Assembly: GCA_000967895.1 (NCBI GenBank) | Contig: FO203512.1 | Coordinates: 4,091,531-4,155,530 of the forward strand | Reading direction: 5' to 3' | Origin: Oleispira antarctica RB-8 | Lineage (GTDB): Bacteria > Pseudomonadota > Gammaproteobacteria > Pseudomonadales > Oceanobacteraceae | DNA: 64,000 nt | Shown here: one piece after another, positions 1 through 64,000 of the stretch | How positions within the stretch are numbered: the first letter of the stretch is position 1 | How the letters are laid out: every line of letters begins with the position of its first letter | Position numbers and translations under genes: made by a program | The notes under the pieces: model-generated | Database searches by the model: none | What the model was told of the DNA's origin: nothing | Seen by the model: only the letters and a program-made list of their open reading frames with translations

Positions 1-634
1 CAGCCAAATCAAGGAAGAATGCAGGTAGGTCAACAGGCATGGTTAAGCCTTTATATGACAATACGCTTTCCGATAGGCTCGCTATATAGAAATCAGGAAA
101 TTGAATTAAAGCCTTTTCTGCGAATCGACGACCATAAAATAACTTAACACCAAAAGCTTCACTGCTTAAGGCATCAGCATTTTTGGCAGCATCGGCCGCA
201 ATAAATACTTGCTCAAATCGAGGCAGGCAGTCAATCGCCATTGGACCAAGGCAGTCGTTATTAGTTGGCACGGTACGCCAGCCTAATACGCTTAAGCCTT
301 GTTCTGACATTGCTTTTTCTAGCGCAGCTTTTTGCTCCGCATAGATAGCATCATCAAGATCCATAAACAGCATGCCGATGGCATATTGTTCTGGCAAAGT
401 TATACCTTGCTCTTGCGCGACTGCACGCAAGAATGAGTCTGGCTTTTGTATTAACATCCCACAGCCGTCACCGGTCTTACCATCTGCAGCGATACCACCT
501 CGGTGGGTCATGCAGGTTAGGGAGTCAATTGCCGTCTCTAATAGCTTATGGCTGGTTTGGCCTTCTAAATGGGCAATCAAACCAAAACCACAGTTATCTT
601 TAAAGTCACCTGGAGTATATAGACCAGTTCTCAT
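1..634 (-). CDS. gltB: Glutamate synthase large subunit, N-terminal part (cut by window edge)
   Basis: Glutamate synthase (GOGAT) moves the amide nitrogen of glutamine to 2-oxoglutarate. Only the first 211 codons are here; the gene runs off the left edge. The protein opens MRTGLYTPGDFKDNCGFGL. In this family the Cys before GFGL (residue 15) becomes the N-terminal nucleophile of the glutamine amidotransferase domain after propeptide removal. The motifs THRGGIAADGKTGDGCG and VGWRTVPTN match GltB from related bacteria. It follows damX on the same strand across a 189-bp gap holding a strong hairpin, matching the pil-aro-damX-gltB order of Pseudomonas relatives. The identification is confident; anything past residue 211 is unseen. 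Confidence 0.95.
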   Translation of the reverse strand, partial: MRTGLYTPGDFKDNCGFGLIAHLEGQTSHKLLETAIDSLTCMTHRGGIAADGKTGDGCGMLIQKPDSFLRAVAQEQGITLPEQYAIGMLFMDLDDAIYAEQKAALEKAMSEQGLSVLGWRTVPTNNDCLGPMAIDCLPRFEQVFIAADAAKNADALSSEAFGVKLFYGRRFAEKALIQFPDFYIASLSESVLSYKGLTMPVDLPAFFLDLA

Positions 635-769
635 AGAACAGCTCTCACTAACAAAAAAAAATTCAGTAAATTCAAGGGCTTAGAAGCGCCCAGCGCTCAA
701 AAAATGAGCTACGTACAGTCAAAAGGGAGCTTATTCTACACGTATGAGGGGCTCGTCACAAATTTTGAT

Positions 770-802
770 ACTTCTTCTGTATGAGTTTCATACAGAAGAA
801 GT
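770..802. repeat. Perfect 15-bp inverted repeat with 3-nt loop upstream of gltB
   Basis: Arms 770-784 and 788-802 (ACTTCTTCTGTATGA and its complement) flank loop GTT. The repeat lies between the damX stop and the gltB start, about 136 nt before the gltB ATG. No T-run follows on either strand, so it is not a standard intrinsic terminator. It could be a damX 3' end hairpin, a gltB leader element or an operator. Confidence 0.6.
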
Positions 803-823
803 CCTTAATATGGGGGCTTAACG

Positions 824-2257
824 CTATTTTCGACTAATTAATACTGACTGGATATCAGCGATAGAGCGTATCCAAGGCTTTTGATTACGCAGCGCTTTCG
901 ACAAGCGTTGCGATTGCTGAAGTGCTATTTCTCGCGACTCAAAAGGGCCTGCGATAACAACATGCCAAGGCTTGCTATTATGCTCTCCACGATATCGATG
1001 CAACTGAATTGCCTTAGTTGCATGGGTATTCATGAAAGCTTGTGCGTTATCAGCACTGTGCGAGCCAAATAACTGAACAACAAACGCGCTATTCGCGGCT
1101 GACATCAAGAGCTGTTCATCTTTGGAATAAATGACTTCAGTTTTTTTAAACTCAACAATTTCAACTGTCGCAGGCTTACTAGATACGGACTTATCCGATT
1201 CTACACCTTCCACTGACGCTAATTCAACTGCATCATCCTGAGGAAAATTGAAATCAACTTCTTCAATCTGCTCAACGCCTTCGGCTTTTTCTGAGTCTAT
1301 AGAAATATTGGCTTCCGAAGTAACATCAGGAGCAATATTTAAAGCAACAGCCTCTTTCAAAACAGGGGCTTCAATCGCTATTATCTTTGGTTCTGACATT
1401 AACTCATGATCTTGCGAAGTCGAGCTATTTTGATAAAAATAAGTACCAATAAGCGCCAAAGCCACTAAGACAATAGCGGCTACATGAGTCACCGGAAACT
1501 TTGTTGCTTCGTTTACTTCTTGCTGCGGCTTCACGCCTAATAATAACTGCTTAGCGAGATACAGTATCTTGCCAGGATTACCCACAGACTGCTGCATAAT
1601 ATAGTCGGCTTGATCAGCCTCCCACTCTTTGTCAGGAAACTGCTCTAACAATAGAATTTCAGCTTCATCATCCGTTAATGGCTCAATGTCCATCATATGA
1701 AAAGGTGCCTGCGGTTCTTCTAAAGCCAATAGTTTATTTTCAAAACCCAATGGCGCAAGCAGCATAACGTGCAGTGCACTAGGTGCTAATAATGCCAACT
1801 CATTGATACCTTCCAATGCATCATCTGATAATTGCTCAGATTGATCAATGATCAATAAAATTGAACCTTGATCCTCCTCAGCGATTAACAAACATTGAGA
1901 CAATACCTGCTGCTCAATGCTATCAATATCATCAGCTAAATCAGCAAGGTCTAAAAACTGTGCGAGATTATGCAAAATATCGAGATAAGAAAGAGCGAAG
2001 TCTCCCTCAAGCATTAAACTCTGATCAGGCGTTTCTCGAGTTGCTAATAAAGCTTTGGCAATGAAGGTTTTACCCATGCCTTTTTCAGCACAGATAAGAA
2101 TTAATAATTCACTGTACAAGGATAAATGCTGTAATAACTCAAGCTGCTTAGCCTGTGAGCTTGATAAGCTAGGAGGTGAAAAAGGCTGTGCCGTTTTTGG
2201 CGACCCATTTGCCTGATCATCAGTATCATCAAGCGCTGCTAAAAATTCAGTATCCAT
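824..2257 (-). CDS. damX: DamX-like cell division protein (AAA ATPase + SPOR domain)
   Basis: Bitopic inner-membrane protein that binds denuded septal peptidoglycan through a SPOR domain. The 477-residue chain has an AAA-type ATPase region first: Walker A near residues 57-64 (AEKGMGKT) and a Walker B-like ILLIID near 134-139. A single membrane segment follows (about 257-276), then an acidic periplasmic linker and a C-terminal SPOR domain (about 395-477, AFVVQLFGS ... WHVVIAGPFESRE). It lies 30 bp after aroB, probably in the same transcript, as in many gammaproteobacteria. The ATPase region of this family is often degenerate, so activity should not be assumed. Confidence 0.88.
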   Translation of the reverse strand: MDTEFLAALDDTDDQANGSPKTAQPFSPPSLSSSQAKQLELLQHLSLYSELLILICAEKGMGKTFIAKALLATRETPDQSLMLEGDFALSYLDILHNLAQFLDLADLADDIDSIEQQVLSQCLLIAEEDQGSILLIIDQSEQLSDDALEGINELALLAPSALHVMLLAPLGFENKLLALEEPQAPFHMMDIEPLTDDEAEILLLEQFPDKEWEADQADYIMQQSVGNPGKILYLAKQLLLGVKPQQEVNEATKFPVTHVAAIVLVALALIGTYFYQNSSTSQDHELMSEPKIIAIEAPVLKEAVALNIAPDVTSEANISIDSEKAEGVEQIEEVDFNFPQDDAVELASVEGVESDKSVSSKPATVEIVEFKKTEVIYSKDEQLLMSAANSAFVVQLFGSHSADNAQAFMNTHATKAIQLHRYRGEHNSKPWHVVIAGPFESREIALQQSQRLSKALRNQKPWIRSIADIQSVLISRK

Positions 2258-2286
2258 TAATGCGCTCCCCTCCCCTAGTTAAATTT

Positions 2287-3375
2287 TTAGAAACCTAGCT
2301 GCTTACCTGCGGCCAATGTTTGATGTAACGTATCCGCTGAAAAATCAGACGTCACTACCGCTTCGCCAATTGATTTCAGTAAAACTAAGCGAAGTTTCCC
2401 ATCTAAAACTTTCTTATCGACCTGCATTAAATCAATAAAATCTTGATTGCTCATCTCTGCAGGAGGGATGCATGGAAGCTGAGCGCGCTTCAATAAGCTT
2501 TGCAAATCATGCACATCTTGCTGGCTAATATTACCTAAGCGCCAAGACATATCAGCAGCCATAACCATACCCGCAGCGACCGCCTCGCCATGTAACCAAA
2601 CACCATAACCCTGATTTGTTTCTATAGCATGCCCAAAGGTATGACCTAAGTTCAAAATAGCACGTATGCCACCTTCTCTTTCATCCTTGGCAACGACTGC
2701 CGCTTTATCTAAACAACTCAATTCAACGGCCATGGTTAACGCTTGAGCATCATACGACGCTAATGCTTCCATATTGGCATTGAGCCATCCATAAAATTTT
2801 GTATTGCAAATTAAACCATACTTAACCACTTCAGCTATACCTGCTGAAAGTTCGCGCTGAGGTAGAGTATTTAGCACAGTGATATCAGCAATAACCGCTT
2901 TAGGCTGATAAAAAGCACCGATCATGTTTTTACCCATAGGATGATTCACAGCAGTTTTACCGCCAACGGACGAATCGACCTGGGATAATAATGTCGTAGG
3001 CACTTGAATGAAATCAACACCCCGTTGATAACACGAAGCTGCAAAACCGGTCATGTCACCTACCACACCGCCGCCTAAAGCGATCAATGTCGTTGTGCGA
3101 TTATGGCGCTTCGATAGCAAAGCATCAAAAATAAGATTTAAAGTCTCTAAGTTTTTATACTCTTCGCCATCTGGCAAGATAACCTCATCAACCTCAAACT
3201 GAGTCAACGCAGATTTAACACGCTCAAGATAAAGCGGTGCGACGGTTGTATTACTGACAATCATCACCTGCTTGCCCTTAATATAAGGCGTAAAAAGGTC
3301 TGAATTAGAAATTAACGATTCACCGATGAATATCGGATAACTACGATCTGCTAGATCAACTGTAAGTGTCTTCAT
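2287..3375 (-). CDS. aroB: 3-dehydroquinate synthase
   Basis: Second step of the shikimate pathway: DAHP to 3-dehydroquinate, with NAD and a divalent metal. The NAD-binding [11 protein letters not shown], the [16 protein letters not shown] stretch and the metal-binding HTFGHAIE and WLHGEAVA histidines are present. The frame is open upstream with a TTG at 3387 and an ATG at 3384. The ATG at 3375 ([15 protein letters not shown]) fits the family N-terminus best, so I use it. The gene overlaps the end of aroK by 20 bp, implying translational coupling, and no strong Shine-Dalgarno sequence is visible for any of the starts. Length and motifs are normal. Confidence 0.95.
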
Positions 3376-3910
3376 TACTGCCATCAATAATATTGTTTTC
3401 TGCTAAACGTCGCATGATTTCATTAACAACATTTCTGGGATTACGCTGATCTGTTTGAATGACAATATCCGCAATTTCTTGATAAAGAGGATCACGCTTG
3501 GTAAACAAATCAGTCAGTACTTTCTGGGGATTTTCTGTTTGTAACAAAGGGCGGTTTTTATCACGTCCAGTGCGCGCTAACTGCTGCTCTACTGAAGTAC
3601 GAAGGTATACAACGGTTCCACGTCCCGCTAAATGAGTACGATTTGCCTGACGCATAACAACGCCGCCTCCGGTAGCCAGAAGAATACCTGACATTTGGGT
3701 TAATTCATCAATTGCACTTTCTTCACGCGCCCTGAATCCATGCTCCCCTTCTTTGTCAAAAATCCACGGGATATTCGTTCCGCAACGTTCTTCTATTTCT
3801 CGATCAGAATCGATAAAATCTAAGCCGAGTTCGCTGGATAAAAGACGACCGATGGTGCTTTTTCCAGCACCCATCGGTCCGACTAAGTATAAATTTAACG
3901 TGTGTGACAT
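3356..3910 (-). CDS. aroK: Shikimate kinase
   Basis: Phosphorylates shikimate at the 3-OH using ATP. Walker A is GPMGAGKST (residues 11-19), the shikimate-binding DSD lies in [18 protein letters not shown] follows near 80, and the lid arginines sit in [10 protein letters not shown]. At 184 residues it is a little longer than E. coli AroK. It lies 6 bp after pilQ and overlaps aroB, so the pil-aro genes probably form one long transcript. Cytoplasmic; identification is certain at family level. AroK rather than AroL is chosen from gene order. Confidence 0.95.
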
Positions 3911-3916
3911 TTAGTT

Positions 3917-6037
3917 TTAACGTGTGCTCAAAGTATCTTTAACCAAACGAGGAGTAATGAATATTAATAATTCGGCCTTACTCTCGGAATGCTCCGTACG
4001 GCGGAATAATACGCCAAGTAGAGGAATATCACCAAAGAATGGTGTCTTTGTAGTCGCATAAGTTTCTTCTGAACGGAATATACCACCCAAAACAATCGTT
4101 TCTCCATTCTCAACCAGCACCTGAGTTTCTAGTGCGTTAGTATCGATAGTCGGGCCTGCTGCGGTTACTTCACCGATAGAATCTTGATTGATTTTAAGGT
4201 CCATAATAATACGATCATCAGGGGTAATTTGTGGCGTCACCTCTAATCTTAATACAGCGGATTTAAACGAAATTGAAGTTGCACCACTTGAACTCGCTTC
4301 TTGGTAAGGAATCTCTGTACCCGATTGTATACTAGCAGTCTGGCCATCGGCAGTGATTACGCGAGGCTGAGACACAATTTCAGCATTACCATCTGTCTCT
4401 ACCGCAGAAAGTTCAAGGTCTAATAGATAGTCAAACGTCGAGATACCGACCGCTAATGAAGAAGCACCCACATCACTCACACCCAAGTCAACAACATAGG
4501 CATCGGGAAAAGTAATACTACCCGGATCATCACCGTTCGCTCGATCAATTAATATCTGATTGGCTTCACTTAACGTCGTCTGGCTAGCACCAAATTTCAC
4601 AAAGCTATCATCAGTTGCATTCATACCGCCACCACCCCAACGGATACCTAGCTTTTCACCTACGCTAGTATTGGCAATAACGATACGCGCTTCAATTAAA
4701 ACTTGGCGAACAGGAATATCCAACAAAGCAATCGCTTCGCGGATTTTGTCCAAATTACCACCCGTATCTCTCATCAGTAGCGTATTAGTGCGTTCATCAA
4801 CAACAGCGGTACCACGCAGTGACATCAAGCCACTTTCTGATGTCAACAACGAAGCAATATCTGTCGCCTTAGCATATCGCAGCTGCACATACTCAGACAG
4901 CAAAGGCGCTAGATCTTCAACTTGCTTAACCGCTTCTAGTTCAATTTTTTCACGAGCAGCAATTTCTTCTGCTGGAGCAACTAGCAATACATTACCCATT
5001 TGACGTTTCGCCAAGCCTTTCGTCTTCAGAACTAAATCTAATGCCTGATCCCATGGAACATTCTGCAAACGCAATGTAATGCCACCGTCAACAGTATCCG
5101 ACGCCACTAAATTCTGGCCTGTAAAATCAGCAATTAACTGAAGTACTGCTCGCACTTCAATATTTTGAAAGTTAAGAGACAGCTTCTCGCCACTATAAGG
5201 AAATTCAGATTGAGCTAATTTTTCTTTTTCTGCTTTCGTGATTGGTTTTACGTTAATCGCTAATACACCATCCGCTTGATACGCTAGATAATCATATTGA
5301 CCTTCTGGCTCAATATAAATAACCGTATTGGTTCCTTCCATATTGGCATCAATAAATTTAACCGGCGTAGCAAAATCAACCACATCCAAACGACGACGCA
5401 TATTTTCGGGTAGCACTGTATTTTCTAAAGTTACTATAATTTTTTTGCCTTGTTGCTGAACATTAACACCGGCTTTAGGATTACTTAATAAAATTTGAAC
5501 TTGTCCATCATTCTGATCACCACGACGAAAATCAACGTTCATAACAGATGACGTGGCAGAGGCAGAGGCAGAAATGGCATTACTAGAACGATTATCGACA
5601 TTGGCAAGCGCTTGATTCGGCTGCACATCTTGTGCATTAGTATCAACCGTTTTGCCCATCAATACGACCAAGCGATCATCTCGGGTTTGAACAGTATAAG
5701 GAACAAGTTGAGCTAAACTAACAATGACGCGAGCACGCTCATTAGCACTCACAACGGTCGCAGTCCTTGCGTTACCAAAACCAATCTTATGATATTTAGA
5801 GGCAAGTTTGCTATTAACACCCGGCAAATCCAATGAAATACGCGCGGGTTTTTCTATTGTATATCCCCCGGGTACTGGTGGTTGACCATCAAAGATCAAT
5901 TCCATCTGCGTCACATCCCCAGGCATTGCTGAGAATTTGATATCGACTAAATTTGAAGCCAAAGCTTGCGCACTGGCAATTGTTGCTAGCATCACAGCAA
6001 CAAATACCTGTGCTGCTTTATTAATACGGTGACTCAT
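3917..6037 (-). CDS. pilQ: Type IV pilus secretin PilQ
   Basis: Outer-membrane secretin pore through which the type IV pilus passes. The 706-residue preprotein has a signal peptide (about 1-27, ending SAQALA), two AMIN peptidoglycan-binding domains (about 30-125 and 165-265), an STN/N0 domain (about 286-355), an N1-type ring domain and the C-terminal secretin core with VLVENGETIVLGGIFR. No truncation is seen. It follows pilP by 3 bp and is the last pil gene of the pilMNOPQ operon. Confidence 0.96.
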   Translation of the reverse strand: MSHRINKAAQVFVAVMLATIASAQALASNLVDIKFSAMPGDVTQMELIFDGQPPVPGGYTIEKPARISLDLPGVNSKLASKYHKIGFGNARTATVVSANERARVIVSLAQLVPYTVQTRDDRLVVLMGKTVDTNAQDVQPNQALANVDNRSSNAISASASATSSVMNVDFRRGDQNDGQVQILLSNPKAGVNVQQQGKKIIVTLENTVLPENMRRRLDVVDFATPVKFIDANMEGTNTVIYIEPEGQYDYLAYQADGVLAINVKPITKAEKEKLAQSEFPYSGEKLSLNFQNIEVRAVLQLIADFTGQNLVASDTVDGGITLRLQNVPWDQALDLVLKTKGLAKRQMGNVLLVAPAEEIAAREKIELEAVKQVEDLAPLLSEYVQLRYAKATDIASLLTSESGLMSLRGTAVVDERTNTLLMRDTGGNLDKIREAIALLDIPVRQVLIEARIVIANTSVGEKLGIRWGGGGMNATDDSFVKFGASQTTLSEANQILIDRANGDDPGSITFPDAYVVDLGVSDVGASSLAVGISTFDYLLDLELSAVETDGNAEIVSQPRVITADGQTASIQSGTEIPYQEASSSGATSISFKSAVLRLEVTPQITPDDRIIMDLKINQDSIGEVTAAGPTIDTNALETQVLVENGETIVLGGIFRSEETYATTKTPFFGDIPLLGVLFRRTEHSESKAELLIFITPRLVKDTLSTR

Positions 6038-6040
6038 TTT

Positions 6041-6574
6041 TTATTCCTCTTCCACACCGGCTAAAACAAGTGAGCGTGGACGTTCAAGCCAACCACCTAC
6101 ACCGTTAGGTACAATTTCTATAATATCAATTCGTTGCTGCGATACGCGTATTACTTTGCCATGGTTTTGTCCCATGTAATAACCTTCTTTAATTTTATGA
6201 ATGCCACTATCTGGAACGGAAACAAGTGCCCAGAGCTGATCTTTTTCACGTTTGATAGTACCTACCATAGAAAAAGATCCAAAAGGGTACTGTTCCAACT
6301 GCTCTTTTGAGCGATTTAGGTCAGGCTGAATATCAGAATCCGGAGTGGTTTGCTTAATTACCTCATCCAAATTAATGGGTAAATCAAACGGCGACCGTAG
6401 GCCCGTCGCGCTATAACTAAATGCTTCATAAGGTTCAAAAACAGGCAGAGGCGCAATAACACCTCGCGGCTGACTCATAACCTCATCAACAAACTCTTTC
6501 AGGTCTGTTGTTCCAGTTGTCACACCACAAGCCGACAATAATGAGGCCAGTAATAACAAGGATAGTTTTTTCAT
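6041..6574 (-). CDS. pilP: Type IV pilus lipoprotein PilP
   Basis: Inner-membrane-anchored lipoprotein linking the PilN/PilO dimer to the secretin PilQ. I start at the ATG at 6574 (MKKLSLLLLASLLSAC) rather than the upstream ATG at 6589, because this gives a clean lipoprotein signal with lipobox LSAC (Cys16) and the ORF then begins just after the pilO stop. The C-terminal half (about 95-175) has the PilP beta-sandwich pattern (FSMVGTIKREKDQLWALV ... GYYMGQNHGKV). Confidence 0.93.
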   Translation of the reverse strand: MKKLSLLLLASLLSACGVTTGTTDLKEFVDEVMSQPRGVIAPLPVFEPYEAFSYSATGLRSPFDLPINLDEVIKQTTPDSDIQPDLNRSKEQLEQYPFGSFSMVGTIKREKDQLWALVSVPDSGIHKIKEGYYMGQNHGKVIRVSQQRIDIIEIVPNGVGGWLERPRSLVLAGVEEE

Positions 6575-6575
6575 T

Positions 6576-7205
6576 TTAATCTCCCTCATTATAACGGTAG
6601 GTTTTAGCCAGAATTTTTAGCGAAAGACTTCCACTATCCGTGCCTTTAGTTCTAATAGAAAAATCATGCAAGGTAACAATACGCGATAGCGATGCAACTG
6701 AGGATACGTAAGCGCCTAGCTCGTGATAATCCCCTTCCACCTCAATTTCAATCGGTAACTCATTATAAAACTCAGTACTAATTTGCTTTTTCGGTGAGAT
6801 CATTTTCAAATCTAAACCGTTATTTAACGCAGCTAAAGAAATGTCATCTATTAATCCCGGAACTTCACTATCTCTTGGCAACTGCTTCAAGATCGACTCA
6901 AAACTCTGCTCCATTTCAACCATCTGAGCTTTATACTCATTTAGGTTGGCCACCTGAAACGCTTTATTTTCAAAATCCTTTTTCAACTGAGTTTCTTGCT
7001 TAATTTCTCGTGTTAATTTCTCGCTCATGGGCTCAAGCATCATAAAATAACCACCTACTAAGATGGCAACGGCAATGATACTGCAAAAAACTATTTTACC
7101 TGCAATAGGCCACGAGCCCATATTCTCCCAATCAATATCATTAACATCAAATTCGTTAATTTGATCCAGATAAGGCTGCAGGTCGAACTTATTATTTTTC
7201 GCCAT
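6576..7205 (-). CDS. pilO: Type IV pilus alignment subcomplex protein PilO
   Basis: Inner-membrane protein that dimerises with PilN in the pilus alignment subcomplex. The 209-residue protein has a short cytoplasmic N-terminus, one membrane segment (about 34-54), a coiled coil (about 58-108) and a C-terminal ferredoxin-like domain with the family stretch SEVPGLIDDISLAALNNGL. The start codon overlaps the pilN stop by one base. Length is typical of the family. Confidence 0.94.
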   Translation of the reverse strand: MAKNNKFDLQPYLDQINEFDVNDIDWENMGSWPIAGKIVFCSIIAVAILVGGYFMMLEPMSEKLTREIKQETQLKKDFENKAFQVANLNEYKAQMVEMEQSFESILKQLPRDSEVPGLIDDISLAALNNGLDLKMISPKKQISTEFYNELPIEIEVEGDYHELGAYVSSVASLSRIVTLHDFSIRTKGTDSGSLSLKILAKTYRYNEGD

Positions 7206-7761
7206 TATTTATCCTCCTGCTTAGCATTTTTAGGATCAACCTGAATCATGGTTACTTCAAACGTATTGTAACCACCCTTCTGTGCCTTAACGTTTATTAA
7301 GTTAGGTGCGTCAAACCAATCTGATTCATCAAAGTTACGCATTAAAGCCGCCACTCGATTATTGGACTTAGCTCGTCCCTTAACCGTTACATGTGTGCCT
7401 TTAATATCTAGACTAGTGAAGTACAAATCATCGGGAATTGAGCGAGCGATCTCATCAAATAAACGCACAATAATCGGGCGATTACCCTGTAAATCTTGAA
7501 TCAGTTTCATTCGTTCAAGCAATTGCTCGCGCTTATCTCGCAACTGCTTAATCTCACTGATTTGCTCACTCAAGACAGACATTTCTTTTTGTACAAAAGC
7601 ATTACGGTGTTTTTGCGCGTGATATTGACCCTCAATGCCATCAGTCACAAACCAAACTAATGCCGCTGCCGCTATTGCGACCCCCACAACAATACTGATG
7701 AATTCTTGCTGGCGTTCCTTGCGTAACTCTTCACGCCAAGGGAGTAAATTAATCTTTGCCA

Positions 7762-7762
<1 letters not shown>
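7205..7762 (-). CDS. pilN: Type IV pilus protein PilN
   Basis: Bitopic inner-membrane partner of PilO. The N-terminal cytoplasmic peptide AKINLLPWREE is the conserved segment that inserts into PilM. A membrane helix follows (about 22-40), then a coiled coil and a periplasmic ferredoxin-like domain (about 95-175). It overlaps the pilM stop and pilO start by single bases, so the operon is tightly coupled. Confidence 0.95.
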
Positions 7763-8992
<1,230 letters not shown>

Positions 8993-11581
8993 ATGATGAA
9001 TAGCAGTTCTATCTCCAAGTTTCTATTTTGGCTCATAGTGTCCGTTTTTTCCGGAACTAGTTTGCTAATTTCAGCTGTTTATCTTTATTTAACGCCACAA
9101 CTTCCTGATATTCAGTCACTTACACAAATTGAGCTACAAATCCCACTCAGGATTTATACTGAGGACGGGCAATTAATTAGTGAGTTTGGCGAACAAAGAA
9201 GAAGGCCTCTCGAATACAATGAAATACCCCAACAATTTGTTCATGCGTTAATTGCAGCAGAAGATGACCGTTTTTTCCAACATAACGGTGTCGATTTAAA
9301 AGGTCTAACACGCGCAGCGATCCAATTAGTTCGCACCGGCAAGAAAAAGTCAGGTGGTTCAACCATCACTATGCAGGTAGCAAAAAACTATTACCTTAGC
9401 AGTGCAAAAACTTTTAGCCGTAAGTTCACCGAAATTTTATTAGCATTAAAAATAGAACAAGAATTGTCTAAAGAAGAAATTTTAGAGCTCTATTTAAATA
9501 AAATTTATTTGGGTAAGCGTGCCTATGGTGTTGAAGCGGCTGCACAAGTTTATTACGGCGTCTCCCTGTCTGAACTAAAACTTGCTCAACTAGCCATGCT
9601 TGCAGGCTTACCTCAAGCGCCATCAGCAGCCAACCCAATCAACAATCCCAGGCGCGCAAAAGAACGTAGAAACTATGTACTCGCTCGAATGCACACCCTT
9701 GGTTTCATTGATCAGCAGCAATTCGACGATGCAGCAAAATCAACCATTATTGCTCGATACCATGGTTTAAAATCTGAAGTCGAAGGCTCTTATATTGCAG
9801 AAATGGTACGTCATGAACTTTATCAGAAATACGGCGAGGATACCTACCGCTTAGGCTTTCGTGTTACCACTACATTAAACAGTAAAGCCCAAACCCAAGC
9901 CAACAATGCATTACAAACAGGATTGTTGAAATACGATCGAGATCACGGCTTACGCACACAGCCCAACCAAAAACTACTATCACCCACGAAGCTACAAATT
10001 TATGACAATGAAATCACCCTCACTTGGCCAACAGAGCTCGACGATAAGCAAGATATTGACTGGCCAAAAACTTTAGATGACTGGCAAGAAGAACTCAATA
10101 GCCGAGGACAGTATGGATTGATACATCCTGCAATTGTCGCTCAGGTATTAGATTCCGGCGCTTGGATTGTTAGTGGCCGCAAGCAGTGGTCATGGCTACC
10201 GTTTAGTGGTGTAAAGTGGGCTAAACCGTATATTAGCGTCAATAGAGTCGGTAGAGAGCCAACCAAAACAAGTGACGTACTCTCTCAAGGTCAAATAATC
10301 TGGGTAACCGCAAGTGCTGAATCTGGTTTACAGCTAGCTCAAATCCCAGAAGCAGAAGGTGCACTAATCTCTATTGACCCTTCCCAAGGTGCAATCAGAG
10401 CACTCGTGGGCGGATTTTCTTATGGTTTGAACAAGTACAATCGAGCGACTCAAGCTGACCGTCAGCCAGGATCTGCTTTTAAACCATTCATATACAGCGC
10501 GGCTCTAGCCAACGGTTTAACGCCTGCAAGTATCATTAATGATGCGCCTGTTGTTTTTAAAGATGCTGGTCTTGAAAATACTTGGCGTCCAGAAAATTCC
10601 AGTGGCAAATTTTATGGCCCAACACGCTTACGTGAAGCGCTTTATAAATCGCAGAACCTCGTTTCAATTCGTATTTTAAAACAAATCGGCCCTCGTAAAG
10701 CCATCAACTATATTTCGCCCTTTGGCTTCCCACGAGAAAAACTGAGTAAAGACCTATCACTTGCTCTAGGTGCGTCTGCCGTGACCCCATTAGAGCTAGC
10801 CACAGGGTATACCGTACTGGCCAACGGTGGCTTCCAGATAAAACCCTATTTCATTGACCGCATTGAAGTCGGCAGTGAAGAGGAACTGGTATTCCAAGCC
10901 AATCCTATGCAAGCTTGCTTAGAATGCACCGCCACTGCTGAAAACTCATCCCAAGTTAATGATGCTCAGTCACCACAAGATGAAAACCAAGCTTTGCTCG
11001 ATGCTATCAGTGCCCCCTTATCAGAAGCCTTGTCGGCAGAAGCTGTAGCATCAGAAGCACCTGCCGTAAGAAGACTGGCTCCAAGAATCATGGATGAACG
11101 CACTCATTTCATCATGAACAACATGCTGCAAGATGTCATTAAACGAGGTACAGGCAGACGAGCATTAGCGCTTAATCGTAACGACCTCGCAGGTAAAACA
11201 GGCACTACCAATGACCAAAAGGACGCTTGGTTTTCGGGTTATAATCGCGACCTTGTCACCAGTGTATGGATGGGCTTCGATCAGCCACGCAGCTTGGGTC
11301 GTTGGGCATTTGGTGGCAATACCGCATTGCCAGTTTGGGTAGATTATATGGGGGCAATGCTTGCCGATAAAAAACACAATCCCTTTCCTCAGCCTGACGG
11401 TATAGTGAATGTTCGCATCGATCCAGAGACGGGTTTATTAGCGCGGCCTGGACAGAAAAATGCCATTTTTGAACTGTTTAAACAAGAGCAAATACCCGCT
11501 CGAGACAGCTCAAAACAAGGCACAGCAGAACACAACAATGATGATGACGAAGAAGAGAACTCTCCTGAGCTTCTCTTTTAA
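8993..11581 (+). CDS. mrcA: Penicillin-binding protein 1A (class A, bifunctional)
   Basis: Peptidoglycan glycosyltransferase and DD-transpeptidase anchored in the inner membrane. The frame is open from 8828, but the ATG pair at 8993/8996 (MMNSSSISKFLFWLIVSV) gives the expected short cytoplasmic tail and membrane helix. From 8993 the protein has 862 residues. Transglycosylase motifs EDDRFF (90-95) and GGSTITMQ (121-128), an OB-like insert, and transpeptidase motifs SAFK (Ser494), SQN (553-555) and KTG (735-737) are all present. The C-terminus is acidic. The divergent arrangement with pilM is conserved in gammaproteobacteria. Confident. Confidence 0.95.
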   Translation: MMNSSSISKFLFWLIVSVFSGTSLLISAVYLYLTPQLPDIQSLTQIELQIPLRIYTEDGQLISEFGEQRRRPLEYNEIPQQFVHALIAAEDDRFFQHNGVDLKGLTRAAIQLVRTGKKKSGGSTITMQVAKNYYLSSAKTFSRKFTEILLALKIEQELSKEEILELYLNKIYLGKRAYGVEAAAQVYYGVSLSELKLAQLAMLAGLPQAPSAANPINNPRRAKERRNYVLARMHTLGFIDQQQFDDAAKSTIIARYHGLKSEVEGSYIAEMVRHELYQKYGEDTYRLGFRVTTTLNSKAQTQANNALQTGLLKYDRDHGLRTQPNQKLLSPTKLQIYDNEITLTWPTELDDKQDIDWPKTLDDWQEELNSRGQYGLIHPAIVAQVLDSGAWIVSGRKQWSWLPFSGVKWAKPYISVNRVGREPTKTSDVLSQGQIIWVTASAESGLQLAQIPEAEGALISIDPSQGAIRALVGGFSYGLNKYNRATQADRQPGSAFKPFIYSAALANGLTPASIINDAPVVFKDAGLENTWRPENSSGKFYGPTRLREALYKSQNLVSIRILKQIGPRKAINYISPFGFPREKLSKDLSLALGASAVTPLELATGYTVLANGGFQIKPYFIDRIEVGSEEELVFQANPMQACLECTATAENSSQVNDAQSPQDENQALLDAISAPLSEALSAEAVASEAPAVRRLAPRIMDERTHFIMNNMLQDVIKRGTGRRALALNRNDLAGKTGTTNDQKDAWFSGYNRDLVTSVWMGFDQPRSLGRWAFGGNTALPVWVDYMGAMLADKKHNPFPQPDGIVNVRIDPETGLLARPGQKNAIFELFKQEQIPARDSSKQGTAEHNNDDDEEENSPELLF

Positions 11582-11685
11582 TAGCAGCATGCTCTTCCTA
11601 TAAATCCTCTATTTATATTAGGCCTTCATACAGACCCGTTATTCGACATGAACCCAGCACTTTAATTTTACATAGCACAAATTAA

Positions 11686-11725
11686 AGACATAAAAAAACC
11701 GGCCTTAGCCGGTTTTTTTATGTCT
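11686..11725. terminator. Bidirectional intrinsic terminator between mrcA and maeB
   Basis: Perfect 18-bp inverted repeat (11686-11703 and 11708-11725) around a CTTA loop. The GC core ACCGGC/GCCGGT is flanked by a run of seven A on one side and seven T on the other, so it works in both directions. It sits between the convergent ends of mrcA and maeB. Confidence 0.9.
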
Positions 11726-11759
11726 ACCTTAAACTCACTAACGATTAACTATCTAATAA

Positions 11760-13022
11760 TTAGATGTCGTCAACAGAGTTCAATGGGTAGTTAGCTGGGT
11801 AAGGAAGCTGAGCAACACCCGTATCAACCGCCGCTTTAGCAACCGCTGCTGATACCACGCCCAATAGACGAGAGTCTGTTGGCTTAGGAATGATGTACTC
11901 GCGACCCAACTCTAAAGAAGTCAATTCGTAGGCATCTAATACGTCCTGAGGAACAGGCTCTTTCGCCAAACCAGCAATCGCATAAGCAGCTGCCAATTTC
12001 ATCTCTTCGTTAATCGCAGTAGCACGAACGTCTAAAGCACCACGGAAGATGAATGGGAAGCCAAGCACGTTATTTACCTGGTTAGGGAAATCAGAACGGC
12101 CAGTCGACATAATCAAATCATCACGAACTTCGTGTGCAAGAGCCGGATCAATTTCTGGATCTGGGTTAGAACATGCGAAAACGATTGGGTTTGGCGCCAT
12201 CTTTTTCAACAATTCTGGAGCAAGCAAGTTAGGACCAGAAAGACCAAGGAAGATGTCAGCACCGTCCATAGCATCGGCCAAAGTACGCTTGTCAGTTTCA
12301 ACAGCGAACATTGCTTTATATTGGTTCAAGTCATCACGGCCCGAGTGAATAACACCTTTACGGTCACACATGAAGATGTTTTCTGGCTTCATACCCGCAA
12401 GAATCAAAAGCTTAGAACAAGAGATTGCAGCTGCGCCAGCACCAAGAACAGTCATGGTAGCGTCTTCAAGTTTCTTACCTTGAATTTCCAACGCGTTGAT
12501 CATACCCGCAACCGTTACGATAGCAGTACCGTGTTGGTCATCATGGAAAACAGGGATTGAACACTGTTCGATCAACGTACGTTCGATTTCAAAACACTCA
12601 GGTGCTTTGATATCTTCAAGGTTAATACCACCAAAGGTATTAGCAATGCGACGTACTGTATCGATGAAAGCTTGTGGGCTTTCAGATTCTACTTCGATGT
12701 CGATAGAATCAACACCAGCAAAACGCTTGAATAATAGAGACTTACCTTCCATCACTGGCTTAGAGGCCAATGGTCCAAGATTACCAAGGCCTAAAATAGC
12801 AGTACCGTCGGTAATAACAGCAACAAGGTTACCTTTACCTGTGTAGCGGTATGCATCTTCTGGGTTTGCAGCAATAGCTTTAACTGGCTCAGCAACACCT
12901 GGGCTATAGGCTAGGGCTAGATCACGAGCTGTTTGGGCTGGTGTAGACAGTTCAATACTGATCTTACCTGGCTTAGGAAACTCATGATAATCGAGGGCAG
13001 CTTGCTTCATATCTTCAGACAT
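11760..13022 (-). CDS. maeB: NADP-dependent malic enzyme (short form)
   Basis: Oxidative decarboxylation of malate to pyruvate. The frame is open upstream to 13148, but the ATG at 13022 (MSEDMKQAALDYHEF) has GGAAGAGC just ahead and gives 420 residues. Malic-enzyme motifs include the YSPGVAEP stretch, VTDGTAILGLGNLGP, FHDDQHGTAIV and the Rossmann VLGAGAAAISC. The phosphotransacetylase-like C-terminal domain of the long E. coli MaeB is absent, so this is the short form; cofactor preference (NADP or NAD) cannot be settled from sequence alone. Confidence 0.9.
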   Translation of the reverse strand: MSEDMKQAALDYHEFPKPGKISIELSTPAQTARDLALAYSPGVAEPVKAIAANPEDAYRYTGKGNLVAVITDGTAILGLGNLGPLASKPVMEGKSLLFKRFAGVDSIDIEVESESPQAFIDTVRRIANTFGGINLEDIKAPECFEIERTLIEQCSIPVFHDDQHGTAIVTVAGMINALEIQGKKLEDATMTVLGAGAAAISCSKLLILAGMKPENIFMCDRKGVIHSGRDDLNQYKAMFAVETDKRTLADAMDGADIFLGLSGPNLLAPELLKKMAPNPIVFACSNPDPEIDPALAHEVRDDLIMSTGRSDFPNQVNNVLGFPFIFRGALDVRATAINEEMKLAAAYAIAGLAKEPVPQDVLDAYELTSLELGREYIIPKPTDSRLLGVVSAAVAKAAVDTGVAQLPYPANYPLNSVDDI

Positions 13023-13126
13023 TTTGCTCTTCCAATTTCCGTAATTTTCGATGGAGACTAAAAACAAAACCAAACGAAATGCTTGGTCCGTGTAAAAGTG
13101 AGGTAATAAATACCAAAAATTGGCCG

Positions 13127-13145
13127 AAAAATCCAGCAAAGCTGG
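13127..13145 (-). terminator. Weak intrinsic terminator after the FAD oxidoreductase gene
   Basis: On the minus strand a short hairpin CCAGC-TTT-GCTGG (13133-13145) is followed by ATTTTT. It lies 45-63 bp after the stop of the lactone oxidase gene and before maeB. The stem is only 5 bp, so efficiency is doubtful. Confidence 0.4.
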
Positions 13146-13189
13146 CAAAATCGATCATTTTTTGGTTGTTTTTTGCTGTTAAACAATAA

Positions 13190-14611
13190 TTAACTCGTTA
13201 CAGGGAAAATTTTATCCAAATGCTCGTTTATAAAGCGACGGGTTGGATCGAGTCGCTGACGCACCGCTTTGAAAGCATCCCACTGAGGATACAGCTCCGC
13301 AAAATCTTGCGCTGTTTTCGTATGAATTTTCCCCCAATGCGGGCGCCCCTGATAACGATCAAAGATAGCTTCCATTTCAGCAAAGTAAGGCAGATAAGGT
13401 TTATCGTGAAAGTTATGCACTGAAATCGCAGCACCAGGGCGTTGATAAAACTGACTTAACCAAATGTCATCCTCACCCACGTAGCGATATTCAATCGGAA
13501 AAATAATATCAATATCTTTTTCTTTAATGGTCTCCAGAACTTCACGGAAGCACGCTAAACCATCTTCTGCAGGCACGGTATATTCCATCTCATTGAAGCG
13601 CATATCGCGAACATTACCAAAAATCTTATTCCATGGACCGTAGCGTTCCTCAACACCCACAGTCCGTGGCGCGATATTCATGACAGCTCCACGCAAAAAA
13701 GGCATCATTTCAATCACATCCGCAAGTGTACGAAACGTCTCATAGGCATCACCACTCACAACCTCGCCCTGCTTTGCATCAGCTTCTTCTTTACTCACTT
13801 CTTCGAATTCAATCAGCAGAATATGATTCGCATGCGGAAGTCCATAAGCCTCAAAGCGGCGTTTTTCTAAGCCTAACTTTTCCATTCTTTCAAAGGCTTC
13901 ATCCATAGGAAACATTTCAGAACGTTCTTTTAAATAGTAAGTATCTCTAACCTGAATCGTAATATCGGTAATAATCCCGAGTGATCCGATATTGCACCGA
14001 GCAGCGTCAAATACATCTTTGTTTTCAGTAGCGCTGCACTTAAGTATTTCACCATTTGCAGTCACTAGCGTTAGCGCCGTAACAAAATGTGAGAGTGAAC
14101 CAAACTCCTGACCTGTTCCATGAGTGGATGTCGCAATTGCGCCAGCAAGCGTCTGAGTATTAACGTCAGGCATATTAATCATGCCCAAGTCATTGTCCCA
14201 AAGGTCGTCACCTAAAGCGGCTAAACGAGTGCCCGCACCCACAGTAACTTCTTTAGTGTCTTGATTGATATGACTGATTCCGCGAAAACGCGCCATCGAT
14301 AGTAATGTTTCATCTGTTGGCACCAGCGCGCTAAAGCTGTGACCCGCACCCACGGCACGAATTTTTCCATCCGTTTCTTTTAACAGGCTAACTAATGCTT
14401 CAATATTACGCGGGCGAGCTCGCTCAGCAGGATAACTTACTTGATTTCCCGACCAGTTAGACCAAGGCATAATGCCATCAATAGGCTGCGGACCCAGTGC
14501 TTTTTCTGGCGCATTACTGCAGCCAGAAGACCCAGCAGCTCCTGCAATTATGCCAGCGCCTGCGGCTTTTAATGCATGGCGGCGAGAGAGTTTTAACTGT
14601 TTAATATCCAT
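13190..14611 (-). CDS. Tat-exported FAD-linked sugar-lactone oxidase (ALO family)
   Basis: Resembles D-arabinono-1,4-lactone and L-gulonolactone oxidases. The N-terminus has a twin-arginine signal (SRRHALKAAG, residues 9-18) followed by an Ala/Gly stretch and GSSGCSN, which could be a lipobox with Cys31. An FAD-binding PCMH domain follows (about 55-225, with IRAVGAGHSFSALVPTD and TSTHGTG), then the ALO domain ending in the conserved HWGK (GRPHWGKIH). The flavin-linking His of covalent family members would lie in GAGHSFS. Its ATG overlaps the stop of the upstream cytochrome gene by one base (TAATG). I infer oxidation of a periplasmic lactone or sugar, with electrons passed to that cytochrome; the substrate is unknown. 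Confidence 0.82.
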   Translation of the reverse strand: MDIKQLKLSRRHALKAAGAGIIAGAAGSSGCSNAPEKALGPQPIDGIMPWSNWSGNQVSYPAERARPRNIEALVSLLKETDGKIRAVGAGHSFSALVPTDETLLSMARFRGISHINQDTKEVTVGAGTRLAALGDDLWDNDLGMINMPDVNTQTLAGAIATSTHGTGQEFGSLSHFVTALTLVTANGEILKCSATENKDVFDAARCNIGSLGIITDITIQVRDTYYLKERSEMFPMDEAFERMEKLGLEKRRFEAYGLPHANHILLIEFEEVSKEEADAKQGEVVSGDAYETFRTLADVIEMMPFLRGAVMNIAPRTVGVEERYGPWNKIFGNVRDMRFNEMEYTVPAEDGLACFREVLETIKEKDIDIIFPIEYRYVGEDDIWLSQFYQRPGAAISVHNFHDKPYLPYFAEMEAIFDRYQGRPHWGKIHTKTAQDFAELYPQWDAFKAVRQRLDPTRRFINEHLDKIFPVTS

Positions 14612-14919
14612 TATTGAGCATCCTCTGCAGACATGTAATCAATTAAATCTACTAAATCTTCTTTTGTGCAATCACTGCACATTCCCAGCGGTGGCATACC
14701 CTTGAAACCACCAATGGCATGCGCCAATAATGTATCCTTCCCTTTCGAAAGGCGTTCAGCCCAAGCCGAGTCATCGAAAGATCTGGGGGCACCGCCAACG
14801 CCTTCTTCATGACAAATTTTGCAGCTCGTTTGATAAAGCTCCACAGTAAATGGGTCAACCGCCCAGCTCGAGAGGCTGGTAAAGCTTAACAATGCGGCAA
14901 AAATAATAGGGTATTTCAT
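14611..14919 (-). CDS. Cytochrome c5-like monohaem protein
   Basis: Small periplasmic electron carrier of 102 residues from the ATG at 14919, which has GAGAAG ahead of it; the open frame reaches 14994, but only this start puts the signal peptide (1-20, ending SSWA) at the N-terminus. The haem site is CKICH (33-37). The axial Met is expected at KGMPP (Met75), and the CSDC pair (81, 84) is the disulfide typical of cytochrome c5. Its stop overlaps the start of the lactone oxidase gene, so the two are translationally coupled and it is the likely electron acceptor. Confidence 0.88.
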   Translation of the reverse strand: MKYPIIFAALLSFTSLSSWAVDPFTVELYQTSCKICHEEGVGGAPRSFDDSAWAERLSKGKDTLLAHAIGGFKGMPPLGMCSDCTKEDLVDLIDYMSAEDAQ

Positions 14920-15026
14920 GGACTTCTCACTGAAGGTTCTATCGATATTTTTTATTATTGTACGAAAGTACCAAATAAGTAGGGGGCAAATCAAGCTTTC
15001 ACTTACCCCCTCTATTTTTTTAAACG

Positions 15027-16379
15027 TTAAACGGTCACTCTAGGCTTAGGGCGATCAGGCAAAGACCACTCAACACACAAACCTGAATCTGCAATATTTC
15101 TGGCACAAACATCACCATGATGCATATTCAAAATACGCTGTACCATTGCCAAGCCAATGCCATAACCACCGCCATAACCACTACCAGCATGGCTTCTAGA
15201 TTGATCTGCCTGAGTGAAGGGGGCAAAAATATCTTCCAACTGATCTTCACTAACTCCAGGGCCTTGATCACACAGTTTAAAAATAAGCTGCTGACCTGAT
15301 CTACCCAAACTTAGTGTCAAAACACCCCCATCGGGACTGAAGCGAATAGCGTTGCGCAAGACATTATCAAAAGCTCTCTGCATCAATATTGCATCTATAT
15401 GACAAAACATTTCTTCACTTTCTAACTGCCACTCAACGGTCAAATGCTTGGCTGCCAATTCTAATTCAGCATCTTGAAGCCAAGTTTTAAACACCCTGAC
15501 TAAATCAAGTTTTTCTGTGGTCAATTCGCCTTCTTGCTGCAACTTGGCCAGATCTAAAATCTGTGTCACCAAGTTGGCAACCTGACCTGAAGCGCGCTCA
15601 ATTCTATCGTGCTCAGCTTGCAATGTATTACCCGCGTCTTTTTTACGTGCAATCCCTAACGCTATTTGTAAACGCGTGAGAGGTGAACGTAATTCGTGGG
15701 ACACATCACGCAATAGCTGACGATGACTTTGCAGTAGCCGCTGTAGAGAATCCGCCATTTCAACGAATTCTACCGATAAGTCACCCAACTCATCACCACG
15801 ATTCAAATTTGACCTCAATTCGGAGATATCAAAATCTCCTGCGCTCAATTTTTTAGCCGCCTTTTGCAAGCGGCGAATAGGGCTCGTCAGGTGCCATGCA
15901 AGCACCCCACACATGAGTGAAACCATAACCACGACTAAGAAAGGAATTAACCAGCGTTCGCCTTCATCCAAAGAGTGTCGCCAATGATAACGACTGACAG
16001 CAATATAAATTTGATCTCGGTAAACCAAAGGCCCCATCATCATAAAACCATCTTCTTGCCCCCATAAAGATTGCTGCTCAGCAACGGCGTGCTCATAAAA
16101 CTCAGCCACATCATGAGGAAGGTCATTCAATTGAGATTCTTCAAATTTAACAATATTCCAGCCGGGATCTAACCGAGCCCATAAACCTCGTTTTTTAATC
16201 TTTAAAGGCTGTCTATTTTCCGCAATACGCTGTAATAATATCTGCTCACGTAGCTGCAACGGGCGATGATAATCATCTTGGAGCCATTGAAAAGACAGTG
16301 TTGCCACCGTCATGCTGACCACAACAACAATCCAAAACCACAGAAAAATCTTAATAAATAACGAATTACGCCAACGCAT
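15027..16379 (-). CDS. cpxA: Cpx-type envelope stress sensor histidine kinase
   Basis: Inner-membrane sensor kinase of 450 residues. Membrane helices at about 9-29 and 144-164 flank a periplasmic sensor of about 115 residues. HAMP follows (about 160-215), then HisKA with the phosphoacceptor His228 in DVSHELRSPLTR, and a HATPase domain with N (NVLRNAIRFS), DQGPG and a glycine-rich GSGYGGGYGIGLA box. It lies 49 bp after the partner regulator gene. Naming as CpxA rests on the CpxR-like partner and on the CpxR box upstream; no cpxP is present here. Confidence 0.8.
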   Translation of the reverse strand: MRWRNSLFIKIFLWFWIVVVVSMTVATLSFQWLQDDYHRPLQLREQILLQRIAENRQPLKIKKRGLWARLDPGWNIVKFEESQLNDLPHDVAEFYEHAVAEQQSLWGQEDGFMMMGPLVYRDQIYIAVSRYHWRHSLDEGERWLIPFLVVVMVSLMCGVLAWHLTSPIRRLQKAAKKLSAGDFDISELRSNLNRGDELGDLSVEFVEMADSLQRLLQSHRQLLRDVSHELRSPLTRLQIALGIARKKDAGNTLQAEHDRIERASGQVANLVTQILDLAKLQQEGELTTEKLDLVRVFKTWLQDAELELAAKHLTVEWQLESEEMFCHIDAILMQRAFDNVLRNAIRFSPDGGVLTLSLGRSGQQLIFKLCDQGPGVSEDQLEDIFAPFTQADQSRSHAGSGYGGGYGIGLAMVQRILNMHHGDVCARNIADSGLCVEWSLPDRPKPRVTV

Positions 16380-16428
16380 AGCAGTGCCTAGTTAAAAAAA
16401 CATCTAAAATAAACAATCCTGATTTCAC

Positions 16429-17115
16429 TTAATCTTGCACTAAAATATAGCCTTGGCCACGTACCGTTTTAATATAAGCCTTACCATCGTTTCTCTCACC
16501 TAGCTTTTTACGCAAATTACTAACATGCATATCGATGCTACGATCAAAAGCACTGAGTCGGCGACCCAAAGCACTTTGCGACAAGACCTCTTTATCGACC
16601 ACCTCACCAGCACTTTCCAGTAGTGTTAGCAATACACCAAACTCTGCACCCGTAAGCTCAACGTCTTCGTCATGCAGCTTTACACTACGAGTCGCCTTAT
16701 GCAATTTCAGCTCATCAACCTGCAGCCACGCATTCGCTACCTTAGGTTGGCCGGCCTCAATACGTCGGAACAGTGCTTTTATGCGAGCAACAAGCTCATG
16801 ATGATGATACGGCTTAGGAATATAGTCATCGGCACCGTGCTCTAAGCCCAATACGCGATCAACACTTTCGCCACGAGCCGTCAGCATAATCACCGGCAAC
16901 ATCGATTCAGTACGCAACTGTTTAAGCACATCAAAGCCGTTCATCTTGGGTAGCATGACATCCAACAATACCAAATCGTATTGACCCGTTAATGCAGACG
17001 CCAATCCAGACTCACCATCGTGGCAAACCGCTAATTGATAGCCTTCCATTGCTAAATACTCTTGCAACAGTTCACCCAGCTCATAATCATCATCGATTAA
17101 CAAAATTTGATACAT
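16429..17115 (-). CDS. cpxR: CpxR-like response regulator (OmpR family)
   Basis: Transcription factor of 228 residues: receiver domain with phospho-acceptor Asp52 (LLDVMLPKMNG), acidic pair at 8-9, signal Thr/Lys in MLTARG and PKPY, then an OmpR winged helix (about 130-228, VSNLRKKLG and IKTVRGQGYIL). The stretch VIMLTARGESVDRVLGLEHG closely follows E. coli CpxR. A CpxR-type box lies about 90 bp upstream, which suggests autoregulation of this cpxR-cpxA operon. Confidence 0.87.
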   Translation of the reverse strand: MYQILLIDDDYELGELLQEYLAMEGYQLAVCHDGESGLASALTGQYDLVLLDVMLPKMNGFDVLKQLRTESMLPVIMLTARGESVDRVLGLEHGADDYIPKPYHHHELVARIKALFRRIEAGQPKVANAWLQVDELKLHKATRSVKLHDEDVELTGAEFGVLLTLLESAGEVVDKEVLSQSALGRRLSAFDRSIDMHVSNLRKKLGERNDGKAYIKTVRGQGYILVQD

Positions 17116-17149
17116 TCAACTCACCTTTAAAGCACTCGATTTCCAAACA

Positions 17150-17171
17150 ACTCTTGTTTCTAAACAAGAGT
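17150..17171. repeat. 10-bp inverted repeat in the cpxR leader
   Basis: Arms ACTCTTGTTT (17150-17159) and AAACAAGAGT (17162-17171) with a 2-nt spacer, between the CpxR box and the cpxR start. It is either an operator dyad or an mRNA hairpin about 35 nt before the start codon. Confidence 0.5.
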
Positions 17172-17202
17172 GTAATGCGAGTTAATAAATAAGGGGAAAG
17201 GT

Positions 17203-17217
17203 TTTACCCTTCCTTAC
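17203..17217 (-). promoter_or_regulatory. CpxR binding box upstream of cpxR
   Basis: Read on the minus strand the site is GTAAGGAAGGGTAAA, that is GTAAG-N5-GTAAA. The CpxR consensus known from enterobacteria is GTAAA-N4-8-GTAAA, so it matches at 9 of 10 positions with allowed spacing. It lies 88-102 bp upstream of the cpxR ATG, between the perM end and cpxR. Confidence 0.65.
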
Positions 17218-17237
17218 GCGAAATACTAGAAAGGGGA

Positions 17238-18251
17238 TTAATGACCCAGTAGAACAGCTAACCAGCGATTCTTTTCACTATTCTCTAGTGCTATTTTTAC
17301 CACCATGGTCAGAGGAATTGAAAGCAGCATACCGACGGGGCCAAATATCCAACCCCAAAAAACCAATGATACAAACACAACCAAGGTCGACAACCCCAAA
17401 GAGCGCCCCATATAGCGCGGTTCAATCACATTGCCAAACAGCACATTAGTAGCAACATACAACCCCGCCACCAGCATGGCACTCATAGGCCCTAGTTGAA
17501 TTAATGCAATCAACATCGGTGGAACCGCAGCAATAATAGAACCAATATTGGGAATGAAATTTAGTAAAAAAGCGATCATTGCCCATAAAATAGCATAATC
17601 AACACCCATCCAAGCGAGCGTGCTTCCAACGACAATACCGGTGCCGATACTGACCAAGGTTTTAATTAACAAATAACGCTGCACGGAATCACTGAAATTC
17701 TGATAATAATCAAGCGCTAGGGTTTTATTGCCTAATGCACGTCTTAATTTTTCAGGAAAATCAGAAGCTTCTAATAAAATAAAGACCACGGTAAATAAAA
17801 TTAAAAAGGCATTCGTTAAGACGCCCCCCAGGCCACTAAAAACCGTCGCAACCATTTTCATCGCAGCACTTGGGTCGATGTAAGTGCTCAGTACTGTTTC
17901 ATCAACAACAATACCGAAGCCATTCAGCATCTCAACAGCAATAGCTCCCTGCTGCTGTAGTTTTTGTTCGTATTCAGGCAGGTCTTGATAAAAGGCCGAC
18001 AAGCTTGTGCCAATAACGGTACCCAAAGTCATAGTGATGAGGAAAAACAATACTGCGACGAGTAACAGCGATAGTATTGAAGGCACTTTTTTACTCTTCA
18101 ACCACATCATCATAGGTGCACATAAAACGGCGATAAATACCGCCAATAAGAACGGCACAAGTAACTGCGTGGCGGCTTTTAAGCCCGCGATAATCACGAT
18201 AAATGCTGCGATATTAACCATCACGCTATGGCTTACTAAAGGCTTATTCAT
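17238..18251 (-). CDS. AI-2E family transporter (PerM-like)
   Basis: Polytopic inner-membrane protein of 337 residues in the AI-2E/PerM/TqsA exporter family. Paired N-terminal helices (about 9-50), a helix at 60-80, a soluble helical segment, then several helices in the C-terminal half with family motifs such as LNFIPNIGSIIAAVPP and the final GPVGMLLSIPLTMVVKIALE. The transported substrate of most members is unknown, so no specific role is assigned. It follows the cpx operon's promoter region on the same strand and diverges from the GGDEF-EAL gene. Confidence 0.85.
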   Translation of the reverse strand: MNKPLVSHSVMVNIAAFIVIIAGLKAATQLLVPFLLAVFIAVLCAPMMMWLKSKKVPSILSLLLVAVLFFLITMTLGTVIGTSLSAFYQDLPEYEQKLQQQGAIAVEMLNGFGIVVDETVLSTYIDPSAAMKMVATVFSGLGGVLTNAFLILFTVVFILLEASDFPEKLRRALGNKTLALDYYQNFSDSVQRYLLIKTLVSIGTGIVVGSTLAWMGVDYAILWAMIAFLLNFIPNIGSIIAAVPPMLIALIQLGPMSAMLVAGLYVATNVLFGNVIEPRYMGRSLGLSTLVVFVSLVFWGWIFGPVGMLLSIPLTMVVKIALENSEKNRWLAVLLGH

Positions 18252-18407
18252 AGAGCCTTGGTTCCTTAAGTTATTTCGTTTGATTAGCTCATATTGCTAA
18301 ATCGTTACTACTTTATTACGATTTATTACAAGCTTTATGACCGCCAACTCGCAAAGCCACAAATGAATTCTATTATGTACAAGCCTTTCTAATTAAGAAG
18401 CATATAC

Positions 18408-20390
18408 ATGGATTGTATAATCATCAGCGAAGATGACATTTGGGCCCAACGGTTAGAAGCCTCACTATCCCGAGTCAACGTCAATTGTGGTCGTCACCAA
18501 AGTGATCATAGTAGCAAGAGTTATCCGACGACAGAAGATACGTTATATCTTGTGGATGGCGCAGGGCGCGAGCCCGATATTGCCGACTGCGGCAAACGAA
18601 TCGTGCTTTTTACTGATGAGCCCAGCGAGCAATCCGTACTGCAACTTCCCAGAACCCATGCTCAGCGCTGGCTCTTGAATCATTTAGGATTAGGTAATCA
18701 AGGCATCCCCCTAACATGGGCCGCGTCGGCAACAGAGGGGCAAATCATTGTTGACCAACAAGGATATATCCTAAACATCAATGACACTATGGCTGAGTGC
18801 CTTTCCAGCATAATTGAAAACTGGAACGGCAAGCAACTGCATCATATTTTTCCTGAACTTGTCAATAAAGCGCACCACTCACTCAAACGCCAACTCAATA
18901 AGTTATGCGAAAAAGGTCAGCCTTGCAGCGGCCAAGTATTGGCGGCAAAAAATAGTAATGGTCGCGCTCGCTACATAGAGGTGTGCGCGAGTAAGTTATT
19001 GGGTTCACGCATATTGCTAAACTGTCGTGATGTTACTCAACGTACCAGTAGTCATAATAGCATGCGGCAAAAAGCCCGTTTCGATGGATTAACGGGCTTG
19101 GCCAACCGGCAACTTTTAATGGATCGCTTACGCATGGCACTCGCTCGCAGCAAACGTTTTCAGCGGCAACTCGCCATTATGTACATCGACCTTGATCACT
19201 TTAAACCCATTAATGATACTTGGGGACATGCTGCCGGGGACGCTATATTATGCGAAGCAAGCCGCCGCATGAAAGAGACCGTGCGCGAGATTGATACCGT
19301 CGCGCGCCTGGGAGGGGATGAGTTCGTCATCGTCATTGAGGACCTAAAAGATCTTCGTGACGCGGGCATCATTGCAGAACACCTTCTCACCGCGTTAGGC
19401 GCTGCATTTCACTGGCAACAGCACGAGTTTTATATCGGTTGCAGCATTGGTATAGCTATTTCTGAAGATAGCCACGACGACGCTCACAAACTCATTGAGA
19501 AAGCCGACCTCGCACTCTATCGAGCCAAACACATGGGGCGACAACGGTTTGAATTCTGTACATCAGAACTCACAGCCCAAGCGCGCTATAAACTGGTTTT
19601 ACAAGAAGGCTTACAGCAAGCGTTAGACGATAAGCAGCTACAGCTCTATTACCAACCCATCGCGTCGACATCGACAGGAAAAGTTCAAGGGGCCGAAGCC
19701 CTACTACGTTGGATTCACCCTAAAGTTGGCATGGTACGACCCAGAGACTTCATCCCATTATTGGAGCAAACAGGTCTAATAATCCCCGTAGGCGAATGGG
19801 TTATAGAGCAGGCCTGCCAGCAATGGAGCCTCTGGAAACAACAAGGGCTATTAGAAGAAAAGGCACTATTAACACTCAATATTTCAACCTGCCAATTTAG
19901 CTCACAGCAGTTACTTAATTGCATTGGCAATATGATGATTAAGTTCGACATGCCCGCGAAGACCTTAGCCCTTGAAGTCAGTGAAGAGTTACTGAATACC
20001 AACCCAAAACACTTGAGCGAAACGTTCTCGCAGCTCAATCAAATGGGCGTCGACATTATTATTGATGATTTTGGCTTAGGAAGTACCTCCTTGCATTCAC
20101 TTTCTAAATATACTCTCAGCGCGATCAAGTTAGAAAAACCTTTACTCGCATCGCTCTCGAAAAGTAAAAACGGGAATTCTTTAAAGGCATTCTCTTTTCT
20201 CGCCCACAGCCTAAATGTGAACATGATCGCCGAAGGTATAGACGACAAAAATCAGCTTAGAACCCTTGCTGCGGCTAACATCGACAGCTATCAGGGATAC
20301 AGTTTATCTCCAGCCTTAGAGGCCGCTGAATTCAAGCAATTTATGTCATTACAGAATGAAAATGAAAATAAAGTGAAATTATTCTACTAA
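18408..20390 (+). CDS. PAS-GGDEF-EAL c-di-GMP protein
   Basis: Soluble 660-residue protein with an N-terminal segment of about 100 residues that I do not recognise, a PAS domain (about 108-220), a GGDEF domain (about 222-385) and an EAL domain (about 400-650). GGDEF is intact, with an RxxD inhibitory site (REID) five residues before it, so diguanylate cyclase activity is likely. EAL keeps EALLRW, the Asn of NIST, the Glu of LEVSEE, the DD of IDDFG, the Lys of IKLEK and the Glu of AEGID. However, TES, KID and YSSLSYL are replaced by SEE, KLE and STSLHSL, so phosphodiesterase activity may be weak. No membrane segment is seen. Confidence 0.88.
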   Translation: MDCIIISEDDIWAQRLEASLSRVNVNCGRHQSDHSSKSYPTTEDTLYLVDGAGREPDIADCGKRIVLFTDEPSEQSVLQLPRTHAQRWLLNHLGLGNQGIPLTWAASATEGQIIVDQQGYILNINDTMAECLSSIIENWNGKQLHHIFPELVNKAHHSLKRQLNKLCEKGQPCSGQVLAAKNSNGRARYIEVCASKLLGSRILLNCRDVTQRTSSHNSMRQKARFDGLTGLANRQLLMDRLRMALARSKRFQRQLAIMYIDLDHFKPINDTWGHAAGDAILCEASRRMKETVREIDTVARLGGDEFVIVIEDLKDLRDAGIIAEHLLTALGAAFHWQQHEFYIGCSIGIAISEDSHDDAHKLIEKADLALYRAKHMGRQRFEFCTSELTAQARYKLVLQEGLQQALDDKQLQLYYQPIASTSTGKVQGAEALLRWIHPKVGMVRPRDFIPLLEQTGLIIPVGEWVIEQACQQWSLWKQQGLLEEKALLTLNISTCQFSSQQLLNCIGNMMIKFDMPAKTLALEVSEELLNTNPKHLSETFSQLNQMGVDIIIDDFGLGSTSLHSLSKYTLSAIKLEKPLLASLSKSKNGNSLKAFSFLAHSLNVNMIAEGIDDKNQLRTLAAANIDSYQGYSLSPALEAAEFKQFMSLQNENENKVKLFY

Positions 20391-20395
20391 AGTAC

Positions 20396-20422
20396 TGGAC
20401 ACGCCTAGGGAGTCTCTATACT
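20396..20422 (+). promoter_or_regulatory. Promoter of tRNA-Leu
   Basis: TGGACA (20396-20401) and TATACT (20417-20422) match 5 of 6 consensus bases each, with a short 15-bp spacer. A GC-rich stretch (GCGC) follows the -10 box, as in stringently controlled stable-RNA promoters. It begins 6 bp after the GGDEF-EAL stop codon. Confidence 0.5.
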
Positions 20423-20435
20423 ATGCGCAGCCTAA

Positions 20436-20520
20436 GCGGAAGTGGTGGAATTGGTAGACACGCTAGATTTAGGTTCTAGTGCCGTAAGGTGTGAGAGTTC
20501 AAGTCTCTCCTTCCGTACCA
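20436..20520 (+). tRNA. tRNA-Leu (anticodon UAG)
   Basis: An 85-nt cloverleaf with CCA encoded. The acceptor stem GCGGAAG pairs with CTTCCGT (first pair G-U). The anticodon stem CTAGA/TCTAG carries loop TTTAGGT with anticodon TAG at 20470-20472. The long variable arm (GCCGTAAGGT) is class II, as expected for tRNA-Leu, and the T-loop is GTTCAAGTC. It closely resembles E. coli tRNA-Leu(UAG), which reads CUN codons. Confidence 0.97.
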
Positions 20521-20537
20521 AACAAAAGAATGAGAAT

Positions 20538-20870
20538 ATGCTAGTAGGACTATTTGCTCTTTTAGTTTTTCTCATTTTCGGAGAGGCAATCCAATCTTGG
20601 ATTGCCATCCCCGTACCTAGCTCGATCATCGGCATGATTCTATTGCTGATCTTAATCATCTTAAGAAACAAAATCCCAAAATCGATCGAACTGGCAGCTA
20701 ACGCCTTAGCGCCGTTATTACCTCTATTTATAATTCCTATCAGTGCTGGCCTTATTACTCAATCAGCGATTATTGAACAACATGGCTTAAAGCTGCTTGT
20801 TATCCTGACACTTAGCCTCATTCCAGGCGTTCTTGTCACCGCCGCAGTCCTCAGGTGGAGAAATAAATAA
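20538..20870 (+). CDS. CidA/LrgA family holin-like membrane protein
   Basis: Small membrane protein of 110 residues with four predicted helices. The start at 20538 (MLVGLFALLVFLIFGEAI) lies 17 bp after the tRNA; the longer open frame would run through the tRNA and is not credible. The stretch IPVPSSIIGMILLLILI is typical of CidA/LrgA. These proteins act with an LrgB/CidB partner, encoded next with a 1-bp overlap (TAATG), in murein hydrolase control or metabolite export; which role applies here is not shown by the sequence. Confidence 0.88.
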   Translation: MLVGLFALLVFLIFGEAIQSWIAIPVPSSIIGMILLLILIILRNKIPKSIELAANALAPLLPLFIIPISAGLITQSAIIEQHGLKLLVILTLSLIPGVLVTAAVLRWRNK

Positions 20871-21586
20871 TGCCCTCTGAATTAGCCTCCTCAGAATCTA
20901 TCATCACAACACTATTACAACTTCCCAGTACCTGGCTAATGATCACACTAGGTGCTTATTTACTGGGCTTAAAACTTTACAAACAAACCAATAACAGCCC
21001 TTGGCTGCCTCCCGTATTATCTGGCTTTGCTCTCGTCATTGCGATGCTCTGGCTAACAGATACCCCTTACAGTACATATCAGCAAGGCGGCCAATTACTC
21101 AGTTTCTTTCTTGGCCCTGTGGTCGTTGGCTTAGCTATTCCATTATTTCACCACTTTCATAATATGCGTAGACAATTCTTACGGCTATTACTGGCGATTA
21201 TACTGGGTAGTTTTACAACAGTACTCGTAGCGGTTGCACTCACTCACTACTGGATCGGTATTGATGTCATCACGGTGACAATGGCAAGCAAATCAGTCAC
21301 CACACCGGTTGCCGTTGCTATCGCAGAACAAACCGCAGGACTTCCTGCCTTGGCTGCGGCGTTCGTTATGGTGACGGGGATTATTGGTGCTGCCATTATT
21401 CCTCTGTTATTAAAATGGCTAAGTCTCGATAGCCCTCAAATAACAGGAATGAGCCTAGGCATTTGCGCACATGCAGTAGGCACTAGCCGTGCATTAGAAT
21501 TAGGCCAAGAGTATGCCGCCTATTCGGCAATGGCGATGACGTTAACCGCAGCGCTACACGCCATTGTTTTACCTTGGTTGTTTTAA
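20870..21586 (+). CDS. CidB/LrgB family membrane protein
   Basis: Polytopic membrane protein of 238 residues with about eight helices, partner of the preceding CidA/LrgA-like protein. Family motifs include FFLGPVVVGLAIPLF, SKSVTTPVAVAIAE and the C-terminal GICAHAVGTSRALELG. It overlaps the upstream gene by 1 bp and ends about 130 bp before the hybrid kinase gene. Confidence 0.9.
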   Translation: MPSELASSESIITTLLQLPSTWLMITLGAYLLGLKLYKQTNNSPWLPPVLSGFALVIAMLWLTDTPYSTYQQGGQLLSFFLGPVVVGLAIPLFHHFHNMRRQFLRLLLAIILGSFTTVLVAVALTHYWIGIDVITVTMASKSVTTPVAVAIAEQTAGLPALAAAFVMVTGIIGAAIIPLLLKWLSLDSPQITGMSLGICAHAVGTSRALELGQEYAAYSAMAMTLTAALHAIVLPWLF

Positions 21587-21717
21587 CTATACAATTTCGA
21601 TAATTTAATGACGCTCCAGTCTATTCATTCTATACTTTTAGCCATTACGATTTAATAATTAGCAGATAACCTGTTAATTTGAAACGCGATTCCTCCGTCC
21701 ATTCAAGGAATAAGATC

Positions 21718-24195
21718 ATGGGCAAGCAGTCTCACACCGTCATTATTTTAGCCCTATGCGTATTCCTTCTTACTGGCGCGGCTTGGTATATTGGCCTTGA
21801 ACAAAGCTACCAACAGAAACAGGCATCGCTGAAAAACTTTGTTCAACTACTGTCCGCTACCAATAACAAAATGTCGAAAGGGCAACAGGATAGACTCGCA
21901 CATCAGCAAAATTTCAAACTCTACCGAATTATACGTAATCAGTATGAGCTGGTCAGCATCAAACCCAACGACCATAATTTAAACAAAACCCTTATTTTAC
22001 AATCACTGCAGCAAGCCGATGGATTTATCTCTGCACCCGAAAACTCAGAGAACACCCTTTTTTATAAACACCAAATAGATAAAAAAACCGTCCTGATTGC
22101 ATCGGCCTCTCTTATTACAGTGCGGCAGAGTTATATTACGGCCACTCAAAAACCGATGCTTACCCTCTTAACCCTTGGACTCATCCTCAGCTTAGTTCTA
22201 TTTTTATGGCAATACAGTCAGTGGTCAAACTTTAGAAAGAAAAAAGGCCTACTAGAAAAACAGAAACGAGCTCTCGGAGTGTATTTAAAACTCGATACCA
22301 ACTTTCAAATTATTGAATGTAATAGTGACTTTATAGCCACTTTTCCAAATAGCAAAAACGTTAATATTCGCCATCTAATAAAAAGCAGTGAGCGAGAAAG
22401 AGTCGAACAATACCTAAGCCAAGCACTCGCAAGTAAAACGTTAATCGATTTCGAATGCACTCTGATACAAGAACACCAAGGCAACGAAACATTCAATCAA
22501 CAGGATGATGAAAGTCGATGGGCAATGAGAGCCAAACCCATCGTAGACAATAATCAAGCGTATATTCTTATCTCAGCGGATGACATCAGCAAGCGCCACT
22601 ATATGGAAGTAGAATTACGCCATGAACGTAATCGCATGCAGGCTTATTTGAATACCATGCACACCCTATTAATTATAACGGATAGACATGGAAAAATAAT
22701 TGAAGCGAATCGGCAGTTCATGCTTTTAATAGGCGGTTCAGAAAATAGTATTATAAATAAACCTATTAGCCATTTTTGTCCTAAAAGATCGCATCATAAA
22801 ATCAATAATTATTTGCGAAATTTGACACCAGAAGCAGGCAGCACCGTGTCTGCAGAATTTCCTTTAGTCGCAATCACAGGCAAAGAATACACCATTGATT
22901 GGCGCATCACCTCAGTACCGAATGATAGTGATAGTGACAACAACGATGACTATAGAGAAAATCATAGCGAAGAAATTTTATTAACCGGTTTAGATATCAC
23001 TGAATCCGTCGCTAATAACCAAGCGTTAAAATTAGCTAATATTCAAATTCGCGAAGCTTTACGCAGCGCAGAAAGTGCCAACCAAAGTAAAAGTGTTTTT
23101 CTAGCCAATATGAGTCATGAAATTCGCACACCTATGAATGGAATTTTAGGCGCTGCCGAACTGATTCTTGATCAAACAACCGATGATGAAAAAAAACAAT
23201 ACATCGATATTATTCACTCTTCCTCTCATTCTTTACTGAATATTATTAACGATATTCTCGACCTCTCAAAAATTGAATCCGGTAGCTTTGAACTAGAACA
23301 AATCAACTTTGACCTGCACCAATTATGCAATGAGGTTTACCAACTTTTTTCCAGCGCAGCAAAACAAAAAGGCATTCAAATATTGTATTTTTATGGTGCC
23401 GACCTGCCACAATTCTGGATCGGCGACCCCAATAGAATTCGACAAATTCTCAACAACTTATTCAGTAATGCGCTTAAATTTACGCATCAAGGACGTATTG
23501 ATCTTCGAGTTCAAGGAGAGCGTCTAGCAAACCATCAATACGACTTAAAAATTCAAGTCAAAGATAGCGGCATCGGCATTGCTGAAAAGAAAGTAGGACA
23601 CATTTTCTCAGCTTTCCAGCAAGCTGATACTAGCACTAGCCGAAAATATGGAGGCACAGGATTAGGACTGACCATTAGTCAACATCTAGCCAGCGCCATG
23701 CAGGGTATTATTGAAGTAGAAAGTGAGTTGGGTACTGGCAGTACCTTTAGCCTTCATGTTCCATTGAAGCCAGGCGTGATAGAAAATCGAATTAAGCGCA
23801 GTGGCCTAATCCGCAACTACCAAGCCAAGGTATTATTAGCGGAAGACAATGAAGTGAATGCAAAAATTGCCAGTAAAATCTTAACGAAACTCGGCATTGA
23901 AGCAACCGTTGTTGAAAATGGTGAATTGGCAATACATGAAACGACGGCTAAAACATTTGATTTAATATTAATGGATATCAACATGCCGATCATGGATGGC
24001 ATTACGGCCACAGAAAAAATTCGCGAACTCAGCTTTCCAAAAAATCAAGTGCCTATCTTAGCGTTAACGGCTAACGCTATGATGGAAGACAAAGAGCGCT
24101 GCATTAATGCAGGCATGAATGGATTTATCAGTAAACCGATTAAACTAGAACGTCTAGTCGAAGAGTTGGACAACGTCCTCAGCTGTGTTGATTAA
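21718..24195 (+). CDS. Hybrid sensor histidine kinase with two PAS domains and a receiver
   Basis: Inner-membrane kinase of 825 residues from the ATG at 21718, which has AAGGA eight bases upstream; a TTG at 21679 is possible but has no ribosome binding site. A membrane helix (about 7-27) is followed by a periplasmic segment (to about 145), a second helix (about 148-168), two PAS-like regions (about 180-295 and 305-430) and a coiled linker. HisKA carries NMSHEIRTPMNG, then a full HATPase domain (NNLFSNALKF, DSGIGI, GGTGLGL) and a C-terminal receiver (LLAEDNEVN, LMDINMPIMDG, SKPI). No Hpt domain is fused, so a separate phosphotransfer partner is expected elsewhere. Signal and output are unknown. 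Confidence 0.87.
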   Translation: MGKQSHTVIILALCVFLLTGAAWYIGLEQSYQQKQASLKNFVQLLSATNNKMSKGQQDRLAHQQNFKLYRIIRNQYELVSIKPNDHNLNKTLILQSLQQADGFISAPENSENTLFYKHQIDKKTVLIASASLITVRQSYITATQKPMLTLLTLGLILSLVLFLWQYSQWSNFRKKKGLLEKQKRALGVYLKLDTNFQIIECNSDFIATFPNSKNVNIRHLIKSSERERVEQYLSQALASKTLIDFECTLIQEHQGNETFNQQDDESRWAMRAKPIVDNNQAYILISADDISKRHYMEVELRHERNRMQAYLNTMHTLLIITDRHGKIIEANRQFMLLIGGSENSIINKPISHFCPKRSHHKINNYLRNLTPEAGSTVSAEFPLVAITGKEYTIDWRITSVPNDSDSDNNDDYRENHSEEILLTGLDITESVANNQALKLANIQIREALRSAESANQSKSVFLANMSHEIRTPMNGILGAAELILDQTTDDEKKQYIDIIHSSSHSLLNIINDILDLSKIESGSFELEQINFDLHQLCNEVYQLFSSAAKQKGIQILYFYGADLPQFWIGDPNRIRQILNNLFSNALKFTHQGRIDLRVQGERLANHQYDLKIQVKDSGIGIAEKKVGHIFSAFQQADTSTSRKYGGTGLGLTISQHLASAMQGIIEVESELGTGSTFSLHVPLKPGVIENRIKRSGLIRNYQAKVLLAEDNEVNAKIASKILTKLGIEATVVENGELAIHETTAKTFDLILMDINMPIMDGITATEKIRELSFPKNQVPILALTANAMMEDKERCINAGMNGFISKPIKLERLVEELDNVLSCVD

Positions 24196-24225
24196 TTGAC
24201 TCGATGCTCTAGACCAGAGGCAGGC

Positions 24226-24777
24226 TTAAGCCTTCCTCCCATCCAAATAATCCCGCGCTAAATACAACGCAGCGATTGCTCGGCCTTCATTACAATCATC
24301 CCGCATCACCAACTCCTGTAAATTCGCCAACGGCCACTTAATTAACTCTAACGGCTCAGGCTCATCGCCTTCTAGTACCGAGGGATACAAATCTTCAGCC
24401 AGAAAAATATCAATGCCACTTTTCATATAACTGGGTGACAGACTCATGTGCTTCAGAAAAGTAATTTTCTTTGCTGCAAAACCAATTTCTTCCTGCAATT
24501 CACGATTAGCCGCATGCTCCAGCGTTTCGCCCAAATCTACTGCACCTTTGGGAAGCGTCAGACTGTATTCTTCAATTCCACCACCGAATTCACGAATAAG
24601 CGCAACATGCTCATCATCAAACATCGCGACCATCATTACCGCCCCAGCACCGCCTGCGATCAAGCGCTCATAGGTTCGTTCAACACCATTACTGAATTTA
24701 AACTCTACTTCCTCAACAGTAAATAAACGGCTCTTAGATACAATTTGCTGGTGTAAGATTTTTGGTTTTTCAGACAT
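24226..24777 (-). CDS. nudE: ADP compounds hydrolase NudE (Nudix)
   Basis: Nudix hydrolase of 183 residues acting on ADP-ribose, NADH and diadenosine polyphosphates in the known family. The Nudix box GAVDLGETLEHAANRELQEE (about 76-95) is complete. The N-terminal SRLFTVEEVEFKFSNG and the C-terminal LYPSVLEGDEPEPL closely match E. coli NudE. It is divergent from the nucleotidase gene across 60 bp and convergent with the hybrid kinase, only 30 bp away. Confidence 0.92.
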   Translation of the reverse strand: MSEKPKILHQQIVSKSRLFTVEEVEFKFSNGVERTYERLIAGGAGAVMMVAMFDDEHVALIREFGGGIEEYSLTLPKGAVDLGETLEHAANRELQEEIGFAAKKITFLKHMSLSPSYMKSGIDIFLAEDLYPSVLEGDEPEPLELIKWPLANLQELVMRDDCNEGRAIAALYLARDYLDGRKA

Positions 24778-24837
24778 AATAAACAGACTCTAATTTCATT
24801 CATACAAACACATTTAATCAGTATACCTGACTCCAAC

Positions 24838-25578
24838 ATGACAGATAAACAAGCACAAGCATCCGTAAAAAAAGCGCACACTCAGCAGGCATATAGCATT
24901 GAGCAATGGTCACAAATAGAGACCGTGCTACTCGACATGGACGGCACCTTACTCGACCTGCATTTCGATAATTACTTTTGGCTGCAGCTTATGCCAGCCA
25001 AATACGCCGAGTTATACGGTGTTGATCACGCAGAAGCGCACCAAGTATTAAAACAAGTATCTGACGACGTCTACGGCACCTTAAATTGGTATTGCCTCGA
25101 TTACTGGAGTGAACTCCTGAGCATGCCCGTTGCAGAACTAAAGCAAGATATCATTGAAAAAGTTCAATACCGCCCACATGTTAAAGACTTCCTCAAGATG
25201 CTTAAGCAACAAGGGAAAAGAGCCATTATCGTCACCAACGCCCACCGCGACAGTGTGAATTTGAAGATGGCTCATACAGGTTTAGATAAGTTAGTCGATC
25301 GCATCATCAGCTCTCATGACTACCAAGAACCCAAAGAGAGCCAAGCATTCTGGCAACATCTACAGCAAGATGAGCCGTTTGAAATTGAAAATACCTTGCT
25401 AATCGATGATAGCCAAGCGGTCTTAAAATCCGCAAAAACGTGGGGATTCAAGCACCTTTTGACCATCTTTCACCCAGACAGTCAAAAAGTGCCTAATACC
25501 GACAGTCAGCACCCTGGCATACATCATTTTGACGAACTGCTGCATGAAAAAGATGCGCACAAAGATGACGAGGGATAA
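24838..25578 (+). CDS. yrfG: GMP/IMP 5'-nucleotidase (YrfG-like HAD)
   Basis: HAD-superfamily phosphatase of 246 residues. Motif I is DMDGTLLDL (about 32-40) with LHFDNYFW next, motif II is VTNAH, the motif III Lys is in YQEPKESQ, and motif IV is LLIDDSQ. The stretch TLNWYCLDYWSE matches E. coli YrfG, known to dephosphorylate GMP and IMP. It overlaps hslR by 1 bp and opens the nucleotidase-hslR-hslO unit, as in E. coli. Confidence 0.9.
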   Translation: MTDKQAQASVKKAHTQQAYSIEQWSQIETVLLDMDGTLLDLHFDNYFWLQLMPAKYAELYGVDHAEAHQVLKQVSDDVYGTLNWYCLDYWSELLSMPVAELKQDIIEKVQYRPHVKDFLKMLKQQGKRAIIVTNAHRDSVNLKMAHTGLDKLVDRIISSHDYQEPKESQAFWQHLQQDEPFEIENTLLIDDSQAVLKSAKTWGFKHLLTIFHPDSQKVPNTDSQHPGIHHFDELLHEKDAHKDDEG

Positions 25579-25988
25579 TGAGCAAACAGCACACTACTGA
25601 CAGTAAAAAGATACGCCTTGATAAGTGGCTCTGGGCTGCGCGCTTTTACAAAACTCGCGCCACAGCCAAAGCGGCCATCGAAGGTGGCAAGGTGCATTAT
25701 GAAGGTCAGCGCTGCAAGGTCAGTAAAACCGTTGATCTCCATGCCAAGCTCACTATTCGACAGGGTTTCGATGAAAAAATCATCGTTATTAAAGATTTAT
25801 CTGAACAACGCCGTGGCGCGCCTGAAGCCCAAGCCTTGTATGAAGAAACAGCGGATAGTATTAAAGCACGGATGGACGCAACTGAACGTCGGCGCATGAT
25901 GAAAGATACCAATGCTGCCCCTGACCATCGCCCGAATAAAAAAGAGCGTCGTCAGATACACCAATTTAAGCACCAAAGTGAAATATGA
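25578..25988 (+). CDS. hslR: Heat shock protein Hsp15 (S4 domain)
   Basis: Ribosome-associated protein of 136 residues that rescues stalled 50S subunits carrying peptidyl-tRNA. The S4 RNA-binding domain lies at about 12-75 (IRLDKWLWAARFYKTRATAK ...). A basic C-terminal tail follows. The gene overlaps the nucleotidase stop by 1 bp and ends 7 bp before hslO. Confidence 0.93.
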   Translation: MSKQHTTDSKKIRLDKWLWAARFYKTRATAKAAIEGGKVHYEGQRCKVSKTVDLHAKLTIRQGFDEKIIVIKDLSEQRRGAPEAQALYEETADSIKARMDATERRRMMKDTNAAPDHRPNKKERRQIHQFKHQSEI

Positions 25989-25995
25989 GTAAAAT

Positions 25996-26841
25996 ATGAG
26001 CAACCTCGATAGCATGCAACGCTTTACCTTCGATCAAACCGACGTTCGAGGAGAGATTGTTGGCTTACACAAAAGCCTCAGCGCCGTATTGTCCAAACAC
26101 ACCTATCCTGCTGCGCTGCAGATTGAGCTAGGCAAACTGATGGCCGCCAGTGCATTAATGAGCGCAACCCTAAAATACGAAGGTCGCTTATGCCTGCAAG
26201 TTCGTCTACCGGGTGATGTCACTCTGATTCAAGCCGAAACCACCAATACCGGAGAGTTGCGTGCAATTGCTCGTTATGACGAAAGCAAAACAATTGAAAC
26301 CGTAGAGTTATCCGGTGGCCAGCTCGTAATCACCCTGGAGCCAGCGGTCGGAAAGCCTTATCAAGGGATTGTTCCACTGGAAAGTAATCACCTTAACGAA
26401 GCCTTTGAATACTACTTTAAGCAATCCGAGCAACTCGGTTCACGCTTTTGGTTAGAGTGTGATGGCACAATCGCCAGCGGCTTTATGCTGCAGCAACTGC
26501 CGTCAAGTGAGCAAGCTGACCCCGATGCTTGGGAGCGCTTGAGTCACCTCGCCAGCACGCTAAAAGACGACGAATTACTTGGCCTTGATAACCAAACTAT
26601 CTTGCATCGCCTCTATCACGAAGAGCAAGTGCGCTTATATAATGAAACACCCTTGCGTTTTGCTTGTACCTGCTCAAAAGAGCGCACGGGGAACGCCATT
26701 GCACAATTGGGTTATAGCGAACTGATGGAAGTAATTGTCGAACAAGGCAAAGTAGCCATCGATTGCCAATTTTGCCTGCAGCATTACTCATTCAATAAAG
26801 CACAAATTGAAGAATTATTTCCTGAAAAAAAACTACATTAA
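25996..26841 (+). CDS. hslO: Redox-regulated chaperone Hsp33
   Basis: Cytosolic holdase activated by oxidation of a zinc-bound cysteine cluster. The 281-residue protein has the N-terminal core (about 8-180) and the C-terminal redox switch with CTC in FACTCSKER and CQFC in AIDCQFCLQH, giving the four Zn-ligand cysteines CxC and CxxC. Third gene of the nucleotidase-hslR-hslO unit; a hairpin follows the stop. Confidence 0.95.
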   Translation: MSNLDSMQRFTFDQTDVRGEIVGLHKSLSAVLSKHTYPAALQIELGKLMAASALMSATLKYEGRLCLQVRLPGDVTLIQAETTNTGELRAIARYDESKTIETVELSGGQLVITLEPAVGKPYQGIVPLESNHLNEAFEYYFKQSEQLGSRFWLECDGTIASGFMLQQLPSSEQADPDAWERLSHLASTLKDDELLGLDNQTILHRLYHEEQVRLYNETPLRFACTCSKERTGNAIAQLGYSELMEVIVEQGKVAIDCQFCLQHYSFNKAQIEELFPEKKLH

Positions 26842-26851
26842 TTCCTTAGAT

Positions 26852-26878
26852 CCTGCTGTTAGTCACCACTAGAGCAGG
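26852..26878 (+). terminator. Hairpin after hslO, probable terminator
   Basis: CCTGCT (26852-26857) pairs with AGCAGG (26873-26878), and an inner TAGT/ACTA extends the stem around loop CACC. CTTTCCTT follows, a poor T-run. It lies 10 bp after the hslO stop. Confidence 0.45.
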
Positions 26879-27024
26879 CTTTCCTTGGCCAATTGATGCC
26901 AATACGGATGAATAGCCTACTATATTTGCCCGTATTGAAAAAAAACTACAAGATCCAGCATAAACCCGTCATCTAACGCCGACTATCATTCTTAGTGATA
27001 CCCGCCATTTGCTCCATCTCGGTT

Positions 27025-27051
27025 TTGTTAAGTCAAAAAATCTGGCATAAT
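27025..27051 (+). promoter_or_regulatory. Possible pckA promoter with extended -10
   Basis: An extended -10 TGGCATAAT (27043-27051) is preceded by TTGTTA (27025-27030), a 4-of-6 match to -35, at a short 15-bp spacing. It would start transcription about 100 nt before the pckA ATG. Confidence 0.35.
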
Positions 27052-27161
27052 CCGCAGCCTCAAGATACGGGTTCGTCCAATTACCATCTGGACGGTAAAT
27101 ACCATTCATTTGTGTATGGCCAAAAGCGATACTGACATAACGAGACCCTTCGGGCACGAAT

Positions 27162-28700
27162 ATGACCACATTTTATACTGATTTATCTGCACCTCTATTG
27201 GTTGAAAAAGCACTTGAACGTGGCGAAGGCCGCCTACAAAATAACGGCGCATTCGTTGTTACTACAGGTGTTCGTACGGGCCGCTCTCCAATGGATCGCT
27301 ACATTGTTGAAGAGCCAAGCACTAAAGACGCCATCGACTGGGGCAATGTTAACCGTCCTTTCGACGCGACCAAGTTCAATGCCCTCTGGGATCGTGTTGA
27401 AGAATATTTCGGCAAAACTGGCGGCTTCATCTCGAACCTACACGTAGGTTCTGACGCAGCTCACTACTTACCCGTTAAGTGTCAGACTGAAACAGCGTGG
27501 CAAAACCTGTTCGGTCGCAATCTATTTATCCGCCCTGAAACCTTCAACCAAGCTGACAAAGAAGAGTGGACTATTCTGAACTGCGCTAACTTTGAATGTG
27601 TTCCTGAGCGTGACGGTACTAACTCTGAAGGTTGTGTCATCATCAACTTCGCTCAACGTAAAGTATTGCTAGCCGGCATGCGTTACGCAGGCGAAATGAA
27701 GAAAGCGATGTTCTCTGTACAGAACTTCCTACTTCCTGAGAAAGATGTTCTACCAATGCATTGCTCTGCAAACGTTGGCGAAGAAGGCGATACATGCTTG
27801 TTCTTCGGTTTGTCGGGTACTGGCAAGACTACCTTGTCTGCAGATCCTGAGCGTTACCTTATTGGTGATGACGAACATGGCTGGGGCAAAGGTACTGTTT
27901 TCAATATCGAAGGCGGCTGCTACGCAAAAACCATCGACCTTTCGCAAAAGAATGAGCCAATCATTTGGGATGCGATCCGTTTCGGCGCTATCGTTGAAAA
28001 CGTAATGATGGACGATGAACATCGTGTTGCTGATTACGCCGATACTAGCCTGACTGAAAACGGCCGTTGCGCCTATCCTCTTGAGCACGTTGAAAAGCGC
28101 GTTCTAGAAAACAAAGGTGGCGAGCCAAAAGCCGTTATCTTCTTGACGTGCGATATGACTGGTGTTCTTCCTCCAGTGTCTGTTCTTACTAAAGAACAAG
28201 CGGCTTACCACTTCCTAAGTGGTTACACAGCGCTAGTAGGTTCTACTGAAATGGGCGGTACTCCAGGTCTTAAGTCTACTTTCTCGACTTGTTTCGGTGC
28301 TCCATTCTTCCCACGTCCAGCTGGCGAATACGCTGAGTTGTTGATGAAGCGTGTGACTGAATTTGATTCTCAAGTTTATCTTGTGAACACAGGCTGGACT
28401 GGTGGCGCTAACGGTAAAGGCGGCGAACGTTTCTCTATCCCAACAACTCGTGCAGTGATCAGTGCAATTCAGACGGGCGCTTTGCGTGATGCTGAAACTG
28501 AAACTCTACCGATGTTTGGCCTAGAAGTTCCTAAGAGCCTTGAAGGTGTTGATGCTAAGCTACTTAACCCAACGAAAGCTTGGGCTAACGAAGCTGACTG
28601 GACTGTCGCCGCTGAAGTCTTGGCAAACCAGTTCACTAAAAACTTCACTAAATTTGACGTATCTGACGCTATCTTAGCGGCCGGCCCTAAAGTTAAATAA
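27162..28700 (+). CDS. pckA: Phosphoenolpyruvate carboxykinase (ATP)
   Basis: First committed step of gluconeogenesis: oxaloacetate plus ATP to PEP, ADP and CO2. The 512-residue protein has the substrate-binding [12 protein letters not shown] (about 38-49), the kinase-1 P-loop GLSGTGKTT (216-224) and the metal-binding GDDEHGW (235-241), all of the ATP-type family. Length is usual for marine gammaproteobacterial members and the start is the only sensible one. It follows hslO as in E. coli. Two strong hairpins follow the stop. Malic enzyme at 11.8 kb serves the same C3-C4 node. Confidence 0.96.
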
Positions 28701-28713
28701 GTAGTTAAGCGAA

Positions 28714-28749
28714 AGCTAAGTCATACCGTTGCAACGGTATGACTTAGCT
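28714..28749. repeat. Perfect 36-bp palindrome after pckA
   Basis: AGCTAAGTCATACCGTTG (28714-28731) is followed directly by its exact complement (28732-28749), with no spacer. It starts 14 bp after the pckA stop and sits 2 bp before a second, terminator-type hairpin. Possibly an mRNA 3'-end stabiliser or a protein binding site. Confidence 0.8.
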
Positions 28750-28751
28750 AC

Positions 28752-28804
28752 AAAAAAGCCGTTAAGCACTGAGTCATTTAAACTTAGTGCTTAACGGCTT
28801 TTTT
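28752..28804. terminator. Bidirectional intrinsic terminator, pckA / receiver gene
   Basis: Perfect 19-bp arms (28752-28770 and 28786-28804) reading AAAAAAGCCGTTAAGCACT and its complement, with a 15-nt loop. A-run and T-run flank the stem, so it can terminate pckA on plus and the receiver gene on minus (whose stop is at 28845). Confidence 0.9.
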
Positions 28805-28844
28805 TATTCTGCTGCATAATATTAGCGACTCATAGACAACAGCA

Positions 28845-29360
28845 TCATGCCCTTTTTAATAAGCCCACCTGATCGGTTAACACAGGCAACTCCAACATAG
28901 AGCGAATGCGTAATTCTTCTCGTATTGCCTTCGGTGCCACATAATCAGAAGTCGCCAATGCCATCACTAGCTTCATGCCTAATTGCGCTGTCTTAAACGG
29001 TTTAATCAAATAATCAGTTGCCCCTAGATCGATCGCTGACTTTACTCGTGGCATATCTTTTTTCGTGGTGAGCATCACGAAAGGCATATCCGTCATCGCG
29101 ACACTGCCTCGCACGGTATGCAAAAGGTCAAGGCCCGACAACTCCTCCAGCTGCCAATCAGACATAATTAAATCAATCGGCTGTACCCTCAACATATCAA
29201 TCGCTTGCATGCCATCGCCCGCCTCAAACACATACTCAAAACCTTGGCTGCGTAAAAATGAAGCATGCAATGCTCGTAATGATGGCGTATTAGTCACCAT
29301 TAAAATGCGCTTGCGCTTTAACGCAGCGGGAATATCTTCAGAGCTGAAAGTTAAACTCAT
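28845..29360 (-). CDS. CheY-like receiver protein lacking the acidic pair
   Basis: 171-residue protein made of one receiver domain (about 17-135) and a short helical tail; no DNA-binding or enzymatic output domain is visible. Asp68 (IMSDWQLEELSG) is the expected phosphorylation site, with LTT and YLIKPF (Lys120) in place. The two acidic metal-binding residues after beta-1 are replaced: the stretch reads LMVTNTPSLRAL where most receivers have a DD pair. Phosphorylation may therefore be weak or absent. No kinase gene is adjacent; role unknown. Confidence 0.8.
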   Translation of the reverse strand: MSLTFSSEDIPAALKRKRILMVTNTPSLRALHASFLRSQGFEYVFEAGDGMQAIDMLRVQPIDLIMSDWQLEELSGLDLLHTVRGSVAMTDMPFVMLTTKKDMPRVKSAIDLGATDYLIKPFKTAQLGMKLVMALATSDYVAPKAIREELRIRSMLELPVLTDQVGLLKRA

Positions 29361-29670
29361 GTGAGTACCTACAAAATTTCATGAACGAGGTGATTTAATT
29401 AACCCCTCTTATTCATTTAACACTAGTACAGCATTTCAAAATAAAGAGATCATTAGACGGCAATTAGCGACAATTTAAGTCTTTTTTATGAGAGTCAGGT
29501 CACACTTTGAGCAGTCAAATAGAAAAGGAATTTTTACTAGATCAATACGCGCTAATAAATTCGCTTTTTATCCTCGAATAACACCCTTAGGGTCAGTATA
29601 CTCAGGCTTAATATTTATTTATTTTTCAACAATTTATACCGATTTATAAGATCAAAAGACGAGAAACATT
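29361..29670. other. 310-bp gap between receiver gene and tex
   Basis: Divergent promoter region. Towards tex, TATACT (29597-29602) with TCGAAT 17 bp upstream is a weak promoter candidate. No repeat or RNA gene was recognised. Confidence 0.35.
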
Positions 29671-32046
29671 ATGGATTCTATTTTCACCCGCATCGCACAA
29701 GAACTGAATATTCGTCCTCAGCAAGTACAAGCGTCTGTCACCTTATTAGATGACGGTGCAACTGTACCGTTTATTTCGCGCTATCGTAAAGAAGTCACCG
29801 GCGCACTTGATGATACTCAGCTGCGTAATTTAGAAGAGCGCCTGCGCTATCTGCGTGAGATGGAAGATCGTCGCAGCACCATTATTAAAAGCATCGACGA
29901 GCAAGGTAAGTTAAGCCCAGAACTTAAGCGCGATATTTTAAATGCCGATACCAAAACCCGTTTAGAAGATTTGTATTTACCGTATAAACAGAAGCGCCGC
30001 ACTAAAGGAGCAATCGCGATTGAAGCGGGTCTAGAGCCATTGGCGAATACGCTACTAGAAGACCCAAGCCAAATACCCGAGACGCTGGCCGCAAATTTTA
30101 TCGATGCCCAAACCGGTAAAGAGCAAGGCATCACCGATACCAAAGCTGCCCTTGATGGCGCTAAATACATATTAATGGAACGCTTTGCCGAAGACGCCAA
30201 CCTCATCAATAAAGTGCGTAACTTTCTTAAACAAGAAGGCACGTTATCTGTTCGCCTAGTACCTGGCAAAGAACAGGAAGGCGCCAAATTCAGCGACTAT
30301 TTTGAACACGACGAAGCCCTTAAAAGCGTTCCGAGTCACCGTGCATTAGCTATTTTACGTGGCCGTAACGAAGGTATATTGAGTTTCAGCATTGTCACGG
30401 GCGATCCAGCCGATAAGTTAACCCCTTCGCCTTGCGAAGCCATGATTGCCGATCATTTTAATCTCAAAAACGAAGGCCGTCCTGCGGATCGCTGGTTACA
30501 CGAAGTTGTACGCTGGACGTGGCGCATCAAGTTATTAACGCACCTAGAAACTGAGCTAATGACCAATGTGCGTGAAGCCGCCGAAGTAGAAGCGATTAAA
30601 GTATTTGGCCAAAATTTAAAAGACCTCATTTTAGCCGCGCCTGCGGGAGCAAAAGCGACCATCGGTTTAGATCCCGGTTTGCGTACGGGGGTAAAAGTCG
30701 CCGTCGTTGATGCCACAGGCAAAGTGATTGATCACGATACAATTTACCCAACACCGCCACAGAATCGATTAGCCGATTCCGCAAAGATCATCACGGCCCT
30801 GATTTTAAAGCACAACGTCGAATTGATTTCGATTGGTAACGGAACGGGGAGCCGCGAAACCGATAAGTTCGTAGGCGACATGATTAAAGCTAACCCAGCG
30901 TTGAAAAAAGTTCAAAAAATCATGGTGAACGAAGCTGGCGCTTCTATTTATTCTGCTTCTGAATTAGCGGCAAAAGAATTCCCGAATCTCGATGTGACCA
31001 TCCGTGGTGCAGTGTCCATCGCCCGCCGTCTGCAAGATCCGTTAGCCGAACTGGTGAAGATCGAACCCAAATCAATTGGTGTGGGCCAATATCAACACGA
31101 CGTAAACCAAACACAGCTCGCCCGCGCGTTGAACGCGACAGTAGAAGACTGTGTAAACTCAGTCGGTGTCGATCTTAATATGGCGTCTGTGCCGCTGCTG
31201 ACTCGAGTTTCGGGTTTGAATACCACCATCGCCAATAACATTGTGAGCTATCGTGATGAACACGGTGCTTTCGTCTCCCGAAAAGACTTGAAAAAAGTCC
31301 CACGCTTAGGCGAAAAAACGTTCGAACAAGCCGCGGGGTTCTTACGCATTCATAATGCTAAAAACCCACTCGATGCGAGTTCGGTTCACCCAGAAGCTTA
31401 TGGCGTAGTAAAAGAAATCGCCAAACAATCTGGCCGTGATATTAAAAGTTTGATCGGTGATGGCTCTTTCTTGAAAGCCGTTAACGCTGCGCAATATGCG
31501 ACCGAATCGGTGGGTGAAATTACCATTAAAGATATTCTTACCGAACTTGAAAAACCGGGTCGCGATCCACGTCCAGAATTCAAATTCGCCACCTTCTTAG
31601 ACGGTGTAGAAGAAATCAAAGATCTTCGTTTGAACATGGTATTAGAAGGCGTAATTACCAACGTCACCAACTTTGGTGCGTTCGTCGATGTTGGTGTCCA
31701 TCAAGATGGCCTACTTCATATCTCTGCCATGTCGGATACCTTTATTAAAGACCCACGTGAAGTCGTAAAAGCAGGCGATATTGTGAAAGTAAAAGTGATG
31801 GAGGTCGACGCACAGCGTAAACGCATCGCACTGTCTATGAGAATGTCAGACGATGCCAACGAGCAAGCCGAGCAAAAGACACCCGGCGAACGTAATAATC
31901 GTCGCGGCAACCAAACCACTAAAACTAGCTTTGGCCCCGGCTCTTCTAATAGCGGCAATAATAAAGGAAGCAGCCAGCCTGGTGGTCAAGCACAAAGTGC
32001 CATGGCCGATGCCCTTGCCGCCGCATTCAAAAAAGGTAAGAAATAA
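29671..32046 (+). CDS. tex: RNA-binding transcription accessory protein Tex
   Basis: Cytoplasmic nucleic-acid-binding protein of 791 residues. The order is the N-terminal Tex helical region ([20 protein letters not shown] near 35-54), a YqgF/RuvC-like domain (about 325-455, [17 protein letters not shown]), helix-hairpin-helix motifs (about 495-565) and an S1 domain (about 645-715, [24 protein letters not shown]). The C-terminal tail (about 730-791) is low-complexity, rich in Gly, Ser, Asn and Gln. GAGAAAC precedes the ATG. Tex followed by gshA is a Pseudomonas-like arrangement. Confidence 0.95.
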
Positions 32047-32118
32047 AAGTAAGCATTATCTATGTCAGTGGCACAGTCCGTGCCGCTGATTAGACTTACG
32101 TCGAAGCACTCATTCCCT

Positions 32119-32161
32119 TATAATGCTTTTTCTTTTCAATTTCGAATATTGAGGCTATCCA
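32119..32161 (+). promoter_or_regulatory. gshA -10 box and ribosome binding site (TTG start)
   Basis: TATAAT at 32119-32124 is a perfect -10 hexamer, though no clear -35 is seen. GAGG at 32151-32154 lies 7 bp before a TTG at 32162, which supports TTG as the gshA start. Confidence 0.45.
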
Positions 32162-33742
32162 TTGGCTAATCCAAATTATACCCAGTTGCTAACGTCCCTG
32201 CGCGAGCAAAACCAGCTCTCATTGCTTGGGCATATCCAACGCGGTATTGAAAAAGAAGGATTACGTTGCGAACCAAATGGCCACTTAAGCCAAGCTCCGC
32301 ACCCACAAGCATTAGGCTCTGCCCTCACACACCCAAGTATTACTACAGATTATTCTGAATCTTTATTAGAGTTCATCACTCCCGTCTTTGACAACGCCAA
32401 AGATACGCTAAAATTTATGCACGATCTGCATCAATACAGCTATCAAAATATGGGAGACGAACTGATCTGGCCTGCGTCCATGCCGTGTATTATCGATGGC
32501 GAAGAAAGCATTCCTATTGCGCAGTACGGTTACTCAAATATCGGCCAACTCAAACACGCGTATCGCCATGGTTTATGGCATCGCTATGGTCGCACGATGC
32601 AAGCCATTGCGGGTATTCATTATAACCTCTCTATGCCTGATGCTTTATGGCCTCTTATGTATAAAGAAGAGAATCAGTCAGAAGCCAATGCCGAACAGCT
32701 CAAAGATTTTATCTCAGCCAAATACTTTGGTCTTATTCGCAACTTTCGTCGTAATTCTTGGTTATTAAGTTATTTATTTGGCGCGTCTCCTGCCGTTTGC
32801 TCATCGTTCTTAGACGGCGAACAGCACGACTTAAAAACCTTTAAAGAACACACACTGTATTTGCCTTACGCAACATCATTACGCATGAGTGATTTGGGCT
32901 ACCAGAATAATGCTCAGGCCGAATTGATTGTTTGTTATAACAGCCTTGAAAACTATGTAGAGACGCTATCTGAAGCGATTACTCAACCGGTTGCCGCTTA
33001 TGAAGCCATTGGCATGCAAGAAGAAAATGGTCAGTACAAGCAACTGAATACAAGCCTGCTGCAAATTGAAAACGAGTATTACAGTGATATTCGCCCTAAG
33101 CGCATTGGTAATGGCGATGAAAAACCACTGCAAGCTTTAGCCAATCACGGTGTTGAATATATCGAAGTACGCTGCACCGACATCAACCCATTCCTAACCT
33201 TGGGCATGGATGAAACACACATCCACTTTTTAGATGTTTTCTTAACGCATTGTTTATTTGCCGATAGTCCAAACATCAATAATGCTGAATATCGTGAAAT
33301 TAAAGCGAACCAACATGCTTCCGTTATGCAAGGTCGCGATCCTGAATTAACGCTAAGTCAAAACGGCGAGTCGATCGGCTTACGTCAATGGGGTTCTAAC
33401 CTGTTAGCAGAATTGGCGACCTTAGCAACGTCGATGGATGAAGCCGCAGGCAATCAACAATACAGCAACGCCTTAGCGCAACAGCAAGCAAAACTGGAGG
33501 ACGATTCACTAACGCCTTCTGCACAATACTTAGCGAAAATGAAAGCTGAAGATTTAGAGTTCGCTCAGTTAACCCTACAGCTCGCGCAACAAAGAGCGGC
33601 CGAATTTAAGCAGCCACTCAACAAAGAACTGAATAAACAAATGCAGCGTCAGGCAAAAGAAAGCTTAATGCAGCAGGCCGAAATAGAAGCCGGAGACCAA
33701 ATAGATTTTGCTAGCTTCTTAAAGCAATACCTAACTCGCTAA
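32162..33742 (+). CDS. gshA: Glutamate-cysteine ligase (TTG start)
   Basis: First step of glutathione synthesis, joining glutamate and cysteine with ATP. The 526-residue protein matches the proteobacterial GshA family: GIEKEGLRC near 24-32, TDYSESLLEFITPV near 62-75, the IHYNLSMPD stretch and EVRCTDINPF with its substrate Arg. A TTG start is supported by GAGG at ideal spacing and by the family N-terminus. It follows tex and ends before a hairpin terminator. Confidence 0.94.
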   Translation: MANPNYTQLLTSLREQNQLSLLGHIQRGIEKEGLRCEPNGHLSQAPHPQALGSALTHPSITTDYSESLLEFITPVFDNAKDTLKFMHDLHQYSYQNMGDELIWPASMPCIIDGEESIPIAQYGYSNIGQLKHAYRHGLWHRYGRTMQAIAGIHYNLSMPDALWPLMYKEENQSEANAEQLKDFISAKYFGLIRNFRRNSWLLSYLFGASPAVCSSFLDGEQHDLKTFKEHTLYLPYATSLRMSDLGYQNNAQAELIVCYNSLENYVETLSEAITQPVAAYEAIGMQEENGQYKQLNTSLLQIENEYYSDIRPKRIGNGDEKPLQALANHGVEYIEVRCTDINPFLTLGMDETHIHFLDVFLTHCLFADSPNINNAEYREIKANQHASVMQGRDPELTLSQNGESIGLRQWGSNLLAELATLATSMDEAAGNQQYSNALAQQQAKLEDDSLTPSAQYLAKMKAEDLEFAQLTLQLAQQRAAEFKQPLNKELNKQMQRQAKESLMQQAEIEAGDQIDFASFLKQYLTR

Positions 33743-33767
33743 ACGAAGCACTCTGTTCTGACCATAA

Positions 33768-33795
33768 AAAAGGGCTATCAATCGATAGCCCTTTT
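33768..33795. terminator. Bidirectional intrinsic terminator, gshA / fliL-like gene
   Basis: Perfect 12-bp arms AAAAGGGCTATC (33768-33779) and complement (33784-33795) around loop AATC, ending in TTTT on plus and with an A-run on the other side. It lies between the convergent gshA and FliL-like genes. Confidence 0.85.
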
Positions 33796-33839
33796 CGTTT
33801 TATAAACGCCCCCCTCATTAGAAACTTCAGGCCAGATAA

Positions 33840-34238
33840 TTAGTTCTGCACCACAAAATTTTCAAAGAACAAATCGTCAACAAAAGGCTCTCCTTCAAGT
33901 TCAATCATTAAGGCCTGTACCTCCTCCAATGCAACTTTACGTAAAGTTTCTCGCCCTGCAGAAGAATTAACGATATCACTGTCTTGCGATGTTAATAACA
34001 GAACAAGGTTGTGACGAATATACGGTCGATGATTCGTCACCGCAGACGCAGCTTGAGCACCGATAACTTTTAATGCGATTTCAGTGCGCAAATACTTCAT
34101 GCGTCCCGTATTTCCATAATTAACCACAAAGGCCGGGGTTAAATGGATATACTTAGTTTCGCTGGCGGCCTCGGCTTGGCTATAGCCAGCCAAAGAAAAT
34201 AAGATTAATCCTGCAAAAGGCAGAAGAAACTTGAACAT
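33840..34238 (-). CDS. FliL-like secreted protein
   Basis: 132-residue protein with an N-terminal signal (about 1-24, ending SQAEA) and a FliL-like domain: TPAFVVNYGNTGRMKYLRTE, then a mid segment LVLLLTSQDSDIVNSSAGRE and the C-terminal LFFENFVVQ. The start at 34238 has GGAG eight bases upstream; a TTG at 34244 is too close to it. True FliL has an uncleaved membrane helix and sits among flagellar genes; here no flagellar gene is near. Such stand-alone FliL-family proteins are common in gammaproteobacteria and their role is unclear. Confidence 0.78.
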   Translation of the reverse strand: MFKFLLPFAGLILFSLAGYSQAEAASETKYIHLTPAFVVNYGNTGRMKYLRTEIALKVIGAQAASAVTNHRPYIRHNLVLLLTSQDSDIVNSSAGRETLRKVALEEVQALMIELEGEPFVDDLFFENFVVQN

Positions 34239-34326
34239 TATCAATACTCCAAAGTCTGAATAGATTCACAATAGATATCTATAGAGTAGAACAGTATTAA
34301 CAATCAGAAAGAAGAAAGGGAAAAGA

Positions 34327-34827
34327 ATGCGTATCAACCTTAAACTACTTTGCATGACGGGCTTCATTACCTGCGTTGCGTTATTGGCCAGTGCCTACTA
34401 TTTTCAATTTGCACTAGAGATGGAACCCTGCCCTCTTTGCATCATGCAACGAGTCGCCACACTGATGGTTGCTTTGGGCTGTTTAGCTGGTTTCTTTCTG
34501 GTTGAGCGTCCAATAGGGCTTCTGCTCGCGTCTGGCTGGACACTATTATCGTCCTTCTTTGGCATTTACCTCGCACACCATCATAACTGGCTACAAAACT
34601 TACCAGCAGACCAAGTACCCTCTTGCGGCCCCAGCCTTGAATACATGCTGGATGCTTTCCCTATTATGGAAGTGGTCACCGTATTATTAAGAGGCAATGG
34701 TAATTGCGCTGAAGTCTCATGGAGTTTTGCTGGGCTTTCTATGCCAGCCTGGCTAATGGTCTTCTTTATCGGCTTTGCTATCGCTTCAGCTTACGGTACC
34801 TTCATCGCTTGGAAGGCACGAAAATAA
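34327..34827 (+). CDS. dsbB: Disulfide bond formation protein DsbB
   Basis: Four-helix inner-membrane quinone reductase that reoxidises DsbA. The first periplasmic pair is CPLC (Cys35, Cys38) and the second pair is Cys100 and Cys127 (VPSCGPSLEYML ... GNGNCAEV). Helices lie at about 9-28, 42-59, 65-83 and 140-160. The 166-residue length is normal. It precedes rsd, as in Pseudomonas where a dsbB homologue lies beside algQ. Confidence 0.93.
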   Translation: MRINLKLLCMTGFITCVALLASAYYFQFALEMEPCPLCIMQRVATLMVALGCLAGFFLVERPIGLLLASGWTLLSSFFGIYLAHHHNWLQNLPADQVPSCGPSLEYMLDAFPIMEVVTVLLRGNGNCAEVSWSFAGLSMPAWLMVFFIGFAIASAYGTFIAWKARK

Positions 34828-34880
34828 CTAAATAACCTAGTTAATACGCCTGCAAACCCACCAAGCATAGATAAATTAGT

Positions 34881-34915
34881 TTGCAAGCAAAAATAATGAA
34901 AAAACTTGCTTGCAA
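34881..34915. repeat. Inverted repeat overlapping the rsd -35 box
   Basis: Perfect 10-bp arms TTGCAAGCAA (34881-34890) and TTGCTTGCAA (34906-34915) with a 15-nt spacer. The right arm ends on the TTGCAA of the proposed rsd promoter, so the site could be an operator. No T-run follows, arguing against a dsbB terminator. Confidence 0.55.
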
Positions 34916-34939
34916 CTGCATGTCTAGCCTGACTATATT
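34910..34939 (+). promoter_or_regulatory. Promoter of rsd
   Basis: TTGCAA (34910-34915) and TATATT (34934-34939) match 4 and 5 of 6 consensus bases, 18 bp apart, placing the start of transcription about 30 nt before the rsd ATG. Confidence 0.5.
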
Positions 34940-34976
34940 GGATAAATCAGAATGAAGAAGAATAAGGAATTGGGGT

Positions 34977-35456
34977 ATGTTAGAAGGTTGTAAAACAGCA
35001 CAGGAACGTTGGGGTGGAGTGCATAGGTTAATCGACGGTTGGCTGAATGAACGCCAAGGTGTGATTGTACTTTTCTGCGGTATTAATACCTTAAAACCTT
35101 TTTCACCGCGAGAAACTCCCGTATCGATCAAAATTCAGGCTTTCTGTCAGATCCTTATGGACTATTGCTCAGCCGGTCACTTCGAGATTTATGAACAACT
35201 TCTAGAAGAAGCCAAGCAATATGACGACGGTGGCACCGAGTTGGCTAAACGTGCATATCCTGTTTTAGAAGAAATGACACAGCAGTGTGTAGACTTCAAC
35301 GATAAATACGATACGGCAGAACATTGCTTAGAAAAAATTACCGACTTAACCAAAGATCTGTCTGACTTAGGTGAAATGCTCAGTGAGCGCTTTGAAGTTG
35401 AAGACCAGCTAATCGAAAAGTTGCATAACGTTCATCGTGAACTGGTTGCAGGCTAA
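34977..35456 (+). CDS. rsd: Anti-sigma-70 regulator Rsd/AlgQ
   Basis: Helical cytoplasmic protein of 159 residues that binds region 4 of the housekeeping sigma factor. It opens MLEGCKTAQERWGGVHRLID, then WLNERQGVIVLFCGI, which is characteristic of Rsd/AlgQ, and FCQILMDYCSAGHFEIYEQL follows. The start is the only credible one. It is near an algP-like gene (37.9 kb), echoing the algQ-algP neighbourhood of Pseudomonas. Confidence 0.93.
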   Translation: MLEGCKTAQERWGGVHRLIDGWLNERQGVIVLFCGINTLKPFSPRETPVSIKIQAFCQILMDYCSAGHFEIYEQLLEEAKQYDDGGTELAKRAYPVLEEMTQQCVDFNDKYDTAEHCLEKITDLTKDLSDLGEMLSERFEVEDQLIEKLHNVHRELVAG

Positions 35457-35528
35457 AGACTGATCGTTAGCCACTGGCTAAAATTGAACTAAACTGACTT
35501 CATACTCGACCATTTATCAGGGATGGCT

Positions 35529-36491
35529 ATGAAGTCAGCACCATTATTACTCTCCTCTTTGTTATGCAGCACCTTACTACTTAGCGCTTGCGGTACGGGC
35601 AAACAACCCGAACGTTTCGATGAACTCGCTCGCCAAGGTGTTCACTCTCTTTGCCTTAATCACGAAGGCAGCTTTGCTTTTGCGGGCTCCATTCATCACG
35701 GAGGCAGTCTATGGCGCTTACAGCCGTTTGATCGTCTGTATAACTGGAATCATCAGGAAGGAAAAAATAGCAGCATTGTTAGCTGCGACTTCTCACCTGA
35801 AGATAACTTTGTCGCCACCACCGACAACCGAACCATTGCCTTATGGAATAGCAAAACCGGAGAAGCGGTTTGGTTATGGAATGCTCCTGGAGATATTCAC
35901 GACATAAGCCTTAGTAACAACGGCCAATATGCTTTATTAGCGATGGCCGACTATACCGCCACTTTATTTGACATTAAAAATGGAGGCATCAAGCGTATAC
36001 TTCGCCACGATGGCATCGTTTACGACGTCAGCATAGATAAGCAAGGGAAGTTCGCTGCAAGCGCTAGTGACGACTCCAGCGTTCGGATTTGGGATCTAAA
36101 TAGTGGTAAACAAATTCAACGCCTAGAACATGGTAATCAAGTTCGCAGTGCGGAAATCTCAAATGATGGCCGTTTTGTTTTCACTTCCGCTTTAGGTGAT
36201 CCTGGCCGATTATGGGACAGTAGAACAGGCAAGGTAATCGCTGAGTTCCCAATCAATAGTGGCTTTTATAGCAGCGTACGTTTTAATAAAGACGGCTCAC
36301 TTCTATTAACGGGATCCAGCGCAGGAAAAATTCAATTATGGCAGAGTAAAACAGCCAAGCTTGAACAAACTTGGCAGGCTATTCCTAAAAACAATTGGGT
36401 AAGTAGCAGTGTTCTGATCGAAGATGTTGCCTTTACTCAGCAGGGCTATATTGCAGGTGGCTCGAATGGCAGAATTTTTTACCTTGAATAA
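35529..36491 (+). CDS. WD40-repeat lipoprotein
   Basis: 320-residue lipoprotein with a signal ending LLLSAC, then WD40-like repeats filling the rest. Clear blades end in TIALWNSKTG, TATLFDIKNG, SVRIWDLNSG, PGRLWDSRTG and KIQLWQSKTA, so a seven-bladed propeller is likely. The ATG at 35529 is favoured over 35523 because AGGGA is then correctly spaced. Probably anchored at the periplasmic face of a membrane as a binding scaffold; the partner is unknown. Confidence 0.85.
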   Translation: MKSAPLLLSSLLCSTLLLSACGTGKQPERFDELARQGVHSLCLNHEGSFAFAGSIHHGGSLWRLQPFDRLYNWNHQEGKNSSIVSCDFSPEDNFVATTDNRTIALWNSKTGEAVWLWNAPGDIHDISLSNNGQYALLAMADYTATLFDIKNGGIKRILRHDGIVYDVSIDKQGKFAASASDDSSVRIWDLNSGKQIQRLEHGNQVRSAEISNDGRFVFTSALGDPGRLWDSRTGKVIAEFPINSGFYSSVRFNKDGSLLLTGSSAGKIQLWQSKTAKLEQTWQAIPKNNWVSSSVLIEDVAFTQQGYIAGGSNGRIFYLE

Positions 36492-36507
36492 CGCACGGTA
36501 AATTGAA

Positions 36508-36984
36508 CTAGCGACCTCGAGTCGCTTGCTCAATTTGATCACTACGATTATCCATTAACTGTTGAATATTATTTGCATCGTCCAACATTTTAGACACTTT
36601 ATCTAACGGCACCGTCATCGGTAAAGGTATTGACGGAGTTTCGGCCTTCTCTGGCATTTTCTTAGCAACAGCAGTCGTCTCTTTCTTTTTATCTATTCGC
36701 AATCCTTGAATTAAATTGGTGTTAGTATTCACCGTGACGGTTTCATTTTTTTCCCCTGCCTGGGGCTGATCAGAATAATGCCAAGTACCCTCTTCATCCT
36801 GCCACTTATAAAATGATTGATTGGTCATACTGCGAGAGTCATGACTTTTTGTACCCTGTAAATTTGTCGAGAACCATTCAAAAGGCGATGTTATAAACGG
36901 TGTGCCATCCGGTTTTTTCATCAGCATCGGTCCAGCAAAAGCAATGGCAACCAATACACACATAATAAAAATAGGGCGTTTCAT
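36508..36984 (-). CDS. DUF4124 domain protein
   Basis: 158-residue protein starting MKRPIFIMCVLVAIAFAGP, a signal or anchor helix, from the ATG at 36984 with AAGGA eight bases upstream. The DUF4124 motif SFYKWQDEEGTWHYSDQP lies at about 57-74; the rest is charged and low in complexity, ending in a helical stretch. DUF4124 proteins are periplasmic or envelope-associated with no known function. Convergent with the WD40 gene and divergent from parA. Confidence 0.82.
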   Translation of the reverse strand: MKRPIFIMCVLVAIAFAGPMLMKKPDGTPFITSPFEWFSTNLQGTKSHDSRSMTNQSFYKWQDEEGTWHYSDQPQAGEKNETVTVNTNTNLIQGLRIDKKKETTAVAKKMPEKAETPSIPLPMTVPLDKVSKMLDDANNIQQLMDNRSDQIEQATRGR

Positions 36985-37069
36985 CCATGATTCCTTTTCA
37001 ATATACAAACACCGCATATTATAGCCTATGCTTAAACATTATAAGGCATAGAAATTTACCAGCATTGTT

Positions 37070-37813
37070 ATGGATGAGATCACAGTGAGCGAGCCAGAAA
37101 CAAACCCCGTACAATCTAGCGTACGAATTGTCAGCCAAACACAGCCTATTCGTGTTTTAGTGGCCAATGCTAAAGGCGGCTGCGGGAAAACCACCATGGC
37201 GACCAATCTCGCGAGCTATTTTGCAACTCAGGGCGAACAAACTGCAATCGTTGATTATGATCCCCAAGGCTCCAGTATGGATTGGTTATCAGCTCGCGAT
37301 CCTCACCTGGCAAAAATTAATGGCGTTGCAGCATTTAAACATCACACTCCTAACTCAACACGCAGCTATAGTTTACGTGTTCCTTCTACCACTTCGCGCA
37401 TCGTTTTCGATACGCCTGCCGGACTGTCTGGGCACATTTTATCTGACATGATTCAAGCTTCAGACTTTATTGTTATACCCGTAATACCGTCTGCAATTGA
37501 TATTCGCGCTGCGACGGGCTTTATTCGAGATGTCTTATTAAGTCGCGCTTATCGCACCGATGCAAAAGCAATTGCAGTCGTCGCCAATCGAGTGAAAAAA
37601 AACACCCTCATTTATCAGAAACTTGAACGCTTTCTACAGAGTTTAAATATTCCATTCATCACCTCCTTTCGTGACACACAACATTACGTTCGAGCCTCCG
37701 AACATGGTCTAGGTCTTGCCGATTTTGAACGACGTGATAATAAAGACACACTCGAATGGCAACCCATGCTGGAATGGATTGAAGCGCAAATTGGTTCAAA
37801 ACAGATGAAATAA
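37070..37813 (+). CDS. ParA family ATPase
   Basis: Deviant Walker-type P-loop ATPase of 247 residues. Walker A is KGGCGKTT (35-42), switch I is DYDPQGSSMDWL and Walker B is IVFDTPAG. A 27-residue N-terminal extension precedes the domain. No parB or plasmid maintenance gene is next to it, so it is probably an orphan ParA/MinD-type positioning protein rather than the chromosomal segregation ParA. Divergent from the DUF4124 gene; algP follows 116 bp downstream. Confidence 0.85.
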   Translation: MDEITVSEPETNPVQSSVRIVSQTQPIRVLVANAKGGCGKTTMATNLASYFATQGEQTAIVDYDPQGSSMDWLSARDPHLAKINGVAAFKHHTPNSTRSYSLRVPSTTSRIVFDTPAGLSGHILSDMIQASDFIVIPVIPSAIDIRAATGFIRDVLLSRAYRTDAKAIAVVANRVKKNTLIYQKLERFLQSLNIPFITSFRDTQHYVRASEHGLGLADFERRDNKDTLEWQPMLEWIEAQIGSKQMK

Positions 37814-37929
37814 AATATTTTTTTGCAAAAAAGTTATTTTAATTCTATTTCTTGCACAAAATTAATGGATAGTAGTGTGCTTCTAAGTATAATTGAAAAG
37901 TCTATTATGTCAGTCCTCGAGGAAATTCC

Positions 37930-38997
37930 ATGGTCGCTCGCAAAATCACAGCTAAGAAAGTTGCTGCTAAAAAAACTGTAGCTAAGAAAGCTCCTGCTAA
38001 AAAAGTTGCTGCTAAAAAAGCCCCAACTCTTAAAGCTGTATTAAACCCAGTTGAACTGTTGCAGAAAGAAATTGCAGCACTAGAAGTTAAATTGGAGAAA
38101 GCGCGCCAGAAGATGAGTTCTGATGCTGATAAAGCACAAGCTAAAGCTAAAGCAGCACAAACTAAAGCCGTTGCCGCTCTAACTAAAGCAAATGCCGCTA
38201 AGAAAAAAGCCGCTGATAAAGTTAAAGCTAAAAAATCTGCTGCAACTGTTAAAGCTCTAGACGTTGCTAAAGCTAAAGTTGAAGATGCTAAAAAAGCTAC
38301 TGTCATTGCTAAAGAAGCTTTCGCTGCCGCTAAATTAGAAGCAACTACCGCTAAAACGGATGCTGATGCTGCTGCAACAATCGCTAAAGCAACTGCTGCT
38401 GTAGAAAAAGAACAGCAAAAAGCAACTGCCGCTGCTGCTAAGAAGCAAGCCGCTGCTGATAAGAAAGCCGCTACGGCTGCTAAGCAAAAAGAAGCTGCTG
38501 CTGCTAAAAAAGCCGCTGCTAAAGCTAAGAAAGCTGCTACTGCTGCCAAGCAAAAAGAAGCGATTAAAGCTAAAAAAGCTGCCGCCAAAGCAAAGAAAGC
38601 CGCTACGGCTGCTAAGCAAAAAGAAGCCGCAGCTGCTAAAAGAGAAGCTGCAAAGGCTAAGAAAGCCGCTAAGCCTGCTAAAAAAGTAGTGGCTAAGAAA
38701 GTTGCTGCCAAGCCTGCTAAAAAAGTAGTGGCTAAGAAACCTGCTGCCAAGCCTGCTAAAAAAGTAGTAGCTAAGAAAGTTGCTGCCAAGCCTGCTAAAA
38801 AAGTAGTGGCTAAGAAAGTTGCTGCTAAACCTGCTAAAAAAGTAGTGGCTAAGAAAGCGCCTGTTGCTAAAGCAACAACGATAGCTGAGCCTCAGAAAAC
38901 AGCTCCTGTAGTTGCGCCTAAGCCAGTTGCTCCAGTAGCCGCTGAAGTTAAACCAACAACTCCTGTTGCTGGTAACTTGTTCTCAGACGACAAGTAG
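37930..38997 (+). CDS. algP: Histone H1-like Lys/Ala-rich repeat protein (AlgP-like)
   Basis: Highly basic 355-residue protein made mostly of Ala and Lys. An N-terminal KAAK-rich block (1-35) is followed by a more normal coiled-coil segment (about 38-165), then Lys/Ala repeats of two kinds and a Pro/Val/Ala tail ending AGNLFSDDK. AlgP of Pseudomonas aeruginosa, a histone-like regulator beside algQ, has the same composition, and rsd/algQ is 3 kb away. GAGGAAA precedes the ATG. Likely binds DNA non-specifically; any control of exopolysaccharide is inference. The frame on the opposite strand is a composition shadow. Confidence 0.83.
   Translation: MVARKITAKKVAAKKTVAKKAPAKKVAAKKAPTLKAVLNPVELLQKEIAALEVKLEKARQKMSSDADKAQAKAKAAQTKAVAALTKANAAKKKAADKVKAKKSAATVKALDVAKAKVEDAKKATVIAKEAFAAAKLEATTAKTDADAAATIAKATAAVEKEQQKATAAAAKKQAAADKKAATAAKQKEAAAAKKAAAKAKKAATAAKQKEAIKAKKAAAKAKKAATAAKQKEAAAAKREAAKAKKAAKPAKKVVAKKVAAKPAKKVVAKKPAAKPAKKVVAKKVAAKPAKKVVAKKVAAKPAKKVVAKKAPVAKATTIAEPQKTAPVVAPKPVAPVAAEVKPTTPVAGNLFSDDK
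38467..38664 (+). repeat. Three tandem 66-nt repeats in algP
   Basis: Units start at 38467, 38533 and 38599 and encode AATAAKQKEAAAAKKAAAKA followed by KK, with variations (IKAKK in the second, KREAAK in the third). Part of the AlgP-like coding sequence. Confidence 0.8.
38671..38865 (+). repeat. Five tandem 39-nt repeats in algP
   Basis: Units start at 38671, 38710, 38749, 38788 and 38827 and encode KPAKKVVAKKVAA (third-base and VAA/PAA variants). Near-identical at DNA level, including repeated AAAAAAGTAGT, so copy number could change by slippage or recombination while staying in frame. Confidence 0.85.
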
Positions 38998-39026
38998 TCG
39001 CAAGCGCTTTTAAATAAGCACTTTCT

Positions 39027-39077
39027 AAAAAGGCCAAGCGACCTGTTCTATTAAGATCAGATCGCTTGGCCTTTTTT
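39027..39077 (+). terminator. Intrinsic terminator after algP
   Basis: 15-bp arms AAAAAGGCCAAGCGA (39027-39041) and complement (39062-39076) with a 20-nt loop and TTTTTT at the end. It lies 30 bp after the algP stop. Confidence 0.85.
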
Positions 39078-39200
39078 ATTGTCTGCTCTTTAGCAACGAT
39101 CATTTGCTAAACCTAACACCTCAAAACGATTCCTAATCGTTAACCTTGCTCCCGCCATCAATCAGCCAAGAAGCGTCATAAACACAGTGAGCCTGAAGCT

Positions 39201-39911
39201 TTATATCGCTGGCAAGCAATGCTTTATTTGATGATGATAGAGACGATACATAAGGTCTTTTTTATAAGTGTCTTGAACGGCTTTTGTTAATAACGGCAGC
39301 AAAGAGATAAATGAAGACTCTTTTGTTAGATGTAAGCCCCACTCCTTAGTTCCAAGATGAAGAGCACTATCCATTAGACTGATATCCATACCTTGCTGAC
39401 GCAGCGCATACTCAAGGCCTATTCTTGAGCCAATAACCGCACTAACACGATTATATTTTAGCATCTGAACACCTTGCTCTAGGCTACCGACACTGACTTT
39501 GTTGAGCCCATGGTCTTGATCAAATCTTTGATTAATTTGAATCTTCCTAAGTACTGCAATATTTTCCAGCTCATACAAATCAGCGTAACGTTGAATTCGG
39601 ATGTTTTTTTGCGTAATAACAACCACCTCTGACAATGACAAAGGTCCGATATACTCAACGTCATTCACAAGCGTACTATTTTTGAAAATAAGTGCCAAAT
39701 CAAGATCGCCACTTCTCAATGCACTGAAAATTCTAGCGTATGGATAATCAACCAATTCTAGCTCTAGTGCTAGATTGTTAAATACTTTTTGTACGGCCAG
39801 AACACCCGCACCTGCACACTCGGCACTTTCAGAGAAACTGTCAAACGGTGCGAAGGGAGGAACACTATAATTAACCTTATTATCACCAGCATATGACACG
39901 TGATTCGCCAT
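39201..39911 (-). CDS. Periplasmic solute-binding-like protein, start uncertain
   Basis: A 236-residue frame from ATG 39911 resembling family 3 periplasmic binding proteins (SBP_bac_3): VNYSVPPFAPF, DYPYARIFSALRSGDLDLAL, IAVLRKIQINQRF, EQGVQMLKYNRVSAVIGSR. The visible ATG falls inside what looks like a signal peptide: the same frame upstream reads SSLILFVFIMANHVSYAGD, but no ATG, GTG or TTG occurs between the preceding stop and 39911. Either a rare start codon (ATT or ATA) is used, or the start has been lost and the gene is decaying. It stands alone, without transporter genes. Confidence 0.68.
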   Translation of the reverse strand: MANHVSYAGDNKVNYSVPPFAPFDSFSESAECAGAGVLAVQKVFNNLALELELVDYPYARIFSALRSGDLDLALIFKNSTLVNDVEYIGPLSLSEVVVITQKNIRIQRYADLYELENIAVLRKIQINQRFDQDHGLNKVSVGSLEQGVQMLKYNRVSAVIGSRIGLEYALRQQGMDISLMDSALHLGTKEWGLHLTKESSFISLLPLLTKAVQDTYKKDLMYRLYHHQIKHCLPAI

Positions 39912-40205
39912 TATGAATACGAATAAAATAAGACTCGAAATGTAATTACTTATATCTACGACCCCGCAATAACTGTGTTACGTAATTCACTACGTACACT
40001 TTAAAAAAATAATAGACGCTGCCCCAGCTTTAATCAACAACGCGATGCTAGGGCTTATAAAAAAGAGGCATTACTGCTTTAAACACGTATTTTGCTAATT
40101 TACATAACTTCCCAAGACTATTGCGACGAAAAAACCGATAATCCCCCACAATTAAGATCAATTCGCTAATTGATCGCGCAAAAGTTCTACGGAGGAAGCT
40201 ATTCA
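39912..40205. other. 294-bp gap between the binding-like gene and the OsmC-YcaO gene
   Basis: Divergent regulatory region. It contains two TACGTA palindromes (39979-39984 and 39991-39996) and a perfect dyad near the OsmC-YcaO start, listed separately. No RNA gene is recognised. Confidence 0.45.
40156..40175. promoter_or_regulatory. 8-bp inverted repeat ahead of the OsmC-YcaO gene
   Basis: GATCAATT (40156-40163) and AATTGATC (40168-40175) around CGCT, 30 nt before the ATG and just upstream of the GGAGGAA ribosome binding site. Could be an operator or a leader hairpin. Confidence 0.45.
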
Positions 40206-42392
40206 ATGGAAATCAAAGTAAATTTTCTCGACAACCTCAGACTTGAAGCTAAGTTTGATGATTATACTGTCATCGCTGATCAGCCTATTCGCTACAAGGG
40301 CGATGCTTCAGCACCGGGTCCATTTGATTATTTTCTGGCTTCATCAGCATTATGTGCCGCTTATTTTGTAAAGGTGTATTGTGCTGGCAAAGGTATTTCT
40401 ACCGACGATATTCGACTTTCACAAAACAACATTGTTGACCCTGAAGATCGCTACAACCAGATTTTTCAAATTCAAGTAGAACTACCAGACACTATTTCTG
40501 ATAAAGATCGTGCTGGTATTTTACGTTCTATTGAACGCTGTACTGTGAAAAAAGTGATTCAAGCTGGCCCTGAATTCAAAATTGAAACCGTTGAAAGTCT
40601 TGATGCTGATGCCCAAGCCATGCTGATGGGCCAAGGTGATGGCGAAGCGAAAACTTTCATATTGGGTAAAGATCTGCCGCTGGAACAAACCATTACCAAC
40701 ATGACCCGCCTATTGGCCGATCTGGGTATGAAAATTGAAATTTCTTCTTGGCGTAATATTGTACCGAATGTCTGGTCTTTACATATCCGTGATGCGGCGT
40801 CTCCTATGTGCTTTACCAACGGTAAAGGTGCAACAAAAGAAAGTGCGCTTTGCTCGGCGCTGGGTGAGTTTATCGAGCGCTTAAACTGTAACTTCTTTTA
40901 TAACGATCAATTCTTTGGTCAGGACATTGCCAACAGTGAATTTGTTCACTACCCCAACGAGAAGTGGTTTAAGTTAACCGATGATGATTCACTTCCAGAA
41001 GGAATTTTGGATGACTATACGCGTGAAATTTACGACCCTGAAGACGAACTTCGTGGCTCACATCTTATCGACACCAACTCGGGTAATAGTGAGCGTGGCA
41101 TTTGCTCAATTCCTTATATCCGTCAGTCTGATGGCAAGACGGTGTATTTCCCTTCGAACTTGATCGAAAACTTGTTTCTCAGCAACGGCATGAGCGCGGG
41201 CAATAATGTCAATGAAGCTAAAGTTCAGTGCTTGTCAGAAATATTCGAACGCGCGGTAAAACGACAAATCATCGAGCAAGAAATTGTATTGCCTGATGTC
41301 CCTCAAGAGGTCATTAATAAATACCCCGGCATTGTAGAAGGCATCAAAGCGTTAGAAGCTCAAGGATTTCCTGTTGTGGTTAAGGATGCGTCATTAGGCG
41401 GTCAGTTCCCCGTGATGTGTGTCACCCTGATGAACCCAAAAACAGGCGGTGTATTTGCGTCTTTTGGTGCACATCCAAGTTTTGAAGCCGCACTAGAGCG
41501 CAGCCTGACCGAGCTGTTACAAGGCCGGAGCTTTGAGGGTCTAAACGATGTACCAAGACCGACATTCAACAGCATGGAAATCTCTGAGCCCGAAAATTTC
41601 GTTGAGCACTTCATTGATTCTACAGGTGTAATTTCTTGGCATTTTTTCAGCGCCAAACATGACTATGAGTTCTGCGAGTGGGATTTCTCTGGCACGAACA
41701 AAGAAGAGTCTGATTGCTTATTTGGGATTTTAGAAACCCTAGGCAAGGAATCGTATATCGCGGAGTTTTCTGCCTTAGGTTCTGCGTGTCGCATCCTTGT
41801 ACCGGATTATTCAGAAATATACCCTGTAGAAGATCTTGTTTGGGATAATACCAACAAAGCACTCGCGTATCGCGAAGACATATTAAATATCCACGCCCTC
41901 GATAATGACGCCCTAACGAGCTTAGTAGAGCGCTTAGAAGAAAGTCAGATTGATAACTACACCGACATTCCGACGCTTATTGGCATTGTGTTTGATGAAA
42001 ATACCGCTTGGGGTCAGCTCACGGTACTTGAATTAAAAATTCTGGCCTACTTAGCATTAGGCGCATTAGAAGAAGCGATTGAATTGGTAGAGATGAACCT
42101 GCAGTATAACGATAATACGGTAGAGCGTGGCTTGTTCTATCAAGCAATGCATGCCGTATTGGAAGTAACGCTCGATGAAGATCTAGAGCTTGAACATTAC
42201 ATTGTTAATTTCAAAAGAATGTTTGGCGAAGAAGTGATGGCAAATGTGGTTGGCTCAATAACCGGTGACGTGAAATTCTTCGGCTTAACCAAAACCAGTA
42301 TGAAGCTGGAAGGTTTAGACAAGCACTTACGATTGATCGACAGCTATAAAAAGCTGCATCAACTTCGTGCCATGCAAGCAGGAATTAACTAG
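40206..42392 (+). CDS. OsmC-YcaO fusion protein
   Basis: 728-residue protein from the ATG at 40206, which has GGAGGAAGC upstream. Residues about 1-130 are an OsmC-like domain (PGPFDYFLASSALCAAYFVKVY with Cys, and IERCTVKKVI with the second Cys, the usual peroxidatic pair). From about 155 to the end is a YcaO ATP-binding domain (GKGATKESALCSALGEFIER, SNGMSAGNNVNEAKVQCLSE, ELLQGRSF) with a C-terminal helical region. E. coli YcaO, linked to RimO-dependent methylthiolation of ribosomal protein S12, lacks the OsmC part. The fusion is seen in other gammaproteobacteria. A cysteine-cluster gene follows 12 bp later. Confidence 0.88.
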   Translation: MEIKVNFLDNLRLEAKFDDYTVIADQPIRYKGDASAPGPFDYFLASSALCAAYFVKVYCAGKGISTDDIRLSQNNIVDPEDRYNQIFQIQVELPDTISDKDRAGILRSIERCTVKKVIQAGPEFKIETVESLDADAQAMLMGQGDGEAKTFILGKDLPLEQTITNMTRLLADLGMKIEISSWRNIVPNVWSLHIRDAASPMCFTNGKGATKESALCSALGEFIERLNCNFFYNDQFFGQDIANSEFVHYPNEKWFKLTDDDSLPEGILDDYTREIYDPEDELRGSHLIDTNSGNSERGICSIPYIRQSDGKTVYFPSNLIENLFLSNGMSAGNNVNEAKVQCLSEIFERAVKRQIIEQEIVLPDVPQEVINKYPGIVEGIKALEAQGFPVVVKDASLGGQFPVMCVTLMNPKTGGVFASFGAHPSFEAALERSLTELLQGRSFEGLNDVPRPTFNSMEISEPENFVEHFIDSTGVISWHFFSAKHDYEFCEWDFSGTNKEESDCLFGILETLGKESYIAEFSALGSACRILVPDYSEIYPVEDLVWDNTNKALAYREDILNIHALDNDALTSLVERLEESQIDNYTDIPTLIGIVFDENTAWGQLTVLELKILAYLALGALEEAIELVEMNLQYNDNTVERGLFYQAMHAVLEVTLDEDLELEHYIVNFKRMFGEEVMANVVGSITGDVKFFGLTKTSMKLEGLDKHLRLIDSYKKLHQLRAMQAGIN

Positions 42393-42404
42393 GGGCAACT
42401 TTAA

Positions 42405-42686
42405 ATGACGATAGAACTCGTAAACTTGCCGAGTGAAGAAATCACCTGCTCGACCTGCAAAGCAAATTGCTGCCAGTTAGAGGTCATGCTAATTACAGAT
42501 ACAGGTGTACCGGAAAAGTTCATTGCAGAGGATAAATGGGGCAGTATGAGTATGGCCCGCTTAGACGACGGCTGGTGCGCCGCATTAGATCGAGCGACCA
42601 TGCTATGTAGCATTTATGAACAACGCCCATGGATTTGTCGGGAGTTTGAAATGGGCGGTTATGAGTGTCTTGCTGAACGCACCTAA
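42405..42686 (+). CDS. YkgJ family cysteine cluster protein
   Basis: 93-residue protein with the cysteine pattern CSTCKANCC (about 13-21), DGWCAAL, MLCSIYEQRPWICREFEMGG, matching the YkgJ/UPF0153 family, whose cysteines are thought to hold zinc or an iron-sulfur cluster. Only 12 bp after the OsmC-YcaO stop, so the two are almost surely co-transcribed. Function unknown. Confidence 0.87.
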   Translation: MTIELVNLPSEEITCSTCKANCCQLEVMLITDTGVPEKFIAEDKWGSMSMARLDDGWCAALDRATMLCSIYEQRPWICREFEMGGYECLAERT

Positions 42687-42785
42687 CCGGTTTTCTTGCT
42701 TTAAAAAAGATTAAAGTCTCACTAAAAATGACGATGTTCCTCTCCACGAGGAAGGTCGTCATTCTTTACACATTATTATTCAGCA

Positions 42786-43622
42786 CTACTTCTCGAATGA
42801 AACATTATACTTTTTTAGAAATGCTCTTTCTTTTTCTCCTTTCATTGATAATCGCCCTTCATTCCAGATTCTTATAAGTTTCTGCCTTCTTTCGACAGGA
42901 ATTTTTTGTGAAAAAATAGGCATTTCTACTAATTTAGACTCTAAACCGGGGCGCACAATTTTAAGATGATCGTTCAAGTTATGCTGATTTAAAGCATGCT
43001 GAAGAACAAGCTCGTTATCCGCATATAAGTCGACTCGGCTGTCTTTAATCATACTGAATACTCGATCAATTACATCACCCTCACCTGCGATGACTTCCAC
43101 AAAAATTGAATTTTTTGGATCATCGATATGCTTTTGATAATCGACACTCATTGAGCTGTAATCCCAGCCTGGGCCCGTTGCGATACGCTTGTGTTTTATC
43201 GATTGAATGCCACTATAACGCCACGAGTCATTTTTTCTAACAACAAAAGCGGTTGTGTATGCGAATGTTTCTTCACTGGCATAGACAAAGCCTCTTTCTG
43301 AATTCTTTGAAAATAGGTATTCAGGCAACATATCGCAAACACCTTTCACTACCATATCCAGACCTCTGGCCAGAGGTACTTCATAATATTCCAGCACATA
43401 CCCTTGTGAGCTGTATATCTGATCCAACATATCAATAACAACACCTCGTGCAGAGTCCCCCGCTGATGGAAATATTGTCATAGGAGCCCATTGGTCGTAA
43501 CACACTTTTAATGTCTCCGCATAGCTCACCTTCGTCATACTATTACCTACTAAAAAAATAAGAATAAGCATACATAAAGATGAATATGTTCTTTCAACTT
43601 TTAATTTTCTATTTTTCAACAC
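42786..43622 (-). CDS. Periplasmic solute-binding protein (SBP_bac_3), coupled to a DGC
   Basis: A 278-residue family 3 binding-like protein: LKVCYDQWAPMTIFPSAG, GVVIDMLDQIYSSQGYVLEY, VPLARGLDMVVKGVCDMLPE, RIATGPGWDY. The GTG at 43622 has AAAGG eight bases upstream and gives a signal peptide ending KVSYA; an ATG at 43649 is also in frame but has no ribosome binding site. With the GTG start it overlaps the end of the diguanylate cyclase gene by 14 bp. No ABC transporter genes are adjacent, so a sensory role, presenting a ligand to the cyclase, is a reasonable inference. Confidence 0.8.
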   Translation of the reverse strand: MLKNRKLKVERTYSSLCMLILIFLVGNSMTKVSYAETLKVCYDQWAPMTIFPSAGDSARGVVIDMLDQIYSSQGYVLEYYEVPLARGLDMVVKGVCDMLPEYLFSKNSERGFVYASEETFAYTTAFVVRKNDSWRYSGIQSIKHKRIATGPGWDYSSMSVDYQKHIDDPKNSIFVEVIAGEGDVIDRVFSMIKDSRVDLYADNELVLQHALNQHNLNDHLKIVRPGLESKLVEMPIFSQKIPVERRQKLIRIWNEGRLSMKGEKERAFLKKYNVSFEK

Positions 43623-44889
43623 GGTTGCGGCCTTTATCTTTCGCACCATAAAGTTTCAAATCAGCACGTTTAAATAGCTGGTCGATTGAAAGGTCTGTTG
43701 ATTCCGAGGTATCAATACCAAGACTCACCGTATAAGTTACTTTTTTCCCATCAATATCTAATATTGAATTGCTAATAGCTTGCCTGATTTTGTCAGCAAG
43801 CTGAAAAGCACCCTCTATTGCAGTATCAGGCAGAAATATTGCGAATTCCTCTCCGCCGACCCTACCGACTAAATCAGATTTTCTTAAGAAGGTTCGAATG
43901 GTATGAGTAAAATGAGTCAAGACCTGGTCTCCGACGAAATGACCATAGGTATCGTTAATTTTTTTAAAGTGATCCAAATCCATCAAAATAAAAGAAGCGC
44001 ATGATTTTTGGCGCTGAGAAAGAACAAGTAAGTGTTGTGCCGTTTGAAAAAAACTGCCTCTATTTAGCGCCCCCGTTAAAGAATCTTTTGCTGCGAGATC
44101 TTTCAATTTTTCATTTGATATTTGCAATGCTTCAGTACGTTTTGCAACAGCATCTTCTAACCATTTTCGTTTGGCTTGCTCATTTTCTAGTGACTTTTTT
44201 TGGTCAGCCTCAATGGCAGATAACATATTATTCATATGTTCTTGAAGTTGACTGAGCTCGTTATTCTCAATATTTGAAAGATTAATCCGCTTACTCATAT
44301 CTTGACTCAATTGAACGTCATTTACTTGCGACATGAGTTCCTTTAAAGGGATGGCTAAATAACGGTCGAAAGCCCAAATGAACAAACCAAACAAAATAGA
44401 TATTTTTATAATTGCCGTGATTGCAATTAAAGAAAAACCAAACAATACTCGATCTAATACCACCTCTGACGATGAATAAAGTGTGAGCGACCCCAGAAAT
44501 ATTTTTTCTTCATGCAACGTCCAATATAAATCTGTTTGTGTCTCAAAGACTGACAAAGGAATCGAATCCGGAGCATAAGATCGCTTAGAAATTCTATTTT
44601 GGGCATGCTTATCTACAATATCCACGCCTTCAATCGTGGGCATTTTGACCAGCCCGGTAATAAGCACATCAAGCTGATTCTGATTGTACTGCCATAAACT
44701 GTTAGAAATAGGGCCACGGACAGTTTCTTCCAACTGCCTCAGTTCTTTTAAAATTGAACTCTGTGTTTTCAAATATTCGGTCAAAAACTGCATACCTGTA
44801 ATTAAACACGTTACGCTCAAGTAGATAGACAGAATTACGCGCATCATTTTTTGGGATAAATTATTTGGACGAAGAAACCTTACAAACAT
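43609..44889 (-). CDS. Membrane-bound diguanylate cyclase (HAMP-GGDEF)
   Basis: 426-residue inner-membrane protein: helix at about 13-33, periplasmic sensor (about 34-150), helix at about 155-180, HAMP (about 178-232), a short coiled coil, then GGDEF (about 262-424). The catalytic motif is GGEEF in RVGGEEFAIF, and RKSD five residues earlier is an RxxD inhibitory site, so cyclase activity and product inhibition are expected. The downstream binding protein overlaps it and may supply its signal. Confidence 0.9.
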   Translation of the reverse strand: MFVRFLRPNNLSQKMMRVILSIYLSVTCLITGMQFLTEYLKTQSSILKELRQLEETVRGPISNSLWQYNQNQLDVLITGLVKMPTIEGVDIVDKHAQNRISKRSYAPDSIPLSVFETQTDLYWTLHEEKIFLGSLTLYSSSEVVLDRVLFGFSLIAITAIIKISILFGLFIWAFDRYLAIPLKELMSQVNDVQLSQDMSKRINLSNIENNELSQLQEHMNNMLSAIEADQKKSLENEQAKRKWLEDAVAKRTEALQISNEKLKDLAAKDSLTGALNRGSFFQTAQHLLVLSQRQKSCASFILMDLDHFKKINDTYGHFVGDQVLTHFTHTIRTFLRKSDLVGRVGGEEFAIFLPDTAIEGAFQLADKIRQAISNSILDIDGKKVTYTVSLGIDTSESTDLSIDQLFKRADLKLYGAKDKGRNRVEK

Positions 44890-45244
44890 TAAAAATGAAC
44901 CTTGGCGGTAACCTATAAATATCTCTTAATATTAGGTCACTCCTGACATGAATGCTTGTATGAAGAGATTCTATTTGTCTTTTTAGTCCTGTCATTAAAC
45001 CATAAGAAGTAGAATATGATGGAAATCAATGACTTATAAACACAACATGAATAATTACGCTACAAGGCAACGAGAGAGAGATATGCCTAAATAAGCTTTA
45101 GTCCGATAAATTCTTATATCAAGCACCCTCCCATATCGTTATAACGGCCAATTCTTGTGTAAAACCCGCAGAAAATGCTAGTTTGTCACACGGTTAAGAA
45201 GGATCATTGGACGACTGATTACGCGAAAAAGTGAGTAAATATAC
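44890..45244. other. 355-bp gap upstream of the small membrane protein gene
   Basis: Divergent promoter region for the diguanylate cyclase (minus) and the 67-residue protein (plus). A short palindrome CGTTATAACG lies near 45137. No RNA gene or ORF is recognised. Confidence 0.4.
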
Positions 45245-45448
45245 ATGGACATGACAATGATGCTCTGGAGTATATTCTTTGGATCAATAGGGTTTGGCTA
45301 TTTTATTTATGGCAAAAAGCAGTCACACCCTGTCGCTAAATATACAGGCATTACACTGATGCTTTACCCCTATTTGATACAGAGTACTTTGCTATTAGTC
45401 ATCGTTGGAGTTCTGTTATTGCTATTGCCAAAATTTTTGAAGATATAA
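45245..45448 (+). CDS. Small conserved two-helix membrane protein
   Basis: 67-residue protein with a first helix (about 5-24, WSIFFGSIGFGYFIYGKKQ) and a second hydrophobic region (about 30-64, ending LLLLLPKFLKI). This architecture is common as a conserved small membrane protein of unknown function in marine gammaproteobacteria. It stands alone between divergent and unrelated genes. Codon pattern and the GFGYFIYGKK motif argue that it is real. Confidence 0.72.
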   Translation: MDMTMMLWSIFFGSIGFGYFIYGKKQSHPVAKYTGITLMLYPYLIQSTLLLVIVGVLLLLLPKFLKI

Positions 45449-45658
45449 TAATGACCTTAGACACAACACATTAGGTCTAATTAGCAGGCACGGCTAATTG
45501 AAATTTTAGAACTGGCAGCTTATAAAAGGGGAGCCAACAAGGTAATTACGAAAAGTAGCAGTTATATTGAACCTATCCATGTAGAATACTCGTTTAATCG
45601 CCCTTCAGCAGTTTGCATCTCGGATGCATACCCATCTTTGATACAAGCTTGGAACACC

Positions 45659-45964
45659 ATGAAAAAGACTATCGCGTTAACCCACCCTAAAATTAAAACT
45701 GCCCGCTTGGTAGATTCTATTAAGCATGATATCAAGAAATATCTTGGTAGAGAGCGCAGAAAGGCATTGCCAGAAGGTACTGACTATTGGACATTTGATT
45801 GTCAATTTGGAGCAACGCAAGAGACAGCGGTAGAGGTTTTCACCTCTGAAATTAATAAAAAGATTGATGAAGCTGTTGAGCAAGAATTGACTGGGTTTTA
45901 TGTTGAAATTTTAGCTAGAGCCGCAGCCCATAAGCCTAAGACAGATACCACGCAGAACGATTAG
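45659..45964 (+). CDS. DUF6172 family protein
   Basis: 101-residue cytoplasmic protein beginning MKKTIALTHPKIKTARLVDS, then IKHDIKKYLGRERRKALPEG and DYWTFDCQFG. I recognise it as the DUF6172 family, of unknown function. The ATG at 45659 has GGAA upstream and fits the family start; an ATG at 45638 would add seven residues. A hairpin terminator follows. Confidence 0.78.
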   Translation: MKKTIALTHPKIKTARLVDSIKHDIKKYLGRERRKALPEGTDYWTFDCQFGATQETAVEVFTSEINKKIDEAVEQELTGFYVEILARAAAHKPKTDTTQND

Positions 45965-45993
45965 AATACAGAGTACGTTACTGATGATTAAAG

Positions 45994-46033
45994 CTCGGAT
46001 ACTGCACTGACCTTACAGTGCTTCCGAGTTTTA
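45994..46033 (+). terminator. Intrinsic terminator after the DUF6172 gene
   Basis: Outer stem CTCGGA/TCCGAG (45994-45999 and 46023-46028) and inner stem GCACTG/CAGTGC around loop ACCTTA, with a small internal bulge, followed by TTTTAATATTTTT. Confidence 0.65.
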
Positions 46034-46179
46034 ATATTTTTGTCCATAATACGCAAACGTCACCCTCAAAATCGCCGCGCCTTTTGTCATAAATAGTAAT
46101 CTTTTTTAGTCTATTGTTGTATTCATTTGTTTTCGCTATAACCTTTCCAACCTAATATAAAACAAGCAGAATCAAAACC

Positions 46180-46878
46180 ATGAACAGCCCTCGTACTCAT
46201 AAACCACGCCCGATGGTAGATCTTGTTGTTAGTATCGTATTACCCTCTTTTATACTGATGAAGTTAAGTGGCGACGATAATTTGGGCGCCAGCGGTGGCC
46301 TCATTGCAGCGCTCGCCTTTCCTCTAGCATGGGGAGTTTTTGAGTTAATAAGATATAACAAGTTTAACTTTATTGCTTTATTGGGCTTGGTTAGTATCTT
46401 ACTCACAGGCGGTATTGGCTTATTTGAACTTGATACCAAATGGCTAGCGATAAAGGAGGCGGCAATTCCAACCATAATCGGTATTGCCGTACTAATCTCT
46501 ACTTTTACCCCCTACCCTTTAGTCAAAACTTTGCTTTTTAAGCCTGAGATTATGGATGTAGAAAAAATAAAATTGAGACTAGAAGCCCATAATAGCACCG
46601 TAGTTTTTGAAAATAGATTGATGAAGGCTACTTATCTGATTGCAGGCTCTTTCGCTTTTTCAGCAATTATGAATTACGTACTCGCAAAATGGATTGTTAT
46701 CAGCCCTGCTGGAACACCGGCATTTAATGAAGAACTAGGACAGCTCACGCTCTATAGTTACCCGATGATTGCCCTTCCTTCCATGATAATGATGATGGGA
46801 ATTTTCTATTATTTATGGCGTACTATTCACGATCTAACAGGACTTAAGTTAGAAGAAGTGATGATCGTAACAAAATGA
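46180..46878 (+). CDS. VC0807 family membrane protein
   Basis: 232-residue membrane protein with about six helices, matching the VC0807 family (PRPMVDLVVSIVLPSFILMK near the N-terminus, the central helices, and NRLMKATYLIAGSFAFSAIM). The family has no established function. It is a single gene, convergent with the VOC gene. Confidence 0.8.
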   Translation: MNSPRTHKPRPMVDLVVSIVLPSFILMKLSGDDNLGASGGLIAALAFPLAWGVFELIRYNKFNFIALLGLVSILLTGGIGLFELDTKWLAIKEAAIPTIIGIAVLISTFTPYPLVKTLLFKPEIMDVEKIKLRLEAHNSTVVFENRLMKATYLIAGSFAFSAIMNYVLAKWIVISPAGTPAFNEELGQLTLYSYPMIALPSMIMMMGIFYYLWRTIHDLTGLKLEEVMIVTK

Positions 46879-46945
46879 TTTTAGATCAACACTGATGTTT
46901 AACGACTAGTTTAGAACCCTTGACTTAGAGAGGTTGATTTATAAT

Positions 46946-46978
46946 GGTTTGGTGAAAAACATATCAATTCACCAAACC
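46946..46978. terminator. Hairpin between VC0807-family gene and VOC gene
   Basis: Perfect 11-bp arms GGTTTGGTGAA (46946-46956) and complement (46968-46978) with an 11-nt loop, located between two converging genes. There is no T-run, so termination is plausible but not certain. Confidence 0.45.
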
Positions 46979-46993
46979 CATACTCGACACTAT

Positions 46994-47494
46994 TTAATAA
47001 GCACCTTCGCTATAAACCAGCTCATAGCTGTGGCTATAGATTTCTAAGATATTACCAAATGGGTCTTCCATATAGATCATACGATAGGGTTTTTTACCTG
47101 GGTAATAATAACGAGGTTTTTCCATACGTTTTTTACCTCCTGCAGCAACAATTTTTTCAGCCAATTCTTCAACGTTTGGATCTTGAACACAAAAGTGAAA
47201 GATGCCTGTTTTCCAGTATTCAAAATTATTCTCTGGGTTTACCTGCCCCTTAAATTCAAACAGCTCAACACCGATACGATCTCCTGTTGAAAGATGTGCA
47301 ATGCGGAATTTGTCCCAATTACTACCAAATACATCAGTGCACATTTCACCGATTGGGCTGTCATCTTCTACGACTTCCGTAGGCTCCATAATCAAATACC
47401 AGCCCATAACCTCAGTATAAAACTTAACGGCCGCTTCAAGATCAGGAACGGATATCCCGATGTGTGAAAAACTGCGCGGATATGTGTTACTCAT
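46994..47494 (-). CDS. VOC (glyoxalase/dioxygenase) family protein
   Basis: 166-residue vicinal-oxygen-chelate protein with the paired beta-alpha-beta-beta-beta folds. Metal ligand candidates are His12 (SFSHIGISVPD), Glu in VELFEF, His in IFHFCV and Glu in ILEIYSHS, the usual HEHE set. Likely a lyase or dioxygenase of a small metabolite; substrate unknown. A LysR-type regulator is divergent across 109 bp and probably controls it. Confidence 0.83.
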   Translation of the reverse strand: MSNTYPRSFSHIGISVPDLEAAVKFYTEVMGWYLIMEPTEVVEDDSPIGEMCTDVFGSNWDKFRIAHLSTGDRIGVELFEFKGQVNPENNFEYWKTGIFHFCVQDPNVEELAEKIVAAGGKKRMEKPRYYYPGKKPYRMIYMEDPFGNILEIYSHSYELVYSEGAY

Positions 47495-47603
47495 ACTCTA
47501 TTCCTCATTATTTTCTGTTCTGTCATTGATGTTGTATCTAGATTACGAAACAGGCAGTATTAAGTAAAATTATCATCTGAAATACTTATGAGTACATATT
47601 GTA

Positions 47604-48482
47604 ATGATTAATCCTATATGGCTGCGCAGTTTTTGCACACTCGTTGAGATGGGACACTTCACTCGCACGGCTGAAACCTTGTACATGACCCAGTCAGGAG
47701 TGAGTCAGCACATTCATAAATTAGAAGAGTACTTAGGGCAGCCACTGCTCATTCGGGAAGGTAAACGGTTTACCCTCACCACCGCTGGTGACCGCCTTTA
47801 CCACGAAGGCCGCAAGTTGATTCTTTCATTGTCAGACCTTGAACAGCAAGTTTGTCTAGATCCTACTCACGAAGGCATCGTCAAAGTCGCATCACCGGGC
47901 AGTGTTGGCCTTAAGCTGTATCCTCATTTATTAGCGTTGCAAAAACACTTCCCAAAACTGGTTATCGAATATCGTTTTGCTCCTAATAGTGAAATAGAGA
48001 AGCTAATCGCCGAGCATAAAGTCGATATTGGCATCATGACGTCACGATCAACTTTGAGTGATGTAAGTCTTAAAGCAATTGCAGAGGAGGAGTTACTACT
48101 GGTGACACCCAGTGACATTTCACAGCCTACCTGGCATCAATTATTGGCATTAGGTTTTATAGATCATCCAGATGGGGCTTATCATGCGAGTCAGTTATTG
48201 AGTGTGAATTTTTCTGAGTTTCAAAACAGCAATCAATTCAATCGCTCTGGTTTTTCTAACCAAATTAATTTGATTTTAGAACCCGTGGGTATGGGGCTGG
48301 GATTTACGGTATTACCCAGACATGCCGTCAGTGCATTTAAAGAAAGTGATAAAGTGAAAGTACATCAACTGGCTCATCAAATGAGTGAGACGCTTTACCT
48401 AGGCATTCATAGCAATACGTTTACACCGAATAGAGTAAATACGGTTATTGCAGAAGCAGAGAACTGCCTTAAGAACATTTAA
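47604..48482 (+). CDS. LysR family transcriptional regulator
   Basis: 292-residue regulator: winged HTH at about 3-62 (LRSFCTLVEMGHFTRTAETL then MTQSGVSQHIHKLEE) and a periplasmic-binding-like effector domain (about 88-285). Divergent from the VOC gene, the typical layout of a LysR regulator and its target; the inducer is unknown. Confidence 0.88.
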   Translation: MINPIWLRSFCTLVEMGHFTRTAETLYMTQSGVSQHIHKLEEYLGQPLLIREGKRFTLTTAGDRLYHEGRKLILSLSDLEQQVCLDPTHEGIVKVASPGSVGLKLYPHLLALQKHFPKLVIEYRFAPNSEIEKLIAEHKVDIGIMTSRSTLSDVSLKAIAEEELLLVTPSDISQPTWHQLLALGFIDHPDGAYHASQLLSVNFSEFQNSNQFNRSGFSNQINLILEPVGMGLGFTVLPRHAVSAFKESDKVKVHQLAHQMSETLYLGIHSNTFTPNRVNTVIAEAENCLKNI

Positions 48483-48571
48483 GAAACCGTTTTAGATACA
48501 GCCACCTACCTGACACACACAGTCTTGTAGATGGCTATATCTTAAATCATTCTAAGATTGCAAAAGACTAT

Positions 48572-50683
48572 TTATAAAGCCGGTTTTTCACCTTCTATCC
48601 AATAACTAAATAATCGATCAAGAGATTTATTTCTCTTTTTCATCTTGATCCAATTCCTTAAATATAACTCAAACAACTGATCATTTTTATTAATTGGAAA
48701 TGCCATCGTTAATGCAGGCAGTAAAGGTTTCGGGCTGACGACCGTATAACTTGGATTCAGCAAAGTCCAAGCAGAAGCCGCAGGAGCACCTAATAACATA
48801 GCATCTATATGCTTAAACTCTTCTTTGAAGAACAGCCTTGGCGTTGATATTTCCCACGCTTTACCCTTTGTAAAATAAGCCTTAACGGCTTTTTTATAGA
48901 ATACTTTTTCTGGAATACCAATAATCAAATCTTTTCGATCCCTAATATTTTCCCAGTCAACAAACTCTGCTCTACGCTTATCTTTAACAATAAAGGCGAC
49001 ATGCTGATCGCTATAGGGCCAAGACAGTAAAAATTCTTTCATATTGTCGGGAATCACAGGAACACCCGAAGTGATGTCTAAATAGCCTGATGCCAATAAA
49101 GGGCCTGCTTCCTTACGAAATATTTTAACAAATTCAATACCAACCCCAAGATCTCCAGCCAGTTGATTCATTATTTCAATATCAAACCCAACCAACTTCC
49201 CTTTACTATTATGAAATGAGTACGGTAAATCATCTCTAAAATAGCCAACTCTCAAAAAGCCTCTCTGCTTTACCCGATCAAGCACACTTTTAAACGGCTG
49301 GACATTGGCACTGCTAGCACTGGGTTTTTCTAAGTACGTGGTAGGAATACTTTCATATAAAAAGTCGCGATTAATAAACTTACTATAGCCTTCATATTGG
49401 TAACTTATCGATTGAAACGTATGCTTCACTGCAACAAAGGCGGCAATGCAAACAACGGGAATAATCAACGCGTTGCGGGCAAATTGTTGCCATTTAAAGG
49501 TGAAGCCTTTCACCATGCTAGTGGCCACAAGGAGTGGTAAACACACTGCAAATATAACCGATAATAATGCGGCAATGCGTCCCACAATTAAATTCTCTGC
49601 AACCAGAAAGAAATCAAACATCGAACCAGAAACGTTGAACAGCTCCAATAAATTAGGCACCGCAATAATACTTGTGCCAAATAACTGCGGAACACCAACG
49701 ACAATGAGGGTCACATAATCGCTTAACGAAATATAAGCACCCGAAAACCAAGCCGCGAATAGGGTGAATAAAAGAGCTAATAGCTTGCCTCCAACGGGCA
49801 AGCTAAAAGTAATAGGAACAATAATACTTGGGACTTTATCAATGTCTTTATTCGTCGAATGCAGTTGCGCAATTAGCACCTTAGTTTTTTCTACAATAAC
49901 GGGAAGTACAATGAAGAAACTGCCGGTAGCAAATGCGGTAACCATAGCCTCACGCGAGGCTTTCATTATTTGTCGATAACCAAAAGGCGTAATAATCGCC
50001 ACCATTGTAGGTAATACAATAAACGCGAGTAGTAAAACCAGTACTGCTGACGTTACAACATAAACCAGAAGGCCATCTAAATCAGAGGGATTTACGGTAG
50101 CCGCCGCACGCAGACCAATACAAAAAATACCGACAGGCGCAAAACGCATTACCATAACACTGACATTCGCAACAGCCGTTTGTAAATTGCCCAGCAGCAA
50201 CAATGCATGTTTCTTTCTGTGCACACTCATAAGTCCGATCCCAATGAATATGCTGAATGTGACAATAGAGGGAATCAAGGCATTAGCAAAAGCGTTGAAT
50301 GGATTGGCAGGAATGAATAAATCCACCAGATCAAATTCAGTACTTACCTTTATTGTTTCTACGCTATAAAACTCTGCGGTCGTCCAATCAGGAAAAGCAA
50401 TCGGTGCCAAAAGAATGAAAAATAGAACGGTCGAAATTAATAGAAACAAAATAAGCAAGCTTTGCTTAAAAGTGCTGCTTAACCCAGTAGCCGATAATCC
50501 ACCGATTCCAACAATCAACGATAGCGATATATAAGGAAGAGCGGTCATTTGTAATAACATCACAAATGCATTTGCGATCGCATCCACCCCCATAAATACA
50601 GTTGACGTATAGGCACCAATTGCAAGTCCGGCAACCATCGCGAGAAGAATACGAATAAAGGAGGGTATTTTTTTGAACAGCAT
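48572..50683 (-). CDS. Dicarboxylate/amino acid:cation symporter fused to SBP domain
   Basis: 703-residue protein from the ATG at 50683, which has AGGA six bases upstream (longer frames to 50782 lack support). The first part (about 1-430) is a DAACS/GltP-type sodium-coupled symporter with multiple helices and the conserved hairpins (TAFATGSFFIVLP, SLPVGGKLLALLFTLF). The C-terminal part (about 470-700) is a periplasmic family 3 solute-binding domain (RVKQRGFLRVGYFRDDLPYS, LVGFDIEIMNQLAGDL). The binding domain is probably tethered in the periplasm to deliver substrate to the carrier. A 15-bp palindrome lies just upstream. Confidence 0.85.
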   Translation of the reverse strand: MLFKKIPSFIRILLAMVAGLAIGAYTSTVFMGVDAIANAFVMLLQMTALPYISLSLIVGIGGLSATGLSSTFKQSLLILFLLISTVLFFILLAPIAFPDWTTAEFYSVETIKVSTEFDLVDLFIPANPFNAFANALIPSIVTFSIFIGIGLMSVHRKKHALLLLGNLQTAVANVSVMVMRFAPVGIFCIGLRAAATVNPSDLDGLLVYVVTSAVLVLLLAFIVLPTMVAIITPFGYRQIMKASREAMVTAFATGSFFIVLPVIVEKTKVLIAQLHSTNKDIDKVPSIIVPITFSLPVGGKLLALLFTLFAAWFSGAYISLSDYVTLIVVGVPQLFGTSIIAVPNLLELFNVSGSMFDFFLVAENLIVGRIAALLSVIFAVCLPLLVATSMVKGFTFKWQQFARNALIIPVVCIAAFVAVKHTFQSISYQYEGYSKFINRDFLYESIPTTYLEKPSASSANVQPFKSVLDRVKQRGFLRVGYFRDDLPYSFHNSKGKLVGFDIEIMNQLAGDLGVGIEFVKIFRKEAGPLLASGYLDITSGVPVIPDNMKEFLLSWPYSDQHVAFIVKDKRRAEFVDWENIRDRKDLIIGIPEKVFYKKAVKAYFTKGKAWEISTPRLFFKEEFKHIDAMLLGAPAASAWTLLNPSYTVVSPKPLLPALTMAFPINKNDQLFELYLRNWIKMKKRNKSLDRLFSYWIEGEKPAL

Positions 50684-51140
50684 ATAAATCCTGAAATTAC
50701 TCATTAAGTACTTATGCAGTAAGTACTTAATGAGCCAATAGTATATTGTTAATGTAATCAGTATAGCGAGATGTATACGCATACTTTGATACGATGTTTA
50801 TCTTAGCGATTTGTCTCACGTCGAATCGCATTAAATGAATGAGTCGTTGTACCCTCACTTACAACGCTATGCAACACTAAATGAATTTTTGAGAAGCGTG
50901 CTTCGTTAATGATAGCCTAACCCAAAGCTCCTCAATGCTATAAACACAGCCGTGTCTGAATGTTCTCTTTAGAAAAGCGTAACTACACCGCCAAAACTCA
51001 CCCTTAGTCACTACATTATTAAGAAATTTTCTAATAATAAGCATTCATATTCGAACCAACGAGAAACATTGGGCAAATCAATCAAGACACTGGCTTTGTG
51101 CTATATTGTATAACTATCTATCTCTTTTATTGGCTATTCA
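50684..51140. other. 457-bp gap between the symporter fusion and the NMT1-EAL gene
   Basis: Divergent promoter region containing the palindrome at 50700-50734. An extension of the symporter frame runs to 50782 but has no family-like sequence. No RNA gene recognised. Confidence 0.4.
50700..50734. promoter_or_regulatory. 15-bp palindrome upstream of the symporter fusion
   Basis: Perfect arms CTCATTAAGTACTTA (50700-50714) and complement (50720-50734) with a 5-nt centre TGCAG. It begins 17 bp upstream of the chosen start codon, so it is either an operator or a hairpin in the mRNA leader close to the ribosome binding site. Confidence 0.6.
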
Positions 51141-53489
51141 GTGATCCAAATAAAACGTCTCTGTCAGTTATTGCTATTGTCACTTTGCTCTTCTTGGGTG
51201 ATAGCTGAAGATATTTCGATCCACTTAAAGTGGTACCACAAATTTCAATTTGCGGGCTATTACGCTGCCCAACAGCAAGGCTATTTCACCGATGAAGGCT
51301 ATGACGTGAGCCTTATTGAAGGCGGCCCTCATACCAATCACTTACATCAGTTAATCAACGGGTCCAGCGAATATGCTGTTTTAGGCAGCGAGGCAATCAT
51401 CTCCTTGGCCCTTGGGTCTCCCGTTATTATAGTCGCCTCTATTTTCCAGCATGCTCCCGAAATAGTGATGACACTAGAATCGAGCAAAGCAGAATCTATC
51501 AGTGCATTAAAAGATAAACCTTTGATGCTAGCGAATAACTACATATCAGGCCAAATAGCGGCCATGTTATTAAAAAACGGCATAACATCTAAAGATTATC
51601 AAAAATCGAGTTATGACGGCGATGTTAATAGATTGGTCAACGGTTCGGTTTTTGCTATGTATGGCTATATTAGTAACGAGCCATATCAGTTACAGCAACT
51701 TGGACATAACGTCGACATATTTAGGCCACAAGACTACGGCATCAATTTCTATGGTGACAACCTCGCAACCACTCAGAATGAACTGGATAATCACCCTAAA
51801 CGCGTAGCCGCCATGCGTCGTGCTGTTATTCGAGGGTGGAATTACGCACTAGAGCACCCAGAGGCAATGATTGCATACATTCTAAGCATGCCGACTAAAA
51901 ACCCCAACCCCTACAATCTGAGCCATCAGCAATACGAAGCAAAGATTACTGCTGAACTAATTGACACCTATAACGTGCCTTTAGGATCATCAAGCCCTGA
52001 CCGCTGGGCAGCGATGTTTGATACCTTCAATGAAACCTCTGGTGGCCAAGCAATCTTTAATCCTAAGTCTATTTATAATGAATTTCATCAGGATCGTACT
52101 TGGCTAACGTACATTCTTATTCCTGCAATACTGGCCTTAATTATCATTTCCTCGATGTATGCATGGAATCGAGCATTACAGAATAAGTTAAATACGGCTA
52201 TTAGCAGCTTAGAAAAAGCCGCTTTTGAAGACGTATTAACAGGCCTAAAAAACCGCTCATCGATGATGCTTTATATCGAACAGTGCCGAATCAAAAAAAG
52301 AAACAACCTATATATTGTGCTAATCGACATAGCCGGCCTGCAAAAAATTAATAAAGACCAGGGATTACAAAGAGCGGATCTATTAATTCAGCAAGTGGCT
52401 AATTTATTATCCGATTGCGCATTAAGATACAGCCATACTTATAGTTTGTATGGCGGTAAGTTTGCCATTATTGCCAGCGCAGAACGCTTCAGCGAACTCG
52501 AGCGAAAAATTAATATTCTGCTAGACAAAATAACTCAAGTGAATGATTGCATCGCACTGCGATCAGGGGCCGTAAAACTGGACTTCAGCTTAGACAATTC
52601 AACCCTAACAACACGAGCAGAATTAACACTGCAGCACTCGAAAGAAATCAATTCAAGCACATTGTCTTCCTTCAATTTATTGATTTTAGAAAAAGCGAGT
52701 CGCCACGAGGCCTTGATCATTGAGGTTACAAAAGCCATCAAGAAACAAGAGTTTGTGCCTTACTATCAACCAAAAATAAATTATCTGAGCGGCGAAATTC
52801 AAGGCTTAGAAGCTCTCATCCGCTGGGACCATCCAGATAAAGGGATTTTATTACCGGGTACTTTTTTACCCGTAGTTGAACATAACCCTGTTGTAATGAT
52901 GGAATTAGAAAAAGCCATTCTGGAAGCTATTTTGTCTGAAGCTAATGAACTTATCAGCTATTACAAAATAAATAGCGGGTTCAGATTATCGATTAATCTT
53001 TCATCAATTCACTTTAATCAACCCTCATTAGTATCTGATTTACTAACAAGCTGTCATCGTTTTTCTGTTGATCCGCAATACCTAGAATTTGAATTAACAG
53101 AAAGCTCTATGCTAGAAGATCTTAATTTAGCCATAGAAATTAGTCATGACTTACAAAAAGCGGGATTTCATGTTGCACTTGATGATTTTGGTACCGGCTA
53201 TTCCTCTCTTTCTTACATTCAGAATTTACCCGTCAATGTGATTAAGCTGGACTATTCATTCGTTAAAAAAATACCACAAGATATACGCTCAGGCTTCGTT
53301 GTAGAGCATATTATTTCGCTGGCACATAAGTTAGGATTAATCATCGTTGCGGAAGGAGTCGAAGAAGCGGATCAACTGGATTACCTTGGTAATTTAAACG
53401 TTGATATGATTCAAGGCTTTTATTTTTATAAACCTATGCCTCTAGAACAGGCTTGTAAACTGAATCTAGTGGTTAATAATTACAAATAA
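51141..53489 (+). CDS. NMT1/THI5-like sensor fused to degenerate GGDEF and EAL
   Basis: 782-residue protein with a GTG start. A signal peptide (1-22) precedes an NMT1/THI5-like binding domain (about 24-310), the fold that binds thiamine-precursor-like or taurine-like ligands: SIHLKWYHKFQFAGYYAAQQ, then QGYFTDEGYDVSLIEGGP. A helix follows (about 325-345), then a GGDEF domain whose catalytic motif reads YGGKFAI and so is inactive, and an EAL domain (about 535-775) with EALIRW, NLSSIHF, ELTES, DDFGTGYSSLSY, IKLDYSF and AEGVEEAD intact. Expected to be a ligand-controlled c-di-GMP phosphodiesterase in the inner membrane. Confidence 0.88.
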   Translation: MIQIKRLCQLLLLSLCSSWVIAEDISIHLKWYHKFQFAGYYAAQQQGYFTDEGYDVSLIEGGPHTNHLHQLINGSSEYAVLGSEAIISLALGSPVIIVASIFQHAPEIVMTLESSKAESISALKDKPLMLANNYISGQIAAMLLKNGITSKDYQKSSYDGDVNRLVNGSVFAMYGYISNEPYQLQQLGHNVDIFRPQDYGINFYGDNLATTQNELDNHPKRVAAMRRAVIRGWNYALEHPEAMIAYILSMPTKNPNPYNLSHQQYEAKITAELIDTYNVPLGSSSPDRWAAMFDTFNETSGGQAIFNPKSIYNEFHQDRTWLTYILIPAILALIIISSMYAWNRALQNKLNTAISSLEKAAFEDVLTGLKNRSSMMLYIEQCRIKKRNNLYIVLIDIAGLQKINKDQGLQRADLLIQQVANLLSDCALRYSHTYSLYGGKFAIIASAERFSELERKINILLDKITQVNDCIALRSGAVKLDFSLDNSTLTTRAELTLQHSKEINSSTLSSFNLLILEKASRHEALIIEVTKAIKKQEFVPYYQPKINYLSGEIQGLEALIRWDHPDKGILLPGTFLPVVEHNPVVMMELEKAILEAILSEANELISYYKINSGFRLSINLSSIHFNQPSLVSDLLTSCHRFSVDPQYLEFELTESSMLEDLNLAIEISHDLQKAGFHVALDDFGTGYSSLSYIQNLPVNVIKLDYSFVKKIPQDIRSGFVVEHIISLAHKLGLIIVAEGVEEADQLDYLGNLNVDMIQGFYFYKPMPLEQACKLNLVVNNYK

Positions 53490-53501
53490 TGTTGAGCGTA
53501 C

Positions 53502-55211
53502 ATGTCAGACTTTTCTTCTATAAGCCAAGACTTCAAAAATTTCGTTTTATCCAATCCAGATACCAGTATGGGACTTGGAAATAATAGTCATCTCGATCAA
53601 CTTGCAGACCCCAGCCTAGAACAGTTAAAAAATGATACTGCGCAAGCAAAAACTCTACTCGTTGTCATTGAAAACTGCTCGACGGATGATTTTAATCAAC
53701 AACTTGATATCGACCTAATGGCTCGTTATTTAAAGCAACAGATATTCTTTGCCGAACTTGAACAAGATGGTCAACCACAACGATGCCGAAAACCCGGTGG
53801 TGTTGATGGCATCAGTGAAGGTATTTTTCAGCTTTTTGTGAACGACGAAAGAAGCCCAGAAGCACGCTTAGATAATATTCTATCGCGATTACAACAAGCC
53901 CCAGCCTATTTAAAAGTCGAAGCCGATGTTATTACTCAACCCATTCAGCGCTGGCGTGATATTGAAGTTGAGCAAGGTGAAGGCTTACCCGATTTATTTG
54001 CCACTATTTATAATTGGGCAGAGAAAACTGAATACCCCAAAAGCTCTGAACTTCAGCAAGCAATAATCGCATGTAATAGCGCTCTAGGCCTTTATCTTAA
54101 TGATTTAAAAAGACGACAATGTTTAATCAATTTTGATATTGGTGAAGACAAAGTCAATGAACTGCTCGCGCTACGTAACATCAACCTTTCCCCTGTGGAG
54201 TTGGTTAAGATGGCACGCGACTTTATGGCGAATACCCAAACGCTATTAACCGGGTTAAATAAACGTCTTTGTAAGAAATATGATCTGGATATAACCACCA
54301 GCAACGAAGATTTGCATGAATACCTCAATGACAAATTTTCCGCTAAGATAAAAAATGGCGAATTAAACTCGGTATTGGATTATTACTCAGATCAAATAAA
54401 ATCCATCAACGAATTCATTGAACAACGCCATCTTTTTTCGATACCTGCGCAGCAAGAAATTCGCTTATTACAAACCCCAAGTTTCTTGGAACCTGTGATT
54501 CCTGCAGGTGCAATGTGGCCACCACTTGCGCTTCGTCCTGGTAAAAAAACAAGCTTAGTATATCTCACACTGAAGGAAGATCAGCTAGCGGAACATACTG
54601 AGTTGGGTATTCCGGTAATGATGATTCATGAAGGTATTCCTGGCCATCATCTACAGTTTGCAACCGCCGCACAGCATCCTTCTTTTATTCGTCGTATTTT
54701 TTCAGCCAATGAACATGCGGAAGGTTGGACGACAATGCTAGAAGATTACATGCTGGATGTTGGCTACATCAGTGAAGATCTTGTAGATGAAGTACGTTTT
54801 ATCGCCAAGCGTGAAATGTCTCGCCTCGTAGCCCGCGTCGGTATCGACTTATATTTTATGACGGGTGAACGTGATTACTTAGACGTCGGCTTAGATCTTG
54901 GTTTCAAAGAGAATGGTTATAGCGACGACGTATTTGTAAACGCTGCCAAGCTTTTGAAAAAAGCGACAGGCTTTACAGATGGCCGCGTACAAGCAGAATT
55001 GAACTGGTATAGCAGCGAGCAAAGCTATCCTCTCAGCTACCTCACAGGCAACCGTTTGGTATGGCAATTGAAGCAAGATATTCAAGCCGCCAATAAAAAA
55101 GACCTCGGCTCGCTTGCCTTAGATCAAGCCTTTCATAAAGTGTATTTAGAATCAGGCTGCATGCCAGTAGAAAGTTTACGCACCGTGTATGAGCATGAAG
55201 GGTTTTTATAA
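53502..55211 (+). CDS. DUF885 family protein (zinc-peptidase-like)
   Basis: 569-residue protein of the DUF885 family. The motif MIHEGIPGHHLQFA, with the HExxxxH-like H-E-x-x-x-G-H-H arrangement, and a downstream ANEHAEGWTTMLEDYML are the family hallmarks and resemble metallopeptidase sites. No signal peptide is seen. It lies 12 bp after the NMT1-EAL gene, so co-transcription is likely, but a functional link is not evident. Confidence 0.83.
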   Translation: MSDFSSISQDFKNFVLSNPDTSMGLGNNSHLDQLADPSLEQLKNDTAQAKTLLVVIENCSTDDFNQQLDIDLMARYLKQQIFFAELEQDGQPQRCRKPGGVDGISEGIFQLFVNDERSPEARLDNILSRLQQAPAYLKVEADVITQPIQRWRDIEVEQGEGLPDLFATIYNWAEKTEYPKSSELQQAIIACNSALGLYLNDLKRRQCLINFDIGEDKVNELLALRNINLSPVELVKMARDFMANTQTLLTGLNKRLCKKYDLDITTSNEDLHEYLNDKFSAKIKNGELNSVLDYYSDQIKSINEFIEQRHLFSIPAQQEIRLLQTPSFLEPVIPAGAMWPPLALRPGKKTSLVYLTLKEDQLAEHTELGIPVMMIHEGIPGHHLQFATAAQHPSFIRRIFSANEHAEGWTTMLEDYMLDVGYISEDLVDEVRFIAKREMSRLVARVGIDLYFMTGERDYLDVGLDLGFKENGYSDDVFVNAAKLLKKATGFTDGRVQAELNWYSSEQSYPLSYLTGNRLVWQLKQDIQAANKKDLGSLALDQAFHKVYLESGCMPVESLRTVYEHEGFL

Positions 55212-55307
55212 TTGATAGCAAAACCCATACTATTGTCTTAATATTCAATTGCGTATGATTATCATTTAGATTATTATTCATCTGAATTTTAACTAGATGA
55301 TGATCAA

Positions 55308-56843
55308 ATGTTCAATAATAAACTGCACAATTTAAGCTTAGGCATAATAGCCACAAGCTCTCTGCTGTTATCTGCTTGTGGTGGTGAAAGTTCTACTAAC
55401 TCTACTAATGCCATCGATTCCATAGCGCCGACGGTTAGCAACGTATTTCCTAACAACAATCATGGTATCCATTCAAAGAAAGTTATCGTTACTGGCCAAG
55501 CTACCGATGAAACAGCATTAGAATCTGTTGTTATCACCTATGGTCAGAACGCGATTACCGCTGAGTTGAACGACGGTCGATTCACCGCAGTGATAGAAGC
55601 AACTCCGGGGGAAAATACCTACACGGTGGTAGCAACGGATACTGCAAAAAATGAAGTGACTCTTGAAGAAACTTTCTATTTTGGTGCTCTTGCAAGTGCT
55701 GGCGGTGCTCATTCTGGCATCATACACAATGAACGTATCTATGCCTGGGGACGAAATAATAAAGGCCAAGCAGGTATTGGAGCCATTACAAAAATCAGCG
55801 ATGATCCAGCAACCGCAGAAGCAACCCACCCTATCACGCCGACCCTAATATCAGCGCCATTTGATGACGTAGACCTAACCGAAACCAAATTTGTTTCGTT
55901 AGCATTCAATCAGAATGTATCGACGGCATTGGATGTTAATGGGCATGTCTGGAGTTGGGGTGATGGCGACAATGGCCAGCTAGGCTTAGGCATTGCGGAC
56001 GATGATATTGTTGATGACACAGACTATACCAGCCCACAAAAAATTGCAGGCCTATCCAATATTGTAGCGATCAGCCGTGGTTACTATCATTGTTTGCTAT
56101 TAAAATCAGATGGTAGCGTATTAGCCTTTGGTAGGAATGCTCAAGGACAACTCGGTGACGGTACAAATGATAATAAAGACACTCCTGTTGCCGTAAACGG
56201 GCTGACAAACATAGTGCAAGTTTCTGCGGCTATTGGCTCTTACGCTCTTGATCAAGAAGGACGTTTATGGGCTTGGGGAAGCAACAACTATGCTCAGCTA
56301 GCGAATGGGACAACAGACAGTGATGCTCATAATATTCCAACTCAAGTTGCTATTGACGAACCTATTGTCAGCATTGCGAGTGGCAAAGGCCACACATTAG
56401 CATTAACAGAGTCAGGGAAAGTTTATGCTTGGGGCCTCAACGCTAGTAGCCAAATCGGCATGAGAACCAGTGAAACATGGGATAATTACATTCTAACCCC
56501 ACTATTACTCCCTTGGTTTGATGATGCGATTGCTGTTTGGGCCAATGGCAACCAAAGTTTTGCTCAACGCAGTGATGGAAAGATTTATCCTTGGGGGCAA
56601 AACATGTTTGGCACACTAGGAATAGAAGCTGATGACGACGTCGAGCAACCTAATAGCCCAATACTGGGTTTGGAAAACGTAACCGACTTAGGCAACGGCG
56701 CTCTACATACTTTAGCTATTCGAAATGATGGTTCGGTTTTCTCCTGGGGCTGGAGCTTTGAAGGTTCTTTAGGTGGCGGAGAAAGTACTATTCATAGATG
56801 GACATATCGCCTTCCCTTATTGGTATCAATCCCAGAAAGCTAA
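55308..56843 (+). CDS. RCC1-repeat lipoprotein with Ig-like domain
   Basis: 511-residue lipoprotein. The signal ends LLLSACGG. A bacterial Ig-like domain (about 38-125, APTVSNVFPNNNHGIHSKKV) is followed by seven RCC1-type repeats, each with a W or F-G-x-N/D motif such as AWGRNNKGQAGIG, SWGDGDNGQLGLG, AFGRNAQGQLGDG, AWGSNNYAQLANG and SWGWSFEGSLGGG, forming a beta-propeller. Likely a surface or periplasmic binding protein; partner unknown. Confidence 0.85.
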   Translation: MFNNKLHNLSLGIIATSSLLLSACGGESSTNSTNAIDSIAPTVSNVFPNNNHGIHSKKVIVTGQATDETALESVVITYGQNAITAELNDGRFTAVIEATPGENTYTVVATDTAKNEVTLEETFYFGALASAGGAHSGIIHNERIYAWGRNNKGQAGIGAITKISDDPATAEATHPITPTLISAPFDDVDLTETKFVSLAFNQNVSTALDVNGHVWSWGDGDNGQLGLGIADDDIVDDTDYTSPQKIAGLSNIVAISRGYYHCLLLKSDGSVLAFGRNAQGQLGDGTNDNKDTPVAVNGLTNIVQVSAAIGSYALDQEGRLWAWGSNNYAQLANGTTDSDAHNIPTQVAIDEPIVSIASGKGHTLALTESGKVYAWGLNASSQIGMRTSETWDNYILTPLLLPWFDDAIAVWANGNQSFAQRSDGKIYPWGQNMFGTLGIEADDDVEQPNSPILGLENVTDLGNGALHTLAIRNDGSVFSWGWSFEGSLGGGESTIHRWTYRLPLLVSIPES

Positions 56844-56850
56844 TGTATTC

Positions 56851-56892
56851 ATAATCACACAACTCAATATTATTATTCAGTTGTGTGATTAT
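56851..56892. terminator. 14-bp hairpin after the RCC1 gene
   Basis: Perfect arms ATAATCACACAACT (56851-56864) and complement (56879-56892), loop of 14 nt. It is 8 bp after the stop codon. No T-run follows, so it may be a terminator of weak type or an mRNA-end hairpin. Confidence 0.45.
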
Positions 56893-56967
56893 CCGTATAA
56901 AAAATCCCCATTATTATTGCCAAAATAATGCTCAATACAATCAAGAATAACTCCCAGAATCCGACCA

Positions 56968-58311
56968 ATGCTTAAACAATATTACTTAATAAGTATCCTC
57001 ATTATTTTATTATCAGGCTGTAATTTAAACGACAGTAGTCACGCTAAAAATAGTGATATCACAAAAGAACCTCTCACGTGGTTACCCAACGCTGGCAATG
57101 CAACAGCAGAATTTAATCCGGACTTTCCTTTTTTACAATTCATTCCTGATCTAGATTTAACCGGGCTCACGAATGCTTCCCAAGGCCGTGAACTTTTTAT
57201 TGCGGAATGGACCGCCGCTCCAGGCACTAGGCCTTTACTCGATGGATTAGGCCCACTGACAATTACGTCGGCCTGCAGTGATTGCCATTTAGCGGTAGGA
57301 CGCGCTACGAGCTTAAATGCCAATGGTGAAGTCGGAGTGGGCCTACTTTTCCGACTAGGTAATCCCTTCGGTCATTCTGACCCATTTTATGGTGGCCAAC
57401 TACAAACAGCCGCAACCTCAGGTAATAGTGAAGGCCAAGTAAGTTGGGCGTTTGATGAAAATGACAAACCTATTTTCACACTGGTCACCCATCAATTAGC
57501 CTTAACGGAAGGTATCAATCTAGGGCCTAGGTTATCGCCACAGTTAGTAGGTATTGGTTTATTAGACCTCGTTTCTGATAACGACATTTTGAGCCGTGAA
57601 GATGTCCAAGATTTAAATTCTGATGGTATTTCGGGACGCGCGCATTGGCACACGATAAATGGAGAAAAAATGCTCGGCCGCTTCGGCTGGAAAGCGATGC
57701 AACCAACATTAAGACATCAAAGTGCTGGTGCCATGCAGCAGGACATGGGCTTAACAACGAGTTTAAATCCAACAGAGCCTTGTACTGAACTACAAACGAT
57801 CTGTAATGATCAGCCAAATGGTGGCAGCCCTGAAGTATCTGATAATTCCCTGGCGGCAATTAATGATTTCTTAACATTATTAGCGGTTCCTGAAAGACGT
57901 ATTTCGAATCAAGATGAATTTGATCAAGGTGCAAGAATATTTGCCAATATCGGTTGTTCAGACTGCCACCAGCCAACCCTAACAACGGCGAATTCAGATA
58001 AGTATCCATTGCTTTCAAATCAAGTCATCTACCCTTATACCGATTTACTGTTACATGATTTAGGTCATGATCTAAATGACAACGTGAAAGAAGGCGACGC
58101 CCAACCTAGTGAATGGCGTACACCGCCGCTGTGGAGTTTAGGTTTAATTGAAAAAATTAAAGGATCAAGATTTCTACACGATGGCAGAGCGACAACCATC
58201 GAAGAAGCCATTACCTGGCATGGAGGAGAAGCGTTAACGGCTAACAATAATTTTAAAGCACTACCAGCTGTTGAAAAGAAAAAACTGCTCAGTTTCTTAC
58301 GTTCAATTTAA
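56968..58311 (+). CDS. Dihaem (DUF1111) lipoprotein cytochrome
   Basis: 447-residue lipoprotein with signal ending ILLSGC (Cys18) and two haem motifs: CSDCH near residue 104 (TSACSDCHLAVG) and CSDCH near 330 (NIGCSDCHQPTL). The architecture and the WRTPPLWSLGL and RFLHDGRATTIEEAITWH stretches match the DUF1111/di-haem oxidoreductase family, related to MauG-like peroxidases. Membrane-anchored and electron-accepting; no partner is encoded nearby. The gene starts 124 bp after the RCC1 gene. Confidence 0.86.
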   Translation: MLKQYYLISILIILLSGCNLNDSSHAKNSDITKEPLTWLPNAGNATAEFNPDFPFLQFIPDLDLTGLTNASQGRELFIAEWTAAPGTRPLLDGLGPLTITSACSDCHLAVGRATSLNANGEVGVGLLFRLGNPFGHSDPFYGGQLQTAATSGNSEGQVSWAFDENDKPIFTLVTHQLALTEGINLGPRLSPQLVGIGLLDLVSDNDILSREDVQDLNSDGISGRAHWHTINGEKMLGRFGWKAMQPTLRHQSAGAMQQDMGLTTSLNPTEPCTELQTICNDQPNGGSPEVSDNSLAAINDFLTLLAVPERRISNQDEFDQGARIFANIGCSDCHQPTLTTANSDKYPLLSNQVIYPYTDLLLHDLGHDLNDNVKEGDAQPSEWRTPPLWSLGLIEKIKGSRFLHDGRATTIEEAITWHGGEALTANNNFKALPAVEKKKLLSFLRSI

Positions 58312-58351
58312 TACCAATATTCTGCAATAAAAAATAAAAATTTAATGGAAG

Positions 58352-58385
58352 CGCCTTATACTCACTAGTAATAAATTATAAGGCG
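58352..58385. promoter_or_regulatory. 9-bp inverted repeat just ahead of the FetB-like gene
   Basis: CGCCTTATA (58352-58360) and TATAAGGCG (58377-58385) with a 16-nt spacer, ending 5 bp before the ATG at 58391. The right arm covers the ribosome binding region, so a leader hairpin could limit translation; it could also be an operator. Confidence 0.5.
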
Positions 58386-58390
58386 TTAAC

Positions 58391-59098
58391 ATGACAATAA
58401 TAAGTTGGATCGACCTTGCGTGGTGTTTAATTCCCATCGTTCTAGTCTGTGGTATTTACATCGCTTGGCAAGGCAAGCCCAGCGAGATCATCATTGCCGT
58501 GCTTCGTATGGCGGTGCAATTGGTTGCTGTTGGCTATGTATTAATTAGCATATTTGAAAACCCTTCACCATGGATCAGTGCTGGCATTGTAACCCTCATG
58601 CTATTGGTCGCCGCGTGGATTGCTATTCGTCCTGTACGTCATCATAAGGGCTATTTACCCGCCGCCATTATCGCCCTCGGCTGCTCGGTAGGATTGCATT
58701 TAGCCATTTCATTAATGTTGGTTCTGAAAGCGGATAGCTGGTTTCAACCGCAGTTATTAATTCCTTTAGCAGGCATGTATTTCGCTAATACTATGAATGC
58801 GATTAGCCTGGCCGCCGAACGTTACCATAGCGAACTGCATAATGAAGTTGACGCTGAAAAAGCACGTTTAACGGCGTTTCATGCATCAATGATTCCCCAG
58901 ATTAATAGCTTATTAGCCGTCGGACTTGTGGCTCTGCCAGGTATGATGACAGGGCAAATTTTATCGGGTGTTTCTCCCTTGATCGCGGTACGTTATCAAA
59001 TAATGATTATGGCAATGGTATTAGGCACTGCAGGTATTGGCGCCGCGATGATGTTGTGGCTACTGGCGAGAAACGACCACACTAAAATAAAAACTTAG
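58391..59098 (+). CDS. FetB/YbbM-like membrane permease (UPF0014)
   Basis: 235-residue membrane protein with about seven helices and the UPF0014 motif pattern: VLRMAVQLVAVGYVLISIF, LIPLAGMYFANTMNAISLAAER, SLLAVGLVALPGMMTGQIL and VRYQIMIMAMVL. E. coli FetB works with the ATPase FetA in iron export or peroxide resistance. No FetA-like ATPase lies next to this gene in the window. Ferric substrate is therefore only inferred. Confidence 0.83.
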   Translation: MTIISWIDLAWCLIPIVLVCGIYIAWQGKPSEIIIAVLRMAVQLVAVGYVLISIFENPSPWISAGIVTLMLLVAAWIAIRPVRHHKGYLPAAIIALGCSVGLHLAISLMLVLKADSWFQPQLLIPLAGMYFANTMNAISLAAERYHSELHNEVDAEKARLTAFHASMIPQINSLLAVGLVALPGMMTGQILSGVSPLIAVRYQIMIMAMVLGTAGIGAAMMLWLLARNDHTKIKT

Positions 59099-59450
59099 CG
59101 TGCGACGTAAAGGGGTCAATTTAGAGTGCAGCCTCAATTCTCCACCGTAATAGCAGAATCATAATAGAGCAGAGTCCCAGTTTTCTTTCTAGATCACGTT
59201 CAAAACAATCCATAACAATTATTAACAATTAATAACATTTAACCGTTACCGCAAGCTGAGCCTACTGTTTATGCTTGATCGTGTTTTGAAGTGTTCAATA
59301 ATTGTTATCGATAAGGCCGCTATACATATTTATTGGCTAGCCATCATCATTTCCTTCAAGCTTTTATTTTTACCCAAAGCTAGTCTGAATGGGCTTCTTA
59401 AAGAGCGATCTAAACACGACTAAGTCGCAAGATAGCTTTAAGAAAAAACA

Positions 59451-59490
59451 GTACAGAAAAAATTGTGCCGTGTACAAACGTACCAGTACA
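59451..59490 (+). repeat. Three GTACA repeats upstream of the lipase gene
   Basis: CAGTACAGAAA (around 59451), GTGTACAAAC (around 59472) and CAGTACAAAT (around 59486). Spacing is 21 and 14 bp; the last two include an inverted pair TGTAC-N10-GTACA. They lie 268-307 bp upstream of the lipase ATG and could be activator sites. Confidence 0.4.
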
Positions 59491-59553
59491 AATAAAAAAA
59501 TACGCTGAGAAACTAAAATAATAATCTCACTTTTTTGGAAAATCACTCTTTGT

Positions 59554-59592
59554 AATGGTGTTGGTTAACCCCACAAAACCATTCATTTTTTA
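59554..59592 (+). terminator. Terminator-like hairpin in the lipase upstream region
   Basis: AATGGT pairs with ACCATT, and an inner TTG/CAA extends the stem around a TTAACC centre, with one mismatch, followed by CATTTTTTAT. It would end a transcript coming from the 59.1-59.5 kb region, or act as a leader attenuator for the lipase mRNA. Confidence 0.4.
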
Positions 59593-59610
59593 TCGAGCTC
59601 ACATGGATTG

Positions 59611-59627
59611 AACATCGGATGGATGTT
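59611..59627 (+). promoter_or_regulatory. Possible CsrA/RsmA-type hairpin in the lipase leader
   Basis: AACATC pairs with GATGTT around a GGATG loop, the arrangement preferred by CsrA/RsmA (GGA in a loop). It is about 130 nt upstream of the lipase start, so it matters only if transcription starts above it. Confidence 0.35.
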
Positions 59628-59757
59628 TAGTGAATGAGTTATTAGGTTCATGATGGTCGGTTAAAAAGCAAGAATCATCTTGTCGCCATACCGCCCCGAT
59701 TGCACCCCGTTACTTTGCTAAAACGACTAACTATAAAAATAAAGACGAGTAGCAAAT

Positions 59758-60708
59758 ATGATTATATCTAAATCAAAGAACTTTCTAGTCTGGGCGCTAT
59801 TATGTGCCGCATCCCTAATGAGCGTGCAAGCCAATGCAGCCTGCTGGAGCAATTGTGATGCTTATAATACAAAGTATCCAATCGTTCTAGTGCATGGTGT
59901 TGCTGGTTTTAATAGTATTTTTGGTATCGATTATTTTTACGGCGTACGTAACGCATTAGAAGCAAAAGGCGCCAAAGTATACGCACCGAATGTTACATCA
60001 TGGGAAGATGCTTATGATCGTGGCGAGCAACTCGTCGGTATTTTAGAAGACTTACGTGCTTCTACCGGTGCGCAAAAATTCAACTTAATTGGCCATAGTT
60101 TAGGTGGACCGACTATTCGCTATGCAGCGGGTGTACGTCCAGATCTTGTGGCATCAGTTTCAACGGTAAACGCAGTGAACTTTGGTTCTGATGTGGCTGA
60201 TGTTGCCTTTGGTATTGTGCCTGTTGATGGCGGTGCCGCTCAATTTATTGATACCGCTTTGAGTCTAATGGGAAACATTACTGATTCATTATCAGGTAAT
60301 CCAGAATATGCCAGTAATGCCCTAGATGCCGCTTTATTTATGACCACTGAGCGCTCTAATGCTTTCAATGCGACGTTCCCTGATGGCAAGCCAACGTCAC
60401 GCTGTGGCGAAGGTTCAGCCAAAGTAAACGGTGTTCGTTATTACTCCTGGGGTGGTGATGCTTCTTGGACAAATGCTTTTGATATCGCAGATGCCTTTTT
60501 ACTATTCACGGGTCAAGTGATTAACGGTAAGAACGATGGTTTGGTTGAACGTTGCGATCAACACTGGGGTGATGTTATTGGTACTACCTACAATATGAAC
60601 CATGTCGATGCAATCAACCATATTTTTGGAGTGCATCACTTGTTCGAGACTGATCCATTAACGCTCTACAAAAACCAAGCTAAACGCCTTAAGTCTGCTG
60701 GTCTGTAA
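59758..60708 (+). CDS. lipA: Secreted triacylglycerol lipase, family I
   Basis: 316-residue preprotein with a signal peptide (1-28, ending QANA). It is an alpha/beta hydrolase with oxyanion-hole VHGVAGF (45-51), nucleophile Ser114 in GHSLGG, Asp260 in NDG and His282 in MNHVDAIN. Cys216 and Cys266 are spaced like the disulfide of the Pseudomonas aeruginosa lipase (Cys183-Cys235 there), and NDGLV is typical of the calcium-binding segment. A lipase-specific foldase gene lies 107 bp downstream, which marks it as a family I.1/I.2 enzyme secreted by the type II system. Confidence 0.94.
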   Translation: MIISKSKNFLVWALLCAASLMSVQANAACWSNCDAYNTKYPIVLVHGVAGFNSIFGIDYFYGVRNALEAKGAKVYAPNVTSWEDAYDRGEQLVGILEDLRASTGAQKFNLIGHSLGGPTIRYAAGVRPDLVASVSTVNAVNFGSDVADVAFGIVPVDGGAAQFIDTALSLMGNITDSLSGNPEYASNALDAALFMTTERSNAFNATFPDGKPTSRCGEGSAKVNGVRYYSWGGDASWTNAFDIADAFLLFTGQVINGKNDGLVERCDQHWGDVIGTTYNMNHVDAINHIFGVHHLFETDPLTLYKNQAKRLKSAGL

Positions 60709-60741
60709 TCACTGTTTATTAAGTACTGTTTTTAAGTACTG

Positions 60742-60766
60742 GCGGCATAACGAAAGTTTATGCCGC
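60742..60766 (+). terminator. Hairpin between lipase and foldase genes
   Basis: GCGGCATAA (60742-60750) and TTATGCCGC (60758-60766) with a 7-nt loop and TTTCC after. It follows a direct repeat TTAAGTACTG. Located between lipA and its foldase gene, it may be a partial terminator that lowers foldase transcript relative to lipase. Confidence 0.5.
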
Positions 60767-60815
60767 TTTCCTCATTTAATAAGAAAAAAAGCGTCACCCA
60801 TTTTGAGGTTATCTG

Positions 60816-61877
60816 ATGAATGTTAAAAAAATCACAACACACCATTTATTTACATTACTAATCGTTGCTGTCGTATCTGCGGTAACCGTTTCTTTTATTA
60901 ACTTTAATATTGAAAATACTTCTGTCGTCGTTATATCGCAACCCACTAAATCAACATCAAATAGCGCAGAAGTTAGTACCACACAATACGTGCTTGGTTA
61001 TGAATCTAAACACGGCGGCTTACCTGATTCACTAAGAGGCACCACTATCGAGAATGCATTATTGGTTGATGCAGAAGGTCACCTAATTATCTCTACCGAT
61101 ATTAAAGACTTATTTGATTATTTTTTATCGACAATTTCTGAGGAAGATCTCGATACCATTCTTTTACGTATCGATGAATATTTGAATCATTATCTGCAGG
61201 AACCTGCGCTAAGTGAATCGAAAGCGATACTGGTTCAATATGTAGAATTTAAATATTCATTAATGGCTTTAGAGCAAGAGCTTGGCGACGCTCTAGCGCT
61301 GATGAGCCAGCAAGATAAAGTGAACGGTGGTTATCTAAAATTTCTGCGCAAGCAAATGGATCAAAGAAATGCATTAAGAGTACAACACTTAGATCTTGCG
61401 GTTTATGAGGCATTTTATGAAGACGAACAGCGCTATGACGAGTACACCTATTCAAAATTGTTAGTAACATCCGATAAATCACTTTCCGCTAGCGAACGTT
61501 TAGAAAAAATCACCGAATTCCAACTCGCCTTACCTGAAGACGTTAGAAAAAGTATCAGAGAAACTCAAATAACAGACGAGCTTAAAATTAGAACCGAGAA
61601 ATTGCTCGCCGATGGCGGTGATCAAGAGCAAGTACGCGAGTTGCGTCGAGAGATGTTTGGCGACGAAGCCGTACAACGCTTCGACGAATTGGATCAACAG
61701 CGTGCCCAATGGCAGGCTCGAATAAATACCTACTTGATTCAACGTGCCAACATTCTAAGCAACCAAGGCTTAGCAAAAGACGAGCTCAACATGCAGGTAG
61801 ATGCTCTGCGAGCATCACTGTTTGATGAATTAGAACAAATACGCGTGCGCAGTATTGAACGCAATGCCAAGGTATAG
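60816..61877 (+). CDS. lifO: Lipase-specific foldase (lipase chaperone)
   Basis: 353-residue steric chaperone anchored by an N-terminal helix (about 10-30) with a periplasmic helical domain. The conserved motif RxxFDYxLSxxGE appears as KDLFDYFLSTISE (97-109), with Lys replacing Arg and Ser replacing Gly. LPDSLRGT (69-76) is also family-typical. It is needed to fold the lipase encoded just upstream. Confidence 0.92.
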   Translation: MNVKKITTHHLFTLLIVAVVSAVTVSFINFNIENTSVVVISQPTKSTSNSAEVSTTQYVLGYESKHGGLPDSLRGTTIENALLVDAEGHLIISTDIKDLFDYFLSTISEEDLDTILLRIDEYLNHYLQEPALSESKAILVQYVEFKYSLMALEQELGDALALMSQQDKVNGGYLKFLRKQMDQRNALRVQHLDLAVYEAFYEDEQRYDEYTYSKLLVTSDKSLSASERLEKITEFQLALPEDVRKSIRETQITDELKIRTEKLLADGGDQEQVRELRREMFGDEAVQRFDELDQQRAQWQARINTYLIQRANILSNQGLAKDELNMQVDALRASLFDELEQIRVRSIERNAKV

Positions 61878-61935
61878 CGAATACATCGTTAAAGTATCAA
61901 TTGAGCGCATACTCTCATGCTGAGAAGGAGTTATT

Positions 61936-62796
61936 TTGAATCACAGTAATACCGTTCCAATGTTCAAATCTTTAGTCTATTTGTCGGGCAAGCGTACGAT
62001 GTACGTGGGCCCGTTAAAAAGATTATTAGAGCAGTCAAATAGCCTGACCACCCTTATTATTTCTATTGATAAAGAGCTGGGGCTAATCGACAACAGCACT
62101 GGCCAAAGCTATGTGAGTAAAAGTTTTTTAATTCCAGCGGGCTCTCATGTAACCGTTGATACCAACGATTCAATCATTGCTTTTTGTTTTCTAGATACAC
62201 TGGGGACCGACTTAGCAAAGTTAATTCCCAGTATGGCTAGCTGTGTTCACATCGACGATAGCAGCGCTTGTTATAGTGGCATACCCAACGAAGCAGCCGT
62301 AATTGAACAGGCGGCTGAAATATTCAAACACCGCCCTTCAGCAGAATATGTATTTGAACGCCTTGATAATTGGATCGAAGACTCAAGCAGCGGAAATTGT
62401 TGTCTTCCCGATGCCAGAATTGCAAAAGCGATTGAGCTGATCACAAGAGATTACGCCACAAATGTTTCTATCGATGAAATTGCTAGTGCAGTCGGATTAT
62501 CGGCACCGAGATTAATTCAACTGTTTAAACAAGTAACAGGAATACCTATTCGACGCTTCAGATTGTGTCATCGAATATTTGTTAGCTTACTTAATTTAGG
62601 TAACGGCATGTCGTTAACGGATGCGGTGGTCGAAGCGGGTTTCTCAGACTATTCGCATTTCTCTAGAATCTTCAAAGAATTAGGCAGTGTAAAGCCTTCT
62701 GAATTATTGTCTTCCAGAAATCTTGTCGACTTGCGCGTTCTATCCAAAACGACCTCAACCAAAGCCAATCAGTTGCATAGTCATACGGCCTGTTAA
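61936..62796 (+). CDS. AraC family regulator (TTG start)
   Basis: 286-residue regulator with an N-terminal region of about 150 residues that I do not recognise and a C-terminal AraC HTH (about 155-265): ITRDYATNVSIDEIASAVGL, PRLIQLFKQVTGIPI and VVEAGFSDYSHFSRIFKELG. The start is TTG at 61936, with AAGGAG six bases upstream. It lies 58 bp after the foldase gene; control of the lipase operon is an inference from position. Confidence 0.85.
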   Translation: MNHSNTVPMFKSLVYLSGKRTMYVGPLKRLLEQSNSLTTLIISIDKELGLIDNSTGQSYVSKSFLIPAGSHVTVDTNDSIIAFCFLDTLGTDLAKLIPSMASCVHIDDSSACYSGIPNEAAVIEQAAEIFKHRPSAEYVFERLDNWIEDSSSGNCCLPDARIAKAIELITRDYATNVSIDEIASAVGLSAPRLIQLFKQVTGIPIRRFRLCHRIFVSLLNLGNGMSLTDAVVEAGFSDYSHFSRIFKELGSVKPSELLSSRNLVDLRVLSKTTSTKANQLHSHTAC

Positions 62797-62859
62797 TTAA
62801 GTGCGTATAACAACGCTAAATAGTGTCAATATAGTCAGCTTCATCCATGTTGATATCTA

Positions 62860-62874
62860 TACGTAATCTACGTA
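62860..62874. promoter_or_regulatory. Two TACGTA palindromes ahead of the toxin gene
   Basis: TACGTA at 62860-62865 and 62869-62874, followed by CACTT. Located 10-25 bp upstream of the toxin ATG, so a likely operator for the toxin-antitoxin complex. Confidence 0.4.
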
Positions 62875-62884
62875 CACTTCAACA

Positions 62885-63217
62885 ATGAAAGGATTATTCG
62901 TTGAATCATCAATTTTTAGCAAGAACCGAGCTGATTATTTATCGGATGATGAGTATCGCCAGCTACAAACGGAGCTGCTAATCACCCCAACAAAGGGCGA
63001 TGTGATTCAAGGCACGGGAGGATTGCGTAAGATTCGCTCTTCTTCGAAAGGTTCTGGAAAGCGAGGAGGCGTTCGTATTATTTATTATTATCTCGATATT
63101 TTTAATCGTTTCTACTTACTTACCCTTTATGCCAAAAATGAAATGACTGATTTAACCGCGCAAGATAAAAAACATTTAAAGCACTTCTTGGAGGATTGGA
63201 TAAATGAACAAGCGTAA
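62885..63217 (+). CDS. RelE/HigB-like type II toxin
   Basis: 110-residue protein of the RelE/ParE superfamily, usually an mRNA interferase: DVIQGTGGLRKIRSSS and KRGGVRIIYYYLDIFNRFYL, then LYAKNEMTDL, match the catalytic fold. It overlaps the downstream antitoxin gene by 14 bp, the reverse of the usual antitoxin-first order and typical of HigBA/NadS-type pairs. Confidence 0.86.
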   Translation: MKGLFVESSIFSKNRADYLSDDEYRQLQTELLITPTKGDVIQGTGGLRKIRSSSKGSGKRGGVRIIYYYLDIFNRFYLLTLYAKNEMTDLTAQDKKHLKHFLEDWINEQA

Positions 63218-63518
63218 CTTATTTGAAGAGCTATCTTCTGCATTAGTAGAAGCCAAACAGCATTCCGAAGGCAAGTTAACCCTTCGTACTGTTAAAGCTG
63301 ATGCAATTAAAGATTTTCAGCTTTCACCTGCTGAGATTATCGACATACGCGAAACCTTCAAAATGTCTCGTGGTGTGTTTGCAAAATATTTGCATACCTC
63401 ATCGAGAACTCTTGAAAGCTGGGAACAAGGACGTAGTGCGCCGAATGGCCAAGCGACTACTTTATTGAAACTAGTCCAAAGTCACCCTGAGACATTGCAA
63501 CAGATTGCAGAGCTTTAA
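63204..63518 (+). CDS. XRE-type antitoxin (NadS/HigA-like)
   Basis: 104-residue HTH protein. The helix-turn-helix at about 48-75 (FKMSRGVFAKYLHTSSRTLE, then WEQG) and the tail PNGQATTLLKLVQSHPETL match HigA/NadS-type antitoxins. Encoded after and overlapping the toxin gene; expected to bind it and repress the operon at the upstream TACGTA site. Confidence 0.88.
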   Translation: MNKRNLFEELSSALVEAKQHSEGKLTLRTVKADAIKDFQLSPAEIIDIRETFKMSRGVFAKYLHTSSRTLESWEQGRSAPNGQATTLLKLVQSHPETLQQIAEL

Positions 63519-63547
63519 ATTCTACTCAGTATTCTTACAGGCTACGT

Positions 63548-64000
63548 CTAAGCATAAACATCGATGGCTTCCATTTTCTTGTTATATTCTTCAACGGCTC
63601 TGGCTTGTAGTTGCTGTACAAACGCCTCAGCGGTTTCATTCATACGTCCATCATCACCAGCTGAATTCATAAATTCTTTAAAATAGATGATGTCTGAAAA
63701 GTTATCCTTGGTTAAATCGTATTTCCCTATATTTGAAGAATATAAAGCTGTTGTACGATCTTCTTCAAGCACCTCGATCATTACTGACTGCAATGAAGAG
63801 AAACCTTCCATCAATCCTGAAGTGCCTATTATTTTTTCAATTATTGCTTTGTTTTTATCACTCAGCTCTTTACTCACAACGACAATAGCGCCATCTTTAT
63901 CAATCGAAAAGTCCCAGACACTATTTGCAGCATCACCGATTTTTTCTTCGACCTTCTTCTCTATGTACGAAAATTGATTACTTAGTTGCTCTGTTTTAGC
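63548..64000 (-). CDS. Unrecognised gene, 5' part beyond window
   Basis: Open frame that reads without a stop from 63548 to the right edge, so its start lies outside. The visible 150 residues end KMEAIDVYA and include IVVVSKELSDKNKAIIEKII and YDLTKDNFSDIIYFKEFMNS. The GTG at 63877 is in frame but is probably internal, because the frame stays open above it. The composition is helix-rich and charged; no family is recognised. The antitoxin gene converges on it. Confidence 0.55.
   Translation of the reverse strand, partial: AKTEQLSNQFSYIEKKVEEKIGDAANSVWDFSIDKDGAIVVVSKELSDKNKAIIEKIIGTSGLMEGFSSLQSVMIEVLEEDRTTALYSSNIGKYDLTKDNFSDIIYFKEFMNSAGDDGRMNETAEAFVQQLQARAVEEYNKKMEAIDVYA

Follow-up and report, generated by a model that had tools for sequence, protein, structure and literature searches.

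NspS-MbaA, which we take to be an example of its class, is a signaling system in which a substrate-binding protein (SBP) governs a c-di-GMP enzyme. A class of such pairs of SBP and c-di-GMP receptor is described in PMC9602780. In the literature that we searched, there was no account of domains of the NMT1/THI5 type fused to c-di-GMP or kinase outputs, nor of their ligand. A protein of this type is encoded in the 64,000-nucleotide stretch of the Oleispira antarctica RB-8 genome that was analyzed here (the window). As in the NspS-MbaA-type systems, a binding protein would govern a c-di-GMP enzyme, but the SBP is a domain of the receptor itself rather than a separate protein. The sensor has the fold of ThiY (PDB 3ix1) over the whole domain, and it belongs to the same superfamily, with the same fold, as the HMP-P synthase THI5. 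ThiY, the FAMP/HMP-binding protein of the ThiXYZ transporter, is a stand-alone transport protein, whereas in the window protein the fold is joined to c-di-GMP domains, with neither a transporter gene nor a TPP riboswitch beside the gene. The cytoplasmic half is like that of the GGDEF-EAL phosphodiesterases of the MorA, MucR, and DosP type, including the EAL residues, but the sensor is different and the GGDEF motif has been lost. Our preferred reading, held with moderate confidence, is that of a one-component inner-membrane receptor in which the NMT1/THI5 domain would sense a pyrimidine-like ring, the GGDEF domain would be dead, and the EAL domain would hydrolyze c-di-GMP.

The gene is a single open reading frame with a GTG start and no internal stops, and frame 1 of the reverse strand over the same interval has stops throughout. 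The features of the locus are presented in Table 1. Pfam places the NMT1 domain (PF09084) at residues 35-242 with an E value of 4.5e-42 (144.8 bits against a curated cut-off of 20.5), and the GGDEF (1.5e-11) and EAL (1.1e-63) domains are also above their curated cut-offs. A signal peptide and one internal membrane span can be read from the sequence, and the predicted topology is that of a receptor with an outer sensor and an inner output. In the full-length model (mean pLDDT 80.2), a continuous helix joins the periplasmic and cytoplasmic parts, and the placement of the domains relative to each other is unreliable because the pTM is 0.43. A further helix is predicted at residues 2-16, inside the signal peptide.

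Table 1. Features of the receptor gene, its product, and the downstream gene, in coordinates of the window
Feature	Residues	Coordinates	Strand	Basis
CDS, NMT1-like sensor / degenerate GGDEF / EAL protein, 782 aa		51141..53489	+	ORF, Pfam
Signal peptide, hydrophobic core then VIA and ED on either side of the putative cleavage site	~1-22	51141..51206	+	sequence reading; cleavage site inferred
Periplasmic NMT1/THI5-like ligand-binding domain	~23-318	51207..52094	+	Pfam, predicted fold
Continuous predicted helix, membrane span (~321-343) plus signaling helix	320-362	52098..52226	+	model; span from sequence
Degenerate GGDEF domain	362-477	52224..52571	+	Pfam
YGGKF replacing GGDEF	437-441	52449..52463	+	sequence, genus alignment
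EAL phosphodiesterase domain (predicted), catalytic residues intact	529-765	52725..53435	+	Pfam, alignments
DUF885 protein, 12 nt between the receptor stop and its start		53502..55211	+	ORF, Pfam

The active-site motif GG(D/E)EF is absent from the window protein, and four orthologues from the same genus have YGGKF (two) or YAGKF (two) at the same position. Cyclase activity is not expected, since all five aligned genus members are without the GGDEF motif. Three residues that we take to be the metal and guanine contact positions of PleD (D396, N404, and D413) are retained, so that nucleotide binding by the degenerate domain is possible, and it may act as a regulatory, dimerization, or GTP-binding domain. 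The EAL residues E557, R561, N619, E651, E654, D681, D682, K702, E738, E741, and Q758 are invariant in the six sequences aligned (five genus members and, from G069, a distant homologue). The same holds for 11 of 11 sensor-GGDEF-EAL proteins, a set that was picked for having an EAL domain. The spacing of the catalytic and metal-site residues agrees with what we take to be the catalytic set of RocR. These residues point to phosphodiesterase activity of the EAL domain.

The GGDEF domains of LapD and FimX are degenerate as well, and a protein of that kind would bind c-di-GMP as an effector and signal through protein contacts instead of acting as a phosphodiesterase. The window protein does have a weak match to the NCBIfam LapD profile, its 113.5 bits being far below the cut-off of 1020. 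However, every EAL catalytic residue that was checked is present and is invariant in the orthologues. The closest solved structures to the cytoplasmic half by sequence are 4rnh, titled "Motility regulator" and presumably MorA, 5m3c, and the MucR phosphodiesterase, with one match titled "Diguanylate cyclase". We consider an effector of the LapD/FimX kind to be very improbable.

Full-length orthologues with identities of 81, 74, 66, and 60% were found in four of the five other genomes of the genus, and the open reading frame is therefore not a product of chance. The fifth genome (G005, 71% complete) had no orthologue among its scored matches. In an alignment made without coordinates, the orthologues keep the residues of the cleft-lining loops of this fold. 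By this alignment, the lack of pocket conservation that would count against the sequence-only reading is not seen, but the genus departs from the wider sensor consensus at positions 28 (H for Q), 164 (R, H, or K for D), 171 (F for D), and 209 (A or V for F).

The AlphaFold model of the sensor, made with 46 sequences as input, has a pLDDT of 90.4. Its best match in the PDB is ThiY (Foldseek 1.2e-23, VIA Z 32.4, rmsd 2.6, 295 residues aligned, 20% identity), followed by the thiamin-bound SBP 4nmy (Z 30.1) and Thi5 (Z 26.9). The Z scores are lower for SsuA (23.3), PqqT (~23), the nitrate/bicarbonate proteins NrtA and CmpA (21.1-22.6), and TauA (21.5). Ranking by sequence profile keeps the top order found by fold (3ix1, 2e-23; 4nmy, 1.7e-20; THI5, 2.7e-11). 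Together with Pfam and the alignments, the model confirms the proposed architecture of an NMT1/THI5-like fold, a degenerate GGDEF domain with YGGKF, and an EAL domain with intact catalytic residues. Lys62 and His66 of THI5, presumably active-site residues, align with residues L81 and E84 of the window protein, and because of these differences the chemistry of HMP-P synthase is not expected in the sensor. An H66G variant of THI5 is named in a PDB title.

The sequence-only reading had allowed for a pyrimidine, a taurine-like, or a nitrate-like ligand. Among these, a pyrimidine-type ring is favored by the predicted fold, the sister SBP, and the shared residues (see below), whereas the taurine- and nitrate-like classes are weakened because TauA, SsuA, and NrtA fall well below ThiY in the fold comparison. 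The resemblance to ThiY could nonetheless reflect ancestry alone. A ligand unrelated to pyrimidines, such as a sulfonate, nitrate/bicarbonate, an aromatic, or a methionine-cycle compound, has to be weighed since the fold binds many chemistries, those of SsuA, PqqT, NrtA, CmpA, and TauA included. Against this stands the distance of 9-11 Z units by which the SsuA, nitrate, and TauA structures lie below ThiY in the comparison with the predicted sensor model.

Relationships between the sensors and the transport SBPs were examined with two midpoint-rooted trees. The first (FastTree) contained 110 sequences, with the host's own GGDEF sensor included twice (L001 and L169; L numbers are our locus labels). 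The second contained 112 sequences, including 94 sensors, two pairs of which are more than 95% identical, the chains of 3ix1, 4nmy, and yeast THI5, and the host GGDEF sensor once. Thiamine proteins were represented by one SBP labeled by eye as ThiY-like (L176) and by the aligned portions of the three PDB chains; TauA, SsuA, and NrtA were absent. Sensors for the trees and the residue tables were chosen by a motif that demands W31, F37, and G39. Long branches were observed in these trees.

The motif-selected sensors form one clade, with support of 0.887 in the first tree and 0.874 in the tree with the PDB chains; this monophyly holds for the motif type only, because the selection passes over other fused NMT1 proteins. 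The sister of the clade is SBP L173 (0.99 and 0.986), whose gene lies beside that of a cyanuric acid amidohydrolase (a match to the NCBIfam equivalog at 456.8 bits, cut-off 360; Pfam agrees). The next node of the first tree (0.636) adds four SBPs linked to dihydropyrimidinase genes (L165, L166, L167, and L174) and the Tistrella SBP L187. In the second tree the next node (0.186) holds the dihydropyrimidinase SBPs, L187, and five SBPs whose context is different or unknown. Since the second tree fails to support the grouping of the dihydropyrimidinase SBPs with the sensors, our estimate for the ligand class was lowered a little, from just short of even to somewhat further below it. The dihydropyrimidinases beside L165, L166, and L174 score 587.7-604.7 bits (cut-off 393.25), and that beside L167 was assigned by its 78% identity to that of L166; L174 also adjoins PreA and L165 a cytosine deaminase. 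These four SBPs and L173 are ABC uptake proteins, whereas the window protein is a receptor. Our reading of the trees and of the shared residues is that the sensors may have descended from an SBP that bound a flat pyrimidine-like ring, the link to L173 being the only one that is well supported.

Measured by mean distance in the trees, L187 comes closest among the SBPs (3.11 and 3.02), with L173 or L167 next. The neighbors of L187 (an aldolase, a TauD/TfdA dioxygenase, and an ammonium transporter) give no hint of pyrimidines, and other plasmid SBPs adjoin varied catabolic genes; both observations speak for a non-pyrimidine ligand. Two further SBPs were considered and set aside. An NMT1-like SBP beside a GGDEF receptor elsewhere in the host genome (L168) is a distant relative only, with a mean tree distance of 6.14. 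Another SBP (L185) adjoins a rut (pyrimidine-utilization) cluster, and the genes that follow it are similar to those of L184, a Roseibium SBP without rut genes.

All 88 sensors from outside the genus, which are motif-selected, have W31, Q36, F37, A38, G39, Y41, Q103, Y176, D206, W233, E266, and R288. The window protein has W31, Q36-G39, Y41, Q103, Y176, D206, W233, and E266 together with a fused output, the features of what we call the QFAG sensor clade. K30, Q36, F37, D206, and W233 are common to the window protein, L173, the four dihydropyrimidinase-linked SBPs, and L187. The five ring-operon SBPs (L165, L166, L167, L173, and L174) all have K30, W31, Q36-F37-A38-G39, N179, E180, D206, and W233. 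The sensor residues H33 and H104 are missing from all five, and Y176, E266, and R288 from four, L173 having these last three.

It is also conceivable that the same receptor is a sensor of vitamin B1 status with a thiamine vitamer (HMP, FAMP, or thiamin) as its ligand. Among solved structures, the FAMP-binding ThiY and the thiamin-bound SBP come closest in both fold and sequence. The positions of W31, N179-E180, Y199-G200, and Y204 are common to the sensor and ThiY, one alignment also pairs Y176 with a Tyr, and 4nmy has Q-H at Q103-H104. Dissolved HMP (9.9-27.3 pM) and FAMP (16-112 pM) are present in coastal sea water, according to PMC10881298. However, K30, Q36, F37, D206, and W233 are absent from 3ix1, 4nmy, yeast THI5, and L176, with G39 also missing from ThiY, and these four proteins lie outside the group of sensors plus L173 in the second tree (0.817). 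The locus has no TPP riboswitch, and HMP would be made by the host itself, because one of the two TPP riboswitches in its genome, both of which lie elsewhere, precedes an ORF that resembles ThiC. A thiamine vitamer as the ligand is unlikely.

The interval 50500-55400 gave no Rfam match, from which the lack of a TPP riboswitch follows, and riboswitch control of the receptor gene was rejected. No ABC permease or ATPase genes lie beside the receptor gene, and an identity as a thiamine-uptake protein as such was likewise discarded. Its neighbors in the window are a divergent gene for a dicarboxylate symporter fused to SBP_bac_3 (SDF-SBP3), a LysR gene, and the DUF885 gene, with which it is possibly co-transcribed. 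The DUF885 gene is directly downstream in three of the four other orthologue loci, and at the remaining one (L036) there is a partial match of 68% at a distance of ~4 kb. The symporter gene is also the divergent neighbor in G001 and G004; in G003 it lies at a distance of ~5.6 kb, and at L036 none was found. The DUF885 and symporter neighbors do not name the ligand. The same interval has no tandem repeats, and neither the promoter scan (14 hits against a shuffle mean of 14.2) nor the terminator scan (0 against 3.8) rose above shuffled sequence.

No metabolic gene is shared beside the sensors: among 539 neighboring ORFs at 80 loci, the commonest families occur at 6 loci only, and these include one signaling-protein family and one mtnB-like family. 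The mtnB-like genes follow the sensor gene at 6 related loci (4 titled Methylococcales/Methylobacter and 2 proteobacterium), and 5 of the 6 also have mtnD- and mtnC-like genes, checked against the library for L053 only. The names mtnC, ThiC, and TonB receptor were given by eye. The mtnB-like genes, and the gene of the homocysteine S-methyltransferase family that adjoins the distant homologue of G069, are consistent with a ligand of the methionine cycle, but methionine neighbors are confined to 6 of the 80 loci and look like one related group. Overall, a ligand unrelated to pyrimidines is possible but doubtful. In favor of a pyrimidine-like ligand, the sensor gene of Hydrogenovibrio sp. SC-1 (L106) has directly upstream of it a member of the cytidine/deoxycytidylate deaminase family (dCMP_cyt_deam_1), to which no NCBIfam name could be given at 1e-20. 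A partial copy from this family lies upstream of the sensor gene of Methylotuvimicrobium (L078).

A two-peptide scan of species genomes returned at least 590 pattern matches, at least 559 of which encode a confirmed relative, and 80 of these loci were retained. By record title they come from Gamma-, Beta-, Zeta-, and other Proteobacteria, Desulfobacteria, Verrucomicrobia, Bacteroidetes, Holophagaceae, Petrotoga, Thermodesulfovibrio, and others. One alignment (A3) covered 45 of the 80 loci, with L097 excluded for a stop codon. The outputs were tallied in 73 C-terminal parts, those of 72 retained loci and of the window protein; the loci left out have the motif outside one frame (L058 and L112) or fewer than 120 aa behind the sensor (L044, L063, L094, L097, L107, and L114). 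GGDEF was found in 43, HATPase_c in 27, and EAL in 18, with a further SBP_bac_3 domain in 19. In an even draw of 369 genomes from the class, 43 had a match at 1e-20, and 34 of 61 among the matches listed were in frames of at least 450 aa. Phage records gave two weak partial matches. With matches this frequent in the genome scans, and taxa and outputs this varied, the architecture is an ordinary one in the databases. On an Arcobacter cloacae plasmid, a sensor gene of 2964 bp that is followed by a response regulator gene is annotated only as "ABC transporter substrate-binding protein".

The host genome (4,406,383 bases in a single contig) encodes a second sensor of the same family, 34% identical in the sensor part and fused to PAS and an intact GGDEF domain (YGGEEF). 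Of its 17 EAL matches, 16 are close to full length. No dihydropyrimidinase was found in it above the cut-off, and a pyrimidine compound would therefore be a cue and not a food by that route. At 4 °C, more proteins of chemotaxis and motility are reported for the published O. antarctica proteome (PMC7318663).

In the preferred reading of a pyrimidine-sensing receptor, the periplasmic Venus-flytrap domain (a type-II binding protein of the sensor-specific clade) would bind a small ligand. That this is a pyrimidine-like ring compound is a tentative assignment, to which we give somewhat less than an even chance. Closure of the flytrap would produce a twist or shift, passed on through the membrane helix and the continuous signaling helix to an EAL dimer, whose rate of c-di-GMP hydrolysis would change, the GGDEF domain making no c-di-GMP. 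The regulation would be dimeric. Our guess, which leans modestly one way, is that the ligand activates the phosphodiesterase rather than inhibits it. In the sequence-only reading, the resulting fall in c-di-GMP would promote motility or dispersal.

The architecture is real and common, and the ligand hypothesis, unproven, has shifted to a pyrimidine-like ring first. In its broadest form, which is speculative and rather unlikely, one widespread family of receptor domains, derived from SBPs that import pyrimidine or triazine-dione rings, would sense environmental nucleobases of the uracil/cytosine type and, in many phyla, link them to c-di-GMP and phosphorelays. The NMT1-EAL and NMT1-PAS-GGDEF proteins of the host would then be a push-pull pair that reads related ligands. 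At least 559 confirmed genomic stretches encode this type of domain, and it constitutes a large family of orphan sensors. The kinship to an SBP of a ring-opening operon provides a short list of ligands that could de-orphan the family, and the window protein, a compact predicted EAL phosphodiesterase with orthologues, would be a convenient test case for it.

The immediate neighbours of the receptor gene are a transporter gene and a DUF885 gene. In the former, a domain search placed an SDF sodium:dicarboxylate symporter and a C-terminal SBP_bac_3 domain in a single ORF, and the predicted transporter would thus bear its own binding protein. This gene is the divergent neighbour of the receptor in the window and in two other genomes of the genus (G001 and G004), and it lies ~5.6 kb from the receptor gene in a third (G003). 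The DUF885 protein is 82–85% conserved in three same-genus genomes, whereas the preceding receptor is 61–81% conserved.

Features in the window and elsewhere in the host genome (G000)
Feature	Position	Strand	Motif or note
GGDEF-EAL protein, 660 aa	window 18408-20390	+	LGGDEF (intact); EAL-domain motif DDFGLG
CHASE5-like/GGDEF protein	window 43609-44889	-	GGEEF (intact); CHASE5 score slightly under cut-off
SDF/SBP_bac_3 protein, 736 aa	window 48572-50782	-	
DUF885 protein	window 53502-55211	+	HEGIPGHH, metallopeptidase-like
Second same-clade sensor, PAS-GGDEF	G000:C1:2513571-2515571 (L169:5572-7572)		GGDEF intact
Stand-alone NMT1-like SBP	L168:5749-6759 (with next row, G000 about 3066750-3069500)		
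Membrane PAS-GGDEF protein	L168:6768-8495		GGDEF intact

An SBP_bac_3 domain was additionally found behind the NMT1 domain in 19 of the 73 QFAG-sensor proteins (loci L036–L115), and these may be tandem sensors of two SBP kinds. Downstream of six related sensor genes (L053, L057, L074, L077, L105, and L108) are mtnB-like methionine-salvage genes, accompanied by mtnD/mtnC-like genes at five of the six; the mtn-like identities were compared with libraries for L053 only.

At locus L168 of the host genome, 8 nt separate the NMT1-like SBP gene from the downstream PAS-GGDEF gene, and the two products probably constitute a separate SBP/receptor pair. The second same-clade sensor, at L169, is predicted from its fused domains to have an output opposite to that of the EAL receptor.
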